From the NCBI GenBank assembly GCA_016927755.1, contig JAFGLZ010000222.1, positions 62,001 to 126,000 of the forward strand: a stretch of 64,000 nt of DNA, in the 5' to 3' direction. The DNA comes from Phycisphaerae bacterium (GTDB taxonomy: Bacteria; Planctomycetota; Phycisphaerae; UBA1845; JAFGLZ01). The notes under the pieces are model-generated. The model had not been told where the DNA came from. It searched no databases and saw only the letters and a list, made by a program, of their open reading frames with translations. The translations under genes were made by a program, and so were the position numbers. Below, piece by piece: positions 1-64,000 of the stretch. Position 1 is the stretch's first letter; every line of letters begins with the position of its first letter.

Positions 1-80
1 CATGGCCATCCTGGCCATGAAGCCTCATTCTTGCGGCGGCGGGGTTCGACGAGAGCGTGTCCACGGGCAAGATGCCCGTG
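1..80. repeat. Dispersed palindromic element (REP-like), two stem-loops
   Basis: Two short palindromes lie downstream of the SGNH hydrolase stop codon. Positions 1-19 form CATGGCCA-TCC-TGGCCATG and positions 62-80 form CACGGGCA-AGA-TGCCCGTG, each an 8-bp stem with a 3-nt loop, followed by GCTAC. The second stem is nearly identical to those at 40347-40365 and 50167-50185. The left end may be cut by the window edge. Nothing else is seen in positions 1-163. Confidence 0.7.
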
Positions 81-163
81 CTACGGGAGGCCATCAGAAG
101 CAGGATCCTCTCGAATCCTTCGGCTCCGGCGCAGAGCCACCGTTGTGCGGCGGTGCGACTGCG

Positions 164-1417
164 TCAATTGACGAGAAAGCTCACGATCCGCGCGGCATTC
201 CCCTCGCTCTTGGGGTTCTTCTCCGCCGCGATTCGCAGCGTGAGCGCGTGTTGGCCCGGGGCGAGGTCCGCGTCGAGGATGTACGCCCACGGGATGTGCA
301 GGGAGTGGCTCCACTGCGTGTACTGGTCGACGCGCCGGACGGGTCCGTCGTCAACGGTGAACTCGAGGATCCCCGCGTCGAAACCCGCCGCGACGAGCAC
401 GCCGACGGCCGTTCCGGAGAAGTCTAGCTTCAGCGTTGCGCCGGGCTTGTCGGCGACCAGCATCGGCACCTCGCGGAAGCCGGGGCGGGTGCCGCCCTTC
501 TTGGGCGCCCAGGACGGGTCGATCGTCCAGCCGCCCACAATCTCGGCCTGCTTGACGTCGACGAGCCTTCCGCGGAAGTAGCCCTTCAGGTCGATGGGCT
601 TGTCCGGCAGCGGATGAGGTCGGACCTTCGCCTCGTCCGACAGCGGTTTCGTCCAGGCCAGGTCGAATAGGCGATCAATGCTCCGCACGTAGACCTGATG
701 GCCGAACGGGGCGGGGTGCAGGCCCCCAAATTGCTTCCAGTCGAACTCACCCGCGTCGATCCGCTCGGTGACCTCCCTGGCCAGGTCAATCGACGGCACG
801 TCGTAGTATCGAGCGACCTTCTCGTGCGCGACGGTCACGGCGGGTGTCTTGCCCTCTCGGATGACCTTCATCTTGTCCGGATCGACGAAGTGGAGCATGA
901 CGACGTCGATGTTCGGGTTTCGCAGGCGCGCTTGCCGAACGACGCCCTCCATGCCGCGAACGCTGTCCTTGGCCGACCGCCCGTTGGTCTCGTCGTTGAC
1001 GGCGAACTCGACGAAGAGGAGGTCTACCTGGCCCCGGCCGAAGACGTCCCGTTCCAGTCGAAACGGCCCGAAGGCGGTGTCCGTCGAGGGGATCCCCGCG
1101 TCGATGAAGTCGAACGTCGTGGTCGGGAACCGCTTCCGTAGGACGTCGCAGACGCCGTCGCGCCAGCCCTGCATGTGGGTGATCGAGCCGCCGAGGAACG
1201 CGACCCGTCCCTTCTTGGCTCGCTCGAACCGGATTCGGGAGTTGGTCAGGCCGGGGCGAACGGCGATGTACTTGTCGCTCAGAAGCGCGGTCGCGGACTC
1301 CTTACCGGCCTCGGCCAAGGCGCTGCTTGCGGTGAAGGCCATCGTCGAGGTCACGACGCTCAGCCCGATCGTCGTCGTCGCATGAAGCAAGGTGCGTGAT
1401 TGCCCGGCGTCTCGCAT
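164..1417 (-). CDS. SGNH/GDSL-family hydrolase, exported
   Basis: 417 residues. A hydrophobic leader ends near residue 36 (SSALAEAG). The SGNH fold is shown by block I FLGGSIT (Ser78 the likely nucleophile), block III VEFAVND and block V GGLHPAPFGH with the catalytic His. After residue 260 there is a C-terminal beta-rich extension of about 150 residues (KPIDLKGYFRGRLVDV onward), probably a binding or jelly-roll domain. The family removes acetyl or other acyl groups from sugars or lipids; the substrate cannot be read from sequence. The ATG has an AGGAG Shine-Dalgarno site and lies inside the last 58 bases of the upstream glycosyltransferase gene, so the two are probably cotranscribed and translationally coupled. 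Confidence 0.85.
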   Translation of the reverse strand: MRDAGQSRTLLHATTTIGLSVVTSTMAFTASSALAEAGKESATALLSDKYIAVRPGLTNSRIRFERAKKGRVAFLGGSITHMQGWRDGVCDVLRKRFPTTTFDFIDAGIPSTDTAFGPFRLERDVFGRGQVDLLFVEFAVNDETNGRSAKDSVRGMEGVVRQARLRNPNIDVVMLHFVDPDKMKVIREGKTPAVTVAHEKVARYYDVPSIDLAREVTERIDAGEFDWKQFGGLHPAPFGHQVYVRSIDRLFDLAWTKPLSDEAKVRPHPLPDKPIDLKGYFRGRLVDVKQAEIVGGWTIDPSWAPKKGGTRPGFREVPMLVADKPGATLKLDFSGTAVGVLVAAGFDAGILEFTVDDGPVRRVDQYTQWSHSLHIPWAYILDADLAPGQHALTLRIAAEKNPKSEGNAARIVSFLVN

Positions 1418-3105
1418 GGCGGCTCCTGCCTTCCAGCTTGCGTTGCCGCGCCGGGGCGCGCTCGGCGCTGCTTGAACACAACCAGAGGTCCCTTGTCCGG
1501 ATTGTACGATGGGATGCGGTCGGCGTCATACTCGGCCATCTGGCCAAGGACCGCGTAGACGCTGTGGCAGCTTCCTGGCAAGACGAGCCGCGGCTTGAAG
1601 ATGGCCATGAATCGTCGGAGGTTCGCCTCATTGTCAAGCTGGCCGCTAGGCAAGGCGACGACGGGGCGATCGAGGAGCATGGCGCCGCAGATCGCCAGCC
1701 CGTCGCCCACGGCGACCAGATCGTTCGGCTCGGTGAGATTGCGAGCGGCCATCATCACCCGGACTAGCCCGTCCATGCGGGATTCGGTTCTCCTGGCGGC
1801 CATGGTCTGGTTCTCATACAACGTGCTGAATCCAGGCAGAGAGGCGACGATCCAGGCCGCTACGACCACGCCGGTCCGAGCGGCCTGGCCGGCTCGGAGC
1901 TTTCCGGCAAGGTGGACGATCCCGGCGACGCCGAGCGGATACCAGAAGGCGACCGTGTGAAGCGCGTAACGGCGCGGCCCGCCGGGGTCGGTAGAAAGAG
2001 GAAGCCAGTAGAAGGCGACGGTGTAGGCGCCCAGGAACGCGGCCCCGACGAGAAACAGATAGACGCTGGACTTGTGCCTCGTCGGCGACAGGGCCCAGAG
2101 CGTCACGATCGACGTCAGCAGGAACACCCACATATCCTTGGAGACGGCGGCCGACATGGCCGCGGCGTTGCCCAAGACGATGCCCACGCACCGCCCAATG
2201 CCTGGCAGCTCGGTCGTGTCGGGTCTGACGGCCGGTGAGTCCTCGACGAACTCACCCCCGTAGTGAACGCTCATGCTCCAGTTCCTGGCCATCGCCGGGT
2301 ACTCGGGGTAGAAGCGCCCGGTCACGCCGAGGCAGATCAGGTTGTAGGCCAGGAGAAACGCGCCCAGACCGGCCACGAAGAGCGCCGCGGGCTTGGCCGA
2401 TCGTCGCGCCCTCTCTCGCGGCGCGCCGTCCTGAGTCAGGAAGAGACCGACCATCAGGGCCGGCGCCAGGACGATGATCGTGACCTTGATAAGCGTTCCG
2501 ACGCCGAGCATCAGGCCCACGAGCGCCCAATAGCGAGAATTCCGGGGCACGAGCCGGTCGACCATCAGGAGCAGGGCGAGACAGAAGGTGACCACGAGAT
2601 GGTCCGCCGAGATCAGTGCGAGGTTCAGGTAGGTCGAGGCGAAGAGCAGGTACCCCGCCGCGCTCATCACGGCCGTGAGCCGTCCGAACGATGGGCCGAG
2701 CAGGACGTGGAGCAACACGACGTTCAGCAGGCAGGGCGCCACCGTCGCGGCGATCGCCAGTTGCTGCTCGTCCTGGAGCGCGCGTTGGACAGCGGCCAGG
2801 CCAAGCCCGTAGAGGGGGTTGTAGTAGGCCAGCCCCGGATGGGACAGTCGGCCCGACCAGCCGTAGACGACGTTGAACCGCGTGATGAAGCCGCGGCCTT
2901 CGATGAGATTGCGGCCGGGCTCGAGGTAGGTGAGCGTGTCGGCGAACGGGATGGCCTGCTTCAGCGAGTACCTTGTGGTGAGCAGGGCGCCGAGGGCGAG
3001 GATCACGATCAGGGCGAGCCGGGCGGGCCAGCCCCGAGAGTCCGTTCGGGATGTGGGCGTGGCGGTCGTCTCGCGAGGCGGCGACGTCGGGGATGGAGCT
3101 TCCAC
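1360..3105 (-). CDS. GT39/ArnT-like polytopic membrane glycosyltransferase
   Basis: 581 residues starting at GTG, preceded by CCGGAGAG. About ten or eleven hydrophobic helices fill residues 28-430, followed by a soluble C-terminal part. The first extracytoplasmic loop carries an acidic residue in a DTLTYLEPGRNLIEGRGF context, the position where GT39-type enzymes (ArnT, PMT) hold their catalytic Asp/Glu. Such enzymes move a sugar from a polyprenyl-phosphate donor to an acceptor on the outer face of the inner membrane. The acceptor is unknown here. The C-terminal tail is rich in Arg, Gly and Pro where it overlaps the SGNH gene, so the last 20 residues may not be structurally important. The functional family call is firm, the substrate is not. 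Confidence 0.75.
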   Translation of the reverse strand: MEAPSPTSPPRETTATPTSRTDSRGWPARLALIVILALGALLTTRYSLKQAIPFADTLTYLEPGRNLIEGRGFITRFNVVYGWSGRLSHPGLAYYNPLYGLGLAAVQRALQDEQQLAIAATVAPCLLNVVLLHVLLGPSFGRLTAVMSAAGYLLFASTYLNLALISADHLVVTFCLALLLMVDRLVPRNSRYWALVGLMLGVGTLIKVTIIVLAPALMVGLFLTQDGAPRERARRSAKPAALFVAGLGAFLLAYNLICLGVTGRFYPEYPAMARNWSMSVHYGGEFVEDSPAVRPDTTELPGIGRCVGIVLGNAAAMSAAVSKDMWVFLLTSIVTLWALSPTRHKSSVYLFLVGAAFLGAYTVAFYWLPLSTDPGGPRRYALHTVAFWYPLGVAGIVHLAGKLRAGQAARTGVVVAAWIVASLPGFSTLYENQTMAARRTESRMDGLVRVMMAARNLTEPNDLVAVGDGLAICGAMLLDRPVVALPSGQLDNEANLRRFMAIFKPRLVLPGSCHSVYAVLGQMAEYDADRIPSYNPDKGPLVVFKQRRARPGAATQAGRQEPPCETPGNHAPCFMRRRRSG

Positions 3106-3195
3106 ACGGCTCTCCGGTGCTTCGCGTGGTCGGTCAGTACCGTATCGCTACTGGGAGACGCGATCGGTCAGGGACTCTGGGGCGTCGGTCGCCGG

Positions 3196-6081
3196 TCATC
3201 TTGCCTCGACGTTTCTCATGGCCGTCTGAGCGCTCGCCCGCTCGATGAGCAACTCGGCGTGCTGCCTTCGCAAGTCCTTCAGTTGCTGCTCCTGCTCCGA
3301 GCTGAACGAGCCGAGCCACTGCGCGTACGTGTCCATCCAGGTAACGAGTCGCTCGACGTCGCCCGTGTCCAGTCGCACGCCTTGATGGGCCTTGGGCCCC
3401 GTGAGCTTGGCCAGCAGCGGGCTCGTGGCCGCGGCGCAACCCCCTTCGGTCGAGTACCCTTGGCGATAGCGGGCCTGCACGTGTTCCCGCAGGCTGGGTT
3501 TGCCGTAGGTGAAGAGCGACGGGTACGCCTTTGCCGCGGTCAGGTCGAAGCGAGCGGCGTGCTCGTTGCTCGATCTAGGATCGTGACACACCACACAGCG
3601 CCGGTCCAGGACCGGCTGGACGAGTCGATCGAACCGGAGGGGCCAGGATCCGTCGGGCCCGACGGTGATCTTCGACGGCTCGCGCGTGGCGGCCATTGGC
3701 AGGCGCTGGGGCGGCGTCTGTGATCGCGGCTCGTGGCAGCCGACGCAGCTCAGGGTCTGCCCCGGCTGGACGTGCGTGGCGCTCCGCATGCTCTGGACGG
3801 CCATGCCGCGCTCGTCGAGGGCCTGGAAGAATACGATCACCCCGGAGGGGACCCGGAAGTAGGCCGATCCGTCCGCCTCGACCGGGACCGTGCCCAGGAC
3901 GCACTTGCCGGGGTCGTCGTGAGTGATCCCGATGCTGGGGTAGTTCATCGTCGGGTGGGTCTTGCCCGGCACGGCGACGATCCGGAGCGACTTGACGTCG
4001 CCTCGACGGGTCTTCTTGAGTCCTTGATAGACGTCGACCAGCAGGAACCGACCCTCAGAGCCGTTGCCGGGGCCGATGTGACTGGCGATGACGGGCGGAC
4101 GCGTTCGCGCGCGGAGCGGAATCGGGTACATGCTGCAGAAATCCGGATCGCGGTGGAGCAGCTCCATCTCGCCCTCGGCGTCGAAGAAATAGACGCCCAT
4201 GGCGTTCGGCACGCGGAGCGCCTGCCACTGTGCGATCTTGGCTTCAGGCCCCCAAGCGACCAGATGGAAACGCTCCGACAGCGGCCAGGGGTTTGCGAAG
4301 TAGGCGGACGACCAACCTTCGATCTCCGGGAACGAGACCTCCGGTGTCAGACGCGTGATCGGCAGCTCGCCTTCCGTGGCGATCGTGGGGTCGAAGAGGA
4401 CTAGGCTGCCCATGGTCTGGGCGTGATGTCCGGAGCCGGTGAAGACGATCTTGTGCGAGTTCGGGATACTCCGCGGCTCGAACGTGCAGTGCGGGGCGTG
4501 GGTGTAGTTCCCGTAGACGATTCGGGAGTTGGTGCCGTCAGGATTGATGGCCCAGAGGCTCATGAACGGCATGTTCCAGCGGTCGACGTAGTCCCAGCGG
4601 GAGTAGAGGATCGTTCCGTCGTCGGCGACGGTCGGCGTCCACTCGAACATCTCGAACGGGGAGATCGCGCAGAGGTCGCCGCCGTCCGCGTTCATCGTGT
4701 GGAGCGTGTAGACGGCGACCGGTCTTTCCGGGCCGCCGCCGCAGCGGACGTAGATGTCCGGCAGATCCGGCCTGGCCAGGGTCATGCAGGCGGTCTCGTG
4801 CCCGGCCTGCATGAATTGCCCGCGGCGCGTGGACAGGAAGACGATCCGACCGTCGGGCAAATAGCGCGCGTCGAAGTCGTCGTACTTGCCGCGCGTCAAG
4901 CGGCGGACGCCGGTGCCGTCGACGTTCATCTCGAAGACGTGGTAGAAGGCGTCCTCCGGTACGTTGGCCTTGTTGAGCTTGTCCTTCTCGGCGGCCAGCT
5001 TGGGGTAGTGCCGGCACCAGGCGAAGAGGACCTTTCTGCCGTCGTAGCTCAGCATCGGCCTGAGAAAGCTGCCCGGGTGCTCGAAGGAATCGGTGATGCA
5101 CTCGATCGTCGGAGAGTCCGTCTTGAAGCCTCGCAGAATGTAGATGCCGCCGCCGGGCCGCGACCACCAGCCGTAGTACTGATCGGACATGTGGTTGAAG
5201 CTGCCCGGCACGCGTTTGGTCACCAGCAGCGCATCGAAGTCGAGCAGGGGATTGGCCAGCGTCAGGCGCCTGAGGACCCAGCGGCTCTCGAGGTAGTGCT
5301 CCTTGGCGAGCTTCTCGGCCGGCATCTCCGAGATACGACGGCCAAGCTGTTCGATCCGCTCCGATTCCGCCCGAACGTCCGCGCCGGCCTCGCCGAGCTG
5401 ACCCGTGAGCCGCCGTGCCTCATCGAGGACGCGGGCGACGCATTGGGCCCAGTCCACGGGCTTCGTCGGGCGGTTGTCGCTCGACCACTGGGAGATGCTG
5501 CTCTGGCACGCGGGACGATTCATCGCCAGATTGCTCTCCTTGTCGGCGGTGCCGAAGACCTCCACCTCGTCCAGGTGGAGATAGGCCACGCTCGGGAGTT
5601 GCAGACGCACGAACCTTGCGGACCGTCCGCTGATCGCCACCACCAGGGGCTTCTTGTCCGGCGCGCCCAGGAACGTCGTTCCGTCGTGTGTGTAGACCTT
5701 CTCCCAGGCCTTTGCGTCCTTCGAGAGGAGGACCATGATCCGACCGTTTCGAGGGGCCGACCCCCCGTCGCACCGGTTCCACACGACAACCCGGTCGATC
5801 GATCGGGTTTGGCCCAGGTCGACCTGCCACCACGGAGTCCTCTCGAGGCCGGTGTGGAACCCCCACTTGCCGCTCTTGATGCCGTCGCAGCCGCCCGCGG
5901 CGTCGGTCTCGGGAGTGACTTTGGCATGGCGAGGTTCGAGGCGGTGCTTGACCTGGCTGAGCCAGTCGGCCTCGATCTGCTTGCGGAAGGCGCCGGAACC
6001 GACAGGCACCGGCGCGGCGTAGGCCATCGTCGCCGCGGCGATCGATGATGCCGCCAGGAGGAACATGCTTCGGTGTCTCAT
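3196..6081 (-). CDS. HzsA-like protein: discoidin domain, PD40 propeller and two CxxCH motifs
   Basis: 961 residues from the ATG at 6081, which has GGAG 8 nt upstream; a GTG 18 bases earlier is the alternative. A Sec signal (MFLLAASSIAAATMAYA) is followed by an F5/8 type C (discoidin) domain at about 30-170 (WWQVDLGQTRSIDRVVVW), a helical linker, a PD40/TolB-like propeller at about 270-620 (DDFDARYLPDGRIVFLSTRR) and a C-terminal region with CVGCH near residue 779 and CVVCH near 830. This layout resembles the large family of planctomycete proteins related to the alpha subunit of hydrazine synthase. The CxxCH motifs predict two covalent hemes, acting in the periplasm. The substrate is unknown. 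The discoidin domain suggests binding to a glycan or surface. Confidence 0.8.
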   Translation of the reverse strand: MRHRSMFLLAASSIAAATMAYAAPVPVGSGAFRKQIEADWLSQVKHRLEPRHAKVTPETDAAGGCDGIKSGKWGFHTGLERTPWWQVDLGQTRSIDRVVVWNRCDGGSAPRNGRIMVLLSKDAKAWEKVYTHDGTTFLGAPDKKPLVVAISGRSARFVRLQLPSVAYLHLDEVEVFGTADKESNLAMNRPACQSSISQWSSDNRPTKPVDWAQCVARVLDEARRLTGQLGEAGADVRAESERIEQLGRRISEMPAEKLAKEHYLESRWVLRRLTLANPLLDFDALLVTKRVPGSFNHMSDQYYGWWSRPGGGIYILRGFKTDSPTIECITDSFEHPGSFLRPMLSYDGRKVLFAWCRHYPKLAAEKDKLNKANVPEDAFYHVFEMNVDGTGVRRLTRGKYDDFDARYLPDGRIVFLSTRRGQFMQAGHETACMTLARPDLPDIYVRCGGGPERPVAVYTLHTMNADGGDLCAISPFEMFEWTPTVADDGTILYSRWDYVDRWNMPFMSLWAINPDGTNSRIVYGNYTHAPHCTFEPRSIPNSHKIVFTGSGHHAQTMGSLVLFDPTIATEGELPITRLTPEVSFPEIEGWSSAYFANPWPLSERFHLVAWGPEAKIAQWQALRVPNAMGVYFFDAEGEMELLHRDPDFCSMYPIPLRARTRPPVIASHIGPGNGSEGRFLLVDVYQGLKKTRRGDVKSLRIVAVPGKTHPTMNYPSIGITHDDPGKCVLGTVPVEADGSAYFRVPSGVIVFFQALDERGMAVQSMRSATHVQPGQTLSCVGCHEPRSQTPPQRLPMAATREPSKITVGPDGSWPLRFDRLVQPVLDRRCVVCHDPRSSNEHAARFDLTAAKAYPSLFTYGKPSLREHVQARYRQGYSTEGGCAAATSPLLAKLTGPKAHQGVRLDTGDVERLVTWMDTYAQWLGSFSSEQEQQLKDLRRQHAELLIERASAQTAMRNVEAR

Positions 6082-6115
6082 GCAGGGACTCCGCTCCACG
6101 TGACGGCTCGCGGCG

Positions 6116-8926
6116 TCACTCTTCCAGCACTTCTCTCAGTTTGGCCGTGAGGGCTCTGGCCTGATACGGCTTCTGGATGAAGCCGGCCAGGCCCTTTCCG
6201 GCAAACCGGTTGATCGCATCCTGCTCATTGTAGCCGCTGGAGAGGATGACGCGAACCTCCGGGCGGATTCGACGGAGCTCTCGGAAGGTCTCTTCTCCGT
6301 CCATGCGCGGCATGGTTAGATCCAGCAGCACGCAGACGACGCGGTCCGCGTTCGCGTGGAAGATCTCGATGCATTCCTTGCCGTCGGCGGCCGTGAGGAC
6401 CTCAAACCCCAATCGTGCCACCATCCGCTTGGCGACCGTCCTGATCGTCTCCTCGTCGTCGACGAGGAGGATGGTGCCGGCGCCCCGCCAGGCGTGCGGG
6501 GCGTCCGCCTCTCCGCGGAGGGGCTCGGCCGGCAGATCCACGGCGGGCAGCAGCATCTTGAAGGTCGTGCCCTTTCCGGGCTCGCTGTAGACCTTGAGGG
6601 CTCCCCTGTGGCCGCGGACGATCCCGAGCACCGCGGCGAGCCCCAGACCTCGCCCGGTGAACTTGGTCGTGAAGAACGGATCGAAAATCCTCTCGATCGT
6701 CTCGCTCCCCATGCCGACGCCCGTATCCGCGACCTCGAAGTAGACGTAAGGCCCCTCGGGGAGTCGCTCGTCGAGCAGGGCGTTGTGCAAGTAGGCGTGA
6801 TCGCACTCCATGACGCCGGTGCTAATGGAGATGACGCCGCTCACCTCGCCGAGCGCTTCCGAGGCGTTCGTGATCAGGTTCATGACCACCTGGCGGATCT
6901 GGGTGGCGTCCGCCTCGACGGCCGGCAGCCCGTCGGCGAAGTGGTACTTCAAGATCGCCTTCTTGGAGACGGAGATCTCCAGCAGGTGCGTCATCTCTCG
7001 GATCAGCTCGTTGACGTCCAGAAGCTCGATGACGAACCTGCCCTTGCCGGAGTAGGCGAGCATCTGCCTGCAGAGATCGGCGGCGCGATGCGAGGCGGTC
7101 TGGATCTGCTCGATACTGGGGCGCGCGGGGGATGTGGGGGCCAGGTCCATCATTGCCAGGTCCGCGTTGCCGAGGATGCCCGTGAGCAGATTGTTGAAGT
7201 CGTGCGCGATACCCCCGGCCAGAACGCCCAGGCTCTCGAGCTTCTGGGCCTGCTGGACCTGGGCCTCCAGGTTGACGCGCTCCTCCGCGGCGCGCTTCTG
7301 ATCAGTGATATCCACGGCCGTGAAGACCGTCCCGGCCGAGAGGTCAGCCGGATCGATCACGGAGGAGCTGACCAGGACGTCGATGACTCGACCGTCCCGA
7401 CGTCGCCATCGCGTCTCGACGGTTCCGACTCCGCTCTTGCGTGTCTGTTCGTACTTCTCCCTGCCAACGCGCTCGAACTCCTCCTGGGTTTCGTAGAGCA
7501 TCCTGGCGCTCTGGCCATCGAGGTCCGCCCTGGCGTAGCCCGTCATCCGCGAGACCTCATCGTTCGTCCAGCCGAAGATGCGGTTGCTCACGAGGCCGAT
7601 GCCCATCGGCGCGGCGCGGAATACCGTCCTGAGCGTGGCCTCGTTCCGCCGGAGCGCCTCCTCTGCCCGGCTCCGCTCGGTGATGTCCAGTCCGTAGACG
7701 TTGACCCAGCCGGAGTCGACGATGGGGGCGAACGCAACGGCCAGGACGCGATCCCCGCACCGGATCTCGGCTTCTCTCCGCGCGCCGACCTTCAGGGACC
7801 CCGTGACCAGGAGCCGCACGTCCGCGGGCACGGGTCGCCCGACGTCGCATCGCCACGTCTCCAACAGCGGCTTGCTAGCCTCGTTGGCGTACGTGATGAG
7901 GCCGTCCTTATCCACGCGGAGAACGGGATTGGGATTCTCGCTCGGGAACCGCGCCAGCTCCTCGATCTGCCGCTCAGCTTGGCGGCGTTGCGTGATGTTC
8001 ATGCCGGTCTCAACCGCGCCGATGATTCGGCCCTGGGAGTCGCGGACCGGATTGGCCGTGAGAAACCAGACCTTGCCCTCGGAACTCGTGATCTCCGCTT
8101 GGCGCGACTGGCCCGTTTCGATGGCCGAAGCGACGGGGCACCCTTCGCACGTATCGGCCCGGCCCTGCCAGGCCTCGTAACAGCGTCGGCCAACCAGTTC
8201 GCCCGGCCCGAGGCCGGCGAACTGCTCGGCGGCCCGATTGGCCCAGAGAATTCTGTGTTCGAGATCCTGGTAAGCGACCAACTCGGCGAGACTGTCGAGG
8301 ATGGCGGCCTTCTCGGCCTCGGAGGCGCGCAAGGCCTCCTCGCTGTGGCGTAGCTGTTCGTGCAGTCGCGCGTTGTCCAGCCCCGTGGCGATCTGCGAGG
8401 CGATGCTCTCCAGCGCCGACGCATGCTTGGCGAAGTCCCGCTTCTCGAACGATGCCAGCCCCAGCACGCCGATCGCGCGATTCTGGTTCAGTAGCGGCAG
8501 TGCCGCGAACGATCGCACCCCCGCCTGTCTGCACTCGCTCAGCGTGCAGCGGGGATCGTCATGGAGGTCGGCGGAGTAGACCGGCTGACGGCTCTGTGCG
8601 GCCAGACCGCAGAGGCATTCTCCGACGCGCTTGACCGTCGTGCCCACCTGGTCCTCGCCCGGGCGGTTTGACTTGGCCGCCCGTAGGCGCATCTCCCGTC
8701 CGTCCACGAGATAGAGCACGGACAGCTCCGCCCGGGTGATTCGCGAAACCTCCTCCAGTGTCGAGGCGAAGACTTCCTCGGTCGGTAGACTGAGGCTGAG
8801 TTGGCGGCTGACACGGCTCAGGAACGCAAGCTCGTCCGTGCCTTGCCAGAGCGGTTCATCGGCCGGGGGGGGCTGGGCGCCCGCATCCCGTCGGCGCGTT
8901 CGCTCGGATCTGTCACGATCGGGCAT
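6116..8926 (-). CDS. Hybrid sensor histidine kinase (GAF, three PAS, HisKA, HATPase, receiver)
   Basis: 936 residues with no membrane segment, so probably cytoplasmic. A GAF domain covers about 25-195, including a CLCGLAAQSRQ stretch and several Cys residues. PAS/PAC domains follow at about 210-325 (with a CEGCP motif), 330-430 and 440-560. The dimerisation box is GGIAHDFNNLL with His575. The ATPase part shows the N box (MNLITNASEAL), the G1 box (DTGVGM) and GRGLGLA. A C-terminal receiver carries DDEE and the acceptor Asp869 in LLDLTMPRMDG. There is no output domain, so the phosphoryl group probably passes to a separate protein, which is not in the window. It lies 34 bases upstream of the HzsA-like gene on the same strand. 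Confidence 0.93.
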   Translation of the reverse strand: MPDRDRSERTRRRDAGAQPPPADEPLWQGTDELAFLSRVSRQLSLSLPTEEVFASTLEEVSRITRAELSVLYLVDGREMRLRAAKSNRPGEDQVGTTVKRVGECLCGLAAQSRQPVYSADLHDDPRCTLSECRQAGVRSFAALPLLNQNRAIGVLGLASFEKRDFAKHASALESIASQIATGLDNARLHEQLRHSEEALRASEAEKAAILDSLAELVAYQDLEHRILWANRAAEQFAGLGPGELVGRRCYEAWQGRADTCEGCPVASAIETGQSRQAEITSSEGKVWFLTANPVRDSQGRIIGAVETGMNITQRRQAERQIEELARFPSENPNPVLRVDKDGLITYANEASKPLLETWRCDVGRPVPADVRLLVTGSLKVGARREAEIRCGDRVLAVAFAPIVDSGWVNVYGLDITERSRAEEALRRNEATLRTVFRAAPMGIGLVSNRIFGWTNDEVSRMTGYARADLDGQSARMLYETQEEFERVGREKYEQTRKSGVGTVETRWRRRDGRVIDVLVSSSVIDPADLSAGTVFTAVDITDQKRAAEERVNLEAQVQQAQKLESLGVLAGGIAHDFNNLLTGILGNADLAMMDLAPTSPARPSIEQIQTASHRAADLCRQMLAYSGKGRFVIELLDVNELIREMTHLLEISVSKKAILKYHFADGLPAVEADATQIRQVVMNLITNASEALGEVSGVISISTGVMECDHAYLHNALLDERLPEGPYVYFEVADTGVGMGSETIERIFDPFFTTKFTGRGLGLAAVLGIVRGHRGALKVYSEPGKGTTFKMLLPAVDLPAEPLRGEADAPHAWRGAGTILLVDDEETIRTVAKRMVARLGFEVLTAADGKECIEIFHANADRVVCVLLDLTMPRMDGEETFRELRRIRPEVRVILSSGYNEQDAINRFAGKGLAGFIQKPYQARALTAKLREVLEE

Positions 8927-9074
8927 GACAATTTCCCTGCCGGCGATACGCTACCCCGGTCGGCTCGCCTGGAGATTAAAAGCGACAAGCAGTGCCTCTT
9001 TCTATCAATACTACTCGAAAGGCTGCCACGTCGATATGGTCGATCTCCGACGGTAATACGCCCCGAGACGCAAG

Positions 9075-9953
9075 TCAACGGGGCAGAAGCGCCTCGGTCA
9101 GGGCGGCAACACCCGCGGTGTGCTTCAGGATGAACTCGATGATCGGCTTGGGGTCGTCCAGTCCGTGCTTGTGGCCGACGCCGTCCTTGATGATGACGTC
9201 GATCTTGCCGCCGAGCGCCTTGTAGCGCTCCTCGACGATGCGCGTGTTCTCTTCCAGCGGGACGACCTTGTCGGCGTTGCCGCTGACGTGGAGCAGGGGC
9301 ACGTGCGCCCTGGCCAGGGGCTCGAGGTTGTCGATCGGGTTGTGCTTGTAGGCGACCGCCTCGGCCTCGGTCAGGCCATAGGCCTTCAGGCAGAGTTGCC
9401 AGCACTCGGGGCTGCCCGAACCCTTGCCCTTGCCGCCCGGCCAACTCTTGAAATCACAGACGGGGGCGTCGGCGTAGATGCAGGCGACCTTCTCGGGATT
9501 CTTGGCGGCCCAGTTGAAGACGATCAGACCGCCGCGGCTCATGCCCTCCAGCGCGGGCTTCTTGGCCAGTCCGTGCTTCTCGGTCAGCAAGCGGTAGAAC
9601 GCGTTCCAGTGCTCGACCGCCTCGGGCGATCCGAACAGGTTCGCCACGTCGATGTAGCCAAGGTGAAAGCCCTTGCCCAGCAGGGCGAGGTCGACCTCCG
9701 GGCGGTGGCCGAAGAACCGCGCCCGCCAGATCCACGGCTTGCCGACGGCGACCGACTTCGGCGTCACGACGGTGCAATGCCGCTTGTCGAAGGTGAAGTC
9801 GTAGCGTTCGTAGCCGTTCCAAGGCGTCTTCTTGCCCGGAAACGTCAAAGCCGTCCTCGCGGGCGACTTGTCGACGGCGACCTCGGCGGCGATCAGCCGA
9901 GACGTTGCCAAAACGGCCAATACCGACGCAACCCTTATCACGGTGGTCTTCAT
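9075..9953 (-). CDS. Exported alpha/beta hydrolase
   Basis: 292 residues with a Sec signal (SVLAVLATSRLIAAEV). The triad is visible: nucleophile elbow GMSRGG (Ser139), acid in GNADKVVP (Asp228) and His in GVGHKHGL (His261 or His263). This is the size and layout of prolyl-oligopeptidase-like or xylan-esterase-like single-domain hydrolases. Its ATG overlaps the stop codon of the glycosidase-like gene by four bases (ATGA), so the two proteins are made together. A role in removing an ester decoration from the glycan attacked by its operon partner is inferred only from this coupling. Confidence 0.85.
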   Translation of the reverse strand: MKTTVIRVASVLAVLATSRLIAAEVAVDKSPARTALTFPGKKTPWNGYERYDFTFDKRHCTVVTPKSVAVGKPWIWRARFFGHRPEVDLALLGKGFHLGYIDVANLFGSPEAVEHWNAFYRLLTEKHGLAKKPALEGMSRGGLIVFNWAAKNPEKVACIYADAPVCDFKSWPGGKGKGSGSPECWQLCLKAYGLTEAEAVAYKHNPIDNLEPLARAHVPLLHVSGNADKVVPLEENTRIVEERYKALGGKIDVIIKDGVGHKHGLDDPKPIIEFILKHTAGVAALTEALLPR

Positions 9954-12886
9954 CGAGACATCCCCTGTTTGGCAAGCTGTTTCAACGCACGGACGTCGAG
10001 ATACTCGGCGTCGTGATCCTTATACACCGCGTCGAAGATGACCGGCACGTTCGGCGTCATCTCGAGCAGTTCCGCGAGTCTCGGCGCCTGGGGAGAACTC
10101 GCCAGCGGTTCGCTGACGCTCCACAGTTGCCCCGCCACGTCCCGCGCGGGCCCGCCGGCCATCCATGCCCCGAGCGAGTCCTTAAGGGCGCTGATGACGT
10201 CCTTGGGCGCCTGACCGCTCAGCAGCAGGGCCGTGCTCGGCGCGAGCTTCAGATTGGCCGCGCCGACGCGATTGAGAAACGCCGCCGCCTCGCTCACGTT
10301 GTGCGGCGGTTTGTCGGGGCAGATCCGTAGATGCACCGTGATCTTTCGTTCCGCCGCGAGCTTGCAGACCTGCCGCATCGTCGCGTCCAGGGACGCCCAC
10401 GACTGCTTGGCGGTGAAGTTGTTCTCCGGGAAGCGGTGGAGCGACAGGACCAGATTCCTCGCCCCGAGCGGCCGCATCTTGTCGAGGATGGCCAGTATCG
10501 CCGCCATGCTCGCGGCGTAGTCCTCCTTCAGGTTGTCCATCAGCCGCAGGTCGGGATACAGGTTCAACCCGGACGTCAGATCCACCCAGACAATCAGCTT
10601 CTGCCGGCCGATCCAGCCTGCCTCGCGCCCGATCGCCTCGGGGCTCCGATCTCGCAGGTACTTCCAGTCGATCATGACGCCGTCGTAATGCTCGAAGAAC
10701 GTCGGGCGAGCCAGGATCTCCCGCTGGATCGACTCGATCGCGCGAAGCGGCAGGACGCGCCCTCGGGGCCGAGGCGGCGGGGCGACGTGCGGGATCTCCT
10801 CCGTGCCCTGCTCGCGAACCTTCACGGCGAAGACGCGGACGTCGCCGCCGGCGACGGTTCGCCCATCGCTCTTGCCGATCTCCGCCTTCTCGAGGCCCTC
10901 CGGGAGGTAGCCGACGGCGCCCTTCTCCGACTCATCGAGACTCAGCTCGCGGGTTGACTCGATCGGTCCGCGCCGCGAAACGATCTCCAGCGGCAGGGGC
11001 CCGAGCCCGTTGTTGCACACGCACAGCGTGTACTCACCCGGACCCTTGCGACAGACGATGACGCTCAACCCCGCGCCGACGTCGAAGAGCGTCTGGTCTC
11101 TGAAGACCTGGTTCAATACGGCGCGAACGTGCTCGAGCAGGGGATACGGCTTGGCGAGCGGCTTGTCGATCGGGTTGTCGATACCACCCGAGATGGACGC
11201 CTCGGCCGCGACCCCGAACGGACTGGCGAGCACCGTCACGCTGCCCTTGCCACTCGGTGCTTCGACGGCGGCGGCGGTCTGTCCGAACCGGGCCAGCACC
11301 TTCGTCCCGTCCGGAAACGACAGGTCGTACAGATCGAACGGCTTGCCTTCGGTGCAGGACGTCGAACGCACCTGAATCGCCTTTCCGGCTTCCACGCGGA
11401 CTGTCGCGGTTCCCGCCGAGACGCCGGCGAGCCCGCCCGGCAGCTTGGCCAAGTTGCCGGCCGTGATCACCAGCCGACCGCCGCTCTCGACGTACGCGCT
11501 GAGCTTGTCGCGAATCTCGACGCCTCCCGCCAGCTCACCGGCCACGACCACAAGGGGGTAGCGCGCCAGCAGCCAGCCCGGTGCGTCGCTGAGGAGGCAG
11601 TCGGCCGAATCGCCGTGGGGCGTTGGGCTGATGAAGCCGGATTCGTCGTGAAAGTACGACGAGTTCTGATACCCCGGGTACAGCAGGTCGAGCGCGCCGT
11701 CGGTGAGGTAGTCTCCCGGCGCATAGGGCAGGTTGCCCCAGACGCGATAGACGTGCCCCGTGTACAGGTGCCTCGGGAATGACCACCCGGAGAAGAAGTC
11801 GACCATGAGCGCGATCGGCGTGACCATGACGCCGGGCTCGCCGTGCTGTTTGACCCAACGCCTCGTCGCCTGCTGGATCCGACCGATGGGCGAGAGCGCC
11901 TCGCCCTCGAACCAACTGCTCTCGAACCCGACGAACACGCAGTTGTAGAAGACGTGGTTGAGCATCAGACGCTTGAGCAGGTTAAGGCTCGTGCCCTTCG
12001 TTGGGCCGGGGCTGTTGCCGGGCTTGGGCTCGACGCCGTAGACCTTCCATCCCCAGCGATTGAAGACGGAGGCGTTGCCGAACCAGGGCACGCCGTATTG
12101 CTTTCCGGCGCCGCGAATGAAGGCGTAGTAGACCTGGCTGTTGGGCAGGGCCTGGGCGGTCTCGGCCCCGATGAGCGTGTAGACGCCTTCCTTCAGGAAG
12201 TAGTGTCCGAAGTTAAGCGAGACCAGCGTGCACATCTTGTTGCCCAGGTCGTCGCACATCCGCTGGAAGTGGCGCTGGAAGTTGAGGTACTGCTCGAACC
12301 GGTCGGCCCCGACGGGATACATCTGCGAGGCGTATCCTCCGACGTATCGGCCGTCCTGCTCGCCGACGTCCATCCCGAGCCAACGCTCGCCGAGCTTGGA
12401 TTCGAGCATCTGCAATGCGGAAGGCGGCGGCGTGAATTGCTGCCAGTACCCGCCGGGCCCCGATCCCGGGACGTACCCCCAAATGTCGAACAGGTACAGG
12501 TCGCGGCGCTTGATCTCGTCGGCCAGGGCGTCGAGGTTCTTGGCGAAGACGATGGGGTACGAAGGCCAAATTACGTCGCCCAGCTCGTGGGTCCGCGTGT
12601 ACTTCTCGATCTCCTTCTCGAAGTTGACGATCTGTTCGTCCTTCATCTCGAAGCCGCGGAGCGTGGCGAACCTCGTCCGATTGCCGAAGGTCTCCCACGT
12701 GGGCGGACGGACGTGGCGACGGTCGTAGTCCGGGTGTTCCTTGGACTCCAGAAGGTGGGTGTAGACGCGATGTCGAGCGGAGGGCGCCGACGCGGGGGAC
12801 TCGGCGCGGCTGCCCCCCGGCAGGAAGGCGACCCCGGTCAGTATCCCGGCCCACGTCATTCCGCAAAACGCGCTCCGCGTCCTCAT
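9950..12886 (-). CDS. Large exported glycoside-hydrolase-like protein with GATase-like and second TIM-barrel-like regions
   Basis: 978 residues; GGAGG lies 7 nt before the ATG and a signal peptide ends near residue 28 (GGSRAES). Residues 35-400 look like an (alpha/beta)8 glycosidase scaffold rich in Trp and Tyr (WPSYPIVFAKN, FDIWGYVPGSG, WFGNASVFNRWGW). Residues 430-500 resemble the GATase-like trimerisation domain of GH42-type enzymes (YPLVVVAGELAGG, LSAYVESGGRLVITAG). From about 715 to the end a second barrel-like region appears (HYDGVMIDWKYL, LVLSLHRFPENN, VHLRICPDKPPHN). I cannot assign it to a numbered GH family; a relation to lambda-carrageenase-type proteins is a possibility only. It is the middle gene of an operon with an isomerase-like and an esterase-like gene. 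Confidence 0.6.
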   Translation of the reverse strand: MRTRSAFCGMTWAGILTGVAFLPGGSRAESPASAPSARHRVYTHLLESKEHPDYDRRHVRPPTWETFGNRTRFATLRGFEMKDEQIVNFEKEIEKYTRTHELGDVIWPSYPIVFAKNLDALADEIKRRDLYLFDIWGYVPGSGPGGYWQQFTPPPSALQMLESKLGERWLGMDVGEQDGRYVGGYASQMYPVGADRFEQYLNFQRHFQRMCDDLGNKMCTLVSLNFGHYFLKEGVYTLIGAETAQALPNSQVYYAFIRGAGKQYGVPWFGNASVFNRWGWKVYGVEPKPGNSPGPTKGTSLNLLKRLMLNHVFYNCVFVGFESSWFEGEALSPIGRIQQATRRWVKQHGEPGVMVTPIALMVDFFSGWSFPRHLYTGHVYRVWGNLPYAPGDYLTDGALDLLYPGYQNSSYFHDESGFISPTPHGDSADCLLSDAPGWLLARYPLVVVAGELAGGVEIRDKLSAYVESGGRLVITAGNLAKLPGGLAGVSAGTATVRVEAGKAIQVRSTSCTEGKPFDLYDLSFPDGTKVLARFGQTAAAVEAPSGKGSVTVLASPFGVAAEASISGGIDNPIDKPLAKPYPLLEHVRAVLNQVFRDQTLFDVGAGLSVIVCRKGPGEYTLCVCNNGLGPLPLEIVSRRGPIESTRELSLDESEKGAVGYLPEGLEKAEIGKSDGRTVAGGDVRVFAVKVREQGTEEIPHVAPPPRPRGRVLPLRAIESIQREILARPTFFEHYDGVMIDWKYLRDRSPEAIGREAGWIGRQKLIVWVDLTSGLNLYPDLRLMDNLKEDYAASMAAILAILDKMRPLGARNLVLSLHRFPENNFTAKQSWASLDATMRQVCKLAAERKITVHLRICPDKPPHNVSEAAAFLNRVGAANLKLAPSTALLLSGQAPKDVISALKDSLGAWMAGGPARDVAGQLWSVSEPLASSPQAPRLAELLEMTPNVPVIFDAVYKDHDAEYLDVRALKQLAKQGMSR

Positions 12887-12899
12887 GGCAGGTCCTCCC

Positions 12900-13787
12900 T
12901 TACCAGACGTCCGCGGCGGCGACGCGGCGCGCGGCCGTCATCTCGTCCTCTTTCGGGCGGCATTCGAGCCCGACGTAGCCGCGATAGCCGAGGTCGTAGG
13001 CCTCCTTGAGCACGCGGTTGTAGTGGATCTCCCCGGTGCCCGGCTCGCAGCGTCCCGGATGGTCGGCCAGTTGGAGATACCCCACCTGATCGAAGCCCTC
13101 GCGGAGCCGGCCGCACAGGTCGCCCTCGCTGATCTGCATGTGATACAGATCCCAGTTGATCTTCACGTGCGTCGAGCCGACGGCGCGGCAGATGCGAACG
13201 GCGTCCGGGCTGCCGTAGAGGCAGTGGCCCTTGTGGTCGACGCGGATGTTCATCGACTCGAGGATGAGCATCACGTCCTGCTTCTCGGCGATCGGCGCGG
13301 CCCGCTTCAGCCCCGTGATGATGTTCTCGTGCATCTGGGCCTGCGTCATCCCCGGCTGGTCGTTGCCGCCGACGACGGTCATCTTCTTGCACCTCAGCTT
13401 GTGGGCGACGGGGCAGGCCTCCTCGATGGTCTTGACGAACTGGTCGTGGTTCTTGGGGTCGTTGAGCCCCGGCACGAATCCCCAGGCGGTGAACTGCGCC
13501 ACGGCGATGCCCAGATCCTGCGTCAGCTTGGCGATCGCCTCGATGTCCTTGCCCTTGTAGGGCCAGAACTCCACGGCGGGGAAGCCGAGCTTGGCCGCCT
13601 GCCTGATCCGATCGAGAAACGGCAGTTTGGTCCACCACATCTCGACGTTGGCGGCGAACCGCGTGTGCGGGGTCTTGCCGGGCGTGCTCGTCTCCTTCTC
13701 GACGCGCGCTTCACCCAGGGCCAGGCGCGACGCGCCGGCAACGGCGGCCGCAGCGCCCATGAAGGTCCGACGGTTGATCGATGCCAT
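12900..13787 (-). CDS. Tat-exported TIM-barrel sugar isomerase/epimerase-like protein
   Basis: 295 residues from the ATG at 13787, which has AGAGGAG 9 nt upstream. The leader NRRTFMGAAAAVAGAS is a Tat signal. The body is an AP-endonuclease-2/xylose-isomerase-like barrel close to the hydroxypyruvate isomerase group. Putative metal ligands are Glu in LILESMN, Asp in INWDLYHMQ, His in LQLADHPGR and Glu in GLECRPK. Tat export implies that the fold and metal are assembled in the cytoplasm, which is unusual for a hydroxypyruvate isomerase. Exported members of this superfamily act on 3-keto or other oxidised glycosides, so that role is plausible here but not shown. It is the first gene of the operon, 13 bases before the 978-residue protein. 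Confidence 0.8.
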   Translation of the reverse strand: MASINRRTFMGAAAAVAGASRLALGEARVEKETSTPGKTPHTRFAANVEMWWTKLPFLDRIRQAAKLGFPAVEFWPYKGKDIEAIAKLTQDLGIAVAQFTAWGFVPGLNDPKNHDQFVKTIEEACPVAHKLRCKKMTVVGGNDQPGMTQAQMHENIITGLKRAAPIAEKQDVMLILESMNIRVDHKGHCLYGSPDAVRICRAVGSTHVKINWDLYHMQISEGDLCGRLREGFDQVGYLQLADHPGRCEPGTGEIHYNRVLKEAYDLGYRGYVGLECRPKEDEMTAARRVAAADVW

Positions 13788-13796
13788 AGTGTCCAC

Positions 13797-13969
13797 TCCT
13801 CTCAGTGAGATGATCTCTGCGTTATCGCTACTGGGGTCGCTCAGTCGACGGATTGTACAGTGCGTCGCCCGAGGGGCACCAGGGGCGCAAGAGGAGGAAG
13901 GACTGGGGTCTAGTGCTTGGAGCTTGGGAGGTGTGGCGCCGCGTGCCGGATGGGCACGCGTTGTCTAGA
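13797..13969. other. Intergenic stretch with an 8-bp inverted repeat
   Basis: The space between the isomerase start and the regulator stop carries the inverted repeat GGGTCTAG (13906-13913) and CTAGACCC (13965-13972), whose arms are 51 bases apart. It presumably holds the promoter of the minus-strand isomerase operon, but I see no convincing -35/-10 pair. Confidence 0.4.
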
Positions 13970-13993
13970 CCCTAACCCCTATCCCCTAGACCC
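13970..13993 (-). other. G-quadruplex motif, telomere-like, over a stop codon
   Basis: On the minus strand four G-runs (3, 4, 4 and 3 G) are separated by loops of 4, 3 and 3 nt, with GGGGATAGGGGTTAGGG at the core. The motif covers the last codons and the TAG of the winged-helix gene, so it would be present in that mRNA. Confidence 0.6.
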
Positions 13994-14268
13994 TCGCGAA
14001 TCCGATCGAGGACGCTCCAGTACCGCTCGAGCGCCTTGCGACCGGTCTTGGTGAGCGAGTATTCGGTGTGGGGGATCTTGCCGTTGAACGTCTTGGACAC
14101 CTGGACGTAGCCGGCTTGCTCGAGCCGGTCCATGTGGCTGGAGAGGTTCCCCTTGGTCAGCACGAGCGCGTTGAGGACGAAGTTGAAGTCCGCCGAATCG
14201 ACCCCCGACAGCAGCGTGGCGATCCGAAGGCGGGTCGGCTCGTGGATGACGCGATCGAGGTCAGGCAT
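13972..14268 (-). CDS. Winged-helix transcriptional regulator (ArsR/HTH_27-like)
   Basis: 98 residues, starting at the ATG (14268) that overlaps the stop codon of the upstream membrane-protein gene by eight bases; a longer reading frame exists but its N-terminus is Arg/Cys-rich and untypical. The sequence reads as a single wHTH: IHEPTRLRIATLLSG, then the recognition-helix segment TKGNLSSHMDRLEQAGYV, then the wing KTFNGKIPHTEYSLTKTGRKAL. It has no ligand domain and no metal-binding Cys. This family commonly represses its own operon as a dimer. The palindrome at 15084-15108 is the obvious candidate site. The last residues (GLGDRG) are encoded by a telomere-like repeat. Confidence 0.85.
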   Translation of the reverse strand: MPDLDRVIHEPTRLRIATLLSGVDSADFNFVLNALVLTKGNLSSHMDRLEQAGYVQVSKTFNGKIPHTEYSLTKTGRKALERYWSVLDRIREGLGDRG

Positions 14269-15025
14269 CGCCGCGGGTCTCCTCGTTCGATGCCTCGCCG
14301 GGCAGGCTCGCCTGTGAGAGTATTCGCAGCTTGCGAAGCGCGTACCGGCTGTACACATAGCCCGCGAGGCCGGCCAGAATGCCATAGCCGACGATGGGAA
14401 TGAGCATGTTCAGCCCCTCCCACCTCCCCGTGAAAACGATCGGCACGCCGAACAGGATCGCCATGGCGTGAAGGGCGTAAAGCATAGGCCACGCCAACGC
14501 CAGTAGCCCCATCGAGGGCCTCGCCACGAGAACCACCCCCACGAGGAAGGGCACAACATAGAGTGCCGAGACGGGCTGCATGTACTTGTGGGGAATGCGG
14601 AGCAGGAAATCCAGTAGTACCGATGCAATGAGGCAGGCCATGAGCCCCAGCACCAGTGCCAGCCATCGCCGCTTGCCTGTCTTGGGAGCCAGAATCGTCA
14701 CGTGTCCTTCATCCCGGCAGATCCACCGCACGATCCGCTCCATCAGCTTGCCGCCCCAGCGGGGGACGGAAAGGCACACGACCCCCGCCAACCATACGAC
14801 AAGCACCCCAAGGCAGATCGTCAGCAGCAGGGCGTTACCGGCGCGATAGGCCCCTCCCGCCAAGTGCGAGAAGACGCCGCCTATGGCCCACAACAGGGCG
14901 AAGATAAGGAGAGAGACGACGACGCCGATGCCGCCGCGGTTCTGTCCGAAGACGCGCGCCCACTTGGCGAGCTGTCTGGGGTCCTGGCCTTGCTTCTTGG
15001 CGTCGGTTTGGACGGGCTGGCTCAT
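14261..15025 (-). CDS. Polytopic membrane protein cotranscribed with a wHTH regulator
   Basis: 254 residues from the ATG at 15025, chosen because AAGGAG stands 8 nt upstream; an upstream start would add 13 residues. There are six or seven hydrophobic segments, at about 35-60 (GIGVVVSLLIFALLWAIGGV), 70-90, 120-145, 150-175, 180-200 and 205-230, and short charged ends. No catalytic or transporter motif is recognised. The pairing of a small winged-helix regulator with a membrane protein of this size recurs in bacteria and suggests an envelope-stress or small-molecule response, but the ligand cannot be inferred. It is translationally coupled to the regulator. Confidence 0.8.
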   Translation of the reverse strand: MSQPVQTDAKKQGQDPRQLAKWARVFGQNRGGIGVVVSLLIFALLWAIGGVFSHLAGGAYRAGNALLLTICLGVLVVWLAGVVCLSVPRWGGKLMERIVRWICRDEGHVTILAPKTGKRRWLALVLGLMACLIASVLLDFLLRIPHKYMQPVSALYVVPFLVGVVLVARPSMGLLALAWPMLYALHAMAILFGVPIVFTGRWEGLNMLIPIVGYGILAGLAGYVYSRYALRKLRILSQASLPGEASNEETRGDA

Positions 15026-15083
15026 GCCGTGGCTCCTTGTGACAAGCAGCAGCACCCTAATCACGTCTCACGGTGCTGCCGTA

Positions 15084-15116
15084 TACTAGTTTGCAGCACA
15101 AACTGGTCTGTGTCAA
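15084..15116 (-). promoter_or_regulatory. Promoter with palindromic operator for the wHTH operon
   Basis: On the minus strand TTGACA (15116-15111) is a perfect -35 box. A near-perfect palindrome follows directly: AGTTTG-CAGCA-CAAACT at 15088-15104, extending imperfectly to 15084-15108 on the plus strand. With a 17-bp spacer the -10 box would be CAAACT, inside the palindrome; TAGTAT further on is too distant at 22 bp. A dimeric regulator bound here would block RNA polymerase. The site is about 60-90 bases upstream of the first start codon. Confidence 0.6.
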
Positions 15117-15349
15117 GTCGATTCGGGGGAATCTCCAAGAATGTCGGGCGGACACGTCGCGCGGGCCTCCCAGGCCGAACAGGGCACGGACGCGGTGGCT
15201 CGATGTCATTTTGGCGTACCGCGTGGTCGTCGGAGGCGTCAGAGGGTATCATTCGATCTGGCCCGTCGGGCGGGGCGTGAGGGCGGGAAGCGATTGGGCA
15301 CTGTCGGGTCCGGACCGAGACCGTCGGGCCTGCACTCGAGGCGGAAGCG

Positions 15350-16804
15350 ATGAGAAGACGCGATTTCCTTCGAACCGTCGGGGTGGGCGCTTCGACGTTT
15401 GTCCTGCCTGCGAGACTTCAGGCCAAGCAGGGGCCCGCCAAGCGGCCGAACATCCTCTTCATCTTCGCCGACGATCAGACATTCGAGGGCGTGCGGGCCC
15501 TCGGCAACGACGAGGTCCAAACCCCGAACCTGGACCGTCTGGTCAGGAGCGGCGTAACCTTCACGCACGCCTACAACCAGGGCTCGTGGAGCGGGGCCGT
15601 CTGCATCGCCAGTCGGTGCATGCTCAACACCGGTCGCTTCCTCTGGCACGCACGGAAGGTCTACGACACGGCCGAGCAAGAGCGAACCGCCGGTCGCCTC
15701 TGGTCCGAGTACATGAAGCGCGCCGGCTACGACACGTACATGACGGGCAAGTGGCACCTGAAGGCCAACGCCCAGAAGGCCTTCAAGGTGGCCAAGGACG
15801 TCCGGCCCGGCATGCCCAACCAGACGCCGCAGGGTTACAACCGACCGATCGAGGGCAAGCCCGATCCCTGGAAGCCGTGGGACCCCAAGTTCGGCGGCTA
15901 CTGGAAGGGCGGTAAGCACTGGAGCGAGGTCGTCGGCGACGACGCCGTCGAGTTCCTCGGCCAGGCCGCGCGGAGCGACGCGCCCTTCTTCATGTACCTC
16001 GCCTTCAACGCGCCGCACGACCCGAGGCAGTCGCCCAAGGAGTACGTCGACAAGTATCCGCTCGACCGGGTCAAGGTGCCCGGCAACTTCCTCCCGGAGT
16101 ATCCGTACAAGGACGCCATCGGCTGCGGCGAGAAGCTCCGGGACGAGCGGCTCGCCCCGTTCCCGCGGACGCCCTATGCCGTCAAGGTCAACCGCCAGGA
16201 ATACTACGCCATCATCACGCACATGGACGCCCAGGTCGGGCGGATCCTTGACGCCCTGGAGAAATCTGGCAAGGCCGGCGATACGTACATCTTCTTCAGC
16301 GCGGATCACGGACTCGCCGTCGGCCATCACGGGCTGATGGGCAAGCAGAACCAGTACGACCACAGCGTGCGCGTCCCGCTGATGGTCCGCGGCCCCGGCG
16401 TGCCGAAGGACAAGCGGATCGACGCGGCCGTCTATCTGCAGGACATCATGCCGTCGACGCTGGAGCTGGCGGGCGTGTCCAGGCCGGAGCATGTCCGATT
16501 CAAGAGCCTGATGCCGCTGATCGACGGCAGGTCGGATCGATCCTATGACGCGATCTACGGGGCATATCTGGACCTACAGCGGATGGTGACGAAGGACGCC
16601 CACAAGCTCATTCTCTACCCGAAGGCGAAGAAGGCTCGGCTCTATAACCTGAAGGACGACCCGGCGGAGATGAAGGACCTGGCCGACAGCCCGGAGTCCA
16701 AGCCCGTGATGAGGAAGCTCTTCGCCGCGCTGCTGAGGTTGCGGCAGGAGACGGGCGATCGACTTGATCTGAAAGGCATCTATCCTGATCTGCTGACGAA
16801 GTGA
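15350..16804 (+). CDS. Tat-exported sulfatase (arylsulfatase family S1)
   Basis: 484 residues. The leader MRRRDFLRTVGVGAS is a Tat signal. The metal site is built from NILFIFADDQ and the late FFSADHGLAVGHHG. The formylglycine motif is VCIASRCMLNTGR with Cys85; Ala replaces the usual Pro at the third position, which the (C/S)-x-(P/A)-x-R consensus allows. The enzyme needs an anaerobic or FGE maturase, which is not in the window. It hydrolyses sulfate esters, probably on a polysaccharide outside the inner membrane. The Tat route is less common than Sec for sulfatases and suggests cytoplasmic maturation. It is a single-gene unit on the plus strand. Confidence 0.93.
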   Translation: MRRRDFLRTVGVGASTFVLPARLQAKQGPAKRPNILFIFADDQTFEGVRALGNDEVQTPNLDRLVRSGVTFTHAYNQGSWSGAVCIASRCMLNTGRFLWHARKVYDTAEQERTAGRLWSEYMKRAGYDTYMTGKWHLKANAQKAFKVAKDVRPGMPNQTPQGYNRPIEGKPDPWKPWDPKFGGYWKGGKHWSEVVGDDAVEFLGQAARSDAPFFMYLAFNAPHDPRQSPKEYVDKYPLDRVKVPGNFLPEYPYKDAIGCGEKLRDERLAPFPRTPYAVKVNRQEYYAIITHMDAQVGRILDALEKSGKAGDTYIFFSADHGLAVGHHGLMGKQNQYDHSVRVPLMVRGPGVPKDKRIDAAVYLQDIMPSTLELAGVSRPEHVRFKSLMPLIDGRSDRSYDAIYGAYLDLQRMVTKDAHKLILYPKAKKARLYNLKDDPAEMKDLADSPESKPVMRKLFAALLRLRQETGDRLDLKGIYPDLLTK

Positions 16805-16928
16805 TCGCCTCGTCGTCCCGGCCGGTAGTCGCGGCGGCCAAACGCGGACACCTTAATCTGACTTGCGGGTTCGTTGGGAGGGCGAACCTCCTGGTGAGCC
16901 AGTCTCTCTCAGGATCGTTTCGGCTCGG

Positions 16929-16988
16929 CGGGAGCCTCGGCCTCCCGACTCCCCCGGCTAGACCCGAAGCTTCGGGTCAGATGCAGCA
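16929..16988. repeat. Two adjacent palindromes downstream of the sulfatase
   Basis: CGGGAG-CCTCGGC-CTCCCG (16929-16947) is followed by the perfect 18-bp palindrome GACCCGAAGCTTCGGGTC (16971-16988). Neither has a T-tract, so they are not classical terminators. The rest of 16805-17075 shows nothing else. Confidence 0.5.
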
Positions 16989-17075
16989 CGAGGCGCGTCT
17001 CATTACGTGGCGTCCTCCGGGACGGTACGCGGGAGGGGTTCGTTGGTGGAAGGCCGTGGCGCTAGAGGCAACGTC

Positions 17076-18341
17076 GTGCGGATCGGTCCGGCTCAACGCA
17101 TCGAGCGCGGGGCGGCGGCGTTCGTTGGACTGATCGGACTGCTTGCTTCGGCGAGCGCCGCGCTGGCCTCGAACGCCATTGAGCCGATCGGCGTCAGCGT
17201 TCAGGCGCGGGCACGCGGCGGGACGGACGTCGCCGTTGGCGACACGGCGCTGTCCCAGATCGAGAACCCCGCCACGCTGACGCTCCTCCAGCCCGAGGTT
17301 TACCGGCTCGACGCGTCGGGCCAGGTCATGTTCTCCCACTACGAGTGGTCGCGCCCGCTTGGCTCGGCGGATTCCGAGAACAACGTGCCGCCCTTTGCCA
17401 ACGTAGGCCTGGCCATGCCCGTCAACGAGAAGCTGCGCCTGGGCCTGGCGTTCCATTCGAAGTCCGGGGTGATGACGCGCTACCATATCCGACACACGAT
17501 GATGGCGTTCACGAAGCAGCGCGTCATGTCGGACATGAAGAACGGCGCGGTCGTCTTCAACGCCGCGTACCAGGTGACGCCGAAGCTGTCGCTCGGCGCC
17601 GGCGTTCGCGCCGAGCTCCTCACGGCCAAGTACGATACGGTCCTGGGCTCGGCCGACATCGAGTTCGGCCGGGGCTACGCCATCGGCGGAGGATACCAGG
17701 TCGGGCTTCACTACCAGAGCCGTGAGGATCTGGCCTTCGGTCTGGCGTATCGTTCGCCGAGCTGGTTCCCGGATCTGTCGGGGGGCGAGGGCAAGGCGAT
17801 CCTATCCGGGGCCGTTCCGGTCTCCCTGGGCGACATCAACCAGGACGAGCCTCGCCTGCCGCAGCGGATCGCCGGCGGCGTGGCCTGGGATGCCACCGAC
17901 TGGCTCAAGCTCATCGGCGAAATCCGATGGATCAACTACTCCAACAGCCTCGGCAACTCCGCCACCTACGCCACCGACGGGCTCGTGGACCTCCGTTTGC
18001 CGGTGAACCTCGAGTATGACGATCAGTGGGTCTTCGCGGTGGGCAGCGAGTTCAAGCTGAGCAAACACTGGCGGCTGGGGCTGGGCTACAACTACGGCAC
18101 GAACCCGATCTCACCCTCCCGAGTCATGCCGATCTCCGCGAACGCCATCGAGCACCACATCACCACGGGCCTGCGCTACGAGACGGAGCGCTGGTGGGTC
18201 GGCGGCGGATGCATCCTCGGCATCCCGGCCTCCGTGACCAGTGACCCCGTCAGCCTCATCCCGCTCGGGATTGACTACGGCTTCGGGACGATCCGACACG
18301 TCCAGCATTCGATCTTCTTCGGTTTCGGCTACAGTTGGTAG
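17076..18341 (+). CDS. FadL/OmpP1/TodX-like outer-membrane beta-barrel protein
   Basis: 421 residues if the GTG at 17076 is used (AGAGG 7-8 nt upstream); an ATG at 17007 would add 23 untypical residues. A signal peptide (FVGLIGLLASASAALA) is followed by the FadL-type N-terminal signature (ARGGTDVAVGDTALSQIENPATL), which in this family forms the plug with an NPA motif. The rest alternates as amphipathic beta strands (LRLGLAFHS, LSLGAGVRAEL, LAFGLAYRSPSWF, WRLGLGYNYG) and ends in SIFFGFGYSW, whose terminal aromatic residue is the usual BamA signal. The family imports long-chain fatty acids or other hydrophobic compounds across the outer membrane. The cargo here is unknown. Confidence 0.85.
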   Translation: MRIGPAQRIERGAAAFVGLIGLLASASAALASNAIEPIGVSVQARARGGTDVAVGDTALSQIENPATLTLLQPEVYRLDASGQVMFSHYEWSRPLGSADSENNVPPFANVGLAMPVNEKLRLGLAFHSKSGVMTRYHIRHTMMAFTKQRVMSDMKNGAVVFNAAYQVTPKLSLGAGVRAELLTAKYDTVLGSADIEFGRGYAIGGGYQVGLHYQSREDLAFGLAYRSPSWFPDLSGGEGKAILSGAVPVSLGDINQDEPRLPQRIAGGVAWDATDWLKLIGEIRWINYSNSLGNSATYATDGLVDLRLPVNLEYDDQWVFAVGSEFKLSKHWRLGLGYNYGTNPISPSRVMPISANAIEHHITTGLRYETERWWVGGGCILGIPASVTSDPVSLIPLGIDYGFGTIRHVQHSIFFGFGYSW

Positions 18342-18720
18342 AATGGAGCTCGCCTGGGCTTTCACTGTCCTTCACGATCGCTTGCACTCCGGCAGTTTGC
18401 GCTACGGGCCGGGTGTGGAATGAAAGTCCCGCAATAACGCGAGTCCATGTCCGTGGCATGGCCATCCTGCCCATGATCCCGCCCCAACAGAAGCGTCCAC
18501 GTCCACCTGAGCCCTGAACCTGCTTCTCCCCCTACCCATCATCACCGTCGCATCGCCGCGCTTCCCATGTGCTCCAGTCCCTGCGCAGTACCTCCGCCTG
18601 CTCGACGAGGCACTCAGTAAGCCTTTAATGAGACAAGGTCTATCCGCCAACTCCGGGAATAGGACCCGAATAGACACCCAATTGACACCCGAATAGACAC
18701 CTGTTCACGATTTCAGCTTC
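18342..18720. other. Non-coding stretch with one REP-like stem and a 15-bp direct repeat
   Basis: A REP-like stem lies at 18457-18475 (CATGGCCA-TCC-TGCCCATG). A 15-bp direct repeat, ACCCGAATAGACACC, occurs twice at about 18660-18703. I see no gene or promoter here. Confidence 0.5.
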
Positions 18721-18838
18721 CATGTCGCGCCCCGACCGCTCACATCCCCTGTCAATCATCCATTCACCCACGACCCACCCAATGCCAACGACCCTGCCCT
18801 ATCATGTCGCGCGGATACGACACGTCGCCTCGCGCCCC

Positions 18839-18919
18839 CTCCCCTTTCTCCCTTCCCTCTTCTTACTTCTCACTTCTCTCTTCCCCCGCCCCCTGATCGC
18901 CCAAACAACCCCCAACCCC
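18839..18919. repeat. Pyrimidine/C-rich tract, copy 1 (G4-prone on the minus strand)
   Basis: A pyrimidine-rich run leads into CCCCCGCCCCC and further C-runs (18883-18919). A block of about 26 bases around TTCTCACTTCTCTCTTCCCC (18867-18893) is repeated at 19429-19454. The minus strand holds five G-runs with loops of 1-6 nt. Confidence 0.65.
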
Positions 18920-19140
18920 GTCCACCGATCCCCTTATCCCTACTGGCCAAGAACAGAGCCAAAAGGAAGATAGCGCCATGACCGCCCCGAGAGATACCAA
19001 CCCGAAGCCACCGACGCCCCCGCGCCCCCGTCCCGTCAACATGCCCACACCGCGCGCCACCACCCCTCCCGGCACCCCCCAAGAAGGCATTCCCGACACG
19101 AAAGAAACGATCACACACACGCCGAGCCCCGAAAAGTGCT

Positions 19141-19375
19141 GCATTCCGATGTATCCCGGCGCATTCCGAGACATTTCGAGACATTTCGAGACACCGCTCC
19201 CACCCCTCTCCGATGTCGACGTGTCGACTCTTCGACGTTTCGACTTCTCCGCAGGGCATTTCGAGACACCACTCCTCCCGTTCCGACCTCCCCAAGTCCC
19301 CGGAACCGCCGCATTCCGCGGCATGCCGCTGCATTCCGAGACATTCCGGGACATTCCGGGACATTCCGAGACATC
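19141..19375. repeat. Phased decamer arrays (RCATTYCGRG) around a 4x8-bp TCGAC array
   Basis: Cluster I (19141-19195) and cluster II (19311-19375) consist of 10-bp units GCATTCCGAG, ACATTTCGAG or ACATTCCGGG placed exactly end to end, closing with ACACC or ACATC. A single head-plus-tail unit lies at 19257-19271. Between them TCGAC occurs at 19216, 19224, 19232 and 19240, an exact 8-bp period. The block lies 150-390 bases upstream of the DUF1080 promoter. Confidence 0.75.
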
Positions 19376-19428
19376 GCCCCCTCACCCGCACCCCGCCCCA
19401 CATCCTCCCGCCCTTTCCCTCTTCCCTC

Positions 19429-19495
19429 TTCTCACTTCTCTCTTCCCCCGCCCCCCGGTGCCCTTGCTCCCACCCAACCCCCCGAACCCCGCCCA
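19429..19495. repeat. Pyrimidine/C-rich tract, copy 2 (G4-prone on the minus strand)
   Basis: Second copy of the tract at 18839-18919, about 560 bases away, so the two flank the decamer arrays. The C-runs at 19445-19495 give at least six G-runs of three or more on the minus strand with short loops. Confidence 0.65.
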
Positions 19496-19522
19496 ACTGG
19501 AGACCCGCCGACCCGATTCGGG

Positions 19523-19528
19523 TATACT
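19523..19528 (+). promoter_or_regulatory. Putative -10 box of the DUF1080 gene
   Basis: TATACT stands 58 bases before the ATG at 19587. The -35 region (around 19499-19505) matches poorly. Confidence 0.4.
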
Positions 19529-19586
19529 CCCCCTGCCTTGCGGCCCAAGGCGCAAAGAAAGAAACCCTAGATCAAGGAACAAGACG

Positions 19587-20294
19587 ATGAAGACGTACAA
19601 AAGCATGTTGGCGTTGGTTGTGACCGTCGCGGCATCCCTGGCCCTCGCGGCGGACGACAAGTGTAAGCTCGAGATCCCGCCGGAATCTCATCCCGACAGC
19701 AGCGGCTGGGACGACCTCTTCAAGCCCGACCTCTCGAACGCCATCAAGCCGAAGGGAATCTGGACGGTCGAGAACGGCGAGCTGACCGCAAGCCAGGATA
19801 AGGCCATCTGGACCAAGAAAGACTACGACAACTTCGTCATCGACCTCGAATTCAAGACCGCCGACGGCTCCAACAGCGGCGTCATCGTCTACTGCAGCAA
19901 CATCAAGAACTGGATCCCCAACTCCGTCGAGATCCAGATCGCCGACGACTACGCCGAGAAGTGGGCCAAGTCGCCCAAGACCTGGCAGTGCGGCGCCATC
20001 TTCGGACACCTCGCCCCGTCCAAGCGCACCGTCAAGAAGCCGGGCGAGTGGAACCGATTCACCATCACCTGTAAGGACAACATGATCTACGTCATGCTCA
20101 ACGGCGAGACCGTCACCACCATGGACATGAAAAAGTGGACCTCCGCCAAGAAGAACCCCGACGGCTCCGAGATCCCCGGCTGGCTCAGCAAGCCCAAGGC
20201 CGAGCTGCCCACCCACGGCAAGATCGGCCTCCAGGGCAAGCACGCCGGCGCGCCGATCTGGTTTAGAAACATCAAGATCAAGGAGATCAAGTAG
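19587..20294 (+). CDS. DUF1080 / 3-keto-disaccharide hydrolase domain protein, exported
   Basis: 235 residues. The start is the ATG at 19587, with AAGGAA upstream, followed by a clear Sec signal (MLALVVTVAASLALAAD); the open frame runs further upstream only through low-complexity DNA. The whole mature protein is one DUF1080 concanavalin-like sandwich: WTVENGELTAS, DFVIDLEFK-type strand (NFVIDLEFKTADGSNSGV), NSVEIQIADDY and the family-typical ending GKIGLQGKHAGAPIWFRNI. Characterised members hydrolyse 3-keto-glycosides made by GFO/IDH oxidoreductases. No such oxidoreductase is present here. The DUF4838 gene follows after 101 bases on the same strand. Confidence 0.88.
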   Translation: MKTYKSMLALVVTVAASLALAADDKCKLEIPPESHPDSSGWDDLFKPDLSNAIKPKGIWTVENGELTASQDKAIWTKKDYDNFVIDLEFKTADGSNSGVIVYCSNIKNWIPNSVEIQIADDYAEKWAKSPKTWQCGAIFGHLAPSKRTVKKPGEWNRFTITCKDNMIYVMLNGETVTTMDMKKWTSAKKNPDGSEIPGWLSKPKAELPTHGKIGLQGKHAGAPIWFRNIKIKEIK

Positions 20295-20395
20295 ACCGAG
20301 TCCGCCACCACGACGAGCCGCGCAATCGCGGCCGGCTCGGCACTTGGCCTTGATCCCAACTCCCCCTCGACCGGGGACAGACAGGGAGCGATTCC

Positions 20396-22669
20396 ATGCG
20401 CCCGCCGCTGCTATTGCGCTGGCTTGTCCTCTTCTCGTCGAGCCTCGCCCTGGCCGACACCGTCGTCCTCCGCGACTCGACCGGCCCGCGGTTCGCCATC
20501 GTCGTCCCCAACGACGCCTCGTCCGACGAGACCGCCGCCGCCGAGGAACTGCGCCACTACCTCGCCCGCATCTGCGGCGCCGACTTCGCCGTCAAGACCG
20601 AACCCGTCCAAGGCCCCACGATCCTCGTCGCGCGCGCCGACCGCCTGCCGGACGTCAAGGCGGAGTCCCTCGGTCCCGACGGACTCCTCATCGACGTAAC
20701 CCCCGATGCCATCCGACTGATCGGCGGAGACGATCGCGGCGTCCGCTACGCCGTCACCACCTTCCTCGAAGACCTGGGCGTACGATGGCTCATGCCCGGA
20801 GACTTCGGCGAGGTCGTGCCGAACCGGCCCGCGCTCACCGCCCAAACCCACCGGCGCTTCGAACGACCCGACTTCCCATTCCGACAGATCTGGTACGCCT
20901 ACGGCGCGCAGACCCCGGCCGGAGGCCAGCGGCTGGCCGAATGGTGCCGGCGCAACAAGGTCGGACGAATCCTCATCAACCACGGCCACAACCTTTGCGC
21001 CTCCCTGCCAAAGGACGTGACGCTCGCGAACCACCCGGAGTACTTCGCGCTCGTCAGTGGCCGGCGCGAGCGATCGCAGCTCTGCACCACGCATCCCGAC
21101 GTCATACGACTCGTCACCCAACAGGTCATCAAATACTTCGACCAGTACCCCGACGTCCTGGCCTACTCGCTCTGCCCGGACGACAACACCGACTTCTGCC
21201 AGTGCGATCGCTGCAAGGCCCTCGACGTCGGCGGCGTCGACCCCTACACCAAACAGGAGCTCGTTACCGATCGCTACATGCACTTCCTCAACGCCGTCGC
21301 CCGAGGCATCCAATCCAAGCACCCCGGCAAGATGGTCCTGACCTACGCCTACGTGAACTACTCGATCCCGCCCCAGAAGGTCGAGATCGATCCGCACGTC
21401 GCCGTCATGTTCACAACGAGCGTCTTCTGCTCCATCCACGGCATCGGCGATACGCAGTGCAAGTCCCGAATGGCGATGAAGGAGTTGCTGGCGGGCTGGG
21501 CCGCCAAGGCCAGTCAGGTCTACATTTACGAGTACGATCCGATCCCCTACAACGCCGAGCTGCCGTGCCCCCTGTACGGCGCGCGGATTCGCGAGATGCC
21601 CGTGTACAAGGCCATGGGCATCCGAGGCTTCAGCTTCGAATCCCATCAGTCCTGGGCCACCCTCTCCCCGAACCACTACATCGCCGCAAAGATGATGTGG
21701 AACACCCGCGCCGACGGCCAAGCCCTGCTGAAAGACTACTGCGACGCCTTCTTCGGACCCGCCGGCGCCGCCATGCTCGGCTACTACACCGCGCAGGAAC
21801 GCGCGTTCAGCGCATACCCCGGCCAGGTCGAATGGTCCCAACGGGACTTCCCCGAGCTGTTCTCCGAGCCGATCGTCTCGGAGATGCACCGATGCCTGCA
21901 AGCCGCTGAGGCCGCCGCGAAAGAGCCCCCTCACCGCGATCGCGTCGGCATGACCCGAATGGCCTACGACTACCTCCGCCGCTACCTCGCCGCCCGCCGC
22001 GAGAGCGTCGGCGGAACCTACGAGACCTTCCGACGCGAAAGCGCCGCGGCCGAGGCCGTCGTCGACCGGATGGCCAAAGCCAACGAGGACTTCATCCTCG
22101 CCAAGGTCGCCAGGGAGTATCTAAGGAACGAGCTGGGCTCCGCCGCGGCCGGCGCCTTCTCAAAGGACATGGGACTCGTTACCAACTGGTGGCTGATCGG
22201 ACCGTTCGACAACGCCGGCATGACCGGCCACGAGAGAGCCTATCCCCCGCAGCGCGAGATCGACCTGAACGCAACCTACGACGGCAAGGCAGGCAAGGTC
22301 CGGTGGCAACGATACGAGGGCCCGCCCTGGAAGGGCTACGTCGATCTGGCCGCCCTGATGAAGCCGAAGGACTGGGTCTGCGCCTACGCGATGACGCACG
22401 TCGTCTCACCCAGCCGCCGACAGGTCCAACTCCGAGTGGGCAGCAACGACTCGATCGTTATCTTCTTGGGCGACAACAAGATACATGACAACAAGGTCGA
22501 GAGAAGGGCCAAGATCGACGAGGACGTCGTCCCCGTCACCCTCGATAAGGGGCCCAACACCATCCTGCTCAAGATCGCCCAGACCGGCCGCGACTGGGGC
22601 TTCTTCTTCCGCATCACCTCAACACAAGGCCAGCTCGACAAGGACCTCCGCTTCACCCTCGGCGACTGA
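20396..22669 (+). CDS. DUF4838 glycosidase-like protein, exported
   Basis: 757 residues; GGGAG precedes the ATG by 8 nt and the signal ends at SSLALAD. Residues 30-130 look like the GH20/GH67-type N-terminal alpha/beta domain (AAEELRHYLARICGADF, IRLIGGDDRGVRYAVTTFLEDLGVRWLMPGD). Residues 150-480 are the DUF4838 barrel (YSLCPDDNTDFCQCDRC, HFLNAVARGIQSKHPGKMVLTYAYVNY). Residues 600-757 form a beta-sandwich (WWLIGPFDNAGMTG, RVGSNDSIVIFLGD) similar to accessory domains of planctomycete glycosidases. The glucuronidase-like N-terminal domain hints at uronic-acid or amino-sugar substrates, but no activity can be assigned. A strong hairpin follows the stop codon. Confidence 0.82.
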   Translation: MRPPLLLRWLVLFSSSLALADTVVLRDSTGPRFAIVVPNDASSDETAAAEELRHYLARICGADFAVKTEPVQGPTILVARADRLPDVKAESLGPDGLLIDVTPDAIRLIGGDDRGVRYAVTTFLEDLGVRWLMPGDFGEVVPNRPALTAQTHRRFERPDFPFRQIWYAYGAQTPAGGQRLAEWCRRNKVGRILINHGHNLCASLPKDVTLANHPEYFALVSGRRERSQLCTTHPDVIRLVTQQVIKYFDQYPDVLAYSLCPDDNTDFCQCDRCKALDVGGVDPYTKQELVTDRYMHFLNAVARGIQSKHPGKMVLTYAYVNYSIPPQKVEIDPHVAVMFTTSVFCSIHGIGDTQCKSRMAMKELLAGWAAKASQVYIYEYDPIPYNAELPCPLYGARIREMPVYKAMGIRGFSFESHQSWATLSPNHYIAAKMMWNTRADGQALLKDYCDAFFGPAGAAMLGYYTAQERAFSAYPGQVEWSQRDFPELFSEPIVSEMHRCLQAAEAAAKEPPHRDRVGMTRMAYDYLRRYLAARRESVGGTYETFRRESAAAEAVVDRMAKANEDFILAKVAREYLRNELGSAAAGAFSKDMGLVTNWWLIGPFDNAGMTGHERAYPPQREIDLNATYDGKAGKVRWQRYEGPPWKGYVDLAALMKPKDWVCAYAMTHVVSPSRRQVQLRVGSNDSIVIFLGDNKIHDNKVERRAKIDEDVVPVTLDKGPNTILLKIAQTGRDWGFFFRITSTQGQLDKDLRFTLGD

Positions 22670-22685
22670 GCCCTCTCGGCGACGC

Positions 22686-22725
22686 TAGCGCGCTCGCTTC
22701 GCGTCAGCCAGACGCGCGAGCGCTA
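22686..22725. terminator. Long hairpin downstream of the DUF4838 gene
   Basis: CGCGTC-AGCCA-GACGCG (22700-22716) is extended by TAGCGCGCTCG opposite CGAGCGCTA, making a stem of about 15 bp with a small bulge, 17 bases after the stop codon. There is no T-tract (AAACCG follows). It could be an intrinsic-like terminator, an mRNA stabiliser or a dispersed repeat. Confidence 0.5.
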
Positions 22726-22906
22726 AACCGTCCTCGACCGGACAAGTCGTCCTGGGAGACAACGCAACCACGCCTCGATGCCAAGGTTGTAGGGTCGGAG
22801 AATATGCTTGTTCTACGGCGTCGCCAGGAGATAATGCTGCGGGCATTCCACGATAGCCGCGGGGGCGCTGGCATTCTGGCAATGCCTGTGTCGCCGAGGT
22901 GCTATC

Positions 22907-23464
22907 ATGGGTCCTATCCGAACTGTCGTCAGCGCAGCAGTCTTGGCAACGGGCGCGACCTTCATCGGTTGCGGCTCCATACCGGGGCTGCCGTCGCCCG
23001 AGCCGAACACCATCCACGTCACCGCCACGCTCGAGGTGACCATCCTGCAAGATCACTTCCTCCCCAAGGTGCCGGCGGTCAATGAGGACGTCCATTTGAT
23101 CTCGTTCTTGGAGGAATGCACGACCTCGGGCGGCCTCCTATGGAAACGCATCGACTCAACCTACTACCAGAACACCAAGAAGACCGGCGCCGACGGCAAG
23201 GTGAGCTTCACCGTTGGCTACGACATCACGAAGGAAGACAGGATCGTCCTGTACGCCGAGGCTGGCACCCAAGGTGATGCCGACTTCTGGGACGCGGGCT
23301 TCACGGAGATCGACTGGGTAGAGGCGTATTATACCGAACCAGGGGTCCCGCTGGCCGGCATCTTGACGGCGCTCACGGACACTATCACGCTGTATCCGGC
23401 CGACGCCTACGGGCCCTATCTCCTGTACCGCCACGACTTCTCTCCTCCCCAGGCAAGCCCGTAG
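22907..23464 (+). CDS. Putative lipoprotein of unknown function
   Basis: 185 residues. GAGGTG lies 6 nt before the ATG. The N-terminus MGPIRTVVSAAVLATGATFIGCG is a lipoprotein signal with lipobox FIGC. The mature part is beta-rich (IHVTATLEVTILQDHFLPKV, KVSFTVGYDITKEDRIVLYAEAG), probably a single Ig-like or transthyretin-like domain. Asp at position 2 after the Cys is absent, so sorting to the outer membrane would be expected if Lol rules hold. No family is recognised. It stands alone between DUF4838 and the TPR protein. Confidence 0.7.
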   Translation: MGPIRTVVSAAVLATGATFIGCGSIPGLPSPEPNTIHVTATLEVTILQDHFLPKVPAVNEDVHLISFLEECTTSGGLLWKRIDSTYYQNTKKTGADGKVSFTVGYDITKEDRIVLYAEAGTQGDADFWDAGFTEIDWVEAYYTEPGVPLAGILTALTDTITLYPADAYGPYLLYRHDFSPPQASP

Positions 23465-23610
23465 CGGCCCTCTTCTTCATCCTCCCGAAAGGACTAGACG
23501 AGCGGCCAGCGCCGCGGAGGGCCAGGGGCCCGGCCACCTCACCCGTCTGAGCGAGGCCAAACCAAGCTCCCGCGAAAGAAGGTGCCGGCCTCCATCTTGC
23601 ACAAAACACT

Positions 23611-23623
23611 GGGCTTCAAGCCC
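23611..23623. other. Short perfect hairpin in the 23.5-23.76 kb spacer
   Basis: GGGCTT-C-AAGCCC with a 1-nt centre, followed by TTAAACC. The rest of the 297-base spacer (23465-23761) shows no other structure. Confidence 0.35.
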
Positions 23624-23761
23624 TTAAACCATGCAAACGCCCCGCCAGACAGAAACCCCGACTTTCAGACAAACCTCGCCCCGCCCCCTGTGTCCGAATA
23701 AATGGCGGCCTGGAGTGCGTTGCAGCGCCGCTCCATTTCTCTCGAGGCAGGGGCGCATGTC

Positions 23762-26248
23762 ATGTTGGCGCGGCTATCCATTCGTCGTTTTCTCTGCGCC
23801 GCTGCGGTGACGCTGGCAGTGCTGAGCGCCTGCGGCGAGGTCATCGCCGTCAGTCGCGGCGGACGCACGTCGTCGTATCAGCGGGTCTCCGGTTCGAGCC
23901 GCTCCGGATCGATATCGCGATCCGGATCGACTCGCTTGCGATCGCCATCGAGATCGTCGCCGGCGCCGACGCCAAGACGTTCGGCGCCGACGGCGCGAAC
24001 GTCGAGCGTCAGCCCGCGATACTCCCCCTCGCGCTCATCCAGCAGCGCAGCCAGGGCATCCGTTCCTTCGAGCATCCGCGTGTCATCGCCACCCAAAGCG
24101 AGCGCGGCTCCCGCCCCGAGGTCCAGCGGCGGGTCCCTCCGAACGTCCTCGCCCTGGCGGATTCGGGTGTCGGACTCCCCGCCGGCCAGGGGCACGATGG
24201 CCAGGGTCGCCCCCCCGGGGCCGCTGGTTCGCAAGGTCCTCTCGAAGGCGTCCGGCCCCACGCCAGACGCGCGATCCGCCTCGGCTCGTCCGACTCCGAG
24301 GATCTCACCCAGCCCGGTGAGAGCATCATCTCCCGAGCCCGCGCGCCGATCTTCGTCACCCCCGACACCGCTACGTTCGATTGCTGAACGACGCGATCCT
24401 CCGGCGCCAAGAAAGGCAGACAGCAGCCCGACCATGAGCGCCAAGCGGATTCGGACAGGCAACTCACCGCCGCCAACCGTCTCGGCGAGAAGATCTCCGT
24501 CCGGTCCGATCAAGAAGGTCACCGACCGACCGGCCGATCGACCCGCCGCGAGCGTGGCAAGGTCGAATGCGTCGGCCCAGCCGCCCAGCCAGCCTCGCCG
24601 CCCGGTTGTCTCGGCGATCAAGCAACTGCTGCGCCCCGCGTCCACCCCGACCGGCGCAGTCCAACCCCTCCGAGGATTGGGCGAGACAGTCAGGACGCCC
24701 AGAGGGGCGATGGGCGTGGGCGGCACCCGTCCGTCCGTGTTCCTCGGATCTGGACGTACCGGCGTGACGAGGACGACGCCGCGCGCATCCGGCAGGAGAA
24801 TCGCCGCGCACGACAGTCGGCATCCCCCAACAACAGGCGGACGGTCCCTGGCGGTCGTCAGGCACGGACCAAGACCGCCGACCGCCGACAAGGGCGACTA
24901 CCCGCGCGGACCCTCTCGCGCCACGCCGCCGTCCACCCCGTTCCTCGCGTTCGGCAAGGTCCACCACGATCGTCGGGGCACGTACGACCGAGTCTGTCCG
25001 CCGGTCAGGACGGTCTATCGATCTCGACACAGGCATTCAGCCTTGGTCGGCTTCGGGTTCTACAGCGCGTGCTATCGCCGGCCCGTCGCCTACCCGGTCT
25101 ACTATCCGGTCTACACCCCGCCCGTATACGTCGGCCTCCCGGCGTACAACACCTACTCGACCTACGCGAGCTCGCCCACCTACGTCCAGGCCGCCCCGGC
25201 GTATCCTCGGGAGGTGATCGTCCCCGAGCCCTCGCCGGATTTCTCGACGGACTACCGTTTCCGCGTGCCTGATTCGCCGCCCCCCGACGAAGACGTTCTG
25301 TTGGACGAAATGGATCCCACCCGGACGCCGCCCGCGCCGAAGGAGGCCCCGCCGACGACGGTGCCCAACGAGCAACCGTCCGGCGTGGAGGAGCGCTCGG
25401 AGTCGCCCATCAGCCCCGAACGACTCCACCAGATGATGCTCGACGGCACGCGGGGCTTCGAGGAGGGCCGATACGACGAGTCGGCCGGTCTCTTCCGGCA
25501 GGTGATGGAGTCCGATCCGAACAACGTGGACGCTCGGCTGGCGCACGCCGTGGCGCGGTTCGCCATTGGAGACTACGCCGCGTCCGCTCTCTCGATCCGA
25601 GTGGGCGTCCTCTTGTTCCCAGGCATCGTGGACACGACCTTCGACCTGCGCGAGCGCTATGGCGTCGAGGGGGACTTCGACCGGCAGACCGCAGCGCTGG
25701 AGAAGTGGGTCGACGAGCGCCCGGCGGACATCGACGCCCGGGTAATCCAGGGGTTCGTCTATCACTTCACCGGCCGGCGCGACCGGGCGGCCGAGGTATG
25801 GCGACACGTCAAACAGAAGAGCCAGGAGGATGCCGAGCTGGCCGACGTCTTTCTGAGCGCCAAGTCCCCCGAGGAGTCTTCCACCGAAGACGCGTCGATC
25901 TCGCCGCCCAGCCCCTCGACCGAAGAGCAGCAGGTGGGGCAGGCCGAGCCGGCACCCTCGGGGACGGTCGTCTACAAGGGCACGCTCAGCAGGGCCGGCG
26001 ATCTGTTCCCGCAACGGACCATGACCGTCGACGGCATTGCCGTCGAGTTCGCCCGGACCGCCGGCGATCCACCCGAGGTGGACCTCGTCGTGGAGGAAGG
26101 CGACACGAAGAATACGCTTGCCGGTCTGGGCGTCGGCGCGGCCACGAGCCTTGTCGGCCGCTCAGGCCAGTCCTACCGTCTGCACGTCCTCGAGATCGAT
26201 CCCACCGTCGGCGCGGTCACGCTGGCGATGACCGAAGAGACGCTCTAA
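23762..26248 (+). CDS. Ser/Arg/Pro-rich lipoprotein with Tyr-rich linker and TPR-like region
   Basis: 828 residues from the ATG at 23762; an upstream ATG at 23702 lacks a Shine-Dalgarno site and would bury the signal. The leader ends in a lipobox (LAVLSAC). Residues about 28-380 are low-complexity Ser, Arg and Pro (SGSSRSGSISRSGSTRLRSP). Residues 430-490 are Tyr/Pro-rich (YPVYYPVYTPPVYVGLPAY). Residues 555-700 read as TPR-type helices (GFEEGRYDESAGLFRQVMES, DARLAHAVARFAIGDYAAS). A C-terminal beta domain follows (DLVVEEGDTKNTLAGLGVG). The basic, disordered N-terminal half would suit binding to acidic polymers at the cell surface. The function is unknown. An antisense frame is also open across the Ser/Arg part, so that segment is less certain than the rest. 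Confidence 0.75.
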   Translation: MLARLSIRRFLCAAAVTLAVLSACGEVIAVSRGGRTSSYQRVSGSSRSGSISRSGSTRLRSPSRSSPAPTPRRSAPTARTSSVSPRYSPSRSSSSAARASVPSSIRVSSPPKASAAPAPRSSGGSLRTSSPWRIRVSDSPPARGTMARVAPPGPLVRKVLSKASGPTPDARSASARPTPRISPSPVRASSPEPARRSSSPPTPLRSIAERRDPPAPRKADSSPTMSAKRIRTGNSPPPTVSARRSPSGPIKKVTDRPADRPAASVARSNASAQPPSQPRRPVVSAIKQLLRPASTPTGAVQPLRGLGETVRTPRGAMGVGGTRPSVFLGSGRTGVTRTTPRASGRRIAAHDSRHPPTTGGRSLAVVRHGPRPPTADKGDYPRGPSRATPPSTPFLAFGKVHHDRRGTYDRVCPPVRTVYRSRHRHSALVGFGFYSACYRRPVAYPVYYPVYTPPVYVGLPAYNTYSTYASSPTYVQAAPAYPREVIVPEPSPDFSTDYRFRVPDSPPPDEDVLLDEMDPTRTPPAPKEAPPTTVPNEQPSGVEERSESPISPERLHQMMLDGTRGFEEGRYDESAGLFRQVMESDPNNVDARLAHAVARFAIGDYAASALSIRVGVLLFPGIVDTTFDLRERYGVEGDFDRQTAALEKWVDERPADIDARVIQGFVYHFTGRRDRAAEVWRHVKQKSQEDAELADVFLSAKSPEESSTEDASISPPSPSTEEQQVGQAEPAPSGTVVYKGTLSRAGDLFPQRTMTVDGIAVEFARTAGDPPEVDLVVEEGDTKNTLAGLGVGAATSLVGRSGQSYRLHVLEIDPTVGAVTLAMTEETL

Positions 26249-26280
26249 CCCAGACCTTCAACCGCGTGGCTCCCAGAACG

Positions 26281-28920
26281 TCACTCGACGACCTTCACAT
26301 TCCATCCGTCTACCTTGACGTGCGGCTCAGCGCCCCCAAGGTCGTCCGCATAGAACGTAGCCGTCAGCGTTCGAGTTTCTCCCGGCAACAAGGCGACGTA
26401 GTTGTCCTGCCAGAACGTCGGCGTGACCTCCGCTCCGCGGGGTCCCTTCGTCACCGCCAGATGGACGGCAAAGGCCAGCTTGTCCGTCGGGTTCTTGATC
26501 GTCACATGCGCGAGCCGCTCCCGACCCCTGGTCTCGAACCTGGACGTAACCTCTACGCGGACGGGCGGCAACTTGGCCAGGGCCTTGAAGTCGGCAACCG
26601 ATGCCGGCTTGATCCGAAAGAACGTCAGGATGTCGCTGTCGAGCGCCTTCATGTCGGCCGCGGTGGACAGCCAATAGAAGTTGTCGCCGAGCCGCCGGCC
26701 GCTCGCATCCTGCAGTGTGAGCGAGAGGAAATACGTCTTTGACAGCCCCGCCGGCCTCATGATGGCCATCGCCTTCGTCTTGCCATCGGCGGCGACGTCG
26801 ACCGTCTCGGTCCTGGCGAGCTTCTCGGTCAGATCGATATTCAGCACCCGCGCCGCTACCCGGAGCCCCTTGAAGTCTTTGTAGAAGCTATTCACGACCC
26901 AGACCGAGTGATCGTCGTAGGAGTACTGGACGTGCAGGGGGGCGCAGGCTTTCTTCGCTCCGTAGTACGCCCCGCCAGCCTGCAGGTACCAGTCGATGTA
27001 TTGCCACGTCGGCGAGGCGGGCCAGGCCGCGTCATACTTCCACGTGGTGATCCCCGTCGCGTCGTATTTGTTCCGCGCGTAGGCTTCGAACATCGCCCGC
27101 GCGCATTCGTAGTTCAACACCTGCCCCTTGCCGCAGAACTCGTCGGGGCCGGTCGGCTTGCCGTAACGGTCCGACATGCCTTCCAGCAGCAGGTCGAAGT
27201 ACTTGCCGCCCTGGATGACCGTATGGAGCGACCACGTCGGCGTCCACGGCGGCCACATCGCATCCGCCGGCATCATCTTCCGCATCGATTCGATCGGCGC
27301 GATGACGCCACCGATGCCGCCTGACTGGGCGAAGCCCCACGCACCGGCCTCCTTCGACAGGTAGTACTGCGTCGGCCCGGCGTACGTCCACAACTTCAGT
27401 GTGCCCGTCCGCGTGCCGCCGGTCTTGAAGCGGCGTCCGACGTAGAAGGCTCCGGAGTGCGGCTGATACGTCCTGCGGACGTCGTGCTTGGCGATCAGGT
27501 CGCGATAGGCCTTGTCGAGCGTCTCGGTGGGGAATGTTTCGTCGTGGCCGAGGAAGTGGACCAGGCTCGGGTGGCTGCGAATCCGCAGCATCGTGTCCTC
27601 GATGCATGCGACGGCGAGGGCCTCGTCCGGGATGCTCCGGCCAAAGATCTGCTGGGTGGCCATGACGCCGTACTCGTCGCAGAGGTCGTAGAAGTCCTCC
27701 GTCTCGCGGATCGAGAAGCCCTCCGAGCGAAGCATGTTGAGGTTGGCCTCCCGGGCGTAACGGATGAGAGCGTCGTAGCGACGTCGATCGAGCCGGAGCA
27801 GCATATCGCACGTCATCCACGCTCCGCCGCGGATGAGGATCCGCTTGCCGTTGATCTTGTAGCCCCGCCAGCCCTCGTTGTTGATATACGTCGTCGCCTC
27901 GCGAATGCCGAAGCGGGTCTTGACCGTGTCCGAGATCTCGCCGCCGACCGTCGCCGTCAGCTTGGCGTCGTAGAGGTTCTGCGGGCCGACGGGGTGAGGC
28001 CACCACAGCCTCGGCTTATCGACGACGAGTGACGCGGCCTCATCCGGGCCGATGCTCACGTCCTTCGTCTCGTTGGGCGCGAGCCTGAAGGCCTTGGCAA
28101 AACGCCGATCCTCGATCTCCCCGGACAAGACGGCCTCGATGGGCTTGGCCATCTTGTTGATCAGTCGGGCATGCGCGGTCAGACGGGCCTTGCACAGCGA
28201 CGGCAGCTTGAGATCGCTGGCCACGTAAGGGTGCCGGATCGCCACCGGACCGGTAGCGCGCAGGGAGACGTCCCGCCAGATGCCCATGTTCAGGTCCGGC
28301 GGCTGTGGGTTGTGATCGTCCCAGCCGGTGGTGGCCTCGAGCTGCTTGGTCTTGTACTTGCGATCGGGGATGTGCCCAGGGGCGGTGATATCGAGCGCCA
28401 GGCAGTTCTTCTGGCCGAGGCGGAGGCCACTCGTTACGTCGAACTCGAACCGCCTGAACATGCCGATGACGACCTGGTCGTCGGCGATCCGCTTGCCGTT
28501 GAGCCAGACGTTCGCCTTGTAGTTGACGCCGTCGAGACAGAGCGTCACGTGCTTGCCCTCGAAGTCGGCGGGGGCGACGAACTCGGTTCGATACCACCAC
28601 GCCGGATAGAACGGGCTCTCCCGCCGCATCGCCAGCCACGGCCCAGGCCGATAGCCGGGAATCTTCGTGATGTTGTCGCCGTAGTACGGATCCGGATAGA
28701 CGCCATCGGCAACCAGCGCCGCCAGCACCGTGCTCGGCACCGATGTGACATGCCACGTGTCCGCCGCAAAGCCGACGGTGGAGATAGCCTCCCCCTTGGC
28801 CGAGATCTCCTTGGACGACTGCAGCCGCCAGCCTTCGCGAAGCCTCACATCCTGATGGGCCGATGCGACCGGGGCGACGGCGATGACGAGGATCGCGAGA
28901 GAGCTTCCACAACCGATCAT
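26281..28920 (-). CDS. Glycoside hydrolase family 2 protein (beta-mannosidase / exo-glucosaminidase type)
   Basis: 879 residues from the ATG at 28920, set by AAGGAGG 8 nt upstream; the frame stays open for another 122 codons with no such signal. A Sec leader (SSLAILVIAVAPVASAH) precedes the sugar-binding sandwich (WWYRTEFVAPADFEGKHV, DGVNYKANVWLNGKRIAD), an Ig-like domain (RLWWPHPVGPQNLYDAKLT, TRFGIREATT) and the TIM barrel. The predicted acid/base is Glu461 in FLGHDETFP. Asp precedes it where most GH2 enzymes have Asn, a change known in the exo-beta-glucosaminidase branch. Further beta domains fill the C-terminus. The gene is convergent with the TPR lipoprotein. Confidence 0.85.
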   Translation of the reverse strand: MIGCGSSLAILVIAVAPVASAHQDVRLREGWRLQSSKEISAKGEAISTVGFAADTWHVTSVPSTVLAALVADGVYPDPYYGDNITKIPGYRPGPWLAMRRESPFYPAWWYRTEFVAPADFEGKHVTLCLDGVNYKANVWLNGKRIADDQVVIGMFRRFEFDVTSGLRLGQKNCLALDITAPGHIPDRKYKTKQLEATTGWDDHNPQPPDLNMGIWRDVSLRATGPVAIRHPYVASDLKLPSLCKARLTAHARLINKMAKPIEAVLSGEIEDRRFAKAFRLAPNETKDVSIGPDEAASLVVDKPRLWWPHPVGPQNLYDAKLTATVGGEISDTVKTRFGIREATTYINNEGWRGYKINGKRILIRGGAWMTCDMLLRLDRRRYDALIRYAREANLNMLRSEGFSIRETEDFYDLCDEYGVMATQQIFGRSIPDEALAVACIEDTMLRIRSHPSLVHFLGHDETFPTETLDKAYRDLIAKHDVRRTYQPHSGAFYVGRRFKTGGTRTGTLKLWTYAGPTQYYLSKEAGAWGFAQSGGIGGVIAPIESMRKMMPADAMWPPWTPTWSLHTVIQGGKYFDLLLEGMSDRYGKPTGPDEFCGKGQVLNYECARAMFEAYARNKYDATGITTWKYDAAWPASPTWQYIDWYLQAGGAYYGAKKACAPLHVQYSYDDHSVWVVNSFYKDFKGLRVAARVLNIDLTEKLARTETVDVAADGKTKAMAIMRPAGLSKTYFLSLTLQDASGRRLGDNFYWLSTAADMKALDSDILTFFRIKPASVADFKALAKLPPVRVEVTSRFETRGRERLAHVTIKNPTDKLAFAVHLAVTKGPRGAEVTPTFWQDNYVALLPGETRTLTATFYADDLGGAEPHVKVDGWNVKVVE

Positions 28921-29151
28921 GCAGAGACCTCCTTGGGACGTGCTCGCCTGCGCGGGGCTTCGGCTCGGGCCCCCGGCGAGCGGCGTGCCGGGCGGCATGA
29001 TAGCGGATTGGCTCAGCCTGATCACAGTCGATTCTTCTCGCGGATCCCCGGCGGCGGAGAGCTTCGTCGGTAGGTGTTGCACGGCCACGTCTGAACTGGG
29101 GGAAAACGTATTCGCTTCTTCTTTCCGCGGAGCTGGCGTATACTTGCTTGC
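28921..29151. promoter_or_regulatory. Divergent control region between the GH2 gene and the toxin-antitoxin pair
   Basis: This spacer must hold both promoters. On the plus strand TATACT (29139-29144) is a good -10 shape but lies only 8 bases from the antitoxin ATG, so the message would be almost leaderless; its -35 (TTCTTC) is poor. The segment 29040-29150 looks more AT-rich than its surroundings. Confidence 0.4.
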
Positions 29152-29367
29152 ATGAAGACGATCATGGTCCAACTTCCAGATGAGCTGGAACGGCGCCTGC
29201 GAGAGCTGTCGAACCGGCAGCGAAGGCCGTTGGAGGAAACGGCGGCGGAGATCCTCCGCCGACGGCTGATGCTTGACCGGTTCCATGACCTCTGCCGCGA
29301 GTCCGAGGCGCTTGCCGAGGCCGCGGGATACCGATCGGAAGATGAGCTGCTCCGGGACGTCTCATGA
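29152..29367 (+). CDS. Antitoxin, ribbon-helix-helix type
   Basis: 71 residues. The N-terminus KTIMVQLPDELERRLRELS is a typical RHH strand-helix start, followed by a second helix (LEETAAEILRRRLML) and a C-terminal toxin-binding tail rich in Glu. It would bind DNA as a dimer, repress its own operon and neutralise the PIN toxin encoded next. The stop codon overlaps the toxin start by four bases (ATGA at 29364-29367), the usual coupling in type II toxin-antitoxin pairs. It has no visible Shine-Dalgarno site. Confidence 0.8.
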   Translation: MKTIMVQLPDELERRLRELSNRQRRPLEETAAEILRRRLMLDRFHDLCRESEALAEAAGYRSEDELLRDVS

Positions 29368-29771
29368 GAGTCGTCCTTGACTCGAACGTGATCCTGGCCG
29401 CATTCGGGTTCGGCGGCATCTGCCATGTCTGCATCGATGCGCATGACCTGATCCTCTCGGAGCCGCTGCTCGCCGAGGTCCACGCACACCTTCAAGACAA
29501 ACTCGGACATACAAGGTCACTGGCCGATGATCGTGTCGCGCTGCTTCGCGAAGCGGCCGTCGTCGTTGCCCCGGCCGATGTGCCGACGAATGCTCGCCGC
29601 GATCCCGACGATTTGGCGGTACTTGGGACAATGGTCACGGGTCAGGCGGACTGCCTCGTGACCGGCGACCACGATCTGCTGTCACTCGAACAGTATGACG
29701 GGCGTCCGATTCTGTCCCCTCGGCAGTTTTGGATGGGTCTGAGGCCGCCCTCTTCGTCGTCCCCGCCGTAA
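29364..29771 (+). CDS. PIN-domain toxin of a type II toxin-antitoxin pair
   Basis: 135 residues with the PIN acidic residues in place: Asp6 in VVLDSNVIL, Glu in LSEPLLAEV, Asp in RRDPDDLAV and Asp in LVTGDHDLL. This matches the family annotated as putative toxin component, PIN family, which cleaves RNA with a divalent metal. The protein ends with GLRPPSSSSPP, an unstructured tail slightly longer than usual. Made only by coupling to the antitoxin, it would be inactive until the antitoxin is degraded. Confidence 0.85.
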   Translation: MRVVLDSNVILAAFGFGGICHVCIDAHDLILSEPLLAEVHAHLQDKLGHTRSLADDRVALLREAAVVVAPADVPTNARRDPDDLAVLGTMVTGQADCLVTGDHDLLSLEQYDGRPILSPRQFWMGLRPPSSSSPP

Positions 29772-30007
29772 ACGGGTTGCATCGCGGCGTCGCGGGCCGT
29801 GACGGTGGGCGCTGTGCGGATAGGCTCTGTTGCAGGCCGCAGACAGGATCATCCATTCTTGGCGATGCGCATCCGCATCACGATGACTCGTGGGACTGAG
29901 ACATGCAGCGGCGACAAGGCGTTAACGTTTGTCGAAAGGACCGGGGGCGCGTCCGGCTCGTCCTAAACACCTTTCCTTGTCCGGGACGTGCTTGGGCTTC
30001 GCGGGAA

Positions 30008-33000
30008 ATGGGCCACCCGCCCGTCTATTGTCCGTCGAAGGCGACGTTCGTGGCGGCTCTGGTGGCCTTGGGGGGTCTCGTCCTGCCGCAATCGCGCGCC
30101 GCCGAATCCCTCCCCACCTACTACGCCCATAACACCGTCGAGGACGCTCACGGCGTCATCGCGCCCTGGCACAAGGGCCAGAACGGGCAGTGGGACGAGC
30201 GACTCCGCATCGGGGCCGAGCTCTACAAGCGCTATCCCTGGGTCGATACGGACAAGGCCGTCATGGCCGCCCCGCACATCATCTACAACACGCACTGGAA
30301 GATCACCGACGACGGCACCATCATCATCCCCCCGACGCACCCGTGGATGTGCGGCGACCTGAGCCAGCGCAGCCTGAGCATCATCCAGGGCCTCTCGAAG
30401 TACTACCGCTACAGCGGCGATCCGCTGGCGTTTGTCTACATCCCGCTGACGGTGGACTACATCCTGGACTACTGCCTGACGCCACCCGATCACCCCTGGC
30501 CGAGCTTCCCCGTCAGCACGCCGACCAAGGGCATCGGTTACCAGCGAGCGAATCCCGACGTGGCCAACCAGCTCGATCTGTGCGCGTACGTGGGCGTCGA
30601 GGTCCTCCGCGCCTACAAGTTCACGGGGACGAAGCGCTACCTCGAGGCCGCCCAACGCTGGGGCGAGACGATCGCGACCAAGTGCAACTTCGACAAGCCC
30701 GACCTGCCGCCGTGGAGCCGCTACGTCAGCCCGCAATACCTGCTCTGGTCGGACGAGCTGACCGGCGGCGTCACGTTGATCGTCGAGTTCCTCGACGCGC
30801 TGATCGACATGGGATTCACTGGCAAGGACAACATCGTCGTCAAGGCCCGCGACCGCGGCCGGGCGTACCTGACGGACGACCTCCTGCCACGCTGGACCGA
30901 GAACGAGGTCTGGGGTCGCCACTACTGGGACATGGAGGGGGCGCTCCTCTGCGGTGTGCTGCCGTGGATCTGCGAGTACTTCATGGACCACCCGGAGGCC
31001 TTCCCGCTTTGGAAGACGGACGTTCGCAACCTGATGTCGCTGGCGTTCAATCGAAACTGCGTGGATCCCGCCTCTCGCGGCGAGGCCTACAGCGGCGCGT
31101 GGGCGATTCCGGAATCGAGCATCTGCTGCCGGACGTCGCTGTCGTACAACCAGTACACCTACGCGCCGACGTTCATGATGTACGGCGAGCGGGCCGACGA
31201 CGAGTGGGCCCGCGAGATCGGACGGCGGATGCTCCTGATGGCCACGTACGACAGTCGCGAGACCGGCGTCGTGTTGGACGGCCTGGCGGGCGAGGTCGTC
31301 GAGGCGGGCAACTGGCTGAACCTAGCGCACCCGTGGCCGTTCTGCCAGATCATGAAAGCGATGGAGATCGATCCCGAGGCGTGCGGCCCGAGCCGAGAGA
31401 ACCACATCATGAGCAGCACGTCCGTCGTCACCTCCGTCGTGTACGACAAGGGGCGAATCGAGTACGAGACATTCGACGCGCCGGAGAACTGCGAGGCTGT
31501 GTTGCGCCTCGCCTTCTCGCCGACGTCCGTGACGGTCGGCGGCAAGGCGCTGTCGCGCCGGACCGACCTGAAGCAGAACGGATACACCGTCAAGGAGATC
31601 GCTGGCGGTGACCGCCTTCTGACGATTCGACATGACGGCTGCAAACGCGTCGTCGTCGATGGCCCGGACCCGCAGGAGGTCGTCGACGATGACGCGCTCG
31701 CGTATACGGGCTCCTGGCAGCCGACAACCCGACAAGGCGCTCGCGGCGGAAGCCTGCATGTCACCTCGGAGGCGGGCGCGACGATGAAGTTCGCGTTCAC
31801 GGGCAACCAGGTCCGACTGATCGGCTCAGTCGACACCGCCGGCGGGTTGGCCGACGTCTTCGTCGACGGTGCCAGGCAGTTGACGCTGATCGATTGCTGG
31901 AACCCGGCTCCCCGCGATCAACAACTCTTGTACAGCAGGAGCGGGCTGTCCGACGGCAAGCACACGCTCAAGATCGTCGCCCGGGGCAAGGGAAACCTCA
32001 TCTCCAAGGGCAGTGCCGTCTGCGTGGATGCCGTGCAGTACTCGGCCGCAAAGGGCGAGACCGGATTCGGCGAGGGCGGCGGTCCCGTCGAGCCGCAGCG
32101 GATGATCTTCGGTTACACAGGGCGTCAGGACTATGTTGATTCACAGGGCAACGCGTGGCGGCCGGGGACCGAGTTCGTTATCCGCCTGGGCCACGGGGCG
32201 GACTCCGTCGTGCGGGCCCTCTGCACGGAGCGTCGCAGCGTCTACATCGGCGGGACCGCCGACCCGGAGCTCTACCGCTACGGGCTGCACGGGCAGGACT
32301 TCCGCATCAACCTCACCGTCGGTCCGGGGCGATACTCCGCCAGGCTGCTCTTTGCCGACACGAACGTGGGCGGGGCGATGCGGGCGTGGATCAACGGCCA
32401 GGAGGCCGTCGAGCAACTCACCGTGCGCGAAGCGGCTGGCGGCAAGTTCAAGGCGTTCGACCTGACGTTCCCTGACATCCGACCCGCCAGCGGGATGATC
32501 GAGATCCGCCTGGCTGCCTCGGGCAAGAGCGAAGCGTGCATCCAAGCGCTCGAAGTCGTCCCGTATGACGGCAAGGAGACACGACTCATCTATCGCTTCG
32601 CCAAGCAGCTCCTCGTCAACGACAACTTCGAAGCGGACCTAAAGGACGTGCCCAACGAGTTCCAGTACATCAGCAAGGCTCCGTCGAGATGGCATTTCGT
32701 GTTGAGCGAATCGAACGACCACGGCATTCAGAACATCGTGCCGTTCGGCGGGGGCAAAGTCGGCGCCTGGCTGAGCACCGGCGACGGCGTCTATCAAGCC
32801 GCGCGGCACTACCCGATCCGGGATGGTGAGCGGTACCGCGTGCATGCCCGAGTTCGGGGCAAGGGCAAGGAGGGCGTTGCCGGGTCCGCGTCTGCCGGCA
32901 ACCGGATCGGCGTGACGATGTACTGGGTGCGCGGCGCGGACAAGCCCTTCGACGGACAAGAGGGGCGGGACTGGGGCGTCGCCGCCGAGGCGTCGGTGGT

Positions 33001-33181
33001 TCCCGAATCGGACGGCGTCTGGCATGACCTTCAGGCGGAATACCTGGGCAAGGCGGAGCATGCGGGGCGGCGGCTCGTCGTGAAGGGATGGTACCAGCGC
33101 GAAAAGGGGACGTCCGACTCCTACGTATACTTCGACAAAATCACGCTCCTTCGCGCCGCGGGGCTGGCGCCGGTGGAGTAG
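30008..33181 (+). CDS. Large exported alpha/alpha-toroid protein with malectin and CBM-like domains
   Basis: 1057 residues from the ATG at 30008, which leads into a signal peptide (FVAALVALGGLVLPQSRA); 35 more codons are open upstream. Residues 30-520 look like a six-hairpin (alpha/alpha)6 barrel (QRSLSIIQGLSKYYRYSGDP, AAQRWGETIATKCNF, WGRHYWDMEGALLCG), the fold of several glycosidases and lyases. A beta-sandwich at about 580-690 (SLHVTSEAGATMKFAFTGNQ) is followed by a malectin-like domain at about 697-855 (YRYGLHGQDFRINLTVGPGR) and a C-terminal CBM4/9-like sandwich (LLVNDNFEADLKD to YVYFDKITLL). This suggests a surface enzyme acting on a polysaccharide. I cannot give a GH number. Confidence 0.7.
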   Translation: MGHPPVYCPSKATFVAALVALGGLVLPQSRAAESLPTYYAHNTVEDAHGVIAPWHKGQNGQWDERLRIGAELYKRYPWVDTDKAVMAAPHIIYNTHWKITDDGTIIIPPTHPWMCGDLSQRSLSIIQGLSKYYRYSGDPLAFVYIPLTVDYILDYCLTPPDHPWPSFPVSTPTKGIGYQRANPDVANQLDLCAYVGVEVLRAYKFTGTKRYLEAAQRWGETIATKCNFDKPDLPPWSRYVSPQYLLWSDELTGGVTLIVEFLDALIDMGFTGKDNIVVKARDRGRAYLTDDLLPRWTENEVWGRHYWDMEGALLCGVLPWICEYFMDHPEAFPLWKTDVRNLMSLAFNRNCVDPASRGEAYSGAWAIPESSICCRTSLSYNQYTYAPTFMMYGERADDEWAREIGRRMLLMATYDSRETGVVLDGLAGEVVEAGNWLNLAHPWPFCQIMKAMEIDPEACGPSRENHIMSSTSVVTSVVYDKGRIEYETFDAPENCEAVLRLAFSPTSVTVGGKALSRRTDLKQNGYTVKEIAGGDRLLTIRHDGCKRVVVDGPDPQEVVDDDALAYTGSWQPTTRQGARGGSLHVTSEAGATMKFAFTGNQVRLIGSVDTAGGLADVFVDGARQLTLIDCWNPAPRDQQLLYSRSGLSDGKHTLKIVARGKGNLISKGSAVCVDAVQYSAAKGETGFGEGGGPVEPQRMIFGYTGRQDYVDSQGNAWRPGTEFVIRLGHGADSVVRALCTERRSVYIGGTADPELYRYGLHGQDFRINLTVGPGRYSARLLFADTNVGGAMRAWINGQEAVEQLTVREAAGGKFKAFDLTFPDIRPASGMIEIRLAASGKSEACIQALEVVPYDGKETRLIYRFAKQLLVNDNFEADLKDVPNEFQYISKAPSRWHFVLSESNDHGIQNIVPFGGGKVGAWLSTGDGVYQAARHYPIRDGERYRVHARVRGKGKEGVAGSASAGNRIGVTMYWVRGADKPFDGQEGRDWGVAAEASVVPESDGVWHDLQAEYLGKAEHAGRRLVVKGWYQREKGTSDSYVYFDKITLLRAAGLAPVE

Positions 33182-33191
33182 GAAAACTCAG

Positions 33192-33206
33192 GATGGGTGG
33201 CCCATC
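33192..33206. repeat. Small hairpin between convergent genes
   Basis: GATGGG-TGG-CCCATC, 10 bases after the stop of the plus-strand gene. A second, long-range inverted pair (AGCGTTGGG at 33212, CCCAACGCT at 33305) spans the rest of the spacer and touches the stop codon of the opposite gene. Confidence 0.45.
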
Positions 33207-33311
33207 GCTTCAGCGTTGGGGGACTCGAATGCCGCTTCCAATCCGAATCCCGTCGCCCCTCAAGCGGTGGACCACCCACCACGACGCACGTCTTGCCCAA
33301 GACGCCCAACG

Positions 33312-35507
33312 CTACTTAGCGGGCCGCACCAGGACCTGCAGCCGCTTCAGGACGTACTGATTGGCGTTGTTGGCGAAGGTCCAGTCCGGGTTCTTCTCCG
33401 GCTGGTTGCCGATGCCCAGGTCGCAAACGCCGTCAGCGCCCCACCGGTTGAAGGCGAACACGGTGGCCTTGGCGTCGTGGTTGTGGATCTGCATCGAGCC
33501 GTACCCCGCCGTCGCCGTCCCGCCGGTATCGCCGAAGTCGAAGTCCTTCGACGACGCGTCGGGGATGTTCCGCTTGTTCTCCGGCCCGTAGTTGCTGGCC
33601 CAGAACTCGATCCCACCGTGAATCCCCTCGCCCTGAGCGACGCCCTTGACGTTGGAGACGATGGTCATTTTGGCCACGTCCTGGTGGAAGACGGTCCCCG
33701 TGGCCACGCACGGCACGCCGATCTTGCTCGCGTCCTTGGTGAACGCGTCCATCGAGACGAACACCTGCTCGAGCGCCCCGTCCTTCTTCTTGAGCTGAAG
33801 CAGGTAGCCGATCCGATCGAAGGGCGTCTTGATCTCGGCGTGCTTGTCACAGACGTAATCGGGCGGGGTCGAGGCGTAGTTCGCGCCGTCGGGGATGAGC
33901 AGCGTGTAGACGGGTACGTAGCCCTTCGCCTGGGGTATGTCGCGCGCCAGATTGACGTCTCCCGGGAAGGTGCCGGCGCGGAATGCCGAGACCGGCAGGC
34001 CCTCCTTGTTCATCAGGTTCGGCACGGCGTCCTGCCGCCAGGCGAAGCGGACGGCCGCTGCCTTCTTGACCTCCGGCGACGAGACGACGACCGTGTCGCC
34101 GTCGATCTCGGCCTTGGCCGGTACGTAGCCGGTCTGCTCGCCCATGATCTCGAACCAGCTCAGCGGCTTGCCGTCGCGCGAGGCGAGCCCGCCGCCGACG
34201 TGGTCGAAGCGCAGGCGGATCTTGTCGCCCTCGATCTCCATCGACTTGTACACCGGCCCCGACCACACGATCCCCTGCTTGCCGTAGGTGTTGGCCAGGG
34301 CGATCAGAGCCAGTCGAAGCCCGACGTCCTGCTTGTTCGTCGGGTGGATGTCCTTCAGGTTGCCGATGTCGTTGATGACCGCCATGCCCGTGTTGGGAAT
34401 GGCCGTCGCGGCCGCCTGAGCCTCCCACATCTTGGCCAGGACGTCAGGCGAATCCCCACCGTAGATAAACGGCGCGAGTTGCACCCAGTAAAAGGGGAAG
34501 TCCTCGGCCTTGGCGCCCCAGACCTTCCGCCAGCCGGTGACCAGCGCTTCCTTCTTCTTGGCGTAGAGCATCGCGTCGAGTCGGTTCGACTCGCCCTGAT
34601 ACCAGATCCCGCCTCGAATTGAGTACGGCACCAGCGGGTGGATCATGGCGTTGTACATGGCCGTCGGCGACCCCCACCCGGCCAGGGGGTTAAGCTCGTT
34701 CGGATACGCCGGCGCCGGCGCCAGCTCCTTCTCGGTCGACAGGGCCTGGCGGGCCGTCCCGATCCACTTCTCCAGGTCGCCGAGGTAGGCGGTCAGGCGA
34801 GCCTTATGGGCTTCACTGGCCGGGTCGGCCATGTTGATCTGCCGAGAAACGCCGACCAGCTCACGGACCGAGGCGAAGCCGGCCGGCGGCGTCCATGGCT
34901 CGATCAGCGAGCCGCCCCAGGAGCTGTCGATCAGCCCGACGGGCACGTCCAGATCCTTGTTGAGCTTCCGTCCGAAGAAGTACCCCACCGCCGAGAAACC
35001 TCCGACGGTCTCGGGCGAGCAGCGCTGCCAGGTCGCGTTGAGGTCTCTCTGGGGGAAACCCGCCAGCACGTTGGGCACCTTGAACAGGCGGATGTTCGGA
35101 TGATTGGCCGCTGCGATCTCGTCCTTGGCGTTGTCGGAGCCGCCGACCCCCCAGGCCATGTTGGACTGGCCGGAACAGACCCAGACCTCGCCAACCGCCA
35201 CGTCCTCGAACGTGAGCGTGTTCTTTCCGACCACCGTCATGGTCAGACCGGTCGTCGCGCCCATGGCGGGAAGGCTGACCTTCCAGGCCCCGTCGTTGCC
35301 GGCCTGAGCGGTCGCGCTCTGCTCGCCGAGCCTGACCGTGACCTTCTCGCCGGGCTCCGCCCACCCCCAAACGGGCAGCGCCCTGTCGCGCTGCAGAACC
35401 ATGTGGGCCGCGAAGACGTGGGGCACGCTCACGTCGGCAACAAGCACGGATGCATCGGCAAGGGAGACGACGGCGACGATGAGTGAGAGTCCGAAACGAT
35501 GTCGCAT
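33312..35507 (-). CDS. Sialate O-acetylesterase-like protein with extra C-terminal domain
   Basis: 731 residues from the ATG at 35507, where AAGGAGG stands 9 nt upstream. A Sec signal is followed by an N-terminal beta domain (FAAHMVLQRDRALPVWGWAEPG), typical of the family. The SGNH-like catalytic part has Ser115 in CSGQSNM and Asp386/His388 in NLKDIHPTNK, plus YQGESN, so all catalytic residues are present. It would remove O-acetyl groups from sialic acids or, as often in environmental bacteria, from other acetylated glycans. Beyond residue 525 an extra segment of about 200 residues (KGYVPVYTLLIPDGANY to LKRLQVLVRPAK) lies outside the usual family length and ends in a beta-sandwich-like pattern. 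Confidence 0.9.
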   Translation of the reverse strand: MRHRFGLSLIVAVVSLADASVLVADVSVPHVFAAHMVLQRDRALPVWGWAEPGEKVTVRLGEQSATAQAGNDGAWKVSLPAMGATTGLTMTVVGKNTLTFEDVAVGEVWVCSGQSNMAWGVGGSDNAKDEIAAANHPNIRLFKVPNVLAGFPQRDLNATWQRCSPETVGGFSAVGYFFGRKLNKDLDVPVGLIDSSWGGSLIEPWTPPAGFASVRELVGVSRQINMADPASEAHKARLTAYLGDLEKWIGTARQALSTEKELAPAPAYPNELNPLAGWGSPTAMYNAMIHPLVPYSIRGGIWYQGESNRLDAMLYAKKKEALVTGWRKVWGAKAEDFPFYWVQLAPFIYGGDSPDVLAKMWEAQAAATAIPNTGMAVINDIGNLKDIHPTNKQDVGLRLALIALANTYGKQGIVWSGPVYKSMEIEGDKIRLRFDHVGGGLASRDGKPLSWFEIMGEQTGYVPAKAEIDGDTVVVSSPEVKKAAAVRFAWRQDAVPNLMNKEGLPVSAFRAGTFPGDVNLARDIPQAKGYVPVYTLLIPDGANYASTPPDYVCDKHAEIKTPFDRIGYLLQLKKKDGALEQVFVSMDAFTKDASKIGVPCVATGTVFHQDVAKMTIVSNVKGVAQGEGIHGGIEFWASNYGPENKRNIPDASSKDFDFGDTGGTATAGYGSMQIHNHDAKATVFAFNRWGADGVCDLGIGNQPEKNPDWTFANNANQYVLKRLQVLVRPAK

Positions 35508-35683
35508 GAGTGCGAGCCTCCTTCTCTGTGGTCTGTGCGCGGTCACGCGGAGGCGGCCAGGCCTCGGCGAGCCGCGTGTTCACGGTGGAAGCAGCAAGCT
35601 ATCGGTCGGATGGGTCGCTGTCAAACCGGGCATGGCGGCATCGAATGGCCTCGGTCGAGCGCGTCCGTGCTAACGACATAGGC

Positions 35684-37423
35684 TCATCGTCCGCCCTGGA
35701 CGTACCGTTCCCACTCGGGCCGGGTGTTGACCTCCTCGAGCTGCTCGCCCGTCCAGGGGCTGCGCCCGGTGAAGTTGGTATTGTTGTACGCCGGCAGGTC
35801 GACGCGATCGCCCCCTTCCCTCTGAATTCCCCAGCTATCAGTCTGGTGGAGCGAGCCCCCCTCGGCCTGCGAGACCCAGGTCCCCTGGCCTAGCGTCGTT
35901 TGACTGTGGAGCCACGCGGCGTAATCGCGCGCCCGGCTGTTGTTTCTAAACGAGCCCTGAAGAGCCTGAAACGCCTCCCGCGATTCCGCCAGCGCCCGCT
36001 GTAGGCTCTGGTTGAGCTGTCGCTGGCGGGCGGCCTGCTGCGCGATGACCTGCCCGACGAAGCGCTCGTTGTACCGGTGAGACTTGACGATGCGCCAATA
36101 GAGCGGCAGGTAGTCGTCGAACTCGGCGTCCGGCGCCCAGCCGCCCTCGACCAGGCAGCTCCACGCGATGCCGAGCGGGCTCACGAAACACGACACGCTG
36201 AACAGTCCGCGGCAGGTCTGGCCCGTCGGCCCGCTCGTGAACCGCACGTGCATGAGGCGGATATCGCCGCGAAGCCCTCTGCCCTCGAGCATCCGCAGAT
36301 ACTGCGCGACCTCGGGGACGATCTGACCGGCCGGCGTCTCGGAGATGATCTGCAGGTTCCGCCCGAACTGCCCGTCGGCCATGACCAGGGCCAACGCCCG
36401 CGGCGGCGGCACGTAGTCGGACCAAATCACGCCCGGAACGCGAATCGAGGTCGCTCTTGGCGACATCATCTCCTTGGAGACGAACGACACGCCGTGCGTC
36501 TTGCGCTGCCAGTCGGGCGAGGTCCAATACTGCAGGACCGCCCCCTGAAACTGCCAGCCCCGCGGGATCTGCAGCGTGAACGACTGGTCGGGCGCGGTGA
36601 CCTGGACTAGGGGCAGTTGACGACCCGGCCGCCCCTCGGCCTGGGCCAGCAGCGCGATCGGCGAGACCGCCCCGCGCCCCGTGCCGGAGGCGCGCTGATC
36701 CCCGGCGGCCATCTCGTTGGCCTTCTTCTGGACGTTTCGAACGCCCTCCGGGCTATAGGCCAGGTTTGCCACGATCTGAGTGAGCTGCGGCAGACTCGCC
36801 TGCCACGTGTCCGCGGCGGCGCTCATGCAGTAGACGGTGCCGGCTCGTGGCGTGTGGAAGAAGTGAACGTGGGCGATCGTCTTGCGCCCGTCAGCGGCGG
36901 TCAGAGCCGCCTCGACCCGCGTGCGCGATCGGTCCTTCGTCGAGCTCATGCGCGTCACCTCGACGGACTTGCTGGCCCGGGCGAGATTGGTGAAGAAGAT
37001 GACGGCCATATTGACCGAGTCCTTGACGTTCTGCCCAAGCGGCAGCGTCGCAAAGGCCACCTCGGCCGTTCGATCCGGGCTCGCGACCGAGATCGCATAG
37101 CTCCCCGGCCCGAGGTTCGGACCTTGCTGCACTCGCCACCCCGCCGGGTGAAACAGCATGACCTTGCCGTCGGGGCTCTCGTAACGCGTCATCGGGCCCG
37201 AGGGTGCCGGCCTGTCCTTGCGGATCTTCTCCTTCTTGGCCGCTGCCCTTCGAACCGGCTCCTTGTGGGTCTTGGCGGGCCCATCCGTCAGCCTTGTTCC
37301 ACACTGGCTGCAGTACTTCGCCGACGCGGGGCGATCGGCCTTGCACTTCGGGCAGTACTCCTGCGCGACGGTCGCTGTGAAGGCGGACACAAGAAAGACC
37401 ATCGGCGCGGCAAGTGTGGACAT
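35684..37423 (-). CDS. Exported zinc-ribbon protein of unknown function
   Basis: 579 residues; GGAG lies 8 nt before the ATG. A signal-like segment (MVFLVSAFTATVAQ) is followed immediately by a double-Cys zinc ribbon (YCPKCKADRP, YCSQCGTRL), then a basic linker (KEPVRRAAAKKEKIRKD). Two similar alpha/beta domains follow at about 80-215 (MLFHPAGWRVQQGPNLG) and 265-450 (FTLQIPRGWQFQGAVLQYW), each resembling PsbP-like or DUF1795-type folds. A Gln-rich helical stretch (QQAARQRQLNQSLQRALAES) closes the protein. Zinc ribbons rarely sit right after an export signal, so either this is a signal anchor with the ribbon outside, or the ribbon is a planctomycete export peculiarity. The function is unknown. 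Confidence 0.7.
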   Translation of the reverse strand: MSTLAAPMVFLVSAFTATVAQEYCPKCKADRPASAKYCSQCGTRLTDGPAKTHKEPVRRAAAKKEKIRKDRPAPSGPMTRYESPDGKVMLFHPAGWRVQQGPNLGPGSYAISVASPDRTAEVAFATLPLGQNVKDSVNMAVIFFTNLARASKSVEVTRMSSTKDRSRTRVEAALTAADGRKTIAHVHFFHTPRAGTVYCMSAAADTWQASLPQLTQIVANLAYSPEGVRNVQKKANEMAAGDQRASGTGRGAVSPIALLAQAEGRPGRQLPLVQVTAPDQSFTLQIPRGWQFQGAVLQYWTSPDWQRKTHGVSFVSKEMMSPRATSIRVPGVIWSDYVPPPRALALVMADGQFGRNLQIISETPAGQIVPEVAQYLRMLEGRGLRGDIRLMHVRFTSGPTGQTCRGLFSVSCFVSPLGIAWSCLVEGGWAPDAEFDDYLPLYWRIVKSHRYNERFVGQVIAQQAARQRQLNQSLQRALAESREAFQALQGSFRNNSRARDYAAWLHSQTTLGQGTWVSQAEGGSLHQTDSWGIQREGGDRVDLPAYNNTNFTGRSPWTGEQLEEVNTRPEWERYVQGGR

Positions 37424-37670
37424 GACGTTTCTCCGAATGAGGGATGGTGACGCGGTGATCTCCAGGAGTCTTGGGCGCTCACTAGTGAACCGGCCATTCG
37501 GGATGATATTATATGCTTACTCGATGGACGCCACACCATCTTTCACGCGACTTCGCACCGCGGGTCCGCCCGTCTTCCCCGGGTCCGTCGCCAAGGGTCG
37601 GTGGCGACAGGAACGAGGCGCGCCGCTATAATCGGCCTGTTGCGTGAGAGGATCATCGCGGGAGTCCATG

Positions 37671-38408
37671 ATGGTAGAGTTAGGGGTCAACATCGATCAC
37701 GTGGCCACGGTGCGGCAAGCCCGAAAGACCGACGAGCCCGATCCCGTCTGGGCGGCGGTCGAGGCGGAGCTCGGCGGCGCCGACGGCATCACGTTTCACC
37801 TTCGCGAGGACCGGCGTCACATCCAGGACCGGGACGCCGAGGTCCTTCGCAAGACCGTGGCCGTCAAGCTCAACATGGAGATGGCCATCGCCCAAAGCAT
37901 CGTTCGGATCGCGCGGAAGCTCAAGCCGGACCAGTGCACGTTGGTGCCGGAACGCCGTGAGGAGGTCACGACCGAGGGCGGGCTGGACGTGATCCGGTTC
38001 CGCCGGCGGATCAAGGAGGTGGTCAAGCAGCTCAAGGCCGTCGGAGCGATCTGCAGCGCGTTCATCGAGCCGATCGCCGAGCAGATCGAGACCTCGGCCG
38101 AGTGCGGCTTCGACGCCGTCGAGCTGTGGACCGGCGGCTACGCGCATGCCCGAGGGCCGCGAGCGGTCCGGCGCGAGCTCGAGCGACTCGAGGACGGCAT
38201 CGCCACGGGACACGCGACAGGCATGATCGTTCACGGCGGGCACGGGCTGACGTATCGTAACGTCGCGCCGATCGCGGGGATCCCGGGCTGGGGAGAGTTC
38301 AACATCGGGCATTCGATCATATCCCGGGCGATGTTCGTGGGCATTCGCGAGGCGGTTCAGGAGATGAAGGACCTGCTGATTCTGCACGCACCGGAGGAGA
38401 CCTCATGA
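37671..38408 (+). CDS. pdxJ: Pyridoxine 5'-phosphate synthase
   Basis: 245 residues from the second of two tandem ATGs (37671; GGGAG 6 nt upstream). PdxJ condenses 3-amino-2-oxopropyl phosphate with deoxyxylulose 5-phosphate to make pyridoxine 5'-phosphate in the cytoplasm. Family signatures are the N-terminal [14 protein letters not shown], then [37 protein letters not shown], and the phosphate loop [34 protein letters not shown]. The length is normal. The stop overlaps the dapA start by four bases (ATGA), so it heads a tightly coupled three-gene operon. Confidence 0.97.
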
Positions 38409-39280
38409 CGTTCCGCGGAACGATGGTGGCGCTGGTCACGCCGTTCAGGGGCGGCCACGTGGACTGGGACGCTCTGAACAAGCTGGTGGACTTCCACCTT
38501 GCCGCCGGCACCGACGCGCTCGTGCCCTGCGGCACGACGGGCGAATCCCCGACGCTCAGCCACGAGGAACACGACGACGTCATCGAAGCGGTGGTCAAGC
38601 GAGCCGGCGGCAAGGTGCCGGTGATCGCCGGCACCGGCAGCAACAGCACGGAGGAGGCCCTCAGGCTGACGCTCCACGCCAAGCACGCCGGAGCGGACGC
38701 GGCGCTGATGGTCTCGCCCTACTACAACAAGCCGACACAGGAGGGGCTGTACCGGCACTTCGCCCGCGTGGCCGACGAGGTGGACGTTCCCATCATCCTC
38801 TACAACATCCCCAGCCGCTGCGGCGTGGAGATCTTCCCCGCAACGGTGACCCGGCTGAGGAAGGCCTACCCCCACATCGTGGGCGTCAAGCACGCGACCG
38901 GTCGGCTCGACGACGCCAGTGAGTTGAGCACGCTGTGCGACATCGCCCTGATCTCCGGCGACGACTCGATGACGCTGCCGCTCATGTCGATCGGCGGCGT
39001 CGGCGTGATCAGCGTGATCGCCAACATCGTGCCCAAGGAGATGAAAGCCCTGACCGACGCGGCCCTGGCGGGCGACTTCGCCGTCGCTGCAGAGCAACAT
39101 CGAAAGCTGTTCACGCTCGGAAAGAACATGCTGTCGCTCGAGACGAACCCGATCCCGATCAAGACCGCCATGGCGATGAAGGGGATGATCGCCGAGGAGT
39201 TTCGCCTGCCCCTGTGCCCGATGGCCGCGAGCAACCGGGCCAAGCTCGAGTCGACGTTGAAGGAAGCCGGTATCCTATGA
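38405..39280 (+). CDS. dapA: 4-hydroxy-tetrahydrodipicolinate synthase
   Basis: 291 residues, the normal length. DapA condenses pyruvate with aspartate semialdehyde in lysine and diaminopimelate synthesis. The Schiff-base Lys162 stands in VGVKHATG; the proton-relay Tyr lies in YNIPSRCG, and [14 protein letters not shown] and [14 protein letters not shown] are the other family motifs. It is coupled by ATGA overlaps both to pdxJ before it and to the membrane-protein gene after it. Pairing B6 and lysine synthesis in one operon is not standard; a PLP link (LysA and the aminotransferases use PLP) is possible but speculative. Confidence 0.97.
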
Positions 39281-40302
39281 CCGCCACCGCCGCCAACACG
39301 AAGAAGCCCGACGAAGTGGGGCCGTCCGAGTTGTTCCCGCCGATGCGGTTCTTGGAGAAGGCCCGCCTCGTGGGCATCTGCTGCTTGCTGCTGGTCCCGG
39401 CGGTCCTGCTGTGCTGGCGGATCGCCGGCCCCACGGACCCGTATCAGGCCGTGACGATCGTCTATCACGACAACCCGCTCGTCGCGCTGTTGACGGTGCT
39501 CGTCTTCGCGGCCGCTGGGTCGGCCGCGGCGACGTTGCTGATGGCGGGGCGACTTAGCGACTTCGGGGCGTTTGCGGTAGGTGTGGGGCTGACGGGGTTG
39601 GCCCTCCGCGGCGGCGATCTGACCGTGATGCTGCAATACAAGGCGGGAACGGCCGCCGGGCGCGCCGGCGTCTTCAGCGACCTGGCGGTGGACGTCGTCC
39701 TCTGGACCTTCGTGCCGATCGTGAGCCTGGCGGTGTGCGCGATGACCGAGGGCTGGGCGGGTCTATCCGGACCGGCCGAGATCAAGCCGCCGAACAAGCC
39801 CACCTCCGCCAAACGCCCCGGGCCGATGAAGCGATGGCTGGAGCGCGCGGCCCTGAGGACGGGCGCGCCGGACGAGTGGTCCGCCGAGGTCAAGCACGGG
39901 CTGGTCACGACGGTCGTGACGACTGTCGTGGCGATGGTCGTGATCCACGTGGCCTCGGGTCGCGAGGTCGCGCCGGTGAATCACGTTCAAGTGATCTTCG
40001 CGATCGGCGTGGGGTTCTGGCTCGGCGCGATCGCGGCGGGTCAGTTCAGCCGTCCCGCGCTGGGGGTCTGGGTCTGTCTGGCCGTGCCGATCGTCGCCCT
40101 CATCGGCGACGTCGGCGGATGGCTCCGCCCAAACCTGCCGGCCGAGCTGGCCGCGTATCGCGAGATCGCAATCATCCCGCCGAACGCGTGGAGCAAGGGC
40201 CTGCCCATCGACTACCTCTCGATCGGGCCGGCCGCGGCGATCCTCGGCATGTGGACGAGCCAGCGACTCCGCCGCGCCCGCGAAGAGGCCGTCGTCGTCT
40301 GA
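39277..40302 (+). CDS. Polytopic membrane protein in the pdxJ-dapA operon
   Basis: 341 residues, starting at the ATG that overlaps the dapA stop by four bases. About seven hydrophobic helices are visible (LVGICCLLLVPAVLLCW, LVALLTVLVFAAAGSAAATLL, VVLWTFVPIVSLAVCAM, LVTTVVTTVVAMVVIHV, VIFAIGVGFWLGAIAAGQ, LGVWVCLAVPIVALIGDV, GPAAAILGMWTS), with a long cytoplasmic-type loop (GPAEIKPPNKPTSAKRPGPMK) in the middle. No transporter or enzyme motif is recognised. The tight coupling suggests its dosage is tied to PdxJ and DapA. A planctomycete-restricted hypothetical family is likely. Confidence 0.85.
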   Translation: MTATAANTKKPDEVGPSELFPPMRFLEKARLVGICCLLLVPAVLLCWRIAGPTDPYQAVTIVYHDNPLVALLTVLVFAAAGSAAATLLMAGRLSDFGAFAVGVGLTGLALRGGDLTVMLQYKAGTAAGRAGVFSDLAVDVVLWTFVPIVSLAVCAMTEGWAGLSGPAEIKPPNKPTSAKRPGPMKRWLERAALRTGAPDEWSAEVKHGLVTTVVTTVVAMVVIHVASGREVAPVNHVQVIFAIGVGFWLGAIAAGQFSRPALGVWVCLAVPIVALIGDVGGWLRPNLPAELAAYREIAIIPPNAWSKGLPIDYLSIGPAAAILGMWTSQRLRRAREEAVVV

Positions 40303-40342
40303 ATGATCGTGCGAGATCAGTCGCCGGGCATCCGGCAGGCGC

Positions 40343-40392
40343 GTAGCATGGGCATCTTGCCCATGTCCACCACGGGCGAGACGCCCGTTCTA
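40343..40392. repeat. Complete two-stem REP-like element
   Basis: GTAG, then CATGGGCA-TCT-TGCCCATG (40347-40365), a 6-base linker, ACGGGCG-AGA-CGCCCGT (40372-40388), then TCTAC. The outer GTAG/CTAC also pair. This is the most complete member of the family seen at 1-80, 18457-18475 and 50167-50185. Confidence 0.75.
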
Positions 40393-40405
40393 CTCCGGTC
40401 ACGTC

Positions 40406-40600
40406 ATGATGATGGCTCTCTTCAAACGAACGCTGCTCGACTGGAAGGCGGTTCAGGCCGAGATGATCCGCGAGACGAGCGACTACATCAACGAGTGCTT
40501 CCGCAACCCCGAGCTGGCGGTCCGCATCCCCGCCGTCCGCGCCGAAGAGGCTAACTGGTCCCGCGAGTTCGCCGAGGCGTTCTGGCGAAGCGTCCTGTAA
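40406..40600 (+). CDS. Small conserved-looking protein, 64 residues
   Basis: The frame starts at a triple ATG (40406, 40409, 40412) without a clear Shine-Dalgarno site, just after the REP-like element. The product is amphipathic: a helical N-terminus (LFKRTLLDWKAVQAEMIRET) and a PELAVRIPAVRAEEANWSREFAEAFWRSVL ending split by charged residues. The codon choice and lack of low complexity favour a real gene. It has no signal or membrane segment. The function is unknown. It could be the last gene of the pdxJ operon if the element does not stop transcription. Confidence 0.5.
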   Translation: MMMALFKRTLLDWKAVQAEMIRETSDYINECFRNPELAVRIPAVRAEEANWSREFAEAFWRSVL

Positions 40601-40820
40601 TGTCTCCCCTCTTCGAGCGAGTCTTCCACCGATAACCCAAAGCCGGACATTTCCCGCGAACTGCCGCCGCTTTCATTTGTCCGCACGGGCGGATGATTCG
40701 TACATTTCATTTGGCAGTCAGATTCCGGGGGGCGGCCGCATATCCGCGTCTTGCCGACAGACGTCCGATGACGTTCACCGCCGCCGCGCCCGCCGGACGT
40801 GATGTTCCTGGGGATACACC

Positions 40821-41528
40821 ATGACGCTTCGATTCTCGCGTTTCTTCGTCGCGCTGGCGGCGGCCACGGCGCTCCTGATGGCGCCTGCGTCCGCCACAGC
40901 CGGTTTGATAGGGTTCCTCACGACGTCCGATTCGACGGGCTTGACGGGCGGAGGCGACTGGGCCGCCATGCCCGACGAGGACGGATTCCGCATCGACTGG
41001 GACGTTTCGTTGAACTACGACGGAACGTGGCACTACGCCTACACCTTCACCGACGAGGACGGCGACGACCTGAAACCCGCCACCAGCCACGCGATCTTCC
41101 AGGTCTCGGACAGCATCACGACAGAAGATCTGCTGAACTTCAGCGGCGACGTGGCCCAGACCGAGCTCGGCACGTTCGGACCCAAGAAGAGCAATCCCGG
41201 CTTTCCGGAGGACGAGTCGATCTATGGAATCAAGATCGACCTCGGTGGCGATCAGCGCCACGTCGAGTTCGACTCCACGCACCGCCCGATGTGGGGCGAC
41301 TTCTACGCCAAGGGCGGCCGGGACTCGTTCGTATACACGGGCGGCTTCGGTCGGGACGTGCTGAACCTCTACGACTACGACGGCGTCCCCGTCGATGGGA
41401 TGGGCTACACGCTGGGCAAGGTCCTCGTGCCCGACACCGTCGGCGGCAGCGTCCCCGAGCCGGCGACGCTGGGGCTCCTGGCGATTGGTGCCCTGGGACT
41501 GATCTATCGCGCGAGACGCCTCGCCTAG
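40821..41528 (+). CDS. PEP-CTERM sorting-domain protein
   Basis: 235 residues with a Sec signal (FFVALAAATALLMAPASATA) and a C-terminal sorting tag VPEPATLGLLAIGALGLIYR followed by RARRLA, the Pro-Glu-Pro, helix, basic-tail pattern processed by exosortase. The body is acidic and beta-rich (DGFRIDWDVSLNYDGTWHYAYTFTDED). Such proteins are exported and anchored or released together with exopolysaccharide; no exosortase gene is in the window. The family function is unknown. Short TTCATTT repeats occur in its upstream spacer (40601-40820), otherwise featureless. Confidence 0.9.
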   Translation: MTLRFSRFFVALAAATALLMAPASATAGLIGFLTTSDSTGLTGGGDWAAMPDEDGFRIDWDVSLNYDGTWHYAYTFTDEDGDDLKPATSHAIFQVSDSITTEDLLNFSGDVAQTELGTFGPKKSNPGFPEDESIYGIKIDLGGDQRHVEFDSTHRPMWGDFYAKGGRDSFVYTGGFGRDVLNLYDYDGVPVDGMGYTLGKVLVPDTVGGSVPEPATLGLLAIGALGLIYRARRLA

Positions 41529-41598
41529 CCGCGACCGGCCGAGCCTGAGGACGAACCGGCCCCCCGCGCGCATCCCACCCGATGCGCGCCGGCGCTTC

Positions 41599-43158
41599 CT
41601 ACTTCTCCTCGGCCTTCTTCTTCGGCGGCGGCTGCTTGATGTCGATCTCCGTGATGATCAGCGCCGCGAGCCCGCCGGCCAGGCGCCCCGGCAGGATCTG
41701 CGGGCTCTTGGGGCTCTCGCCCTTGCTGACGAACTTGAGCGTGTGCTCGCCCTTGCGCAGGTAGTGCAGGCCCAGATGCAGCGGACGCATGTCCGTGTTG
41801 GCGTCGCACGTGTCCACCGGACCGACCGTCGGCTTGTCGTCGAGCAGCGGTTCCCAGATGCCCGTGATCACGACGTAGGCCGGCCAGGGCTCCACCTGAT
41901 ACCACGCGTTCTTGGGTATGTCGAACTTGACCGTGAAGCTGCCCCCGACGGCCGGCGGAATGTACACGAAGCCGATGCTCTCTTTCCGCACCACGCCCGG
42001 AGGGTCGAACACCGCCGTCTCGACTAGGTCCTTGCCGAAGATCAGCGTGTGCGGCAGCACCCGCTCAGGTCCCGGGGGCATCGTGCTGAAGGGCTTGGCC
42101 GTGCCCTGCTGATACCAGAACGCCACGCTGCTCGTCCAATCCTCCCGCGGGACGAACCCCCCCAGACTGATCGCGAGCTGGTTATAGATGCTGCCCTTGT
42201 GCTCGATCGTCACCTTGAGCGACTTCGTGAAGACGACCGGGTCCACGAGGTGCCAGCGGTACGCCGTCCCGCGATCGCCGGCCATGTAGCCCTCCCAGAT
42301 CGAAACCCCGTGATACGGACGGCAGAAGACGCGGAACCCCCACGCGTCGCCGAAGTAGTCCTCGGTCCCGGTGCCTCGCAGGCTCGGCTCTTCCTCGCCG
42401 TCGATGAAGAACCGATCGTCACCCTCGCCGAACCACCCGTGGTACATGTTGCGCACGCTCAGAACCGTGCCGACGTAATGCCCCCGGCCCTGCAGGTCGG
42501 CGATGAGGTAGTCGTCCTTGCCGCAGGGGTGTTCCTGGCGATACCGCGCGTGGAAGTAGCCGACGTCGTCCGGCAGCGACGGCACCGACCGCCAATCGAC
42601 GAAGTAATACAACGACCCGATCCGCTCCCGGGCCGAATCGTTCGTCATCGTGACCCGCGCCCGCTTCCTGAACGGCATCGGCCACCAGCAGTTCATCGAC
42701 CGCCCCTCCGAAGAGACCGAGACCGGCATGCTGTTGACCGGCGCGCGAAGCCCGTTGCCCATCGCGAAGAAGTCGCCGAGCGGCGTCTCGACGGCCGGGA
42801 CCTCCGAGTCGTCATAGTAGATGCGGAGCGTCATCATCCGTGGCCAGAAGACCTCGGTCGCCGCCACCGTGAACCACATGTGCGTGATCATCCCCGGACC
42901 CTTCAGGTCCGCCAGCGTGATCGTCTCGCCGATCTCGATCCCGCGACAATCGCCGTTGGCGTTCCGCCAGTCCTTGGCCGAGCTGCTCGACCGTCCGCTA
43001 CGACCCTCACGCAGCCGCGCGATGCCGAGATCGTTAGCCAGCGGCGAATCAGCCAGGGCGAGCGGGGCATGGCTCGCCAAGAGACACGCCAAAACGCCCC
43101 AGAGAAGACTCCGCCAGGATCGCCGAACGAACATGGCTTGTGTGCCAAGGTTGAGCAT
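41599..43158 (-). CDS. DUF2961 / GH172 glycoside hydrolase, exported
   Basis: 519 residues from the ATG at 43158, which has GGGAGGTGA just upstream; 61 more open codons precede it without such a signal. A Sec leader (GVLACLLASHAPLALA) is followed by the DUF2961 fold (GPGMITHMWFTVAATEVFWPRMMTLRIYYD). The likely catalytic pair is Glu245 (WFGEGDDRFF) and Glu266 (GTGTEDYF); their 21-residue spacing equals that recalled for the catalytic glutamates of characterised GH172 enzymes, which act on alpha-fructofuranosyl or D-arabinofuranosyl linkages. A C-terminal beta domain (KGEHTLKFVSKGESPKSP) is followed by a Lys/Pro tail. Its substrate may be a furanoside, but other uses are open. Confidence 0.85.
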   Translation of the reverse strand: MLNLGTQAMFVRRSWRSLLWGVLACLLASHAPLALADSPLANDLGIARLREGRSGRSSSSAKDWRNANGDCRGIEIGETITLADLKGPGMITHMWFTVAATEVFWPRMMTLRIYYDDSEVPAVETPLGDFFAMGNGLRAPVNSMPVSVSSEGRSMNCWWPMPFRKRARVTMTNDSARERIGSLYYFVDWRSVPSLPDDVGYFHARYRQEHPCGKDDYLIADLQGRGHYVGTVLSVRNMYHGWFGEGDDRFFIDGEEEPSLRGTGTEDYFGDAWGFRVFCRPYHGVSIWEGYMAGDRGTAYRWHLVDPVVFTKSLKVTIEHKGSIYNQLAISLGGFVPREDWTSSVAFWYQQGTAKPFSTMPPGPERVLPHTLIFGKDLVETAVFDPPGVVRKESIGFVYIPPAVGGSFTVKFDIPKNAWYQVEPWPAYVVITGIWEPLLDDKPTVGPVDTCDANTDMRPLHLGLHYLRKGEHTLKFVSKGESPKSPQILPGRLAGGLAALIITEIDIKQPPPKKKAEEK

Positions 43159-43349
43159 TGAATCACCTCCCGGGATGACAGGAACTGCCGGCTCGCAAGG
43201 ATGGAAACGACATAGCCTACAGGGCGAAATCGCCGTGTGGCAAGTCACGAAATCCGCCGGCTGCTCCGCCCCGGCGCAGGCTTCCAGCCTGCCAAGAAGG
43301 TCGGAAAGGATGACTGACGTATAGAGAGATGCCCCGACCACGGGCGGGC

Positions 43350-43847
43350 CTAACGCCGAACACCCGCCGCCGCAAGATTCCTGATGTCGACCCAGTCCTG
43401 ATACAGAGAGTCGGGCGTGAACTCATAGCCGCACAGGGGACAACGTCCTCCCTCCGGATGTGCCGTCAAGACATACCGGCAGTCCGGGCATATCAGAAAA
43501 CGCTCCACCTCCAAACGACAGAAAAGCCGATGAAGCCGTTGACGCGTCCAGTGGCGCTGGACAGCGGACCATCCAAGTATGCCAAGCCACCCGACTATCA
43601 CCAGCAGGATCTCCGCCAGGTCATGACTCCCCCCGGCGTCCACCACGCTCACCGCTATGGCGCCGAAGAACAGCAAGCACGCAACGACGTCGCCGACGCG
43701 GAACCAAGGATTGACTCTTCGAATCCGCGCACGCGCCCGCCTCCGCCGCGCCCCGTCAGGAACGCACCTGTAACGTTCGTATGCCCGATACGCGACAGTC
43801 CCAAGCGGGATCAGGAGCAAGCCAATGATGACCCAGGTGATCAGCAC
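43350..43847 (-). CDS. Membrane protein with C-terminal zinc ribbon
   Basis: 165 residues from GTG. Two or three hydrophobic segments (LITWVIIGLLLIPLGTVAY, VGDVVACLLFFGAIAVSV, LAEILLVIVGWLGILGW) are separated by a very basic loop (RRRRARARIRRV). The C-terminus has a zinc ribbon, LICPDCRYVLTA and RCPLCGYEFTPDSL. This layout is common among planctomycete hypothetical proteins. It follows phnW by 36 bases on the same strand, though a functional link is not evident. Confidence 0.75.
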   Translation of the reverse strand: MLITWVIIGLLLIPLGTVAYRAYERYRCVPDGARRRRARARIRRVNPWFRVGDVVACLLFFGAIAVSVVDAGGSHDLAEILLVIVGWLGILGWSAVQRHWTRQRLHRLFCRLEVERFLICPDCRYVLTAHPEGGRCPLCGYEFTPDSLYQDWVDIRNLAAAGVRR

Positions 43848-43883
43848 GACCGGCCCCCCGAATCCTGACGATCTCGTGCGAAC

Positions 43884-45014
43884 CTATAGCTTCACGCCCA
43901 ACTCCTCGACCGTCTCCCGAACGGCGCGGAGCAGGTCGCGCATGTCCGAAACGAAGAGACGTCCGATGTGGCCGATCCGGAAACAGTCGGCGTTGCTCAC
44001 CTTGCCCGGATAGATCACGTAGCCCTTGTCGTTCAGCCGGCGATAGAACTCTTCGAACGAGAACTTCGGATCGCGCGGGTACAGGAATGACGTGATGATG
44101 TACCCCTGAAGCTCGGGCTTCAGGTACTCCTTGAACCCCATCTCGCGCATACCCGCCAGAATCGTCTCGTGGTTCGCGCGGTATCGAGCGGCCCGTCCCT
44201 CGACCCCGCCCTCCTCGGTGAGCTCGCGGAGCGCCTGCCGAAACGCCACGATCGCGTGCGTCGGCGGCGTGAAGCGAAACTGTCCGTTCGACTCCAACCC
44301 CTTCCACTGGGAAAAGAGATCCAGACTCAGGCTGCGGGCGTAGCCCTCCGTCTCCTCGAGCGCCTCGCGCCGGGCGATCGCGAACCCGAAGCCCGGAACC
44401 CCCTCGATGCACTTGTTCGCCGACGAGACGAGATAGTCGATCCCGCACTCGGCCAGATTGATCGGCACCGCGCCAAAACCGCTCATCGCGTCGACGAAGT
44501 AGACGCGCCCCGCCTGCTTGACGAGGGCGCCGATCTCGCGGATCGGGTTGAAGATGCCCGTCGTCGTCTCGCAAGAGACGACGGCCACGTGCGTGATCGC
44601 CCCGTCCGCGTCCAACGCCGACTTGACCGCGCCGAGATCCGGCGTCGAGTCCTCCGGAAACTCCAGCACCGCGCAAGCGATCTTGAGGACCGAGGCCATC
44701 TTGGCGATCCGATGGCCGTAAGCGCCGTTGACGAGCACCAGCAGCTTGCCGTTCGGCGGGATCGTCGACGAGACGACCGACTCGATGGCGAACGTGCCGC
44801 TGCCCTGCATCGGGATCGCCTCGTACTCGCCCTCAGTATCGCCGCCGAGCGCCAATAGCTCCTGGCGGATCTCCCGGATGGTCCGAATGAACTCGAAGTC
44901 CCGCGAGCCCAGGTCGCGGAGCATCGCTTGCTTGACCGTCCGGCTCGTCGTCAGCGGTCCCGGCGTGAAGAGGGGTTTGTCCTTCCAGCCTCCAGCGGCG
45001 TTCGTGTCGGTCAT
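43884..45014 (-). CDS. phnW: 2-aminoethylphosphonate:pyruvate aminotransferase
   Basis: 376 residues from the ATG at 45014; a GTG seven codons earlier is possible. PhnW swaps the amino group of 2-aminoethylphosphonate with pyruvate to give phosphonoacetaldehyde and alanine, using PLP. The family start LFTPGPLTTSRTVKQAML, the PLP motif SSANKCIEGVPGFGF with Lys201, and ETTTGIFNPIREIG are all present at normal length. Its usual partner phnX or the biosynthetic ppm/ppd genes are not in the window, so degradation of aminoethylphosphonate and decoration of exopolysaccharide or lipid with it both remain open. A related alanine-glyoxylate type aminotransferase is less likely. Confidence 0.9.
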   Translation of the reverse strand: MTDTNAAGGWKDKPLFTPGPLTTSRTVKQAMLRDLGSRDFEFIRTIREIRQELLALGGDTEGEYEAIPMQGSGTFAIESVVSSTIPPNGKLLVLVNGAYGHRIAKMASVLKIACAVLEFPEDSTPDLGAVKSALDADGAITHVAVVSCETTTGIFNPIREIGALVKQAGRVYFVDAMSGFGAVPINLAECGIDYLVSSANKCIEGVPGFGFAIARREALEETEGYARSLSLDLFSQWKGLESNGQFRFTPPTHAIVAFRQALRELTEEGGVEGRAARYRANHETILAGMREMGFKEYLKPELQGYIITSFLYPRDPKFSFEEFYRRLNDKGYVIYPGKVSNADCFRIGHIGRLFVSDMRDLLRAVRETVEELGVKL

Positions 45015-45300
45015 TCGTGGTTCCCCGATTGGCACATCCTAGCGCGGCTCGTCGAAGGCGCGCAACGTCGTGCGACGGGTCAAGACTATAGCACTGAAGC
45101 GAGCAAAAATCCCCTGCCGAGCCGGGGCTCGCCTGGGACGAGTGCATCCACCGAATCGTTATCCGATTGCGGTGACTTTCGCCTTACTCGACGGTCCGGC
45201 GTTGCCCGTCGGCGCGGGCCGACTTATCATGAGCGTTCCATCGGAGACATCGCCGCGGTGAATGGTCCGTATTCGCTTGCAGACAGGATATAGGTGATCC
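45015..45300. other. Divergent spacer between phnW and the DUF4159 gene
   Basis: The 286-base spacer holds both start regions. AGGTGA precedes the plus-strand ATG. I see no clear -35/-10 pair or repeat. Confidence 0.3.
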
Positions 45301-47871
45301 ATGTCCTCCCCCCAGAACGTGACAAGCCCGGGACGCCTCAAACTGGCAGGACTCGCGATCGGATCCGCGGCGATACTCATCTGCCTGGCGCGCCCCGCCT
45401 GGGCCGTCACCGACGAAGAGATCGACGGCATCATCGAAAAGGCCAAGGCCGCGCTGCTGGCGCGACAGCAGACGTGCTGGACCATCCGCGTCTACAAGCG
45501 AGAGCGTAAGCAGGTCCTCAAGAAGGTCGCCGAAGACGGGCGGATGGTCGAGAAGATGCAGTTGGAGGAATGGACGGAGGTCCCGGCCGACGTCTTCTTC
45601 GGCGAGCCGATCCAGGACCTGCCCAACGGCGGCGTCGCCTTCAAGACGAAAGAGGGCCAAGTCATCGAGGCGGCCAAGGAGCGAATCGCCTACTGCGAGC
45701 CTCCCGGGCACTTCCACCCCGAGCGAGAAAGCACCAAGAGCGGCGGCGCCTCATGCGTGGCCCTGCTGGCCCTGCTCGAGGCGGGCGTGAGCTACAACAA
45801 CAAACAGATCCAGGCCGGCCTGAAGTACATCGAGGGATACGACCTGAAGATGACGTATTCGCGGGCACTGCGGGCAAACATCTACGCCTTCCTCGTCGAC
45901 CGCGTCAAGGACACCCGCCAGCGAACGCACTACCGCCGGCTGCTGACCGAGGACATGCGTTGGCTCGAGGGGGCCATGTCCGAGGACGGCTGGTACCACT
46001 ACGGCTCAAAGACCAAAAAAGGCAGCGGCGACAATAGCTGTACGCAGTTCGGCGTCCTGGGCATGTGGGCCTGCGCCAACGCCAACATGGAGATCCGAGA
46101 CGTCTACTGGGATATCGTCGAGCAGCACTGGCTCGAGCACCAGGGGCGCACCGGCGGCTGGTCGTACGTCGGCATCCCCCCCGATGTCGTGCCCAAGCTC
46201 GAACCCGGCGACGCGCCGCTCAAGAACCTCGCCCGCGCCACGATGACCACCGCCGGCGTCAACACGCTCTACGTCGTCCTCGACAAGCTCCACACCCGAA
46301 ACGAGCAGCCCTATCGCTGGCTCAAGGGCGTCCGACCCGATCCCCGAACCCGCCAGGCCGTTGCCGCGATCTTCCACGCCATCGACGGCGGGCTCCAGTG
46401 GATGGCCAAGAACGGCGCCGCCACATCCAAGAGCGGCTGGGGCGGCTATCAGGAATTCGGCCTCGAAAGGCTGGGCGTGGCCAGCGGGCTCAAGTACATC
46501 GGCGACGTCGACTGGTTCGCCTCAAACGCCAACGTGATCGCCAAGCACAACTGGACCGGCGAGCCGGTCACCGACGGCTTCCTGCTCCTGTTCCTCGTCT
46601 ACGGCCGGGCGCCCATCATCTTCAACAAGCTCCAGTGGGGCGAGCAGGATCAGTGGAACTACTACTTCCGAGACCTGCACTACCTCTGCCGCTATATGAA
46701 TCAGGAGTTCGAGCGGATCCACAAGTGGCAGATCGTCTCCCTCGACTCCTCGCTCCACGACCTGCAGGACGCCCCGATCCTCTGCATCGCCGGGTCCGGG
46801 CCGTTCGAGCCGAAGAAGGAGCAGACCAAGAAGCTCAGAGACTACTGCGACGCCGGCGGGACGATCGTCGCGCACGCCAACCGTGCCGATAGCAGGTTCG
46901 CCGCGTCGTTCAAGAAGCTCTTCGTCGACCTGTACAAGGATCGCGGCTACACCTTCGAGTCGGCCGGCAAGGACCATCCCGTCTTCGAGACCCATTTCGG
47001 ACGCGACACCAAGAGAGGCTTCAAGAAGAAGATCGAGCTCGAGGGCATGAGCGACGGCGGACGGACGTTCGTCTTCGTCTTCGACGGCGACATCGCCGGC
47101 GCCCTCCACCAGGACCGGTTCGTCACCTACCCCGACGCCTTCAGGATCATGACCAACATCCGGTTCTACGCCGGTCCCGCTTACGATCAACTGCCCGGGC
47201 GCCTCCGCCCCAAGGACCTGCCCGGCAAACCGGCCAAGCTCCTCGGTACGCTCAAGATCGGACGCGTCCGACACGACGCCGACTGGGACGCCAACCCCAC
47301 CGCATGGATGCGAATGGGCAAGCTGCTCCGCCACTTCCAAGGAGTCGCCGTCGAGGAGGTCAAGGGCGTCAAGCTCGACGACCCCGGCGCACTGAAGGAG
47401 TTCGACCTCCTGCACGTCACCGGCCACGGCAAGCTCAAACTCGATGGCCCGCAAACCAAGGCCCTTGAGGAGTATATGGCCGGCGGGGGGCTGGTCCTCA
47501 TCGACACCGACGCGGGCGATCAGGACTTCGCCAAGTCCGCCGGCGCCGTCGTCGACCAGATGTATCCCGACAAGGCCGAGCTGATCGACGTCGCCCACCC
47601 GATCATCCAGGGCGGCCCCGGCGGAACGAAGCCGCTCGAGAAGCTCCGCCCGACCCGATGGGGTAGCTCGCGACTGAGAGGCAGGGATGCCCCGCCGATC
47701 TCCGCCGTCAAGATCGGCGACCGCGTCGCACTCCTCTTCGCCCCGTTCGACCTGACCGCCTCCATGGACGGCCACTTCATCTACGGAATGCACGGCTACC
47801 AGCGAGACTCGGCGCTGCGGATCATGACGAACATCCTTATGTGGCGGTTCGACCAGCGAAAGGGCGGCTGA
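45301..47871 (+). CDS. DUF4159 protein with prenyltransferase-like alpha/alpha toroid
   Basis: 856 residues. A signal or anchor (LAGLAIGSAAILICLARPAWA) is followed by an N-terminal helical segment. Residues about 140-430 form repeats like those of squalene-cyclase/prenyltransferase toroids (SCVALLALLEAGVSYNNKQ, WLEGAMSEDGWYHYG, NSCTQFGVLGMWACANANME, GGLQWMAKNGAATSKSGWGGY). Two DUF4159 units, GATase-like Rossmann folds, follow at about 475-640 (LHDLQDAPILCIAGSG) and 644-850 (PGALKEFDLLHVTGHGKL). The combination is a known planctomycete architecture of unknown function, probably periplasmic. The substrate is unknown. Its hairpin-rich downstream spacer separates it from the GH123-like gene. Confidence 0.82.
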   Translation: MSSPQNVTSPGRLKLAGLAIGSAAILICLARPAWAVTDEEIDGIIEKAKAALLARQQTCWTIRVYKRERKQVLKKVAEDGRMVEKMQLEEWTEVPADVFFGEPIQDLPNGGVAFKTKEGQVIEAAKERIAYCEPPGHFHPERESTKSGGASCVALLALLEAGVSYNNKQIQAGLKYIEGYDLKMTYSRALRANIYAFLVDRVKDTRQRTHYRRLLTEDMRWLEGAMSEDGWYHYGSKTKKGSGDNSCTQFGVLGMWACANANMEIRDVYWDIVEQHWLEHQGRTGGWSYVGIPPDVVPKLEPGDAPLKNLARATMTTAGVNTLYVVLDKLHTRNEQPYRWLKGVRPDPRTRQAVAAIFHAIDGGLQWMAKNGAATSKSGWGGYQEFGLERLGVASGLKYIGDVDWFASNANVIAKHNWTGEPVTDGFLLLFLVYGRAPIIFNKLQWGEQDQWNYYFRDLHYLCRYMNQEFERIHKWQIVSLDSSLHDLQDAPILCIAGSGPFEPKKEQTKKLRDYCDAGGTIVAHANRADSRFAASFKKLFVDLYKDRGYTFESAGKDHPVFETHFGRDTKRGFKKKIELEGMSDGGRTFVFVFDGDIAGALHQDRFVTYPDAFRIMTNIRFYAGPAYDQLPGRLRPKDLPGKPAKLLGTLKIGRVRHDADWDANPTAWMRMGKLLRHFQGVAVEEVKGVKLDDPGALKEFDLLHVTGHGKLKLDGPQTKALEEYMAGGGLVLIDTDAGDQDFAKSAGAVVDQMYPDKAELIDVAHPIIQGGPGGTKPLEKLRPTRWGSSRLRGRDAPPISAVKIGDRVALLFAPFDLTASMDGHFIYGMHGYQRDSALRIMTNILMWRFDQRKGG

Positions 47872-47880
47872 ATTCTACGG

Positions 47881-47964
47881 GTCCCGGAGGGACCATGTGA
47901 GAATAGCCCTGGACTTCAGTCCGGGGAACCGAATTCCCCCAAAGCACTTCAGTCCCGTCGGGAC
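47881..47964. repeat. Cluster of hairpins, probable dispersed element
   Basis: Immediately after the DUF4159 gene three stem-loops follow in series: GTCCC-GGA-GGGAC (47881-47893), CCTGGACT-TC-AGTCCGGG (47908-47925) and GTCCCG-T-CGGGAC (47952-47964), with a weaker GGGGAA/TTCCCC stem between. ACTTCAGTCC occurs twice. It looks like a dispersed non-coding element rather than a terminator. The remaining spacer to 48168 holds only the GH123-like ribosome binding site. Confidence 0.6.
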
Positions 47965-48168
47965 GGATGATGCCTGGAAGATCGCCTGAAGGAAGCTTGG
48001 CGAACCCCGGCCCAAGTGGGTTACTATCCCCTACAATATGTGCTCCCGTGGACGGCGCCGCTTGGCGTCCTCTCGCGATGCCACGTGCCCAACCCGCTCT
48101 GGAGCCGCCCTACGAGGGCTCCAAGAGCGCCCTTGAACTCAACGGGGAGTCCGAAGAAGGAGGCCGAA

Positions 48169-50082
48169 ATGAGACGCTTCACCGTCATCGCTGTCCTCGT
48201 GCTCATAATCCCGAGCGCCGCCCGAACGTGCCGCGCCGAGGCGGATAGGCCCCTCTGGGCCGTCGACTGTCTGACCAAAGTCATGCGATCGGCCACCTGT
48301 CCCGCCAGAGGCGGCGACGTGCTGAAGATCGACGGTGCTCGTGGCGAGGTCGTCAGCGCCCAGGCCGTCTTCCGCCCGAATCGTGACCTGGCCAAGGCAA
48401 CGTGCACGATCACGGGGTTGCGCTACGAGGCCTCCAACCAGACGATCCCCGCGACCGCCGTTATGCTCCAATGGGTTCGTTACATCGACGTGAGCCGAAA
48501 CACCAAGGGCGTCCCCGCCGACGAACTGGTCGCCAAGGCACCGACGAGCATCCCCGACCCCTTCTGGGAAGATCCGGCCGTCCCCGCCAAGGCCAATCAA
48601 GCACAACCGGTCTGGATCGAGATCCACATCCCCCGCGACGCCAAGCCCGGCGACTACCGCGGCACGCTCACCGTCACCGGCGCCGACAAGCCCGCCGAGC
48701 TGCCCGTCATCCTGCACGTCTACAACTTCGACATGCCCGCCGAGCGCCACCTCGCCGTCGTCAACTGGTGGCGATTCCCCGGCCTCGGGTTCGAGCAGGT
48801 CAAACCGAACACTGAGGAATACTACCAACTTCTAGAGCGGTTCTGCCGCTTCCTCGTCGATCACCGCCAGACCGATGTCAACACCAGCATCAGCCTGATC
48901 CTCGAAAGCGGCAACGCCAAGGACGGCTACGCGCACGACACCGCTCCTCTCGAGCGATACGCCGAGGCGGCCTTCAAGGCGGGCATCCGGCAGATCCAAC
49001 TCCACTCGGCCGGCCAGCGAACCGGCAAGCACGGCGCCCCCAAGTCCCGCATCGTCGCCAAGGACGATGCCCTCCGACGCCTCGCCGCTCTCGAGAAGGT
49101 CATCCAACGCCGAGGCTGGAAGCGGCGATTCGCCGTTAGCATCAGCGACGAGCCCTTCATCCACCAGGAGGAGTCCTACGCCCAGGCCGTCGACCAGGTC
49201 CACCAGGCCGCCCCCAGCGTCCGCGTCATCGAGGCCATCGAGGCCGAATACTTCGGCAAGCTCGACATCTGGGTCCCCAAGCTGAGCCACCTGAACCTCT
49301 GGTACCCCCGTTTCGACCAGGCCCGAAAGGACGGCGCCGAGCTCTGGTACTACACCTGCTGCCACCCCGTCGGGCGATACCCCAACCGATTCCTCGACCA
49401 ATCGCTGCTGAAGGCCCGCGTCCTGCACTGGATCAACTACCTGTACGATCTCGACGGCTACCTGCACTGGGGCCTGAACCACTTCCAGGGCGATCAGCCC
49501 TATACCGAAGAGGCCATCAGCTACCGGCTGCCGCTGGGCGACCGCGCCATCGTCTACCCCGGCAAGAAAGGCCTGCTCGGCTCGCTCCGCCTCAGCACGA
49601 TGCGAAACGGCCTGCAGGACTTCGAGTACCTCTGGGTCCTCCAACACCGCCTCGCCGAGATCAAGGAGAAGAAGGGAAAGGAAGCGTTCTGGCTCGACCC
49701 GCGACAGCGCCCCCTCGAGCTCTGCCGCCGCGTCATCTGGTCCTTCCACGACTACACGCGCGACCCGAACGTGATGCTCGAAACCCGCCGCGCGATTGCC
49801 GAGGAGATCGAGGCCCTCCAGACCGAGCCGCTCCTCGTCGTCCAGACCTCGCCCCCCGAGGGCACGATCGTGCCGGCCGGCCCGCGAAACGTCGGCATCC
49901 GGGGCCTCGCCCCAAGCGGTGCCACCGTCCTGCTCAACGGCAAGCCCCTCGTCAATGTCCGCAAGAGCGGTTACTTCCTGCAAGCCTACTTCATGCCCGA
50001 CGACGGGGCCACGATCACCGTCGCCGTCGAGCACGAAGGCAAGAAGCGAACGGTCCAGCGAACCTTCAAGCCAACTGACTAA
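48169..50082 (+). CDS. DUF4091 / GH123-like glycosidase, exported
   Basis: 637 residues from the ATG at 48169 (AAGGAGG upstream). A signal (VIAVLVLIIPSAARTCRA) is followed by an N-terminal beta-sandwich (GEVVSAQAVFRPNRDL, PVWIEIHIPRDAKPGDYRG), a TIM-barrel region and the DUF4091 segment (YLHWGLNHF, LGDRAIVYPGKKGLLGSLRLSTMRNGLQDFEYLWVLQ). The neighbouring acid pair Asp327-Glu328 in AVSISDEPF corresponds to the substrate-assisted catalytic pair of GH123 N-acetyl-beta-galactosaminidases. This points to an N-acetyl-hexosamine substrate. A C-terminal Ig-like domain (GIRGLAPSGATVLLNGKP) ends the protein. Confidence 0.87.
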   Translation: MRRFTVIAVLVLIIPSAARTCRAEADRPLWAVDCLTKVMRSATCPARGGDVLKIDGARGEVVSAQAVFRPNRDLAKATCTITGLRYEASNQTIPATAVMLQWVRYIDVSRNTKGVPADELVAKAPTSIPDPFWEDPAVPAKANQAQPVWIEIHIPRDAKPGDYRGTLTVTGADKPAELPVILHVYNFDMPAERHLAVVNWWRFPGLGFEQVKPNTEEYYQLLERFCRFLVDHRQTDVNTSISLILESGNAKDGYAHDTAPLERYAEAAFKAGIRQIQLHSAGQRTGKHGAPKSRIVAKDDALRRLAALEKVIQRRGWKRRFAVSISDEPFIHQEESYAQAVDQVHQAAPSVRVIEAIEAEYFGKLDIWVPKLSHLNLWYPRFDQARKDGAELWYYTCCHPVGRYPNRFLDQSLLKARVLHWINYLYDLDGYLHWGLNHFQGDQPYTEEAISYRLPLGDRAIVYPGKKGLLGSLRLSTMRNGLQDFEYLWVLQHRLAEIKEKKGKEAFWLDPRQRPLELCRRVIWSFHDYTRDPNVMLETRRAIAEEIEALQTEPLLVVQTSPPEGTIVPAGPRNVGIRGLAPSGATVLLNGKPLVNVRKSGYFLQAYFMPDDGATITVAVEHEGKKRTVQRTFKPTD

Positions 50083-50166
50083 CCGCGTGTTGGAGTATCT
50101 GAACGGATTGCCCTGCTTGAGAGTGTGAACGGATCGCCAAGAAAGGGTGCCCCGCCGCCCGCGTAG

Positions 50167-50185
50167 CACGGGCATCTTGCCCGTG
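50167..50185. repeat. REP-like palindrome between convergent genes
   Basis: CACGGGCA-TCT-TGCCCGTG, preceded by GCGTAG, in the 219-base spacer between the GH123-like and BlaR1-like genes. It could also act as a bidirectional transcription barrier. Confidence 0.7.
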
Positions 50186-50301
50186 ACCCATCACCGACAT
50201 CGGGTGCCCCGTCCATGAGCAAGCCCCCGTCAAGCAGGAAGTCACGAACCACCTACCAATGGGATCGAGCCGCGATCCGCCCACATCCCCGTTTGAACCG
50301 C

Positions 50302-53300
50302 TCATCGCGACCCGGCCTCCGCAATCGGCACGATCGGCGCCTTCCCCGGCGGCTCATACGGACCACGCTCGAGCGGCACCTTCTCCGGCGGGTGATAGGG
50401 CTCCAGCTTCTTGCCCCGCCGCGCCTTTGACGGGATTCTTGTCGGGGGCTGCGGCGCGGAGCGACCCACCGGCACCTTGAGGGTGTAGGCGAGTGCCCAG
50501 CGCGTCCTGCCCCCCGTTTCTACGGCATAAGGAATCGCCGCCGGCGTACGCGGAGGAATGCCGCACTGCATGGCAAACATGCCCGCGGCGATCTCCGGGA
50601 TCCGCCTGTGCCTCGCGCCGTTGAACACGCCCCAGCTCACGTCCCTGAACCCCCGCTGGCGATACCACGTCACCGCCAGTTCGGATTCCTCTCGGCAGGC
50701 TTTCGGATCGCTCTTCGTCCAGAACACGCCGATCGGCATGTCCTTGTACTTGCCGACCTGAGTGGGCTCCAGGATGTCCGCCGAGAACTCCGACTGCCGC
50801 ACGGCCAGACAACTGAACAGCTCCGGATGCCGGTTGACCATGTAGTGCGCCAGATATCCCCCCGAAAACCAACTCGTGGCCAGGACTCGGTGCTTGTCCG
50901 CCGGCATGTGTTCAAGCACCTCACCAACAATGGCCAGCAAGCACCGCTCGTCGTCCCGGAGTTCCCGCAGGCTCGGATCCTTCAAAGGAAACTGCATGAA
51001 CAGGTCGGGTGTGTAGAGCTGCGGCGCCGCGACGATGAAGCCGTACCGGTCGGCCTCCTGCTGCCATTCCTGCGCCTGCGGCAGACAGCCGTCGAACGGC
51101 CTGCCCCCATGGAATGTAGCGACCAACGGCCACAGGCCGGTCTTCGTCTCGGGATGCCTCGGAGATCTGACGCCCTTCTTCTGCTGCGCAAGGTACTCGC
51201 CCGGCAAGTACAACCAGTAGCGCCGCCCCGTCGTCCGCTCACGGAGCAGTGTCAGCTTCCCCTTGCCGCTAGCGGACAGCGGCTCCGATCCCGGCCGATA
51301 AGGCCGCGATTCTTCGTCCAGCGGAAGGATCGAAACCTCAAAACACCTGATCCTCTCGACCGGGACGCCGCCGCCGAAACTGAAGCCGAACTCGCGATCT
51401 CGCCGCACGCCCAGCCCGTCCCGGACGATGTACTGGGTCTCCGGCGTTCGATAGGCCCGGGCCAGGACGTTCCTATCCTGATCAAGGAGCACCGTGGACA
51501 ACTGCCATCGCTTGTCCGCCAGCGAATCCCAGGACGCCGACAGGTTCGCATAGAGCCGTTCCTCTCGACGCGTGAAACGGATCATGCTCGCGTGCCAGAG
51601 GCCGCCACGACCCCGCGTTCCCGCGACGAGGTTAAGGGGGATGTCCGTATTCAGCTCGAAGACCCCTTGGACGAAGAACTCGCCGCTGCGCCCGGAGGAG
51701 GGGGCATCGGTGCTTGGCGGTTCGAGCACCGCCGATGTCGCCACCGCGACCTCAGTGGCCGTGGACCGCGGCACGCCTAGTGCTGACGGCTCGTCCGCCT
51801 CGCCCTTGCCAGAGACACCGACGTACGCCCGAATCATCCAGATGCGCCCGCTTACCGGCTTGAGCGTCTTCTTCTTGGGCGACCAGATCTGCCCGAACGC
51901 GCCGCCCTCGGCCTTGCTGTAGCGGAAGAAGATGCCCCGACTCTGCGTCGCCTCCGGATCAATCGCGATCGTCAGCGTCTTGCCGTCAGGGCACAGCGCC
52001 TCGAGTGGCGCAGGCTCCGGCAGGACCAGATCGACCCACTTCGGCGTCCGCCCAAACTCGGCGTAAGGGAACGTCCATTGTCGAACCGGTTCGTTCTTGC
52101 CGTCGAGCGCGGCCACCGTCACCATCGACTTGGACGCGTCGTACCCCCCGCCGTAGCGGCTGGCGTGAACGCGCAAGCCGTGAAGCACCGCATCCTTCGG
52201 CGGCGCGCCTTGCGGGAGAATCTCCTTCAGTTCGAACCGAACGGCTGGGCCGCTGCCCCCGTAGCTCTGCTTCCCGTCAGCGCTCCCGCTGTCCTGCTTG
52301 GCCTCGATCAAATCCTTGAACGCGTCGCCCTTAGCAGGCGGCTTCTGGTCGGCCAGCCGGCGGATGCCGTTGGCTCCAGACGGCTTGCCGGCCACGCGCG
52401 CCCGAACCATCCACTCATAGCACTCCTCCACGGGCTTGAATCCTCCCTCCGGCAGACCGATCAGTGACCGCGTCTCCTTCACGTTCTTGTCGTAGCCGAG
52501 GAAGATGCCCTTGGTCCGGTGCGGGTCAAAGCTCAGCGCGACGTAGAACGTCCCGGGGACCTCGATCGACGGCGTCCGCAGCGTGTACCAGCGAAGCTTG
52601 CCCGCCCGCTCGATCGTACTGTACGGAAGCGTAGCGTCCGCAAGAACCTGCATCTTCTCGTTGAGGATGTAGACGTGGAAATCCTCTTTCGGCGCCTTGG
52701 GATGGCCGTAGCGGTCGGCAAAGATATCAACGGCCTCGACAAACCGCGCGCCCTCAGGGGCGTCGAACCGAACCGCGTGACCGCTGCACGCTAGGCTCCG
52801 CTTACCACCCGCCTTGTCACCGACGCTACTGAGGCAAGTCGTGCCTTCCGGCAACTTGCTGTCGCCCTGCTCCCGCGCGGAAACCCGGCCTCCCCCGCGC
52901 AGGTTTCCATACTTTCCGCCCCCGGAAGACGAGCCTCCCCCGTATGCCATTCCATACTTCCCACCCCCCGAAGTGAATCCGGCCCCGACCGCGACAACGT
53001 CTTCGTCTCTCGCCGACGTTGGCTGCGCCGCCGCGTTGTCGGTCGCCTCGCCGCCCCCCAAGGACGCATCGCTCTGCCCCGCCGACCGGGCCGTCGCCAA
53101 AGGCACAACCAGACACAGCAGCACCAGCAGCGAGGCCAAACCGGCCGCCCGGCTGACCGCTCGCCGATTCCGTGTCTTGTCGAGAATCGCCAGCAGCCGT
53201 CCTTCAACATGCGAAGGGCGGGCCAGCGCGATCGCGCACCTTGACCCAACGTGATCGTCCCGAAACCTCGCGGCGACCTGAAGGACGTGTTCCGCATAGT

Positions 53301-54420
53301 CCGGGGCGGCAGCGCCCTTACGGAGGACGAGATCGTCGCAAGCGTGCTCCGATTCGCTGATCATCCGTCGAGCCGCCATCCACACCAGCGGATTGAACCA
53401 GTACGCCGCGCATGCGAGCTGCCCAAGCAACTGCGTCAGACAGTCCCATCGCTTCACATGCGCCAGCTCGTGCAGCAGGACCGCCCGGCGACGATCTGCC
53501 GACCAACCCTCCGCCTCAGCCGGCAGCAGCAGCTTCGCGCGAAGAACGCCCCACGTCATCGGCATCGCCCGACGAGGGCTCATCAGCAGCCGCACGCGAT
53601 CCTCCAGTCCGACTTCGGCCGAGGCCCGGTCAAGCAGATCCGCCCACGCCCCTCCCGTGATCGATTGCGATGTCCGCTGGAGTCGCCACAGACTCATCCT
53701 GCCAAGTCCCAGGCGAAGCAGCACCGCCATGCAGCCCCCGAGCCATACCGGGAAGACCCAAATCCACCAGGGCCGCTCCGATGAATGCTCATCAGATGAT
53801 TGGGCAGCGCTCACCGCGATCGAGCGACCTGCACGGTCTTCCGCGAAGGAGTCAAAAGCTCCGGGTTGGGCGGCAAGCGTCAGCGCCGATTCCAGCCCCA
53901 AGCAAGCGAGAAAGCACGGATCGGCGGGAAGCAGCATCGGCAAAGGCAACCTGGTCTCGCTACCCCATGGAGCATCCCGGCGAATCGTGTCCGTCTGGAG
54001 GCCCTCCATTTCCCCCAGTGCAGCCGCCTCGTCGCAAGAAGCCGTCATGCCCGCCAGCAGTGCATCGATAGGGATAGCGGCCGTCTTGGGTGCGTCGAAC
54101 TCGACGCCCGGCTTACGTTCAACCCTCTCCTGCGGCGGCTCCCCCACCGTCTCGTCTATTCCCGTCGGTTCGAGCGTCACCCACCCCGGCAACACACGCC
54201 ACGACGGCAGCCCCAGCGAGAGCACCGGCAGCAAGAGCAGCCCCACTACGGCCGACGTCCACACGAGGTGCCGCGCCGCCGCCGACCCCCGCCGCAACGC
54301 AACCACCGCTAATGCCGCCACGATCAGAACCGCCACGCCCTTGACCGTCGCGTCCGCCAGGACGACCAACCCCGCCGCGGCCAGGGCCGAACCAAGCACG
54401 ATATGGAGTCGGGCAAACAT
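50302..54420 (-). CDS. BlaR1-like M56 metalloprotease sensor fused to beta domains and an esterase-like domain
   Basis: 1372 residues from the ATG at 54420; an open frame continues upstream but only as a shadow of the BlaI gene. Helices lie near 5-45, 48-70, 180-205 and 385-410. The M56 site is LLHELAHVKRW (His317, Glu318, His321) with ESEHACDD downstream, as in BlaR1/MecR1. A Gly-rich stretch with GGGKYGMAYGGG follows at about 482-512. Two related beta-sandwich domains follow at about 550-680 and 727-867 (both with an AVRF start). A further region leads to an alpha/beta-hydrolase-like C-terminus at about 1085-1290 (PLVATFHGGRPFDG, Ser1186 in SWFSGGYLAHYM). BlaR1 normally ends in a penicillin-binding domain, so the sensor half is replaced. 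Confidence 0.8.
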   Translation of the reverse strand: MFARLHIVLGSALAAAGLVVLADATVKGVAVLIVAALAVVALRRGSAAARHLVWTSAVVGLLLLPVLSLGLPSWRVLPGWVTLEPTGIDETVGEPPQERVERKPGVEFDAPKTAAIPIDALLAGMTASCDEAAALGEMEGLQTDTIRRDAPWGSETRLPLPMLLPADPCFLACLGLESALTLAAQPGAFDSFAEDRAGRSIAVSAAQSSDEHSSERPWWIWVFPVWLGGCMAVLLRLGLGRMSLWRLQRTSQSITGGAWADLLDRASAEVGLEDRVRLLMSPRRAMPMTWGVLRAKLLLPAEAEGWSADRRRAVLLHELAHVKRWDCLTQLLGQLACAAYWFNPLVWMAARRMISESEHACDDLVLRKGAAAPDYAEHVLQVAARFRDDHVGSRCAIALARPSHVEGRLLAILDKTRNRRAVSRAAGLASLLVLLCLVVPLATARSAGQSDASLGGGEATDNAAAQPTSARDEDVVAVGAGFTSGGGKYGMAYGGGSSSGGGKYGNLRGGGRVSAREQGDSKLPEGTTCLSSVGDKAGGKRSLACSGHAVRFDAPEGARFVEAVDIFADRYGHPKAPKEDFHVYILNEKMQVLADATLPYSTIERAGKLRWYTLRTPSIEVPGTFYVALSFDPHRTKGIFLGYDKNVKETRSLIGLPEGGFKPVEECYEWMVRARVAGKPSGANGIRRLADQKPPAKGDAFKDLIEAKQDSGSADGKQSYGGSGPAVRFELKEILPQGAPPKDAVLHGLRVHASRYGGGYDASKSMVTVAALDGKNEPVRQWTFPYAEFGRTPKWVDLVLPEPAPLEALCPDGKTLTIAIDPEATQSRGIFFRYSKAEGGAFGQIWSPKKKTLKPVSGRIWMIRAYVGVSGKGEADEPSALGVPRSTATEVAVATSAVLEPPSTDAPSSGRSGEFFVQGVFELNTDIPLNLVAGTRGRGGLWHASMIRFTRREERLYANLSASWDSLADKRWQLSTVLLDQDRNVLARAYRTPETQYIVRDGLGVRRDREFGFSFGGGVPVERIRCFEVSILPLDEESRPYRPGSEPLSASGKGKLTLLRERTTGRRYWLYLPGEYLAQQKKGVRSPRHPETKTGLWPLVATFHGGRPFDGCLPQAQEWQQEADRYGFIVAAPQLYTPDLFMQFPLKDPSLRELRDDERCLLAIVGEVLEHMPADKHRVLATSWFSGGYLAHYMVNRHPELFSCLAVRQSEFSADILEPTQVGKYKDMPIGVFWTKSDPKACREESELAVTWYRQRGFRDVSWGVFNGARHRRIPEIAAGMFAMQCGIPPRTPAAIPYAVETGGRTRWALAYTLKVPVGRSAPQPPTRIPSKARRGKKLEPYHPPEKVPLERGPYEPPGKAPIVPIAEAGSR

Positions 54421-54422
54421 GG

Positions 54423-54812
54423 TCAGTCTCCCTTCCGCTTGGCCTCGCGAATCAGCTTGCCCAGGCGATCCAGCTCCTCGTCGGAGAGTTCGGCGGCCGG
54501 GTCCATAAGGTGAACCGCCACCGCCTTCTCGATCGAGCCCTCGAAGAACGTCTCTAGCAGCCGACGCAACGCCGACCGACCCGCGCGACTCCGCGGACGG
54601 GTCGGCTGATAGACGAACTCCCGACCCTTCTTGGTGTGCTTGAGGTGCCCCTTGTCCTCGAGAATCCGCAGCAGCGTCCGAACCGCCGTTCGCGTCGGCG
54701 GGTCCGGCAGGTCCATCAGCACCTCCGTCGCCGTCGCCCGCTCCCGGGCGTAGATGATGTCCATGATCTGCCGTTCGCGCCGGCTGAGCTTCAGATCGGG
54801 CTGCTCGTTCAT
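54423..54812 (-). CDS. BlaI/MecI/CopY-family transcriptional repressor
   Basis: 129 residues. The winged helix is clear: LSRRERQIMDIIYARERATATEVL, then RTLLRILEDKGHLKHTKKGREFVYQPT, followed by the dimerisation helix region ALRRLLETFFEGSIEKAVAVHLM. The stop lies two bases before the BlaR1-like ATG, the classical blaI-blaR1 order. In the family the M56 partner, when it senses a signal, causes cleavage of the repressor. I saw no textbook TACA-N-TGTA site in the spacer (54813-54900), so the operator is unknown. The target genes beyond its own operon cannot be named. Confidence 0.92.
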   Translation of the reverse strand: MNEQPDLKLSRRERQIMDIIYARERATATEVLMDLPDPPTRTAVRTLLRILEDKGHLKHTKKGREFVYQPTRPRSRAGRSALRRLLETFFEGSIEKAVAVHLMDPAAELSDEELDRLGKLIREAKRKGD

Positions 54813-55051
54813 GGTCGGTGCCCTCGCGGCTATTGGGGTGGGTCGTTGGCGATAACGTTCCCGCGGAGATTCGCGCGCCCCCGAGCTGCGGCATTCATGC
54901 CGCGCGGGACCCTTCCGCGCTGCGAGTCGCTTGAGCCGGCGGGCTGGCCCTTCTTGCGCGAAACGCCCGAGCCGCCTCCTGCACGTGGCAGAAACACAAG
55001 GGCCAATTTCTTAACCTTAATACCCCAGGAATGAGCACGCGTCAAATGAAA

Positions 55052-55067
55052 TGCCAAGTTTTTGGCA
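55052..55067 (-). terminator. Hairpin with short T-stretch downstream of the PIN toxin
   Basis: TGCCAA-AAAC-TTGGCA on the minus strand, 71-86 bases after the toxin stop, followed by TTTCATTTG. It is a weak but plausible terminator. The rest of 54813-55137 shows no gene; a 3-kb-scale minus frame there is a shadow. Confidence 0.45.
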
Positions 55068-55137
55068 GTTTGATTCGGACTCCCGCCTCCGGTCCCGAAC
55101 GAACCAGGTGAGAGCAGTACCGGACTTCCGGAGAATC

Positions 55138-55554
55138 TCACTCCAACGAGTGGGCGGCCAGGAATTCCGTGGGCGACAGGATCGGCATCTCGGTGCGAGG
55201 AAAGTGATCGGGGTCTCGAGTGACGATACAGGACGCTCCCACGCGGACGGCGCTAACGAACTGGACGGCGTCCTCGAAATCCTCGAAACCGGCTTCGATA
55301 GCCTGGTTGATGACCCGTTCATCGCATGCGACGACCGAGAAGATTGCCCGCATCGACTGCAGAACCTTCGCGGCCGCCTTACGTCCAGAGAGTCTTCCAA
55401 CGATGTAGAAGACGTTCGGGTAGCTGATGGCCGATACCTGCCCGCGAATCCGTACCTCTTCGGCCAGCGACCAGATCCTCGCTGACGCCTCGAAGAAGGG
55501 CCGGCGCTCCATCAGGACGTCCAACAAGATGTTTGTGTCCAGGAAGACCTTCAT
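55138..55554 (-). CDS. PIN-domain (VapC-like) toxin
   Basis: 138 residues. PIN acidic residues stand in VFLDTNILLDVL (Asp6), DEFEDAVQF-type site (GFEDFEDAVQF) and IVTRDPDHFP. This is the PIN_3 subgroup of about 140 residues. The target would be an RNA. The start overlaps the antitoxin stop by four bases (ATGA, 55551-55554). It shares little sequence with the other PIN toxin at 29.4 kb, so the two modules are independent acquisitions. Confidence 0.87.
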   Translation of the reverse strand: MKVFLDTNILLDVLMERRPFFEASARIWSLAEEVRIRGQVSAISYPNVFYIVGRLSGRKAAAKVLQSMRAIFSVVACDERVINQAIEAGFEDFEDAVQFVSAVRVGASCIVTRDPDHFPRTEMPILSPTEFLAAHSLE

Positions 55555-55805
55555 CGCTTCAGCCCATGCTTGTCCATCAACGCATCGGTCAGCACGTCCC
55601 GAGGAGTCTTACCCCTCGGCAGTCTCGCGATCCCCGCGACTTCGCGCGTGATCGGCGACAGACCGGCCGTTGACTTCCTCCGCCGTGCCATCCCCCTGAT
55701 GATCCGAGCGAACATGGCTGAAACGCTGGTGTTCTGCTCCTCGGCAAGCCGCTTGGCCTCTTTGATGACGTCGTCTTCGGCACTGAGGGTAAGCTTCGTG
55801 ACCAT
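55551..55805 (-). CDS. Antitoxin for the PIN toxin, RHH/DUF6364-like
   Basis: 84 residues. The N-terminus VTKLTLSAEDDVIKEAKRLAEEQNTSVSAMFARII is a ribbon-helix-helix pattern. The C-terminal half (GKTPRDVLTDALMDKHGL) would wrap the toxin. GGAG stands 8 nt before the ATG. It is coupled to the toxin gene by an ATGA overlap, and two ACGT-centred palindromes in the promoter region are probable autoregulation sites. Confidence 0.82.
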   Translation of the reverse strand: MVTKLTLSAEDDVIKEAKRLAEEQNTSVSAMFARIIRGMARRRKSTAGLSPITREVAGIARLPRGKTPRDVLTDALMDKHGLKR

Positions 55806-55817
55806 GCCCGGGTCTCC

Positions 55818-55849
55818 AATACGTATTCCCGCTTAGCAATGATACGTAA
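55818..55849 (-). promoter_or_regulatory. Paired palindromic operators of the second toxin-antitoxin operon
   Basis: AATACGTATT (55818-55827) is a perfect 10-bp palindrome. ATACGTAA at 55842-55849 is a second, imperfect copy; the ACGT centres are 23 bp apart, about two helical turns. The pair sits 13-44 bases upstream of the antitoxin ATG, where an RHH dimer pair could bind. The spacer otherwise is empty to 55964. Confidence 0.6.
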
Positions 55850-55964
55850 TACTTGGAACGGAGTCAAAACCCACTCGCCGCGAGCTGCTCATGCGCCGTC
55901 GGGCCGAGGGGCATATGGGCAAGTCGGAGAAATCACAGGCCGTAGAGCGGATAGAAAACGGTCC

Positions 55965-57041
55965 TCATTGGACTCGGGCTGCCGCGGCGCGCGTCAGCTT
56001 CCAAACGTCCGGCTCCATATTGTTCCCCGCTACCATCCAGAGGGCATCGTCGTGGACAAATACGCTCGCCGCGTGTCTCGGCTTCCAGGGCGTGTTGGGC
56101 ACCTGGTGCCAGTCCACGCCGTCCGCCGAGTACCACACGTCGTTGCGGTTCTGCTGGTTCCACCCCTCCAGGACCCACATCTTGCCGTCGAACACGGCCA
56201 CGTCGTGATACTGCCGCGGATGCCACGGGGCATGCTCGAGATGTCGCGTCCAACTCACGCCGTCCGGTGAGCTCCAGACGTCGTTGTAGAAACTGCGTTT
56301 CGGCGTCTTGGGCGTGTCGTACGTCCCCCCGCCCAGCATCCACATGCGATCCTTGAAGACTACCCCGCCGCCGATCATGCCGCGCGGCGACCAGTGTGGC
56401 CCCTTCGGCGTTACGCGCGTCCAGTGGACCCCGTCGGATGAGCACCAAATGTCGTCGTGGAAACGCTCCTCGGCCGGGGCGAACTGCGGCACCGTCTGCC
56501 CGCCCATCACCCAGATCTTGTCCTTGAAGGCGACCGTGTACGCTAGCACCCTCGGACCCCAGGGGACCGGCCTGCCCTTATTGACGTGCGTCCACGTCGC
56601 CCCGTCCGACGAGTTCCACACGTCGTACTGATAGTGACCTTGAAGCGGATCGCCACCCACGATCCACATCTTGTCCTGATGCACGACGTAGCCGGCGGTG
56701 TGCCTGCCTTCCCAATCGCGCTCCGGATTGAAGCCGGGCATCCCGAAGGTGTTCGGCTTGATGAGCGTCCAGTTCAGCCCGTCCTGGGAGCTCCAGACGT
56801 CGTTCGTGCAGATCTTGGGAAAGTGCGTCTTGTCGCGCGGGTTCCACCCGCCGAGCAACCACATCTTGCCCTTGTACGTCAGCGCGCCCGCACCGTCGCG
56901 CGGGGCAAACGGCGCGGACATCGTCACCTTGATCCAGCGATAGCCCTCGGCCTGCCCCGGCGGCGTCTGGGCCTGCGTCCGCTTGCATGAAATCAACAGC
57001 GTCATCGCGGCAACTAGGCAAGGCACGATCGTGTTTCGCAT
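55965..57041 (-). CDS. Kelch-like beta-propeller lipoprotein
   Basis: 358 residues from the ATG at 57041 (GGAG upstream); two earlier starts are open. The leader VAAMTLLISC carries a lipobox (LISC). The rest is six or seven near-identical Kelch-type blades, each with a sequence like DKMWIVGG-DPLQGHYQYDVWNSSDGATWTHV, ending ALWMVAGNNMEPDVWKLT. There is no catalytic motif. Proteins of this kind bind carbohydrates or other proteins at the surface; the ligand is unknown. It is divergent from the Tat-exported Kelch gene. Confidence 0.85.
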   Translation of the reverse strand: MRNTIVPCLVAAMTLLISCKRTQAQTPPGQAEGYRWIKVTMSAPFAPRDGAGALTYKGKMWLLGGWNPRDKTHFPKICTNDVWSSQDGLNWTLIKPNTFGMPGFNPERDWEGRHTAGYVVHQDKMWIVGGDPLQGHYQYDVWNSSDGATWTHVNKGRPVPWGPRVLAYTVAFKDKIWVMGGQTVPQFAPAEERFHDDIWCSSDGVHWTRVTPKGPHWSPRGMIGGGVVFKDRMWMLGGGTYDTPKTPKRSFYNDVWSSPDGVSWTRHLEHAPWHPRQYHDVAVFDGKMWVLEGWNQQNRNDVWYSADGVDWHQVPNTPWKPRHAASVFVHDDALWMVAGNNMEPDVWKLTRAAAARVQ

Positions 57042-57201
57042 AAGCGTTCGCTCCATCGCGCGCCTTCTCTCGGCGGCGTGACCGCAAGGATGTTGACAGG
57101 CCACGGGGTTGTCAAGGGCCGCCGCACGCGACCGGCGGTGCGGACAGTCGCGGCATCTTGACCTCAGCGTCGGGTGGTCTACGCTTGAGCGACGATTCCC
57201 G

Positions 57202-57222
57202 GCCGGCGCTATCGGCGCCGGC
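57202..57222 (+). other. Strong hairpin in the 5' region of the Tat-Kelch gene
   Basis: GCCGGCGC-TATCG-GCGCCGGC, an 8-bp all-GC stem with a 5-nt loop, ends 30 bases before the ATG at 57252. A weak promoter-like pair starts with TTGACC at 57159. The hairpin would be in the leader of the mRNA. Confidence 0.5.
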
Positions 57223-57251
57223 TTCCTGGGGCCACGGACGGGAGACTCTTG

Positions 57252-58379
57252 ATGCGCATGACGGGCGATTCACGCGACACGTCAGGCGACGACGTGGGAC
57301 GTCGACGATTCCTCCAAATCAGCGCAGCCGCCCTCGCCGGGCTCGGCCTGAAGCTGCCGTACGCCACAGCCGCCTCGGCCAACGAATGCGAGATCGCCGA
57401 CGTCACCTGGACCCTCGGGCCCGAGTTCCCCGCCCTCCGAAAGGGCGGGGCGGTCGGCGCGCTCAACGGCAAGGTCATCTCGGCCGGCGGCATGCAACAG
57501 CCCTGGTGCGAGTCGGCCGAAACGTGGGCCTGCATGCCCGGCGACAAGGCCTGGGAGCGACTGCCCGACATGCCCAAGGGCCGTGTCTACATGGACGGCG
57601 TAACGGCCGGCGACGCCTTCTACGTCGTCGGCGGGCGCTTCAACGGGCGGACGCACGCCAGCGTCTTTCGACTCCGATGCGCCGGCGGCAAATGGCAGTG
57701 GGACCGCGTCGCGCCGATGAAACAGGACCGCATGGTCGGCGCGATGGACGCCATGGGCGGCAAGATCGTCGTGGCCGGCGGGGCGCACTTCAAGCCGGGC
57801 GAGGGTCAATGGACGCCGACGTCGAACGTCTCGAGCGTCGAGTGGCTCGACGCCGCCAAGCCCGATGCCAGGTGGCAACCGCTGCCGAGCTTCCCCGGCC
57901 AGACGCTCGACCACGTCGCCGGCGCGTGCATCGGCTCGAAGTTCTGCCTCTTCGGCGGGGCCCACCACGTCCTCAAGGACGGCAAACGCGTCAGCCCCCG
58001 CGTGACGACCGCCGCCGTGCTGGACACGAAAACGAGCAAGTGGTCGAAACTGCCGGACCTCCCGTACCCGCTCAGCGGACACGATGCAGTAGCCTATCGC
58101 GATCGCTACATCATCCTGCTCGGCGGGGCGGCGTTCTTTTCCCCGGAGCAGACCAAGCGCTGGCCGCAGGACAAGGGCTACTACAGCAACGTCGTGCTCG
58201 TCTTCGATGCCAAGACGAACACATACCACCCGATGCCGTCCAAGATGCCCTATGCCACGAATGATATCCGCGTCGCGCTGATCGGCGATACAATCTACGC
58301 CCTCGGCGGCGAGAACATCGACCCGGCCACCAGCAACACGACCAAGTGGTTCCGCGTCGGTCGCATTGTCATGAAGTAG
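57252..58379 (+). CDS. Tat-exported Kelch-repeat protein (NanM-like propeller)
   Basis: 375 residues from ATG (GGGAG 7 nt upstream; a TTG one codon earlier is possible). The leader GRRRFLQISAAALAGLGLKL is a Tat signal. Six Kelch blades follow (GAVGALNGKVISAGG, GDAFYVVGGRFNGRTHAS, GKIVVAGGAHFKPG, SKFCLFGGAHHVLKDG, YRDRYIILLGGAAFFS, DTIYALGGENID). N-acetylneuraminate epimerase NanM has this fold; the catalytic residues are not certain here, so epimerase activity is only a possibility. The propeller folds in the cytoplasm before export. It sits 112 bases before the GH38 gene on the same strand. Confidence 0.85.
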   Translation: MRMTGDSRDTSGDDVGRRRFLQISAAALAGLGLKLPYATAASANECEIADVTWTLGPEFPALRKGGAVGALNGKVISAGGMQQPWCESAETWACMPGDKAWERLPDMPKGRVYMDGVTAGDAFYVVGGRFNGRTHASVFRLRCAGGKWQWDRVAPMKQDRMVGAMDAMGGKIVVAGGAHFKPGEGQWTPTSNVSSVEWLDAAKPDARWQPLPSFPGQTLDHVAGACIGSKFCLFGGAHHVLKDGKRVSPRVTTAAVLDTKTSKWSKLPDLPYPLSGHDAVAYRDRYIILLGGAAFFSPEQTKRWPQDKGYYSNVVLVFDAKTNTYHPMPSKMPYATNDIRVALIGDTIYALGGENIDPATSNTTKWFRVGRIVMK

Positions 58380-58491
58380 GAATCGCGAGTATGGAGTGCG
58401 GGCCGCCTGCCCCGTTGGGGCGCGACGCCGCTTTCAAATGTCCGCGGAGCGGGCCTCGCGGTCAAAACGTCAAAGCAATTGGAGTCGACGA

Positions 58492-61400
58492 ATGAAGCCG
58501 TATTCATCATTGGTGGCATATGCAATCCTCCTGGCCTGCTCCGTCGTCTCTCGCGCCGAGCGGCCCGGCACCTGCCGCTTCGAGGACGATTTCTCCGCCG
58601 GCGACCGCCACTGGCAGCCCTACTTCGAAGGGGGGACCTGGTCGGCAAGCGACGGCGTCTTGACGACCAACAGCCGCGAAGAGAACGCCGCCCGCATCGC
58701 CAAGCTGCCGCCGATGGCCGATGTACTGGTCGAGACAGACTTCCAAGTCTCCCCAAGCACCCGCAAGAACGTCGGCCTCGTGCTCCGCGCACAGGACGAT
58801 CGCACCTGCCTGGTCGTCCGCTACTACGATCGCCAAGACCGTCTCGAACTCCTGACATACGACAAGGGACGCGTCACCCAGATCCCCGGCGACGCGGGCA
58901 AGGTACGACTCGAGCCCGGCCTGTGGTATCGACTCGAGGCCGCGGCGATCGAGGACCTGGTCCTGGGCAAGATCTGGCCCGTCGGCGAGCCCGAGCCCCC
59001 GTGGCAGGTCCGCTTTCGTGTGAGTCATCGACAGGCCGGGCGCGTCGGCCTGATCGCCCAGGACCAAACACGCGCCGACTTCAAGAACGTTCGCGTCCGC
59101 TGGGGCGCCGAGCTGAAGGACCTCCGCGACACCCTCGCACACGAAAGGAAGGCGCGCCTCGAGATGCTCAGTGAGAAGCTAACGCTCCGGGCCGAGCCCA
59201 CCCCGTTCGTCCTGAAGTCGCCCGACGGCCTCGCCCGACGCGTCGACCTCCGCCTCGAGGTGGACAACAAGCCCGAGCCCATCGCCGGAGAGCTGACCAT
59301 CGCGTTCGGCCCGACACGCCGATCCGTCTCCATCCAACCGTCCGCGTTCAAGGACGGTGCCTATCACCTGACCGTCCCCGAGCCCAGCGCGCCGACTGAA
59401 CTCCGCGCCGAGTACAAAACCGAGTTCGGCAAGCTCCTCGCCGCCACGTGCATCGTCGAGCCCGCGCGCCAGTGGACGTTCTATATGACCCCCCACACGC
59501 ACTTTGACATCGGCTACACGCATCCCCAGCCGGAGGTGATCGATCGCCTCTCGAGCAACCTTGACCTCGCCCAGCAGTACTGCCAGACCACCGCCGACTG
59601 GCCCGCCGAGAGCCGATACCGCTGGACGATCGAGGTCACCGGCTTGGTCAAGAACTACATCGAGCGACACACCCCGGAGCAAGTCGCCCAACTGATGAAC
59701 TGGGTCCGCCAGGGCCGGATCGAGATCTGCGGCTTCTACCTCAACATGCCCACCGAGCTCGTCGGCCACGAAGAGCTCATCCGCTGCCTCTACTACGCGC
59801 AAGAGCTCCGCGACCGCTACGGCGTGAAGATCGACACCGCGATGATCGACGACGTGCCCGGCTACGCCTGGGCCCTGCCCGAGCTCTTCCTCGAAGCGGG
59901 AATCCGCCGCGTCTCCTTCCGCGCCAACTCCATCCGCGGCCAGTTCCTCTGGTATCGCCCCGGCGCGGCCCAGCGACCCTTCTACTGGCAAGGACCCGAC
60001 GGCAGCAAGGTCTTCCTCTGGTACACCGACAGCTATCGCGAGGGCAACTTCTTCCGCGCCCCGGGTCTGCACGAGGACGCCTTCTGGGGCATCATCCGGC
60101 GCAACGAATCGGCCGGTTGCACGGTCGACGACATCCAGTTGCGAATGGGCGGCGACAACCTGCCCCCCGACATCAACGCCAGCAAGAACGCGCGAGCCTG
60201 GAACGAAAAGTACGTCTGGCCCAAGGTCGTCGTGGCCACGAATCGCGAGTTCCTCGACCTCCTCGAGACTCGCCACGGGTCGGATTGCCCCACCTATCGT
60301 GGCGACATCCCGAGCTGGTGGGCCGAGGGCCCGGCGAGCTCGGCCCGCGAGACCGGTATGAACCGCCTCCTCCACGACAAGCTCGTCGCGGCCGAGTTCC
60401 TGCATGCGCTCTGCTGGCTGACCGACCCGACCGCCAAGTACCCGCGCGACACCATCCACCTCGCCTACGACAAGATGATCCACTTCGACGAACACACCTG
60501 GGGCGCCTCATGCAGCATCAGCCAGCCGAAAAGCGAAGAGACACGCAGGCAGTGGCAATGGAAAGCCGCCAACGCTTATGAGGCCAAGCGAATCACCGAC
60601 GACCTCTTCAACGCCGCGCTGCAGCGCCTCTCCGGAAAGACCGCCACCCAGCCAAACCGCCGCGTGGCCGTCTGGAACACGCTCGCCTGGCCGAGGACCG
60701 ATGTCGTCGAGATCCCGCTGCCGGGCACGTCGCTCGACCGCGCCACGGCGATCTCGGTCATCGACGCGCGCAACGGTGAGCAAGTGCCCGTCCAACTCTC
60801 CCCGGACGGCAAGACCGCCGTCTTCGTCGCCGACCAAGTCCCCGCCCTCGGTTATGCTTGCTTCGACGTCGCCAAGAGCGACGGCACGGCGCCCACCCCG
60901 ACGCCGACTCAGCCGACGGCCCTGGAAAACGCCCGCTATCGCATCGAGGTATCCCCCGAGCGCGCCGGCCTGACGAGCTGGTACGACAAGACGCTCAAAC
61001 GCGAACTACTCGACGCCAAGGCCCCCTATCGCGGCAACCAGGCCATCTGCGAAACGCCCATCGGCGGCCGTGACGCCATCGACCGAAAACAGCCGGTCAC
61101 GTTCAACCGCACCCCCGCCGCCGCCGGCAAGGTCATCGCCCACGCGGTCGGCCCGGTCTTCTCCGAGCTGACCATCGCGACGTCACTGCCGACCTGCCCG
61201 AAGATCGAGCAGCGCGTCCGCCTCTACAACAATCTGGACGTCGTCGACGTCACCAACGTCGTGACCAAGGAAGAGAAGTTCGATCCGGAGGGCGTCTACT
61301 TCGCCTTCCCCTTCAACGTGCCCTCGCCGGAGATCCGCCTCCAAATCGCCGACGCCATCATGCGCCCCGGCAAGGACCAACTCCCCCTGACCTGCCACGA

Positions 61401-62025
61401 CTTCTACTCGATCCAACACTGGGCGGACGTCTCCGGCGACGGCTTCGGCATCGTCCTGGCTCCGCTCGATGCCCCCCTCGTCGTCGTCAGCGATATGAAC
61501 GTCTACAAGTGGGCCGACAAGCTCGACTTCAACACCGCCCACCTCTACTCGCTCGTGATGAACAACTACTGGTGCACGAACTTCAAGGCCGGCCAGAGCG
61601 GAACGCTGACCTTCCGCTATCGCATGACCGCCTACGCTGGTCCCCACGACCCGATCCGCGCCACGCGCTTCGCCTGGCAGCCCTACCATCCCCTCCACGC
61701 CGTCTGGCTCTCGCAGCCTACGGGTGACCGCTCGACCTCGTCCGATCCTCTTCTGAGCTTGGACGGCGACCCCGTCATCGTCAGTTGCGTCAAGGTCTCC
61801 GAGAGTGGCGACGCCCTGATCGTGCGACTCCTGGAGATGCGAGGCAAGCCGGCCGAGTGCCGCCTGACCTTCAACCTGCCCGCCAAGCGAACCCTTGCCG
61901 GCGCCTATGCCGCCAGTGCCGTCGAAAAGACCACCGAGCCGCTCCCGCTCGACGGCAACACGGTCAGCCTGCGACTCCGCGCCAACGGGATCGCCACGAT
62001 CGGCGTCGTCCCGTCCGCGCGGTGA
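58492..62025 (+). CDS. GH38-type alpha-mannosidase with DUF1080-like N-terminal domain, exported
   Basis: 1177 residues from ATG 58492 (GGAG upstream). A Sec signal (AILLACSVVSRA) is followed by a concanavalin-like domain at about 25-195 (DFSAGDRHWQPYFEGGTWS, VGLIAQDQTRADFKNVRV) of the DUF1080 kind. The GH38 barrel begins with HTHFDIGYTH; His337 and Asp339 fit the zinc site. The likely nucleophile is Asp453 in MIDDVPGYAW, and another zinc His stands in MIHFDEHTWG. The middle and C-terminal beta domains are of normal GH38 type. The enzyme would release alpha-linked mannose from a glycan. It may be secreted to the periplasm or surface. The fused extra domain is not part of classical GH38 enzymes. 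Confidence 0.9.
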   Translation: MKPYSSLVAYAILLACSVVSRAERPGTCRFEDDFSAGDRHWQPYFEGGTWSASDGVLTTNSREENAARIAKLPPMADVLVETDFQVSPSTRKNVGLVLRAQDDRTCLVVRYYDRQDRLELLTYDKGRVTQIPGDAGKVRLEPGLWYRLEAAAIEDLVLGKIWPVGEPEPPWQVRFRVSHRQAGRVGLIAQDQTRADFKNVRVRWGAELKDLRDTLAHERKARLEMLSEKLTLRAEPTPFVLKSPDGLARRVDLRLEVDNKPEPIAGELTIAFGPTRRSVSIQPSAFKDGAYHLTVPEPSAPTELRAEYKTEFGKLLAATCIVEPARQWTFYMTPHTHFDIGYTHPQPEVIDRLSSNLDLAQQYCQTTADWPAESRYRWTIEVTGLVKNYIERHTPEQVAQLMNWVRQGRIEICGFYLNMPTELVGHEELIRCLYYAQELRDRYGVKIDTAMIDDVPGYAWALPELFLEAGIRRVSFRANSIRGQFLWYRPGAAQRPFYWQGPDGSKVFLWYTDSYREGNFFRAPGLHEDAFWGIIRRNESAGCTVDDIQLRMGGDNLPPDINASKNARAWNEKYVWPKVVVATNREFLDLLETRHGSDCPTYRGDIPSWWAEGPASSARETGMNRLLHDKLVAAEFLHALCWLTDPTAKYPRDTIHLAYDKMIHFDEHTWGASCSISQPKSEETRRQWQWKAANAYEAKRITDDLFNAALQRLSGKTATQPNRRVAVWNTLAWPRTDVVEIPLPGTSLDRATAISVIDARNGEQVPVQLSPDGKTAVFVADQVPALGYACFDVAKSDGTAPTPTPTQPTALENARYRIEVSPERAGLTSWYDKTLKRELLDAKAPYRGNQAICETPIGGRDAIDRKQPVTFNRTPAAAGKVIAHAVGPVFSELTIATSLPTCPKIEQRVRLYNNLDVVDVTNVVTKEEKFDPEGVYFAFPFNVPSPEIRLQIADAIMRPGKDQLPLTCHDFYSIQHWADVSGDGFGIVLAPLDAPLVVVSDMNVYKWADKLDFNTAHLYSLVMNNYWCTNFKAGQSGTLTFRYRMTAYAGPHDPIRATRFAWQPYHPLHAVWLSQPTGDRSTSSDPLLSLDGDPVIVSCVKVSESGDALIVRLLEMRGKPAECRLTFNLPAKRTLAGAYAASAVEKTTEPLPLDGNTVSLRLRANGIATIGVVPSAR

Positions 62026-62040
62026 CAGGATCCAAGGCCC

Positions 62041-62056
62041 CCCGCCCTCCGGCGGG
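62041..62056. terminator. GC hairpin between convergent genes
   Basis: CCCGCC-CTCC-GGCGGG lies between the GH38 stop and the small membrane-protein stop. It has no T-tract and could act in both directions. Confidence 0.5.
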
Positions 62057-62064
62057 CAGTGCCC

Positions 62065-62307
62065 CTACTCCTTCCGGGCGGCCGCCATCCGCTCCATCGC
62101 CTCGTGCATGTCCGGAAGCGAGCGGAGCAGGTTGAAGAACCCGAAGACGATCAGCCCGTGATGCGCTCGCATGTGCGCGTGCCGCAGGTCGCTCCAAAAC
62201 GTCTCTCGGGCCTCGTTGATACTCGTGACCAGGATGATGATGGACACGCCGAATAGAACGAAAGGGCTGCTGGTGAAACGTTCAAGTGCGCTGTAAAAGC
62301 GATCCAT
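62065..62307 (-). CDS. Small membrane protein, 80 residues
   Basis: GGGAG precedes the ATG by 7 nt. The layout is one membrane helix (SPFVLFGVSIIILVTSI), a His-rich cytoplasmic or periplasmic loop (DLRHAHMRAHHG), a second short hydrophobic stretch (LIVFGFFNLLRSL) and a charged end. No family is recognised. It follows the sulfatase by 44 bases on the same strand. Confidence 0.75.
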   Translation of the reverse strand: MDRFYSALERFTSSPFVLFGVSIIILVTSINEARETFWSDLRHAHMRAHHGLIVFGFFNLLRSLPDMHEAMERMAAARKE

Positions 62308-62351
62308 GGGGTGCTCCCGGGGTGTGCCGCGTCCTGACGGCCTCCGATCGA

Positions 62352-63746
62352 CTATCTCTTCTTGACGTCCTCAACCCACTCCTCGTGCAGCTTCGTGAAC
62401 CGCGCGACGACGTCGGGGTGGCTCTTGGCCACGTTCTTCCGCTCGCTGACGTCCTCGGCGATGTTGCTGAGAAAGACCTTGTCGTCGCCCTTGAGCCGCT
62501 CGCCGACCTTCGTGTCTCGGGCGTTAAAGACGAGCTTCCAGTCGCCGTCGCGAACCGCCCACTGCCCGCTGCTCTCCCAATGAAACACCTTGTGCGGCGT
62601 CGGGGCCTCGGCGGATTTCAAGACCGCCGTGATGTCCTTGCCGTCGATCTTGCGATCCGGCAGCTCCGCCCCGCACAGCGAGGCGATCGTCGGAAACCAG
62701 TCCATACTCGTGGCGAACTGCCCGCGGACCTGACCGGTCGGAATCACCCCCGGCAGCGAGGCGATGCACGGCAGCCGGATGCCCCCCTCCAGCAGGCTGA
62801 ACTTCGCCCCACGATAAGGCCCCGCGTTCCCCCCGCCGAAGTTGTTCCGCTCCTCCGTCGAGTGGCCGTTGTCGCTCATGAAAACGATCAGCGTCTTGCC
62901 TCGCAGCCCTAGCTCGTCCACCGTCTTGAGGATCTCCCCGATCTTCTCGTCCAGCGTCGAGACGAACGCCGCATAGGACCGACGGGGCTCCTCCAGCTTG
63001 GCGTAGTGCTCGCGCCACTTGTCCTGCCCCTGCAGCGGATAGTGCGGCGTGTTGAACGGCACGTACATGAAGAACGGACGATCCTTGTTCTCCGTCAGGA
63101 ACCGCCTCGCCTCGCGAACGATGATGTCGCTGAAGTGAACGCCACTCTCCCAGACCTCGGTCCGATCCCGCCACAGGTCGTGCAGGGGCGGGCCGTTCCA
63201 ATAGAAGAAGTGCGAGTAGTTGTCGATACAGCCCGCCTTATGCCCGCGGAACTCGTCGAAGCCCTGCCCGATCGGGTCGCACTCGGGTACGGTGCCCAGA
63301 TGCCACTTGCCGAAAATGCCCGTTCGATACCCCGCCCCGCGGAGCACCTCGGCCAGCGTCACCTGCTCGGTCGGCATCCCCTGGTTCCCGGGACGCGACG
63401 AGACGTTGCCCGGAACCCCCGCGCGCTGCGGACATCGACCCGTCAGCAGCGCCGCCCGCGACGGCGAGCAGACCGGCGCCCCCACGTAGAACTGAGTGAA
63501 GCGAACGCCTCGCGCCGCCAGCGAATCCAGGTTCGGCGTCTGCAGGTCCTTCGACCCGTAGCAGTTCACGTCCAGGGCGCCCAGGTCGTCCGCGAACAGG
63601 ATGATCACGTTCGGCCGGCGCCCTCCGGCGCCCTCGGCCCTCGCCGTCCTGTCCGATCCTGCCAACGCGATAATCGTCGCCAGCACAAACGCGACGCCCC
63701 GCCTCGAAACGACGTGCGACGCGGATACGTCCGGGGCTCCTGCCAT
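62352..63746 (-). CDS. Sulfatase, Sec-exported
   Basis: 464 residues from the ATG at 63746 (GGAG 8 nt upstream). The leader (VAFVLATIIALAGSDRTARA) is Sec-type. NVIILFADDLGALDVNCYG starts the metal site; VCSPSRAALLTGR contains the formylglycine Cys93; SDNGHSTEERNNFGGGNAGPYRG and KFSLLEGGIRLPCI are the later conserved parts. It resembles N-acetylgalactosamine-6-sulfatases and related S1 enzymes, which take sulfate from galactose-type sugars. The family place cannot be fixed without a tree. It complements the Tat-type sulfatase at 15.4 kb. Confidence 0.93.
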   Translation of the reverse strand: MAGAPDVSASHVVSRRGVAFVLATIIALAGSDRTARAEGAGGRRPNVIILFADDLGALDVNCYGSKDLQTPNLDSLAARGVRFTQFYVGAPVCSPSRAALLTGRCPQRAGVPGNVSSRPGNQGMPTEQVTLAEVLRGAGYRTGIFGKWHLGTVPECDPIGQGFDEFRGHKAGCIDNYSHFFYWNGPPLHDLWRDRTEVWESGVHFSDIIVREARRFLTENKDRPFFMYVPFNTPHYPLQGQDKWREHYAKLEEPRRSYAAFVSTLDEKIGEILKTVDELGLRGKTLIVFMSDNGHSTEERNNFGGGNAGPYRGAKFSLLEGGIRLPCIASLPGVIPTGQVRGQFATSMDWFPTIASLCGAELPDRKIDGKDITAVLKSAEAPTPHKVFHWESSGQWAVRDGDWKLVFNARDTKVGERLKGDDKVFLSNIAEDVSERKNVAKSHPDVVARFTKLHEEWVEDVKKR

Positions 63747-64000
63747 CACTCGCTCTCCTTCACATCGAGGGTCCGTGAATCCACGCCGGGCATTCTCGGC
63801 AGCCCCGGGGCCCAGTTCAAGTCGCGATCGGCGGCAACAGAAGATTGACCCTGTCGGCCAAGACGGTCATGATACACCTGTTGGTCCATCGTTGAGGATC
63901 GAGGCCCGAACGACTTGGCCAAGACAAGGATGGTGATCCCATGATGCACCACTCTCGAACACCGCGGGTCCTTCTAAGCTGCTTTCATGAAGGATTGAAC
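63747..64000. other. Right-hand edge, no supported gene
   Basis: A 68-codon minus frame meets the sulfatase start but looks like chance. I see no promoter, repeat or RNA gene. Confidence 0.4.

Follow-up and report, generated by a model that had tools for sequence, protein, structure and literature searches.

Results

A composite repeat lies upstream of a DUF1080 gene

Within the window, by which we mean the entire 64-kb stretch of DNA analyzed, the region upstream of a DUF1080 gene contains two kinds of short direct repeat, with unit lengths of 10 and 8 bp. Canonical decamers of the form RCATTYCGRG occur eight times, all on the + strand, as arrays of three, one, and four units that start at 19161, 19171, and 19181; at 19256 (a solo unit); and at 19331, 19341, 19351, and 19361, with exact 10-bp steps inside the arrays. 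The pentamer TCGAC occurs four times (starts at 19216, 19224, 19232, and 19240) at a pitch of exactly 8 bp. Two degenerate decamers in register precede each multi-unit array, and the array tails read ACACC at 19191 and 19266 and ACATC at 19371. The features of the region are as follows.

18837-18885, + strand: pyrimidine-rich heptamer-like tract CCCTTCCCTCTTCT..., preceding the anchor (TRF; 73% repeat of 19404-19482)
18925-18938, + strand: 5' anchor CCGATCCCCTTATC, one mismatch to the consensus CCGACCCCCTTATC, 236 bp before the first canonical decamer
18978-18980, + strand: ATG that lies 53 bp past the first base of the anchor and follows a Shine-Dalgarno (SD)-like purine stretch; the frame has no coding signal
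19141-19160, + strand: two degenerate in-register decamers, GCATTCCGAT at 19141 and GTATCCCGGC at 19151
19161-19190, + strand: decamer array 1, GCATTCCGAG ACATTTCGAG ACATTTCGAG
19191-19215, + strand: 25-bp linker ACACCGCTCCCACCCCTCTCCGATG
19216-19255, + strand: octamer block, 5 x 8 bp, carrying the four TCGAC
19256-19265, + strand: solo decamer GCATTTCGAG, 75 bp beyond where the final unit of array 1 starts
19311-19330, + strand: two degenerate in-register decamers, GCATTCCGCG at 19311 and GCATGCCGCT at 19321
19331-19370, + strand: decamer array 2, GCATTCCGAG ACATTCCGGG ACATTCCGGG ACATTCCGAG
19371-19380, + strand: tail unit ACATCGCCCC, of the type (ACATCGCCCM) that most commonly forms the 3' end of arrays genome-wide
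19411-19447, + strand: second pyrimidine-rich heptamer tract, separating the element from the DUF1080 gene (TRF and repeat match)

The tandem geometry described in an earlier, sequence-only reading of this DNA is confirmed. The interval given there (19141-19375) covers the arrays but leaves the 5' anchor outside. Its dismissal of CRISPR also stands: the 10-bp and 8-bp units abut directly, as opposed to repeats of ~23-50 bp with unique spacers. Lone decamers, with one mismatch allowed, are not in excess in the 64-kb window (32 versus 31.6 in shuffles).

Copies elsewhere in the genome share an oriented anchor

The decamer-pair pattern RCATTYCGRGRCATTYCGRG has 194 matches in the 9.25-Mb genome and its reversed-pattern control has none; the octamer pattern TCGACN3TCGACN3TCGAC has 68, again against none for the control, mostly at the same loci. 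BLAST of a 411-bp window segment against the same genome gave 89 matches, with 66-96% identity over parts of the element. Sixty stretches around matches were fetched, and these yielded 48 array clusters, the window copy included. K-mers shared by the sequences upstream of the clusters revealed a 14-bp anchor, CCGACCCCCTTATC, which (with up to two mismatches) precedes the arrays by 110-390 bp in 41 of the 48 and never changes orientation; of the seven clusters that lack it, five have upstream sequence of less than 300 bp. Exact matches to the 13-mer CGACCCCCTTATC number 26 in the genome, and the eight sites that fall outside known clusters lead to intact or decayed arrays, or a contig end comes first. 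When two mismatches were allowed, the 16-mer form of the motif had 84 matches compared with 10 for the control, which is consistent with roughly 50-80 copies of the element, an estimate that rests on searching the genome and on fetched loci totaling about 0.5 Mb.

Arrays run from one to six canonical units genome-wide (39, 35, 37, 15, 5, and 1 arrays, respectively), in agreement with the earlier proposal that the structure is modular and variable in copy number; the head and tail said to be common to the arrays are likewise supported. The first base of the array head is G in 99 cases and A in 33 (n = 132); that of the inner units is A (178 of 179). The units upstream of arrays are degenerate GCATTNCNGY types, and the unit that follows an array is most often ACATCGCCC[CA]. 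Fifteen modules were extracted, each running from the last decamer of an array through the linker and the octamer block to the next decamer. Eight have a 25-bp linker and nine a 40-bp octamer block, which makes 73-75 bp a common step from decamer to decamer. In many copies, an SD-like ATG lies ~65 bp downstream of the anchor.

We compared the more similar copies in seven pairs, together with 1.5-kb flanks. The match begins 3-35 bp before the anchor in five pairs and inside the element in two. The main matches between paralogous copies stop near the array ends, and homology does not reach into the flanking genes. Thus, the copies are dispersed units rather than pieces of larger duplications, with a discrete left end near the anchor and, at the last decamers, a right end that is diffuse. 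We saw no recent, near-identical copies.

Other repeats occur in the same regions. Pyrimidine-rich heptamer tracts (CCCTCTTC, CTTCTCA) lie on both sides of the window element and, in many copies, just before the anchor; the pyrimidine-rich sequence TTCCCTCTTCCCTCTTC has 12 occurrences genome-wide. Several elements (L121, L127, L093, L145, and L157) contain a separate palindromic repeat with GGTGTCAGGAACC or a close variant of it, and at L177 an inverted pair of GGTGTCAGGAACC accompanies one Y1 transposase gene, the arrangement expected of a REP and its RAYT. A further dispersed palindrome, GTAACGCAGGCTTCCAGCCTGCC, is found repeatedly in the vicinity of elements (at 43277 in the window and at L143, L130, L135, L153, and L156).

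Anchor and decamers are conserved between saturated spacers

Across 41 elements, the first ten anchor bases have a mean pairwise identity of 0.93, a value somewhat raised because the anchor was found from shared k-mers and the copies were then picked within two mismatches, and the first two canonical decamers have one of ~0.90, a value partly ascertained because copies were located with the decamer pattern. From 20 bp past the anchor, spacer identity is 0.29-0.31, compared with 0.289 expected by chance from base composition. In a profile of all in-register NCAT units, T5, C7, and G8 reach 0.73, 0.83, and 0.72, respectively. At the free positions, identity within one array (0.558 at Y6 and 0.538 at R9) matches the overall expectation (0.588 and 0.517), and recent homogenization is thus not the source of the shared consensus. 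Y6 is C in 85 of 93 first units and moves towards T in later ones. Because the units are not homogenized within arrays, recognition by something in trans is suggested, and this is probably what has kept the anchor and the decamers.

The conservation pattern therefore makes trans-recognized sites plausible, as the sequence-only reading supposed when it invoked protein binding, but the helical phasing on which it based that idea is unsupported. Anchor-to-array distances have neither a 10-bp (p 0.17) nor a 10.5-bp (p 0.32) phase. Inter-array spacings score alike for 8, 10, 10.5, and 11 bp because a few module lengths recur. Moreover, an 8-bp pitch is unable to hold sites on one face of the helix, and a fixed unit length would also arise from tandem duplication alone.

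The elements are intergenic and their neighbors share no theme

Genes were predicted with a simple codon-based caller made for this analysis. Only 1 of 323 BLAST pieces has its midpoint in a predicted gene, and the elements are thus nearly all intergenic. The smallest distance to a gene start is 82 bp for co-oriented downstream genes and 251 bp for divergent upstream genes; gene ends are approached more closely, to 31-66 bp in some cases, and elements also occur between convergent genes, down to 31 bp from their ends. In 29 of 42 cases, the gene downstream has the same orientation as the element, and the ++ and -- contexts, the sole orientation-informative ones, number 13 and 5, a modest bias. 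Neighboring genes include DnaK, acetate kinase, S2, MFS, and LptF. Twenty-five co-oriented downstream proteins match 53 Pfam families, and among the 25 families listed, one matches two members, so there is no common theme. The placement fits tolerated insertion outside promoters better than it fits a regulon. Since the copy in the window is one of ~50-80 and their downstream genes have no functional theme, the role at the DUF1080/DUF4838 genes suggested earlier finds no support. A contig end is no more than 500 bp away from 12 of 47 clusters, where 3% would be expected, and the elements explain part of the fragmentation of the assembly.

The family appears private to one lineage

The decamer pair was not found in 60 genomes of the same order, nor was a longer decamer pattern in 391 other genomes drawn across the phylum. 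The anchor 13-mer is present in five other genomes of the order, once or twice each, with no arrays adjoining. Among 84,980 species genomes, a collection that may omit the source genome's own records, 41 decamer stretches were found; this is not clearly above the ~30 expected by chance (4^-14 x 2^-6 x 514 Gb, both strands, base composition ignored), and inspection by eye found no linker, octamer block, or anchor with any of the 41. Thus, as far as these collections reach, the family appears to be private to the lineage of the source genome, with no member in the other genomes searched, all of which belong to families other than its own. The sequence-only reading, which called for a search of the rest of the genome and of relatives, had named the lack of any other copy in related genomes as grounds for abandoning it; that lack holds literally for the genomes searched, yet it does not overturn the feature, which is abundant in its own genome.

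Several of the outside stretches were inspected individually. One GGGACATTTC tandem, in a Rhizobiaceae metagenome-assembled genome (MAG; L080, ~5790), has a GlxA/AraC-type regulator gene on one side and an SDR gene on the other and is perhaps the operator of the adjoining regulator. A deltaproteobacterial MAG (L051, 3368-3513) has a long GGGACATTTC-like decamer array after a 1082-aa ORF, apparently unrelated to the present family. In a Planctomycetota MAG (L057, ~4585), tandem 11-bp GCATTCCGGGG units are similar in sequence and different in pitch. We rejected an origin as ends of IS21-type or other transposons, both because the 41 outside stretches are near the chance expectation and because, by inspection, the ORFs beside three outside GGGACATTTC tandems include no recognizable transposase. 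A viral or phage origin was also rejected, with no match to phages and 8 stray ones to viruses.

Discussion

Comparison with known repeats

The STRR of filamentous cyanobacteria are short, degenerate, heptameric tandem repeats found between genes. The present repeats are like them in being intergenic, degenerate, and tandem, but STRR are not known to have a composite architecture of an anchor and two pitches. More generally, short tandem units in variable copy number at many intergenic loci, as found here, characterize short dispersed intergenic tandem repeats. Such repeats are already known; here, units of two lengths are joined to a remote anchor of fixed orientation, and a limited literature search found no description of two-pitch arrays with such an anchor.

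The TAACTGA heptamer direct repeats of Beggiatoaceae form ~170 mostly intergenic sets of two to six copies, have no functional theme downstream, and are proposed binding sites of unproven function (PMC4679880). They share with the present element abundance, intergenic position, exact-pitch short direct repeats, varying unit number, and the lack of a downstream theme; however, they consist of a single 7-bp unit, lie mostly just upstream of start codons, and are shared with other phyla (PMC4679880), whereas the present element has 10-bp and 8-bp units and a distant conserved anchor, stays away from start codons, and is found in one lineage only. The GGGNATC heptamers of Xanthomonas and Nostoc likewise form dispersed, mostly non-coding tandem arrays of varying unit number, but they have G-quadruplex-forming G-tracts with four units preferred, and the portion of that account consulted mentions no anchor (PMC4692102); no comparable series of G-tracts is present in our decamer.

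REPINs are the best-described non-autonomous bacterial repeats in the literature that we found (PMC3116915). Like them and REP sequences, the present elements are extragenic, high-copy, dispersed, and apparently non-autonomous, and the conserved ends of REPINs are thought to be recognized in trans (PMC3116915, PMC2817692). In contrast, REPINs are inverted palindromic doublets tied to a RAYT gene (PMC3116915, PMC2817692), whereas the units described here are direct repeats without a palindrome. A REPIN-type hairpin was rejected, given the direct repeats, fold z-scores of -0.88 and +0.28, and inverted pairs that are short and chance-like. So was an association with RAYT, as none of the nine Y1_Tnp genes in the genome has decamers or the anchor within ~1.5 kb.

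Nature of the element

The copies are dispersed and intergenic, with a fixed orientation of anchor to array, a discrete left boundary, and conserved blocks between saturated spacers. The reading that we favor, with about an even chance of being right, is that 18925-19380 is one copy of a lineage-private, non-autonomous, non-coding element with trans-recognized blocks. Each copy carries the anchor at its left end, followed by a diverged spacer of ~100-350 bp and then by one or more array modules. A module opens with degenerate GCATTNCNGY units and a GCATTCCGRG head, goes on with ACATTYCGRG repeats, and closes with the ACATCGCCC tail, often followed by the 25-bp linker and TCGAC octamer block that lead to a further decamer. 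The element may have spread by copying as a unit with machinery supplied in trans; the anchor and decamers could be the sites recognized by that machinery or by a host DNA- or RNA-binding protein, and array number would change slowly through unequal duplication. Our searches identified neither a transposase for the elements nor a candidate recognizing protein, and no inverted pair joins both ends of the window copy, as the terminal inverted repeats of a MITE would. The SD-like ATG after the anchor is left without an account by this reading.

A host regulatory function, in which the arrays are bound cooperatively by a global regulator or nucleoid-type protein and the anchor is a second site or promoter, is unlikely but deserves consideration. 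It would account for the conservation of anchor and units against diverged spacers without homogenization, for the co-oriented downstream gene in 29 of 42 cases, and for the unit polarity kept across arrays (G in 99/132 heads, A in 178/179 inner units). However, the neighboring genes share no theme, the ++ and -- contexts differ by only 13 to 5, copies lie between convergent genes too, and no anchor-to-array phase exists; absence from all relatives searched would also be unusual for a core regulator.

We consider it improbable that these are ordinary short tandem repeats, grown by slippage and scattered by recombination, with neither function nor recognition. Such an origin would produce the tandem geometry, varying unit number, adjoining low-complexity pyrimidine tracts, and assembly breaks, but not units as alike between arrays as within one, preserved array polarity, or a non-repetitive 14-bp anchor co-conserved at a distance. 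Very doubtful, too, is the idea that transcription of the elements yields non-coding RNAs or leaders, with the anchor as promoter and the decamers as RNA-protein binding repeats: a near-invariant, oriented anchor does lie upstream of the arrays and the SD-like ATG follows it in many copies, but whole elements fold no better than shuffles (z -0.88, +0.28), no Rfam match was found, and TTATCC, the core of the anchor, shows no enrichment upstream of host genes, whereas TTGAC is enriched there. We rejected the anchor as a general host promoter on the same enrichment result. Finally, a decayed or frame-tolerant coding repeat, translated from the ATG through the decamers into the same cyclic decapeptide in every frame, is hardly tenable despite the SD-like ATG and a stop count between ATG and array of 4 in that frame versus 13 and 9, since C by codon position (0.416/0.411/0.443, compared with 0.26/0.25/0.54 in genes) gives no signal, paralogue substitutions are even over codon positions, indels are not multiples of three, and Y/R variation sits at fixed DNA positions regardless of codon phase; the sequence-only reading had named such a repeat as its other possible undoing, and the substitution, indel, and codon-position tests reject it.

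The dispersed, trans-recognized element that we favor is larger than first noted; it is composite and is not a feature of one promoter. It might, though we hold this only tentatively, represent a new class of mobile or regulatory element that is marked by one conserved motif at the left end and by polar arrays whose two pitches (10 and 8 bp) are incommensurate, and that has a dedicated binding protein, amplified in one lineage and absent from the rest of the order. Dozens of diverged copies in one genome provide a ready conservation map, in which the anchor and decamers are kept and the spacers are saturated. With this map, the search for the recognizing factor, and the question of whether the element is selfish or serves the host, become directly testable.
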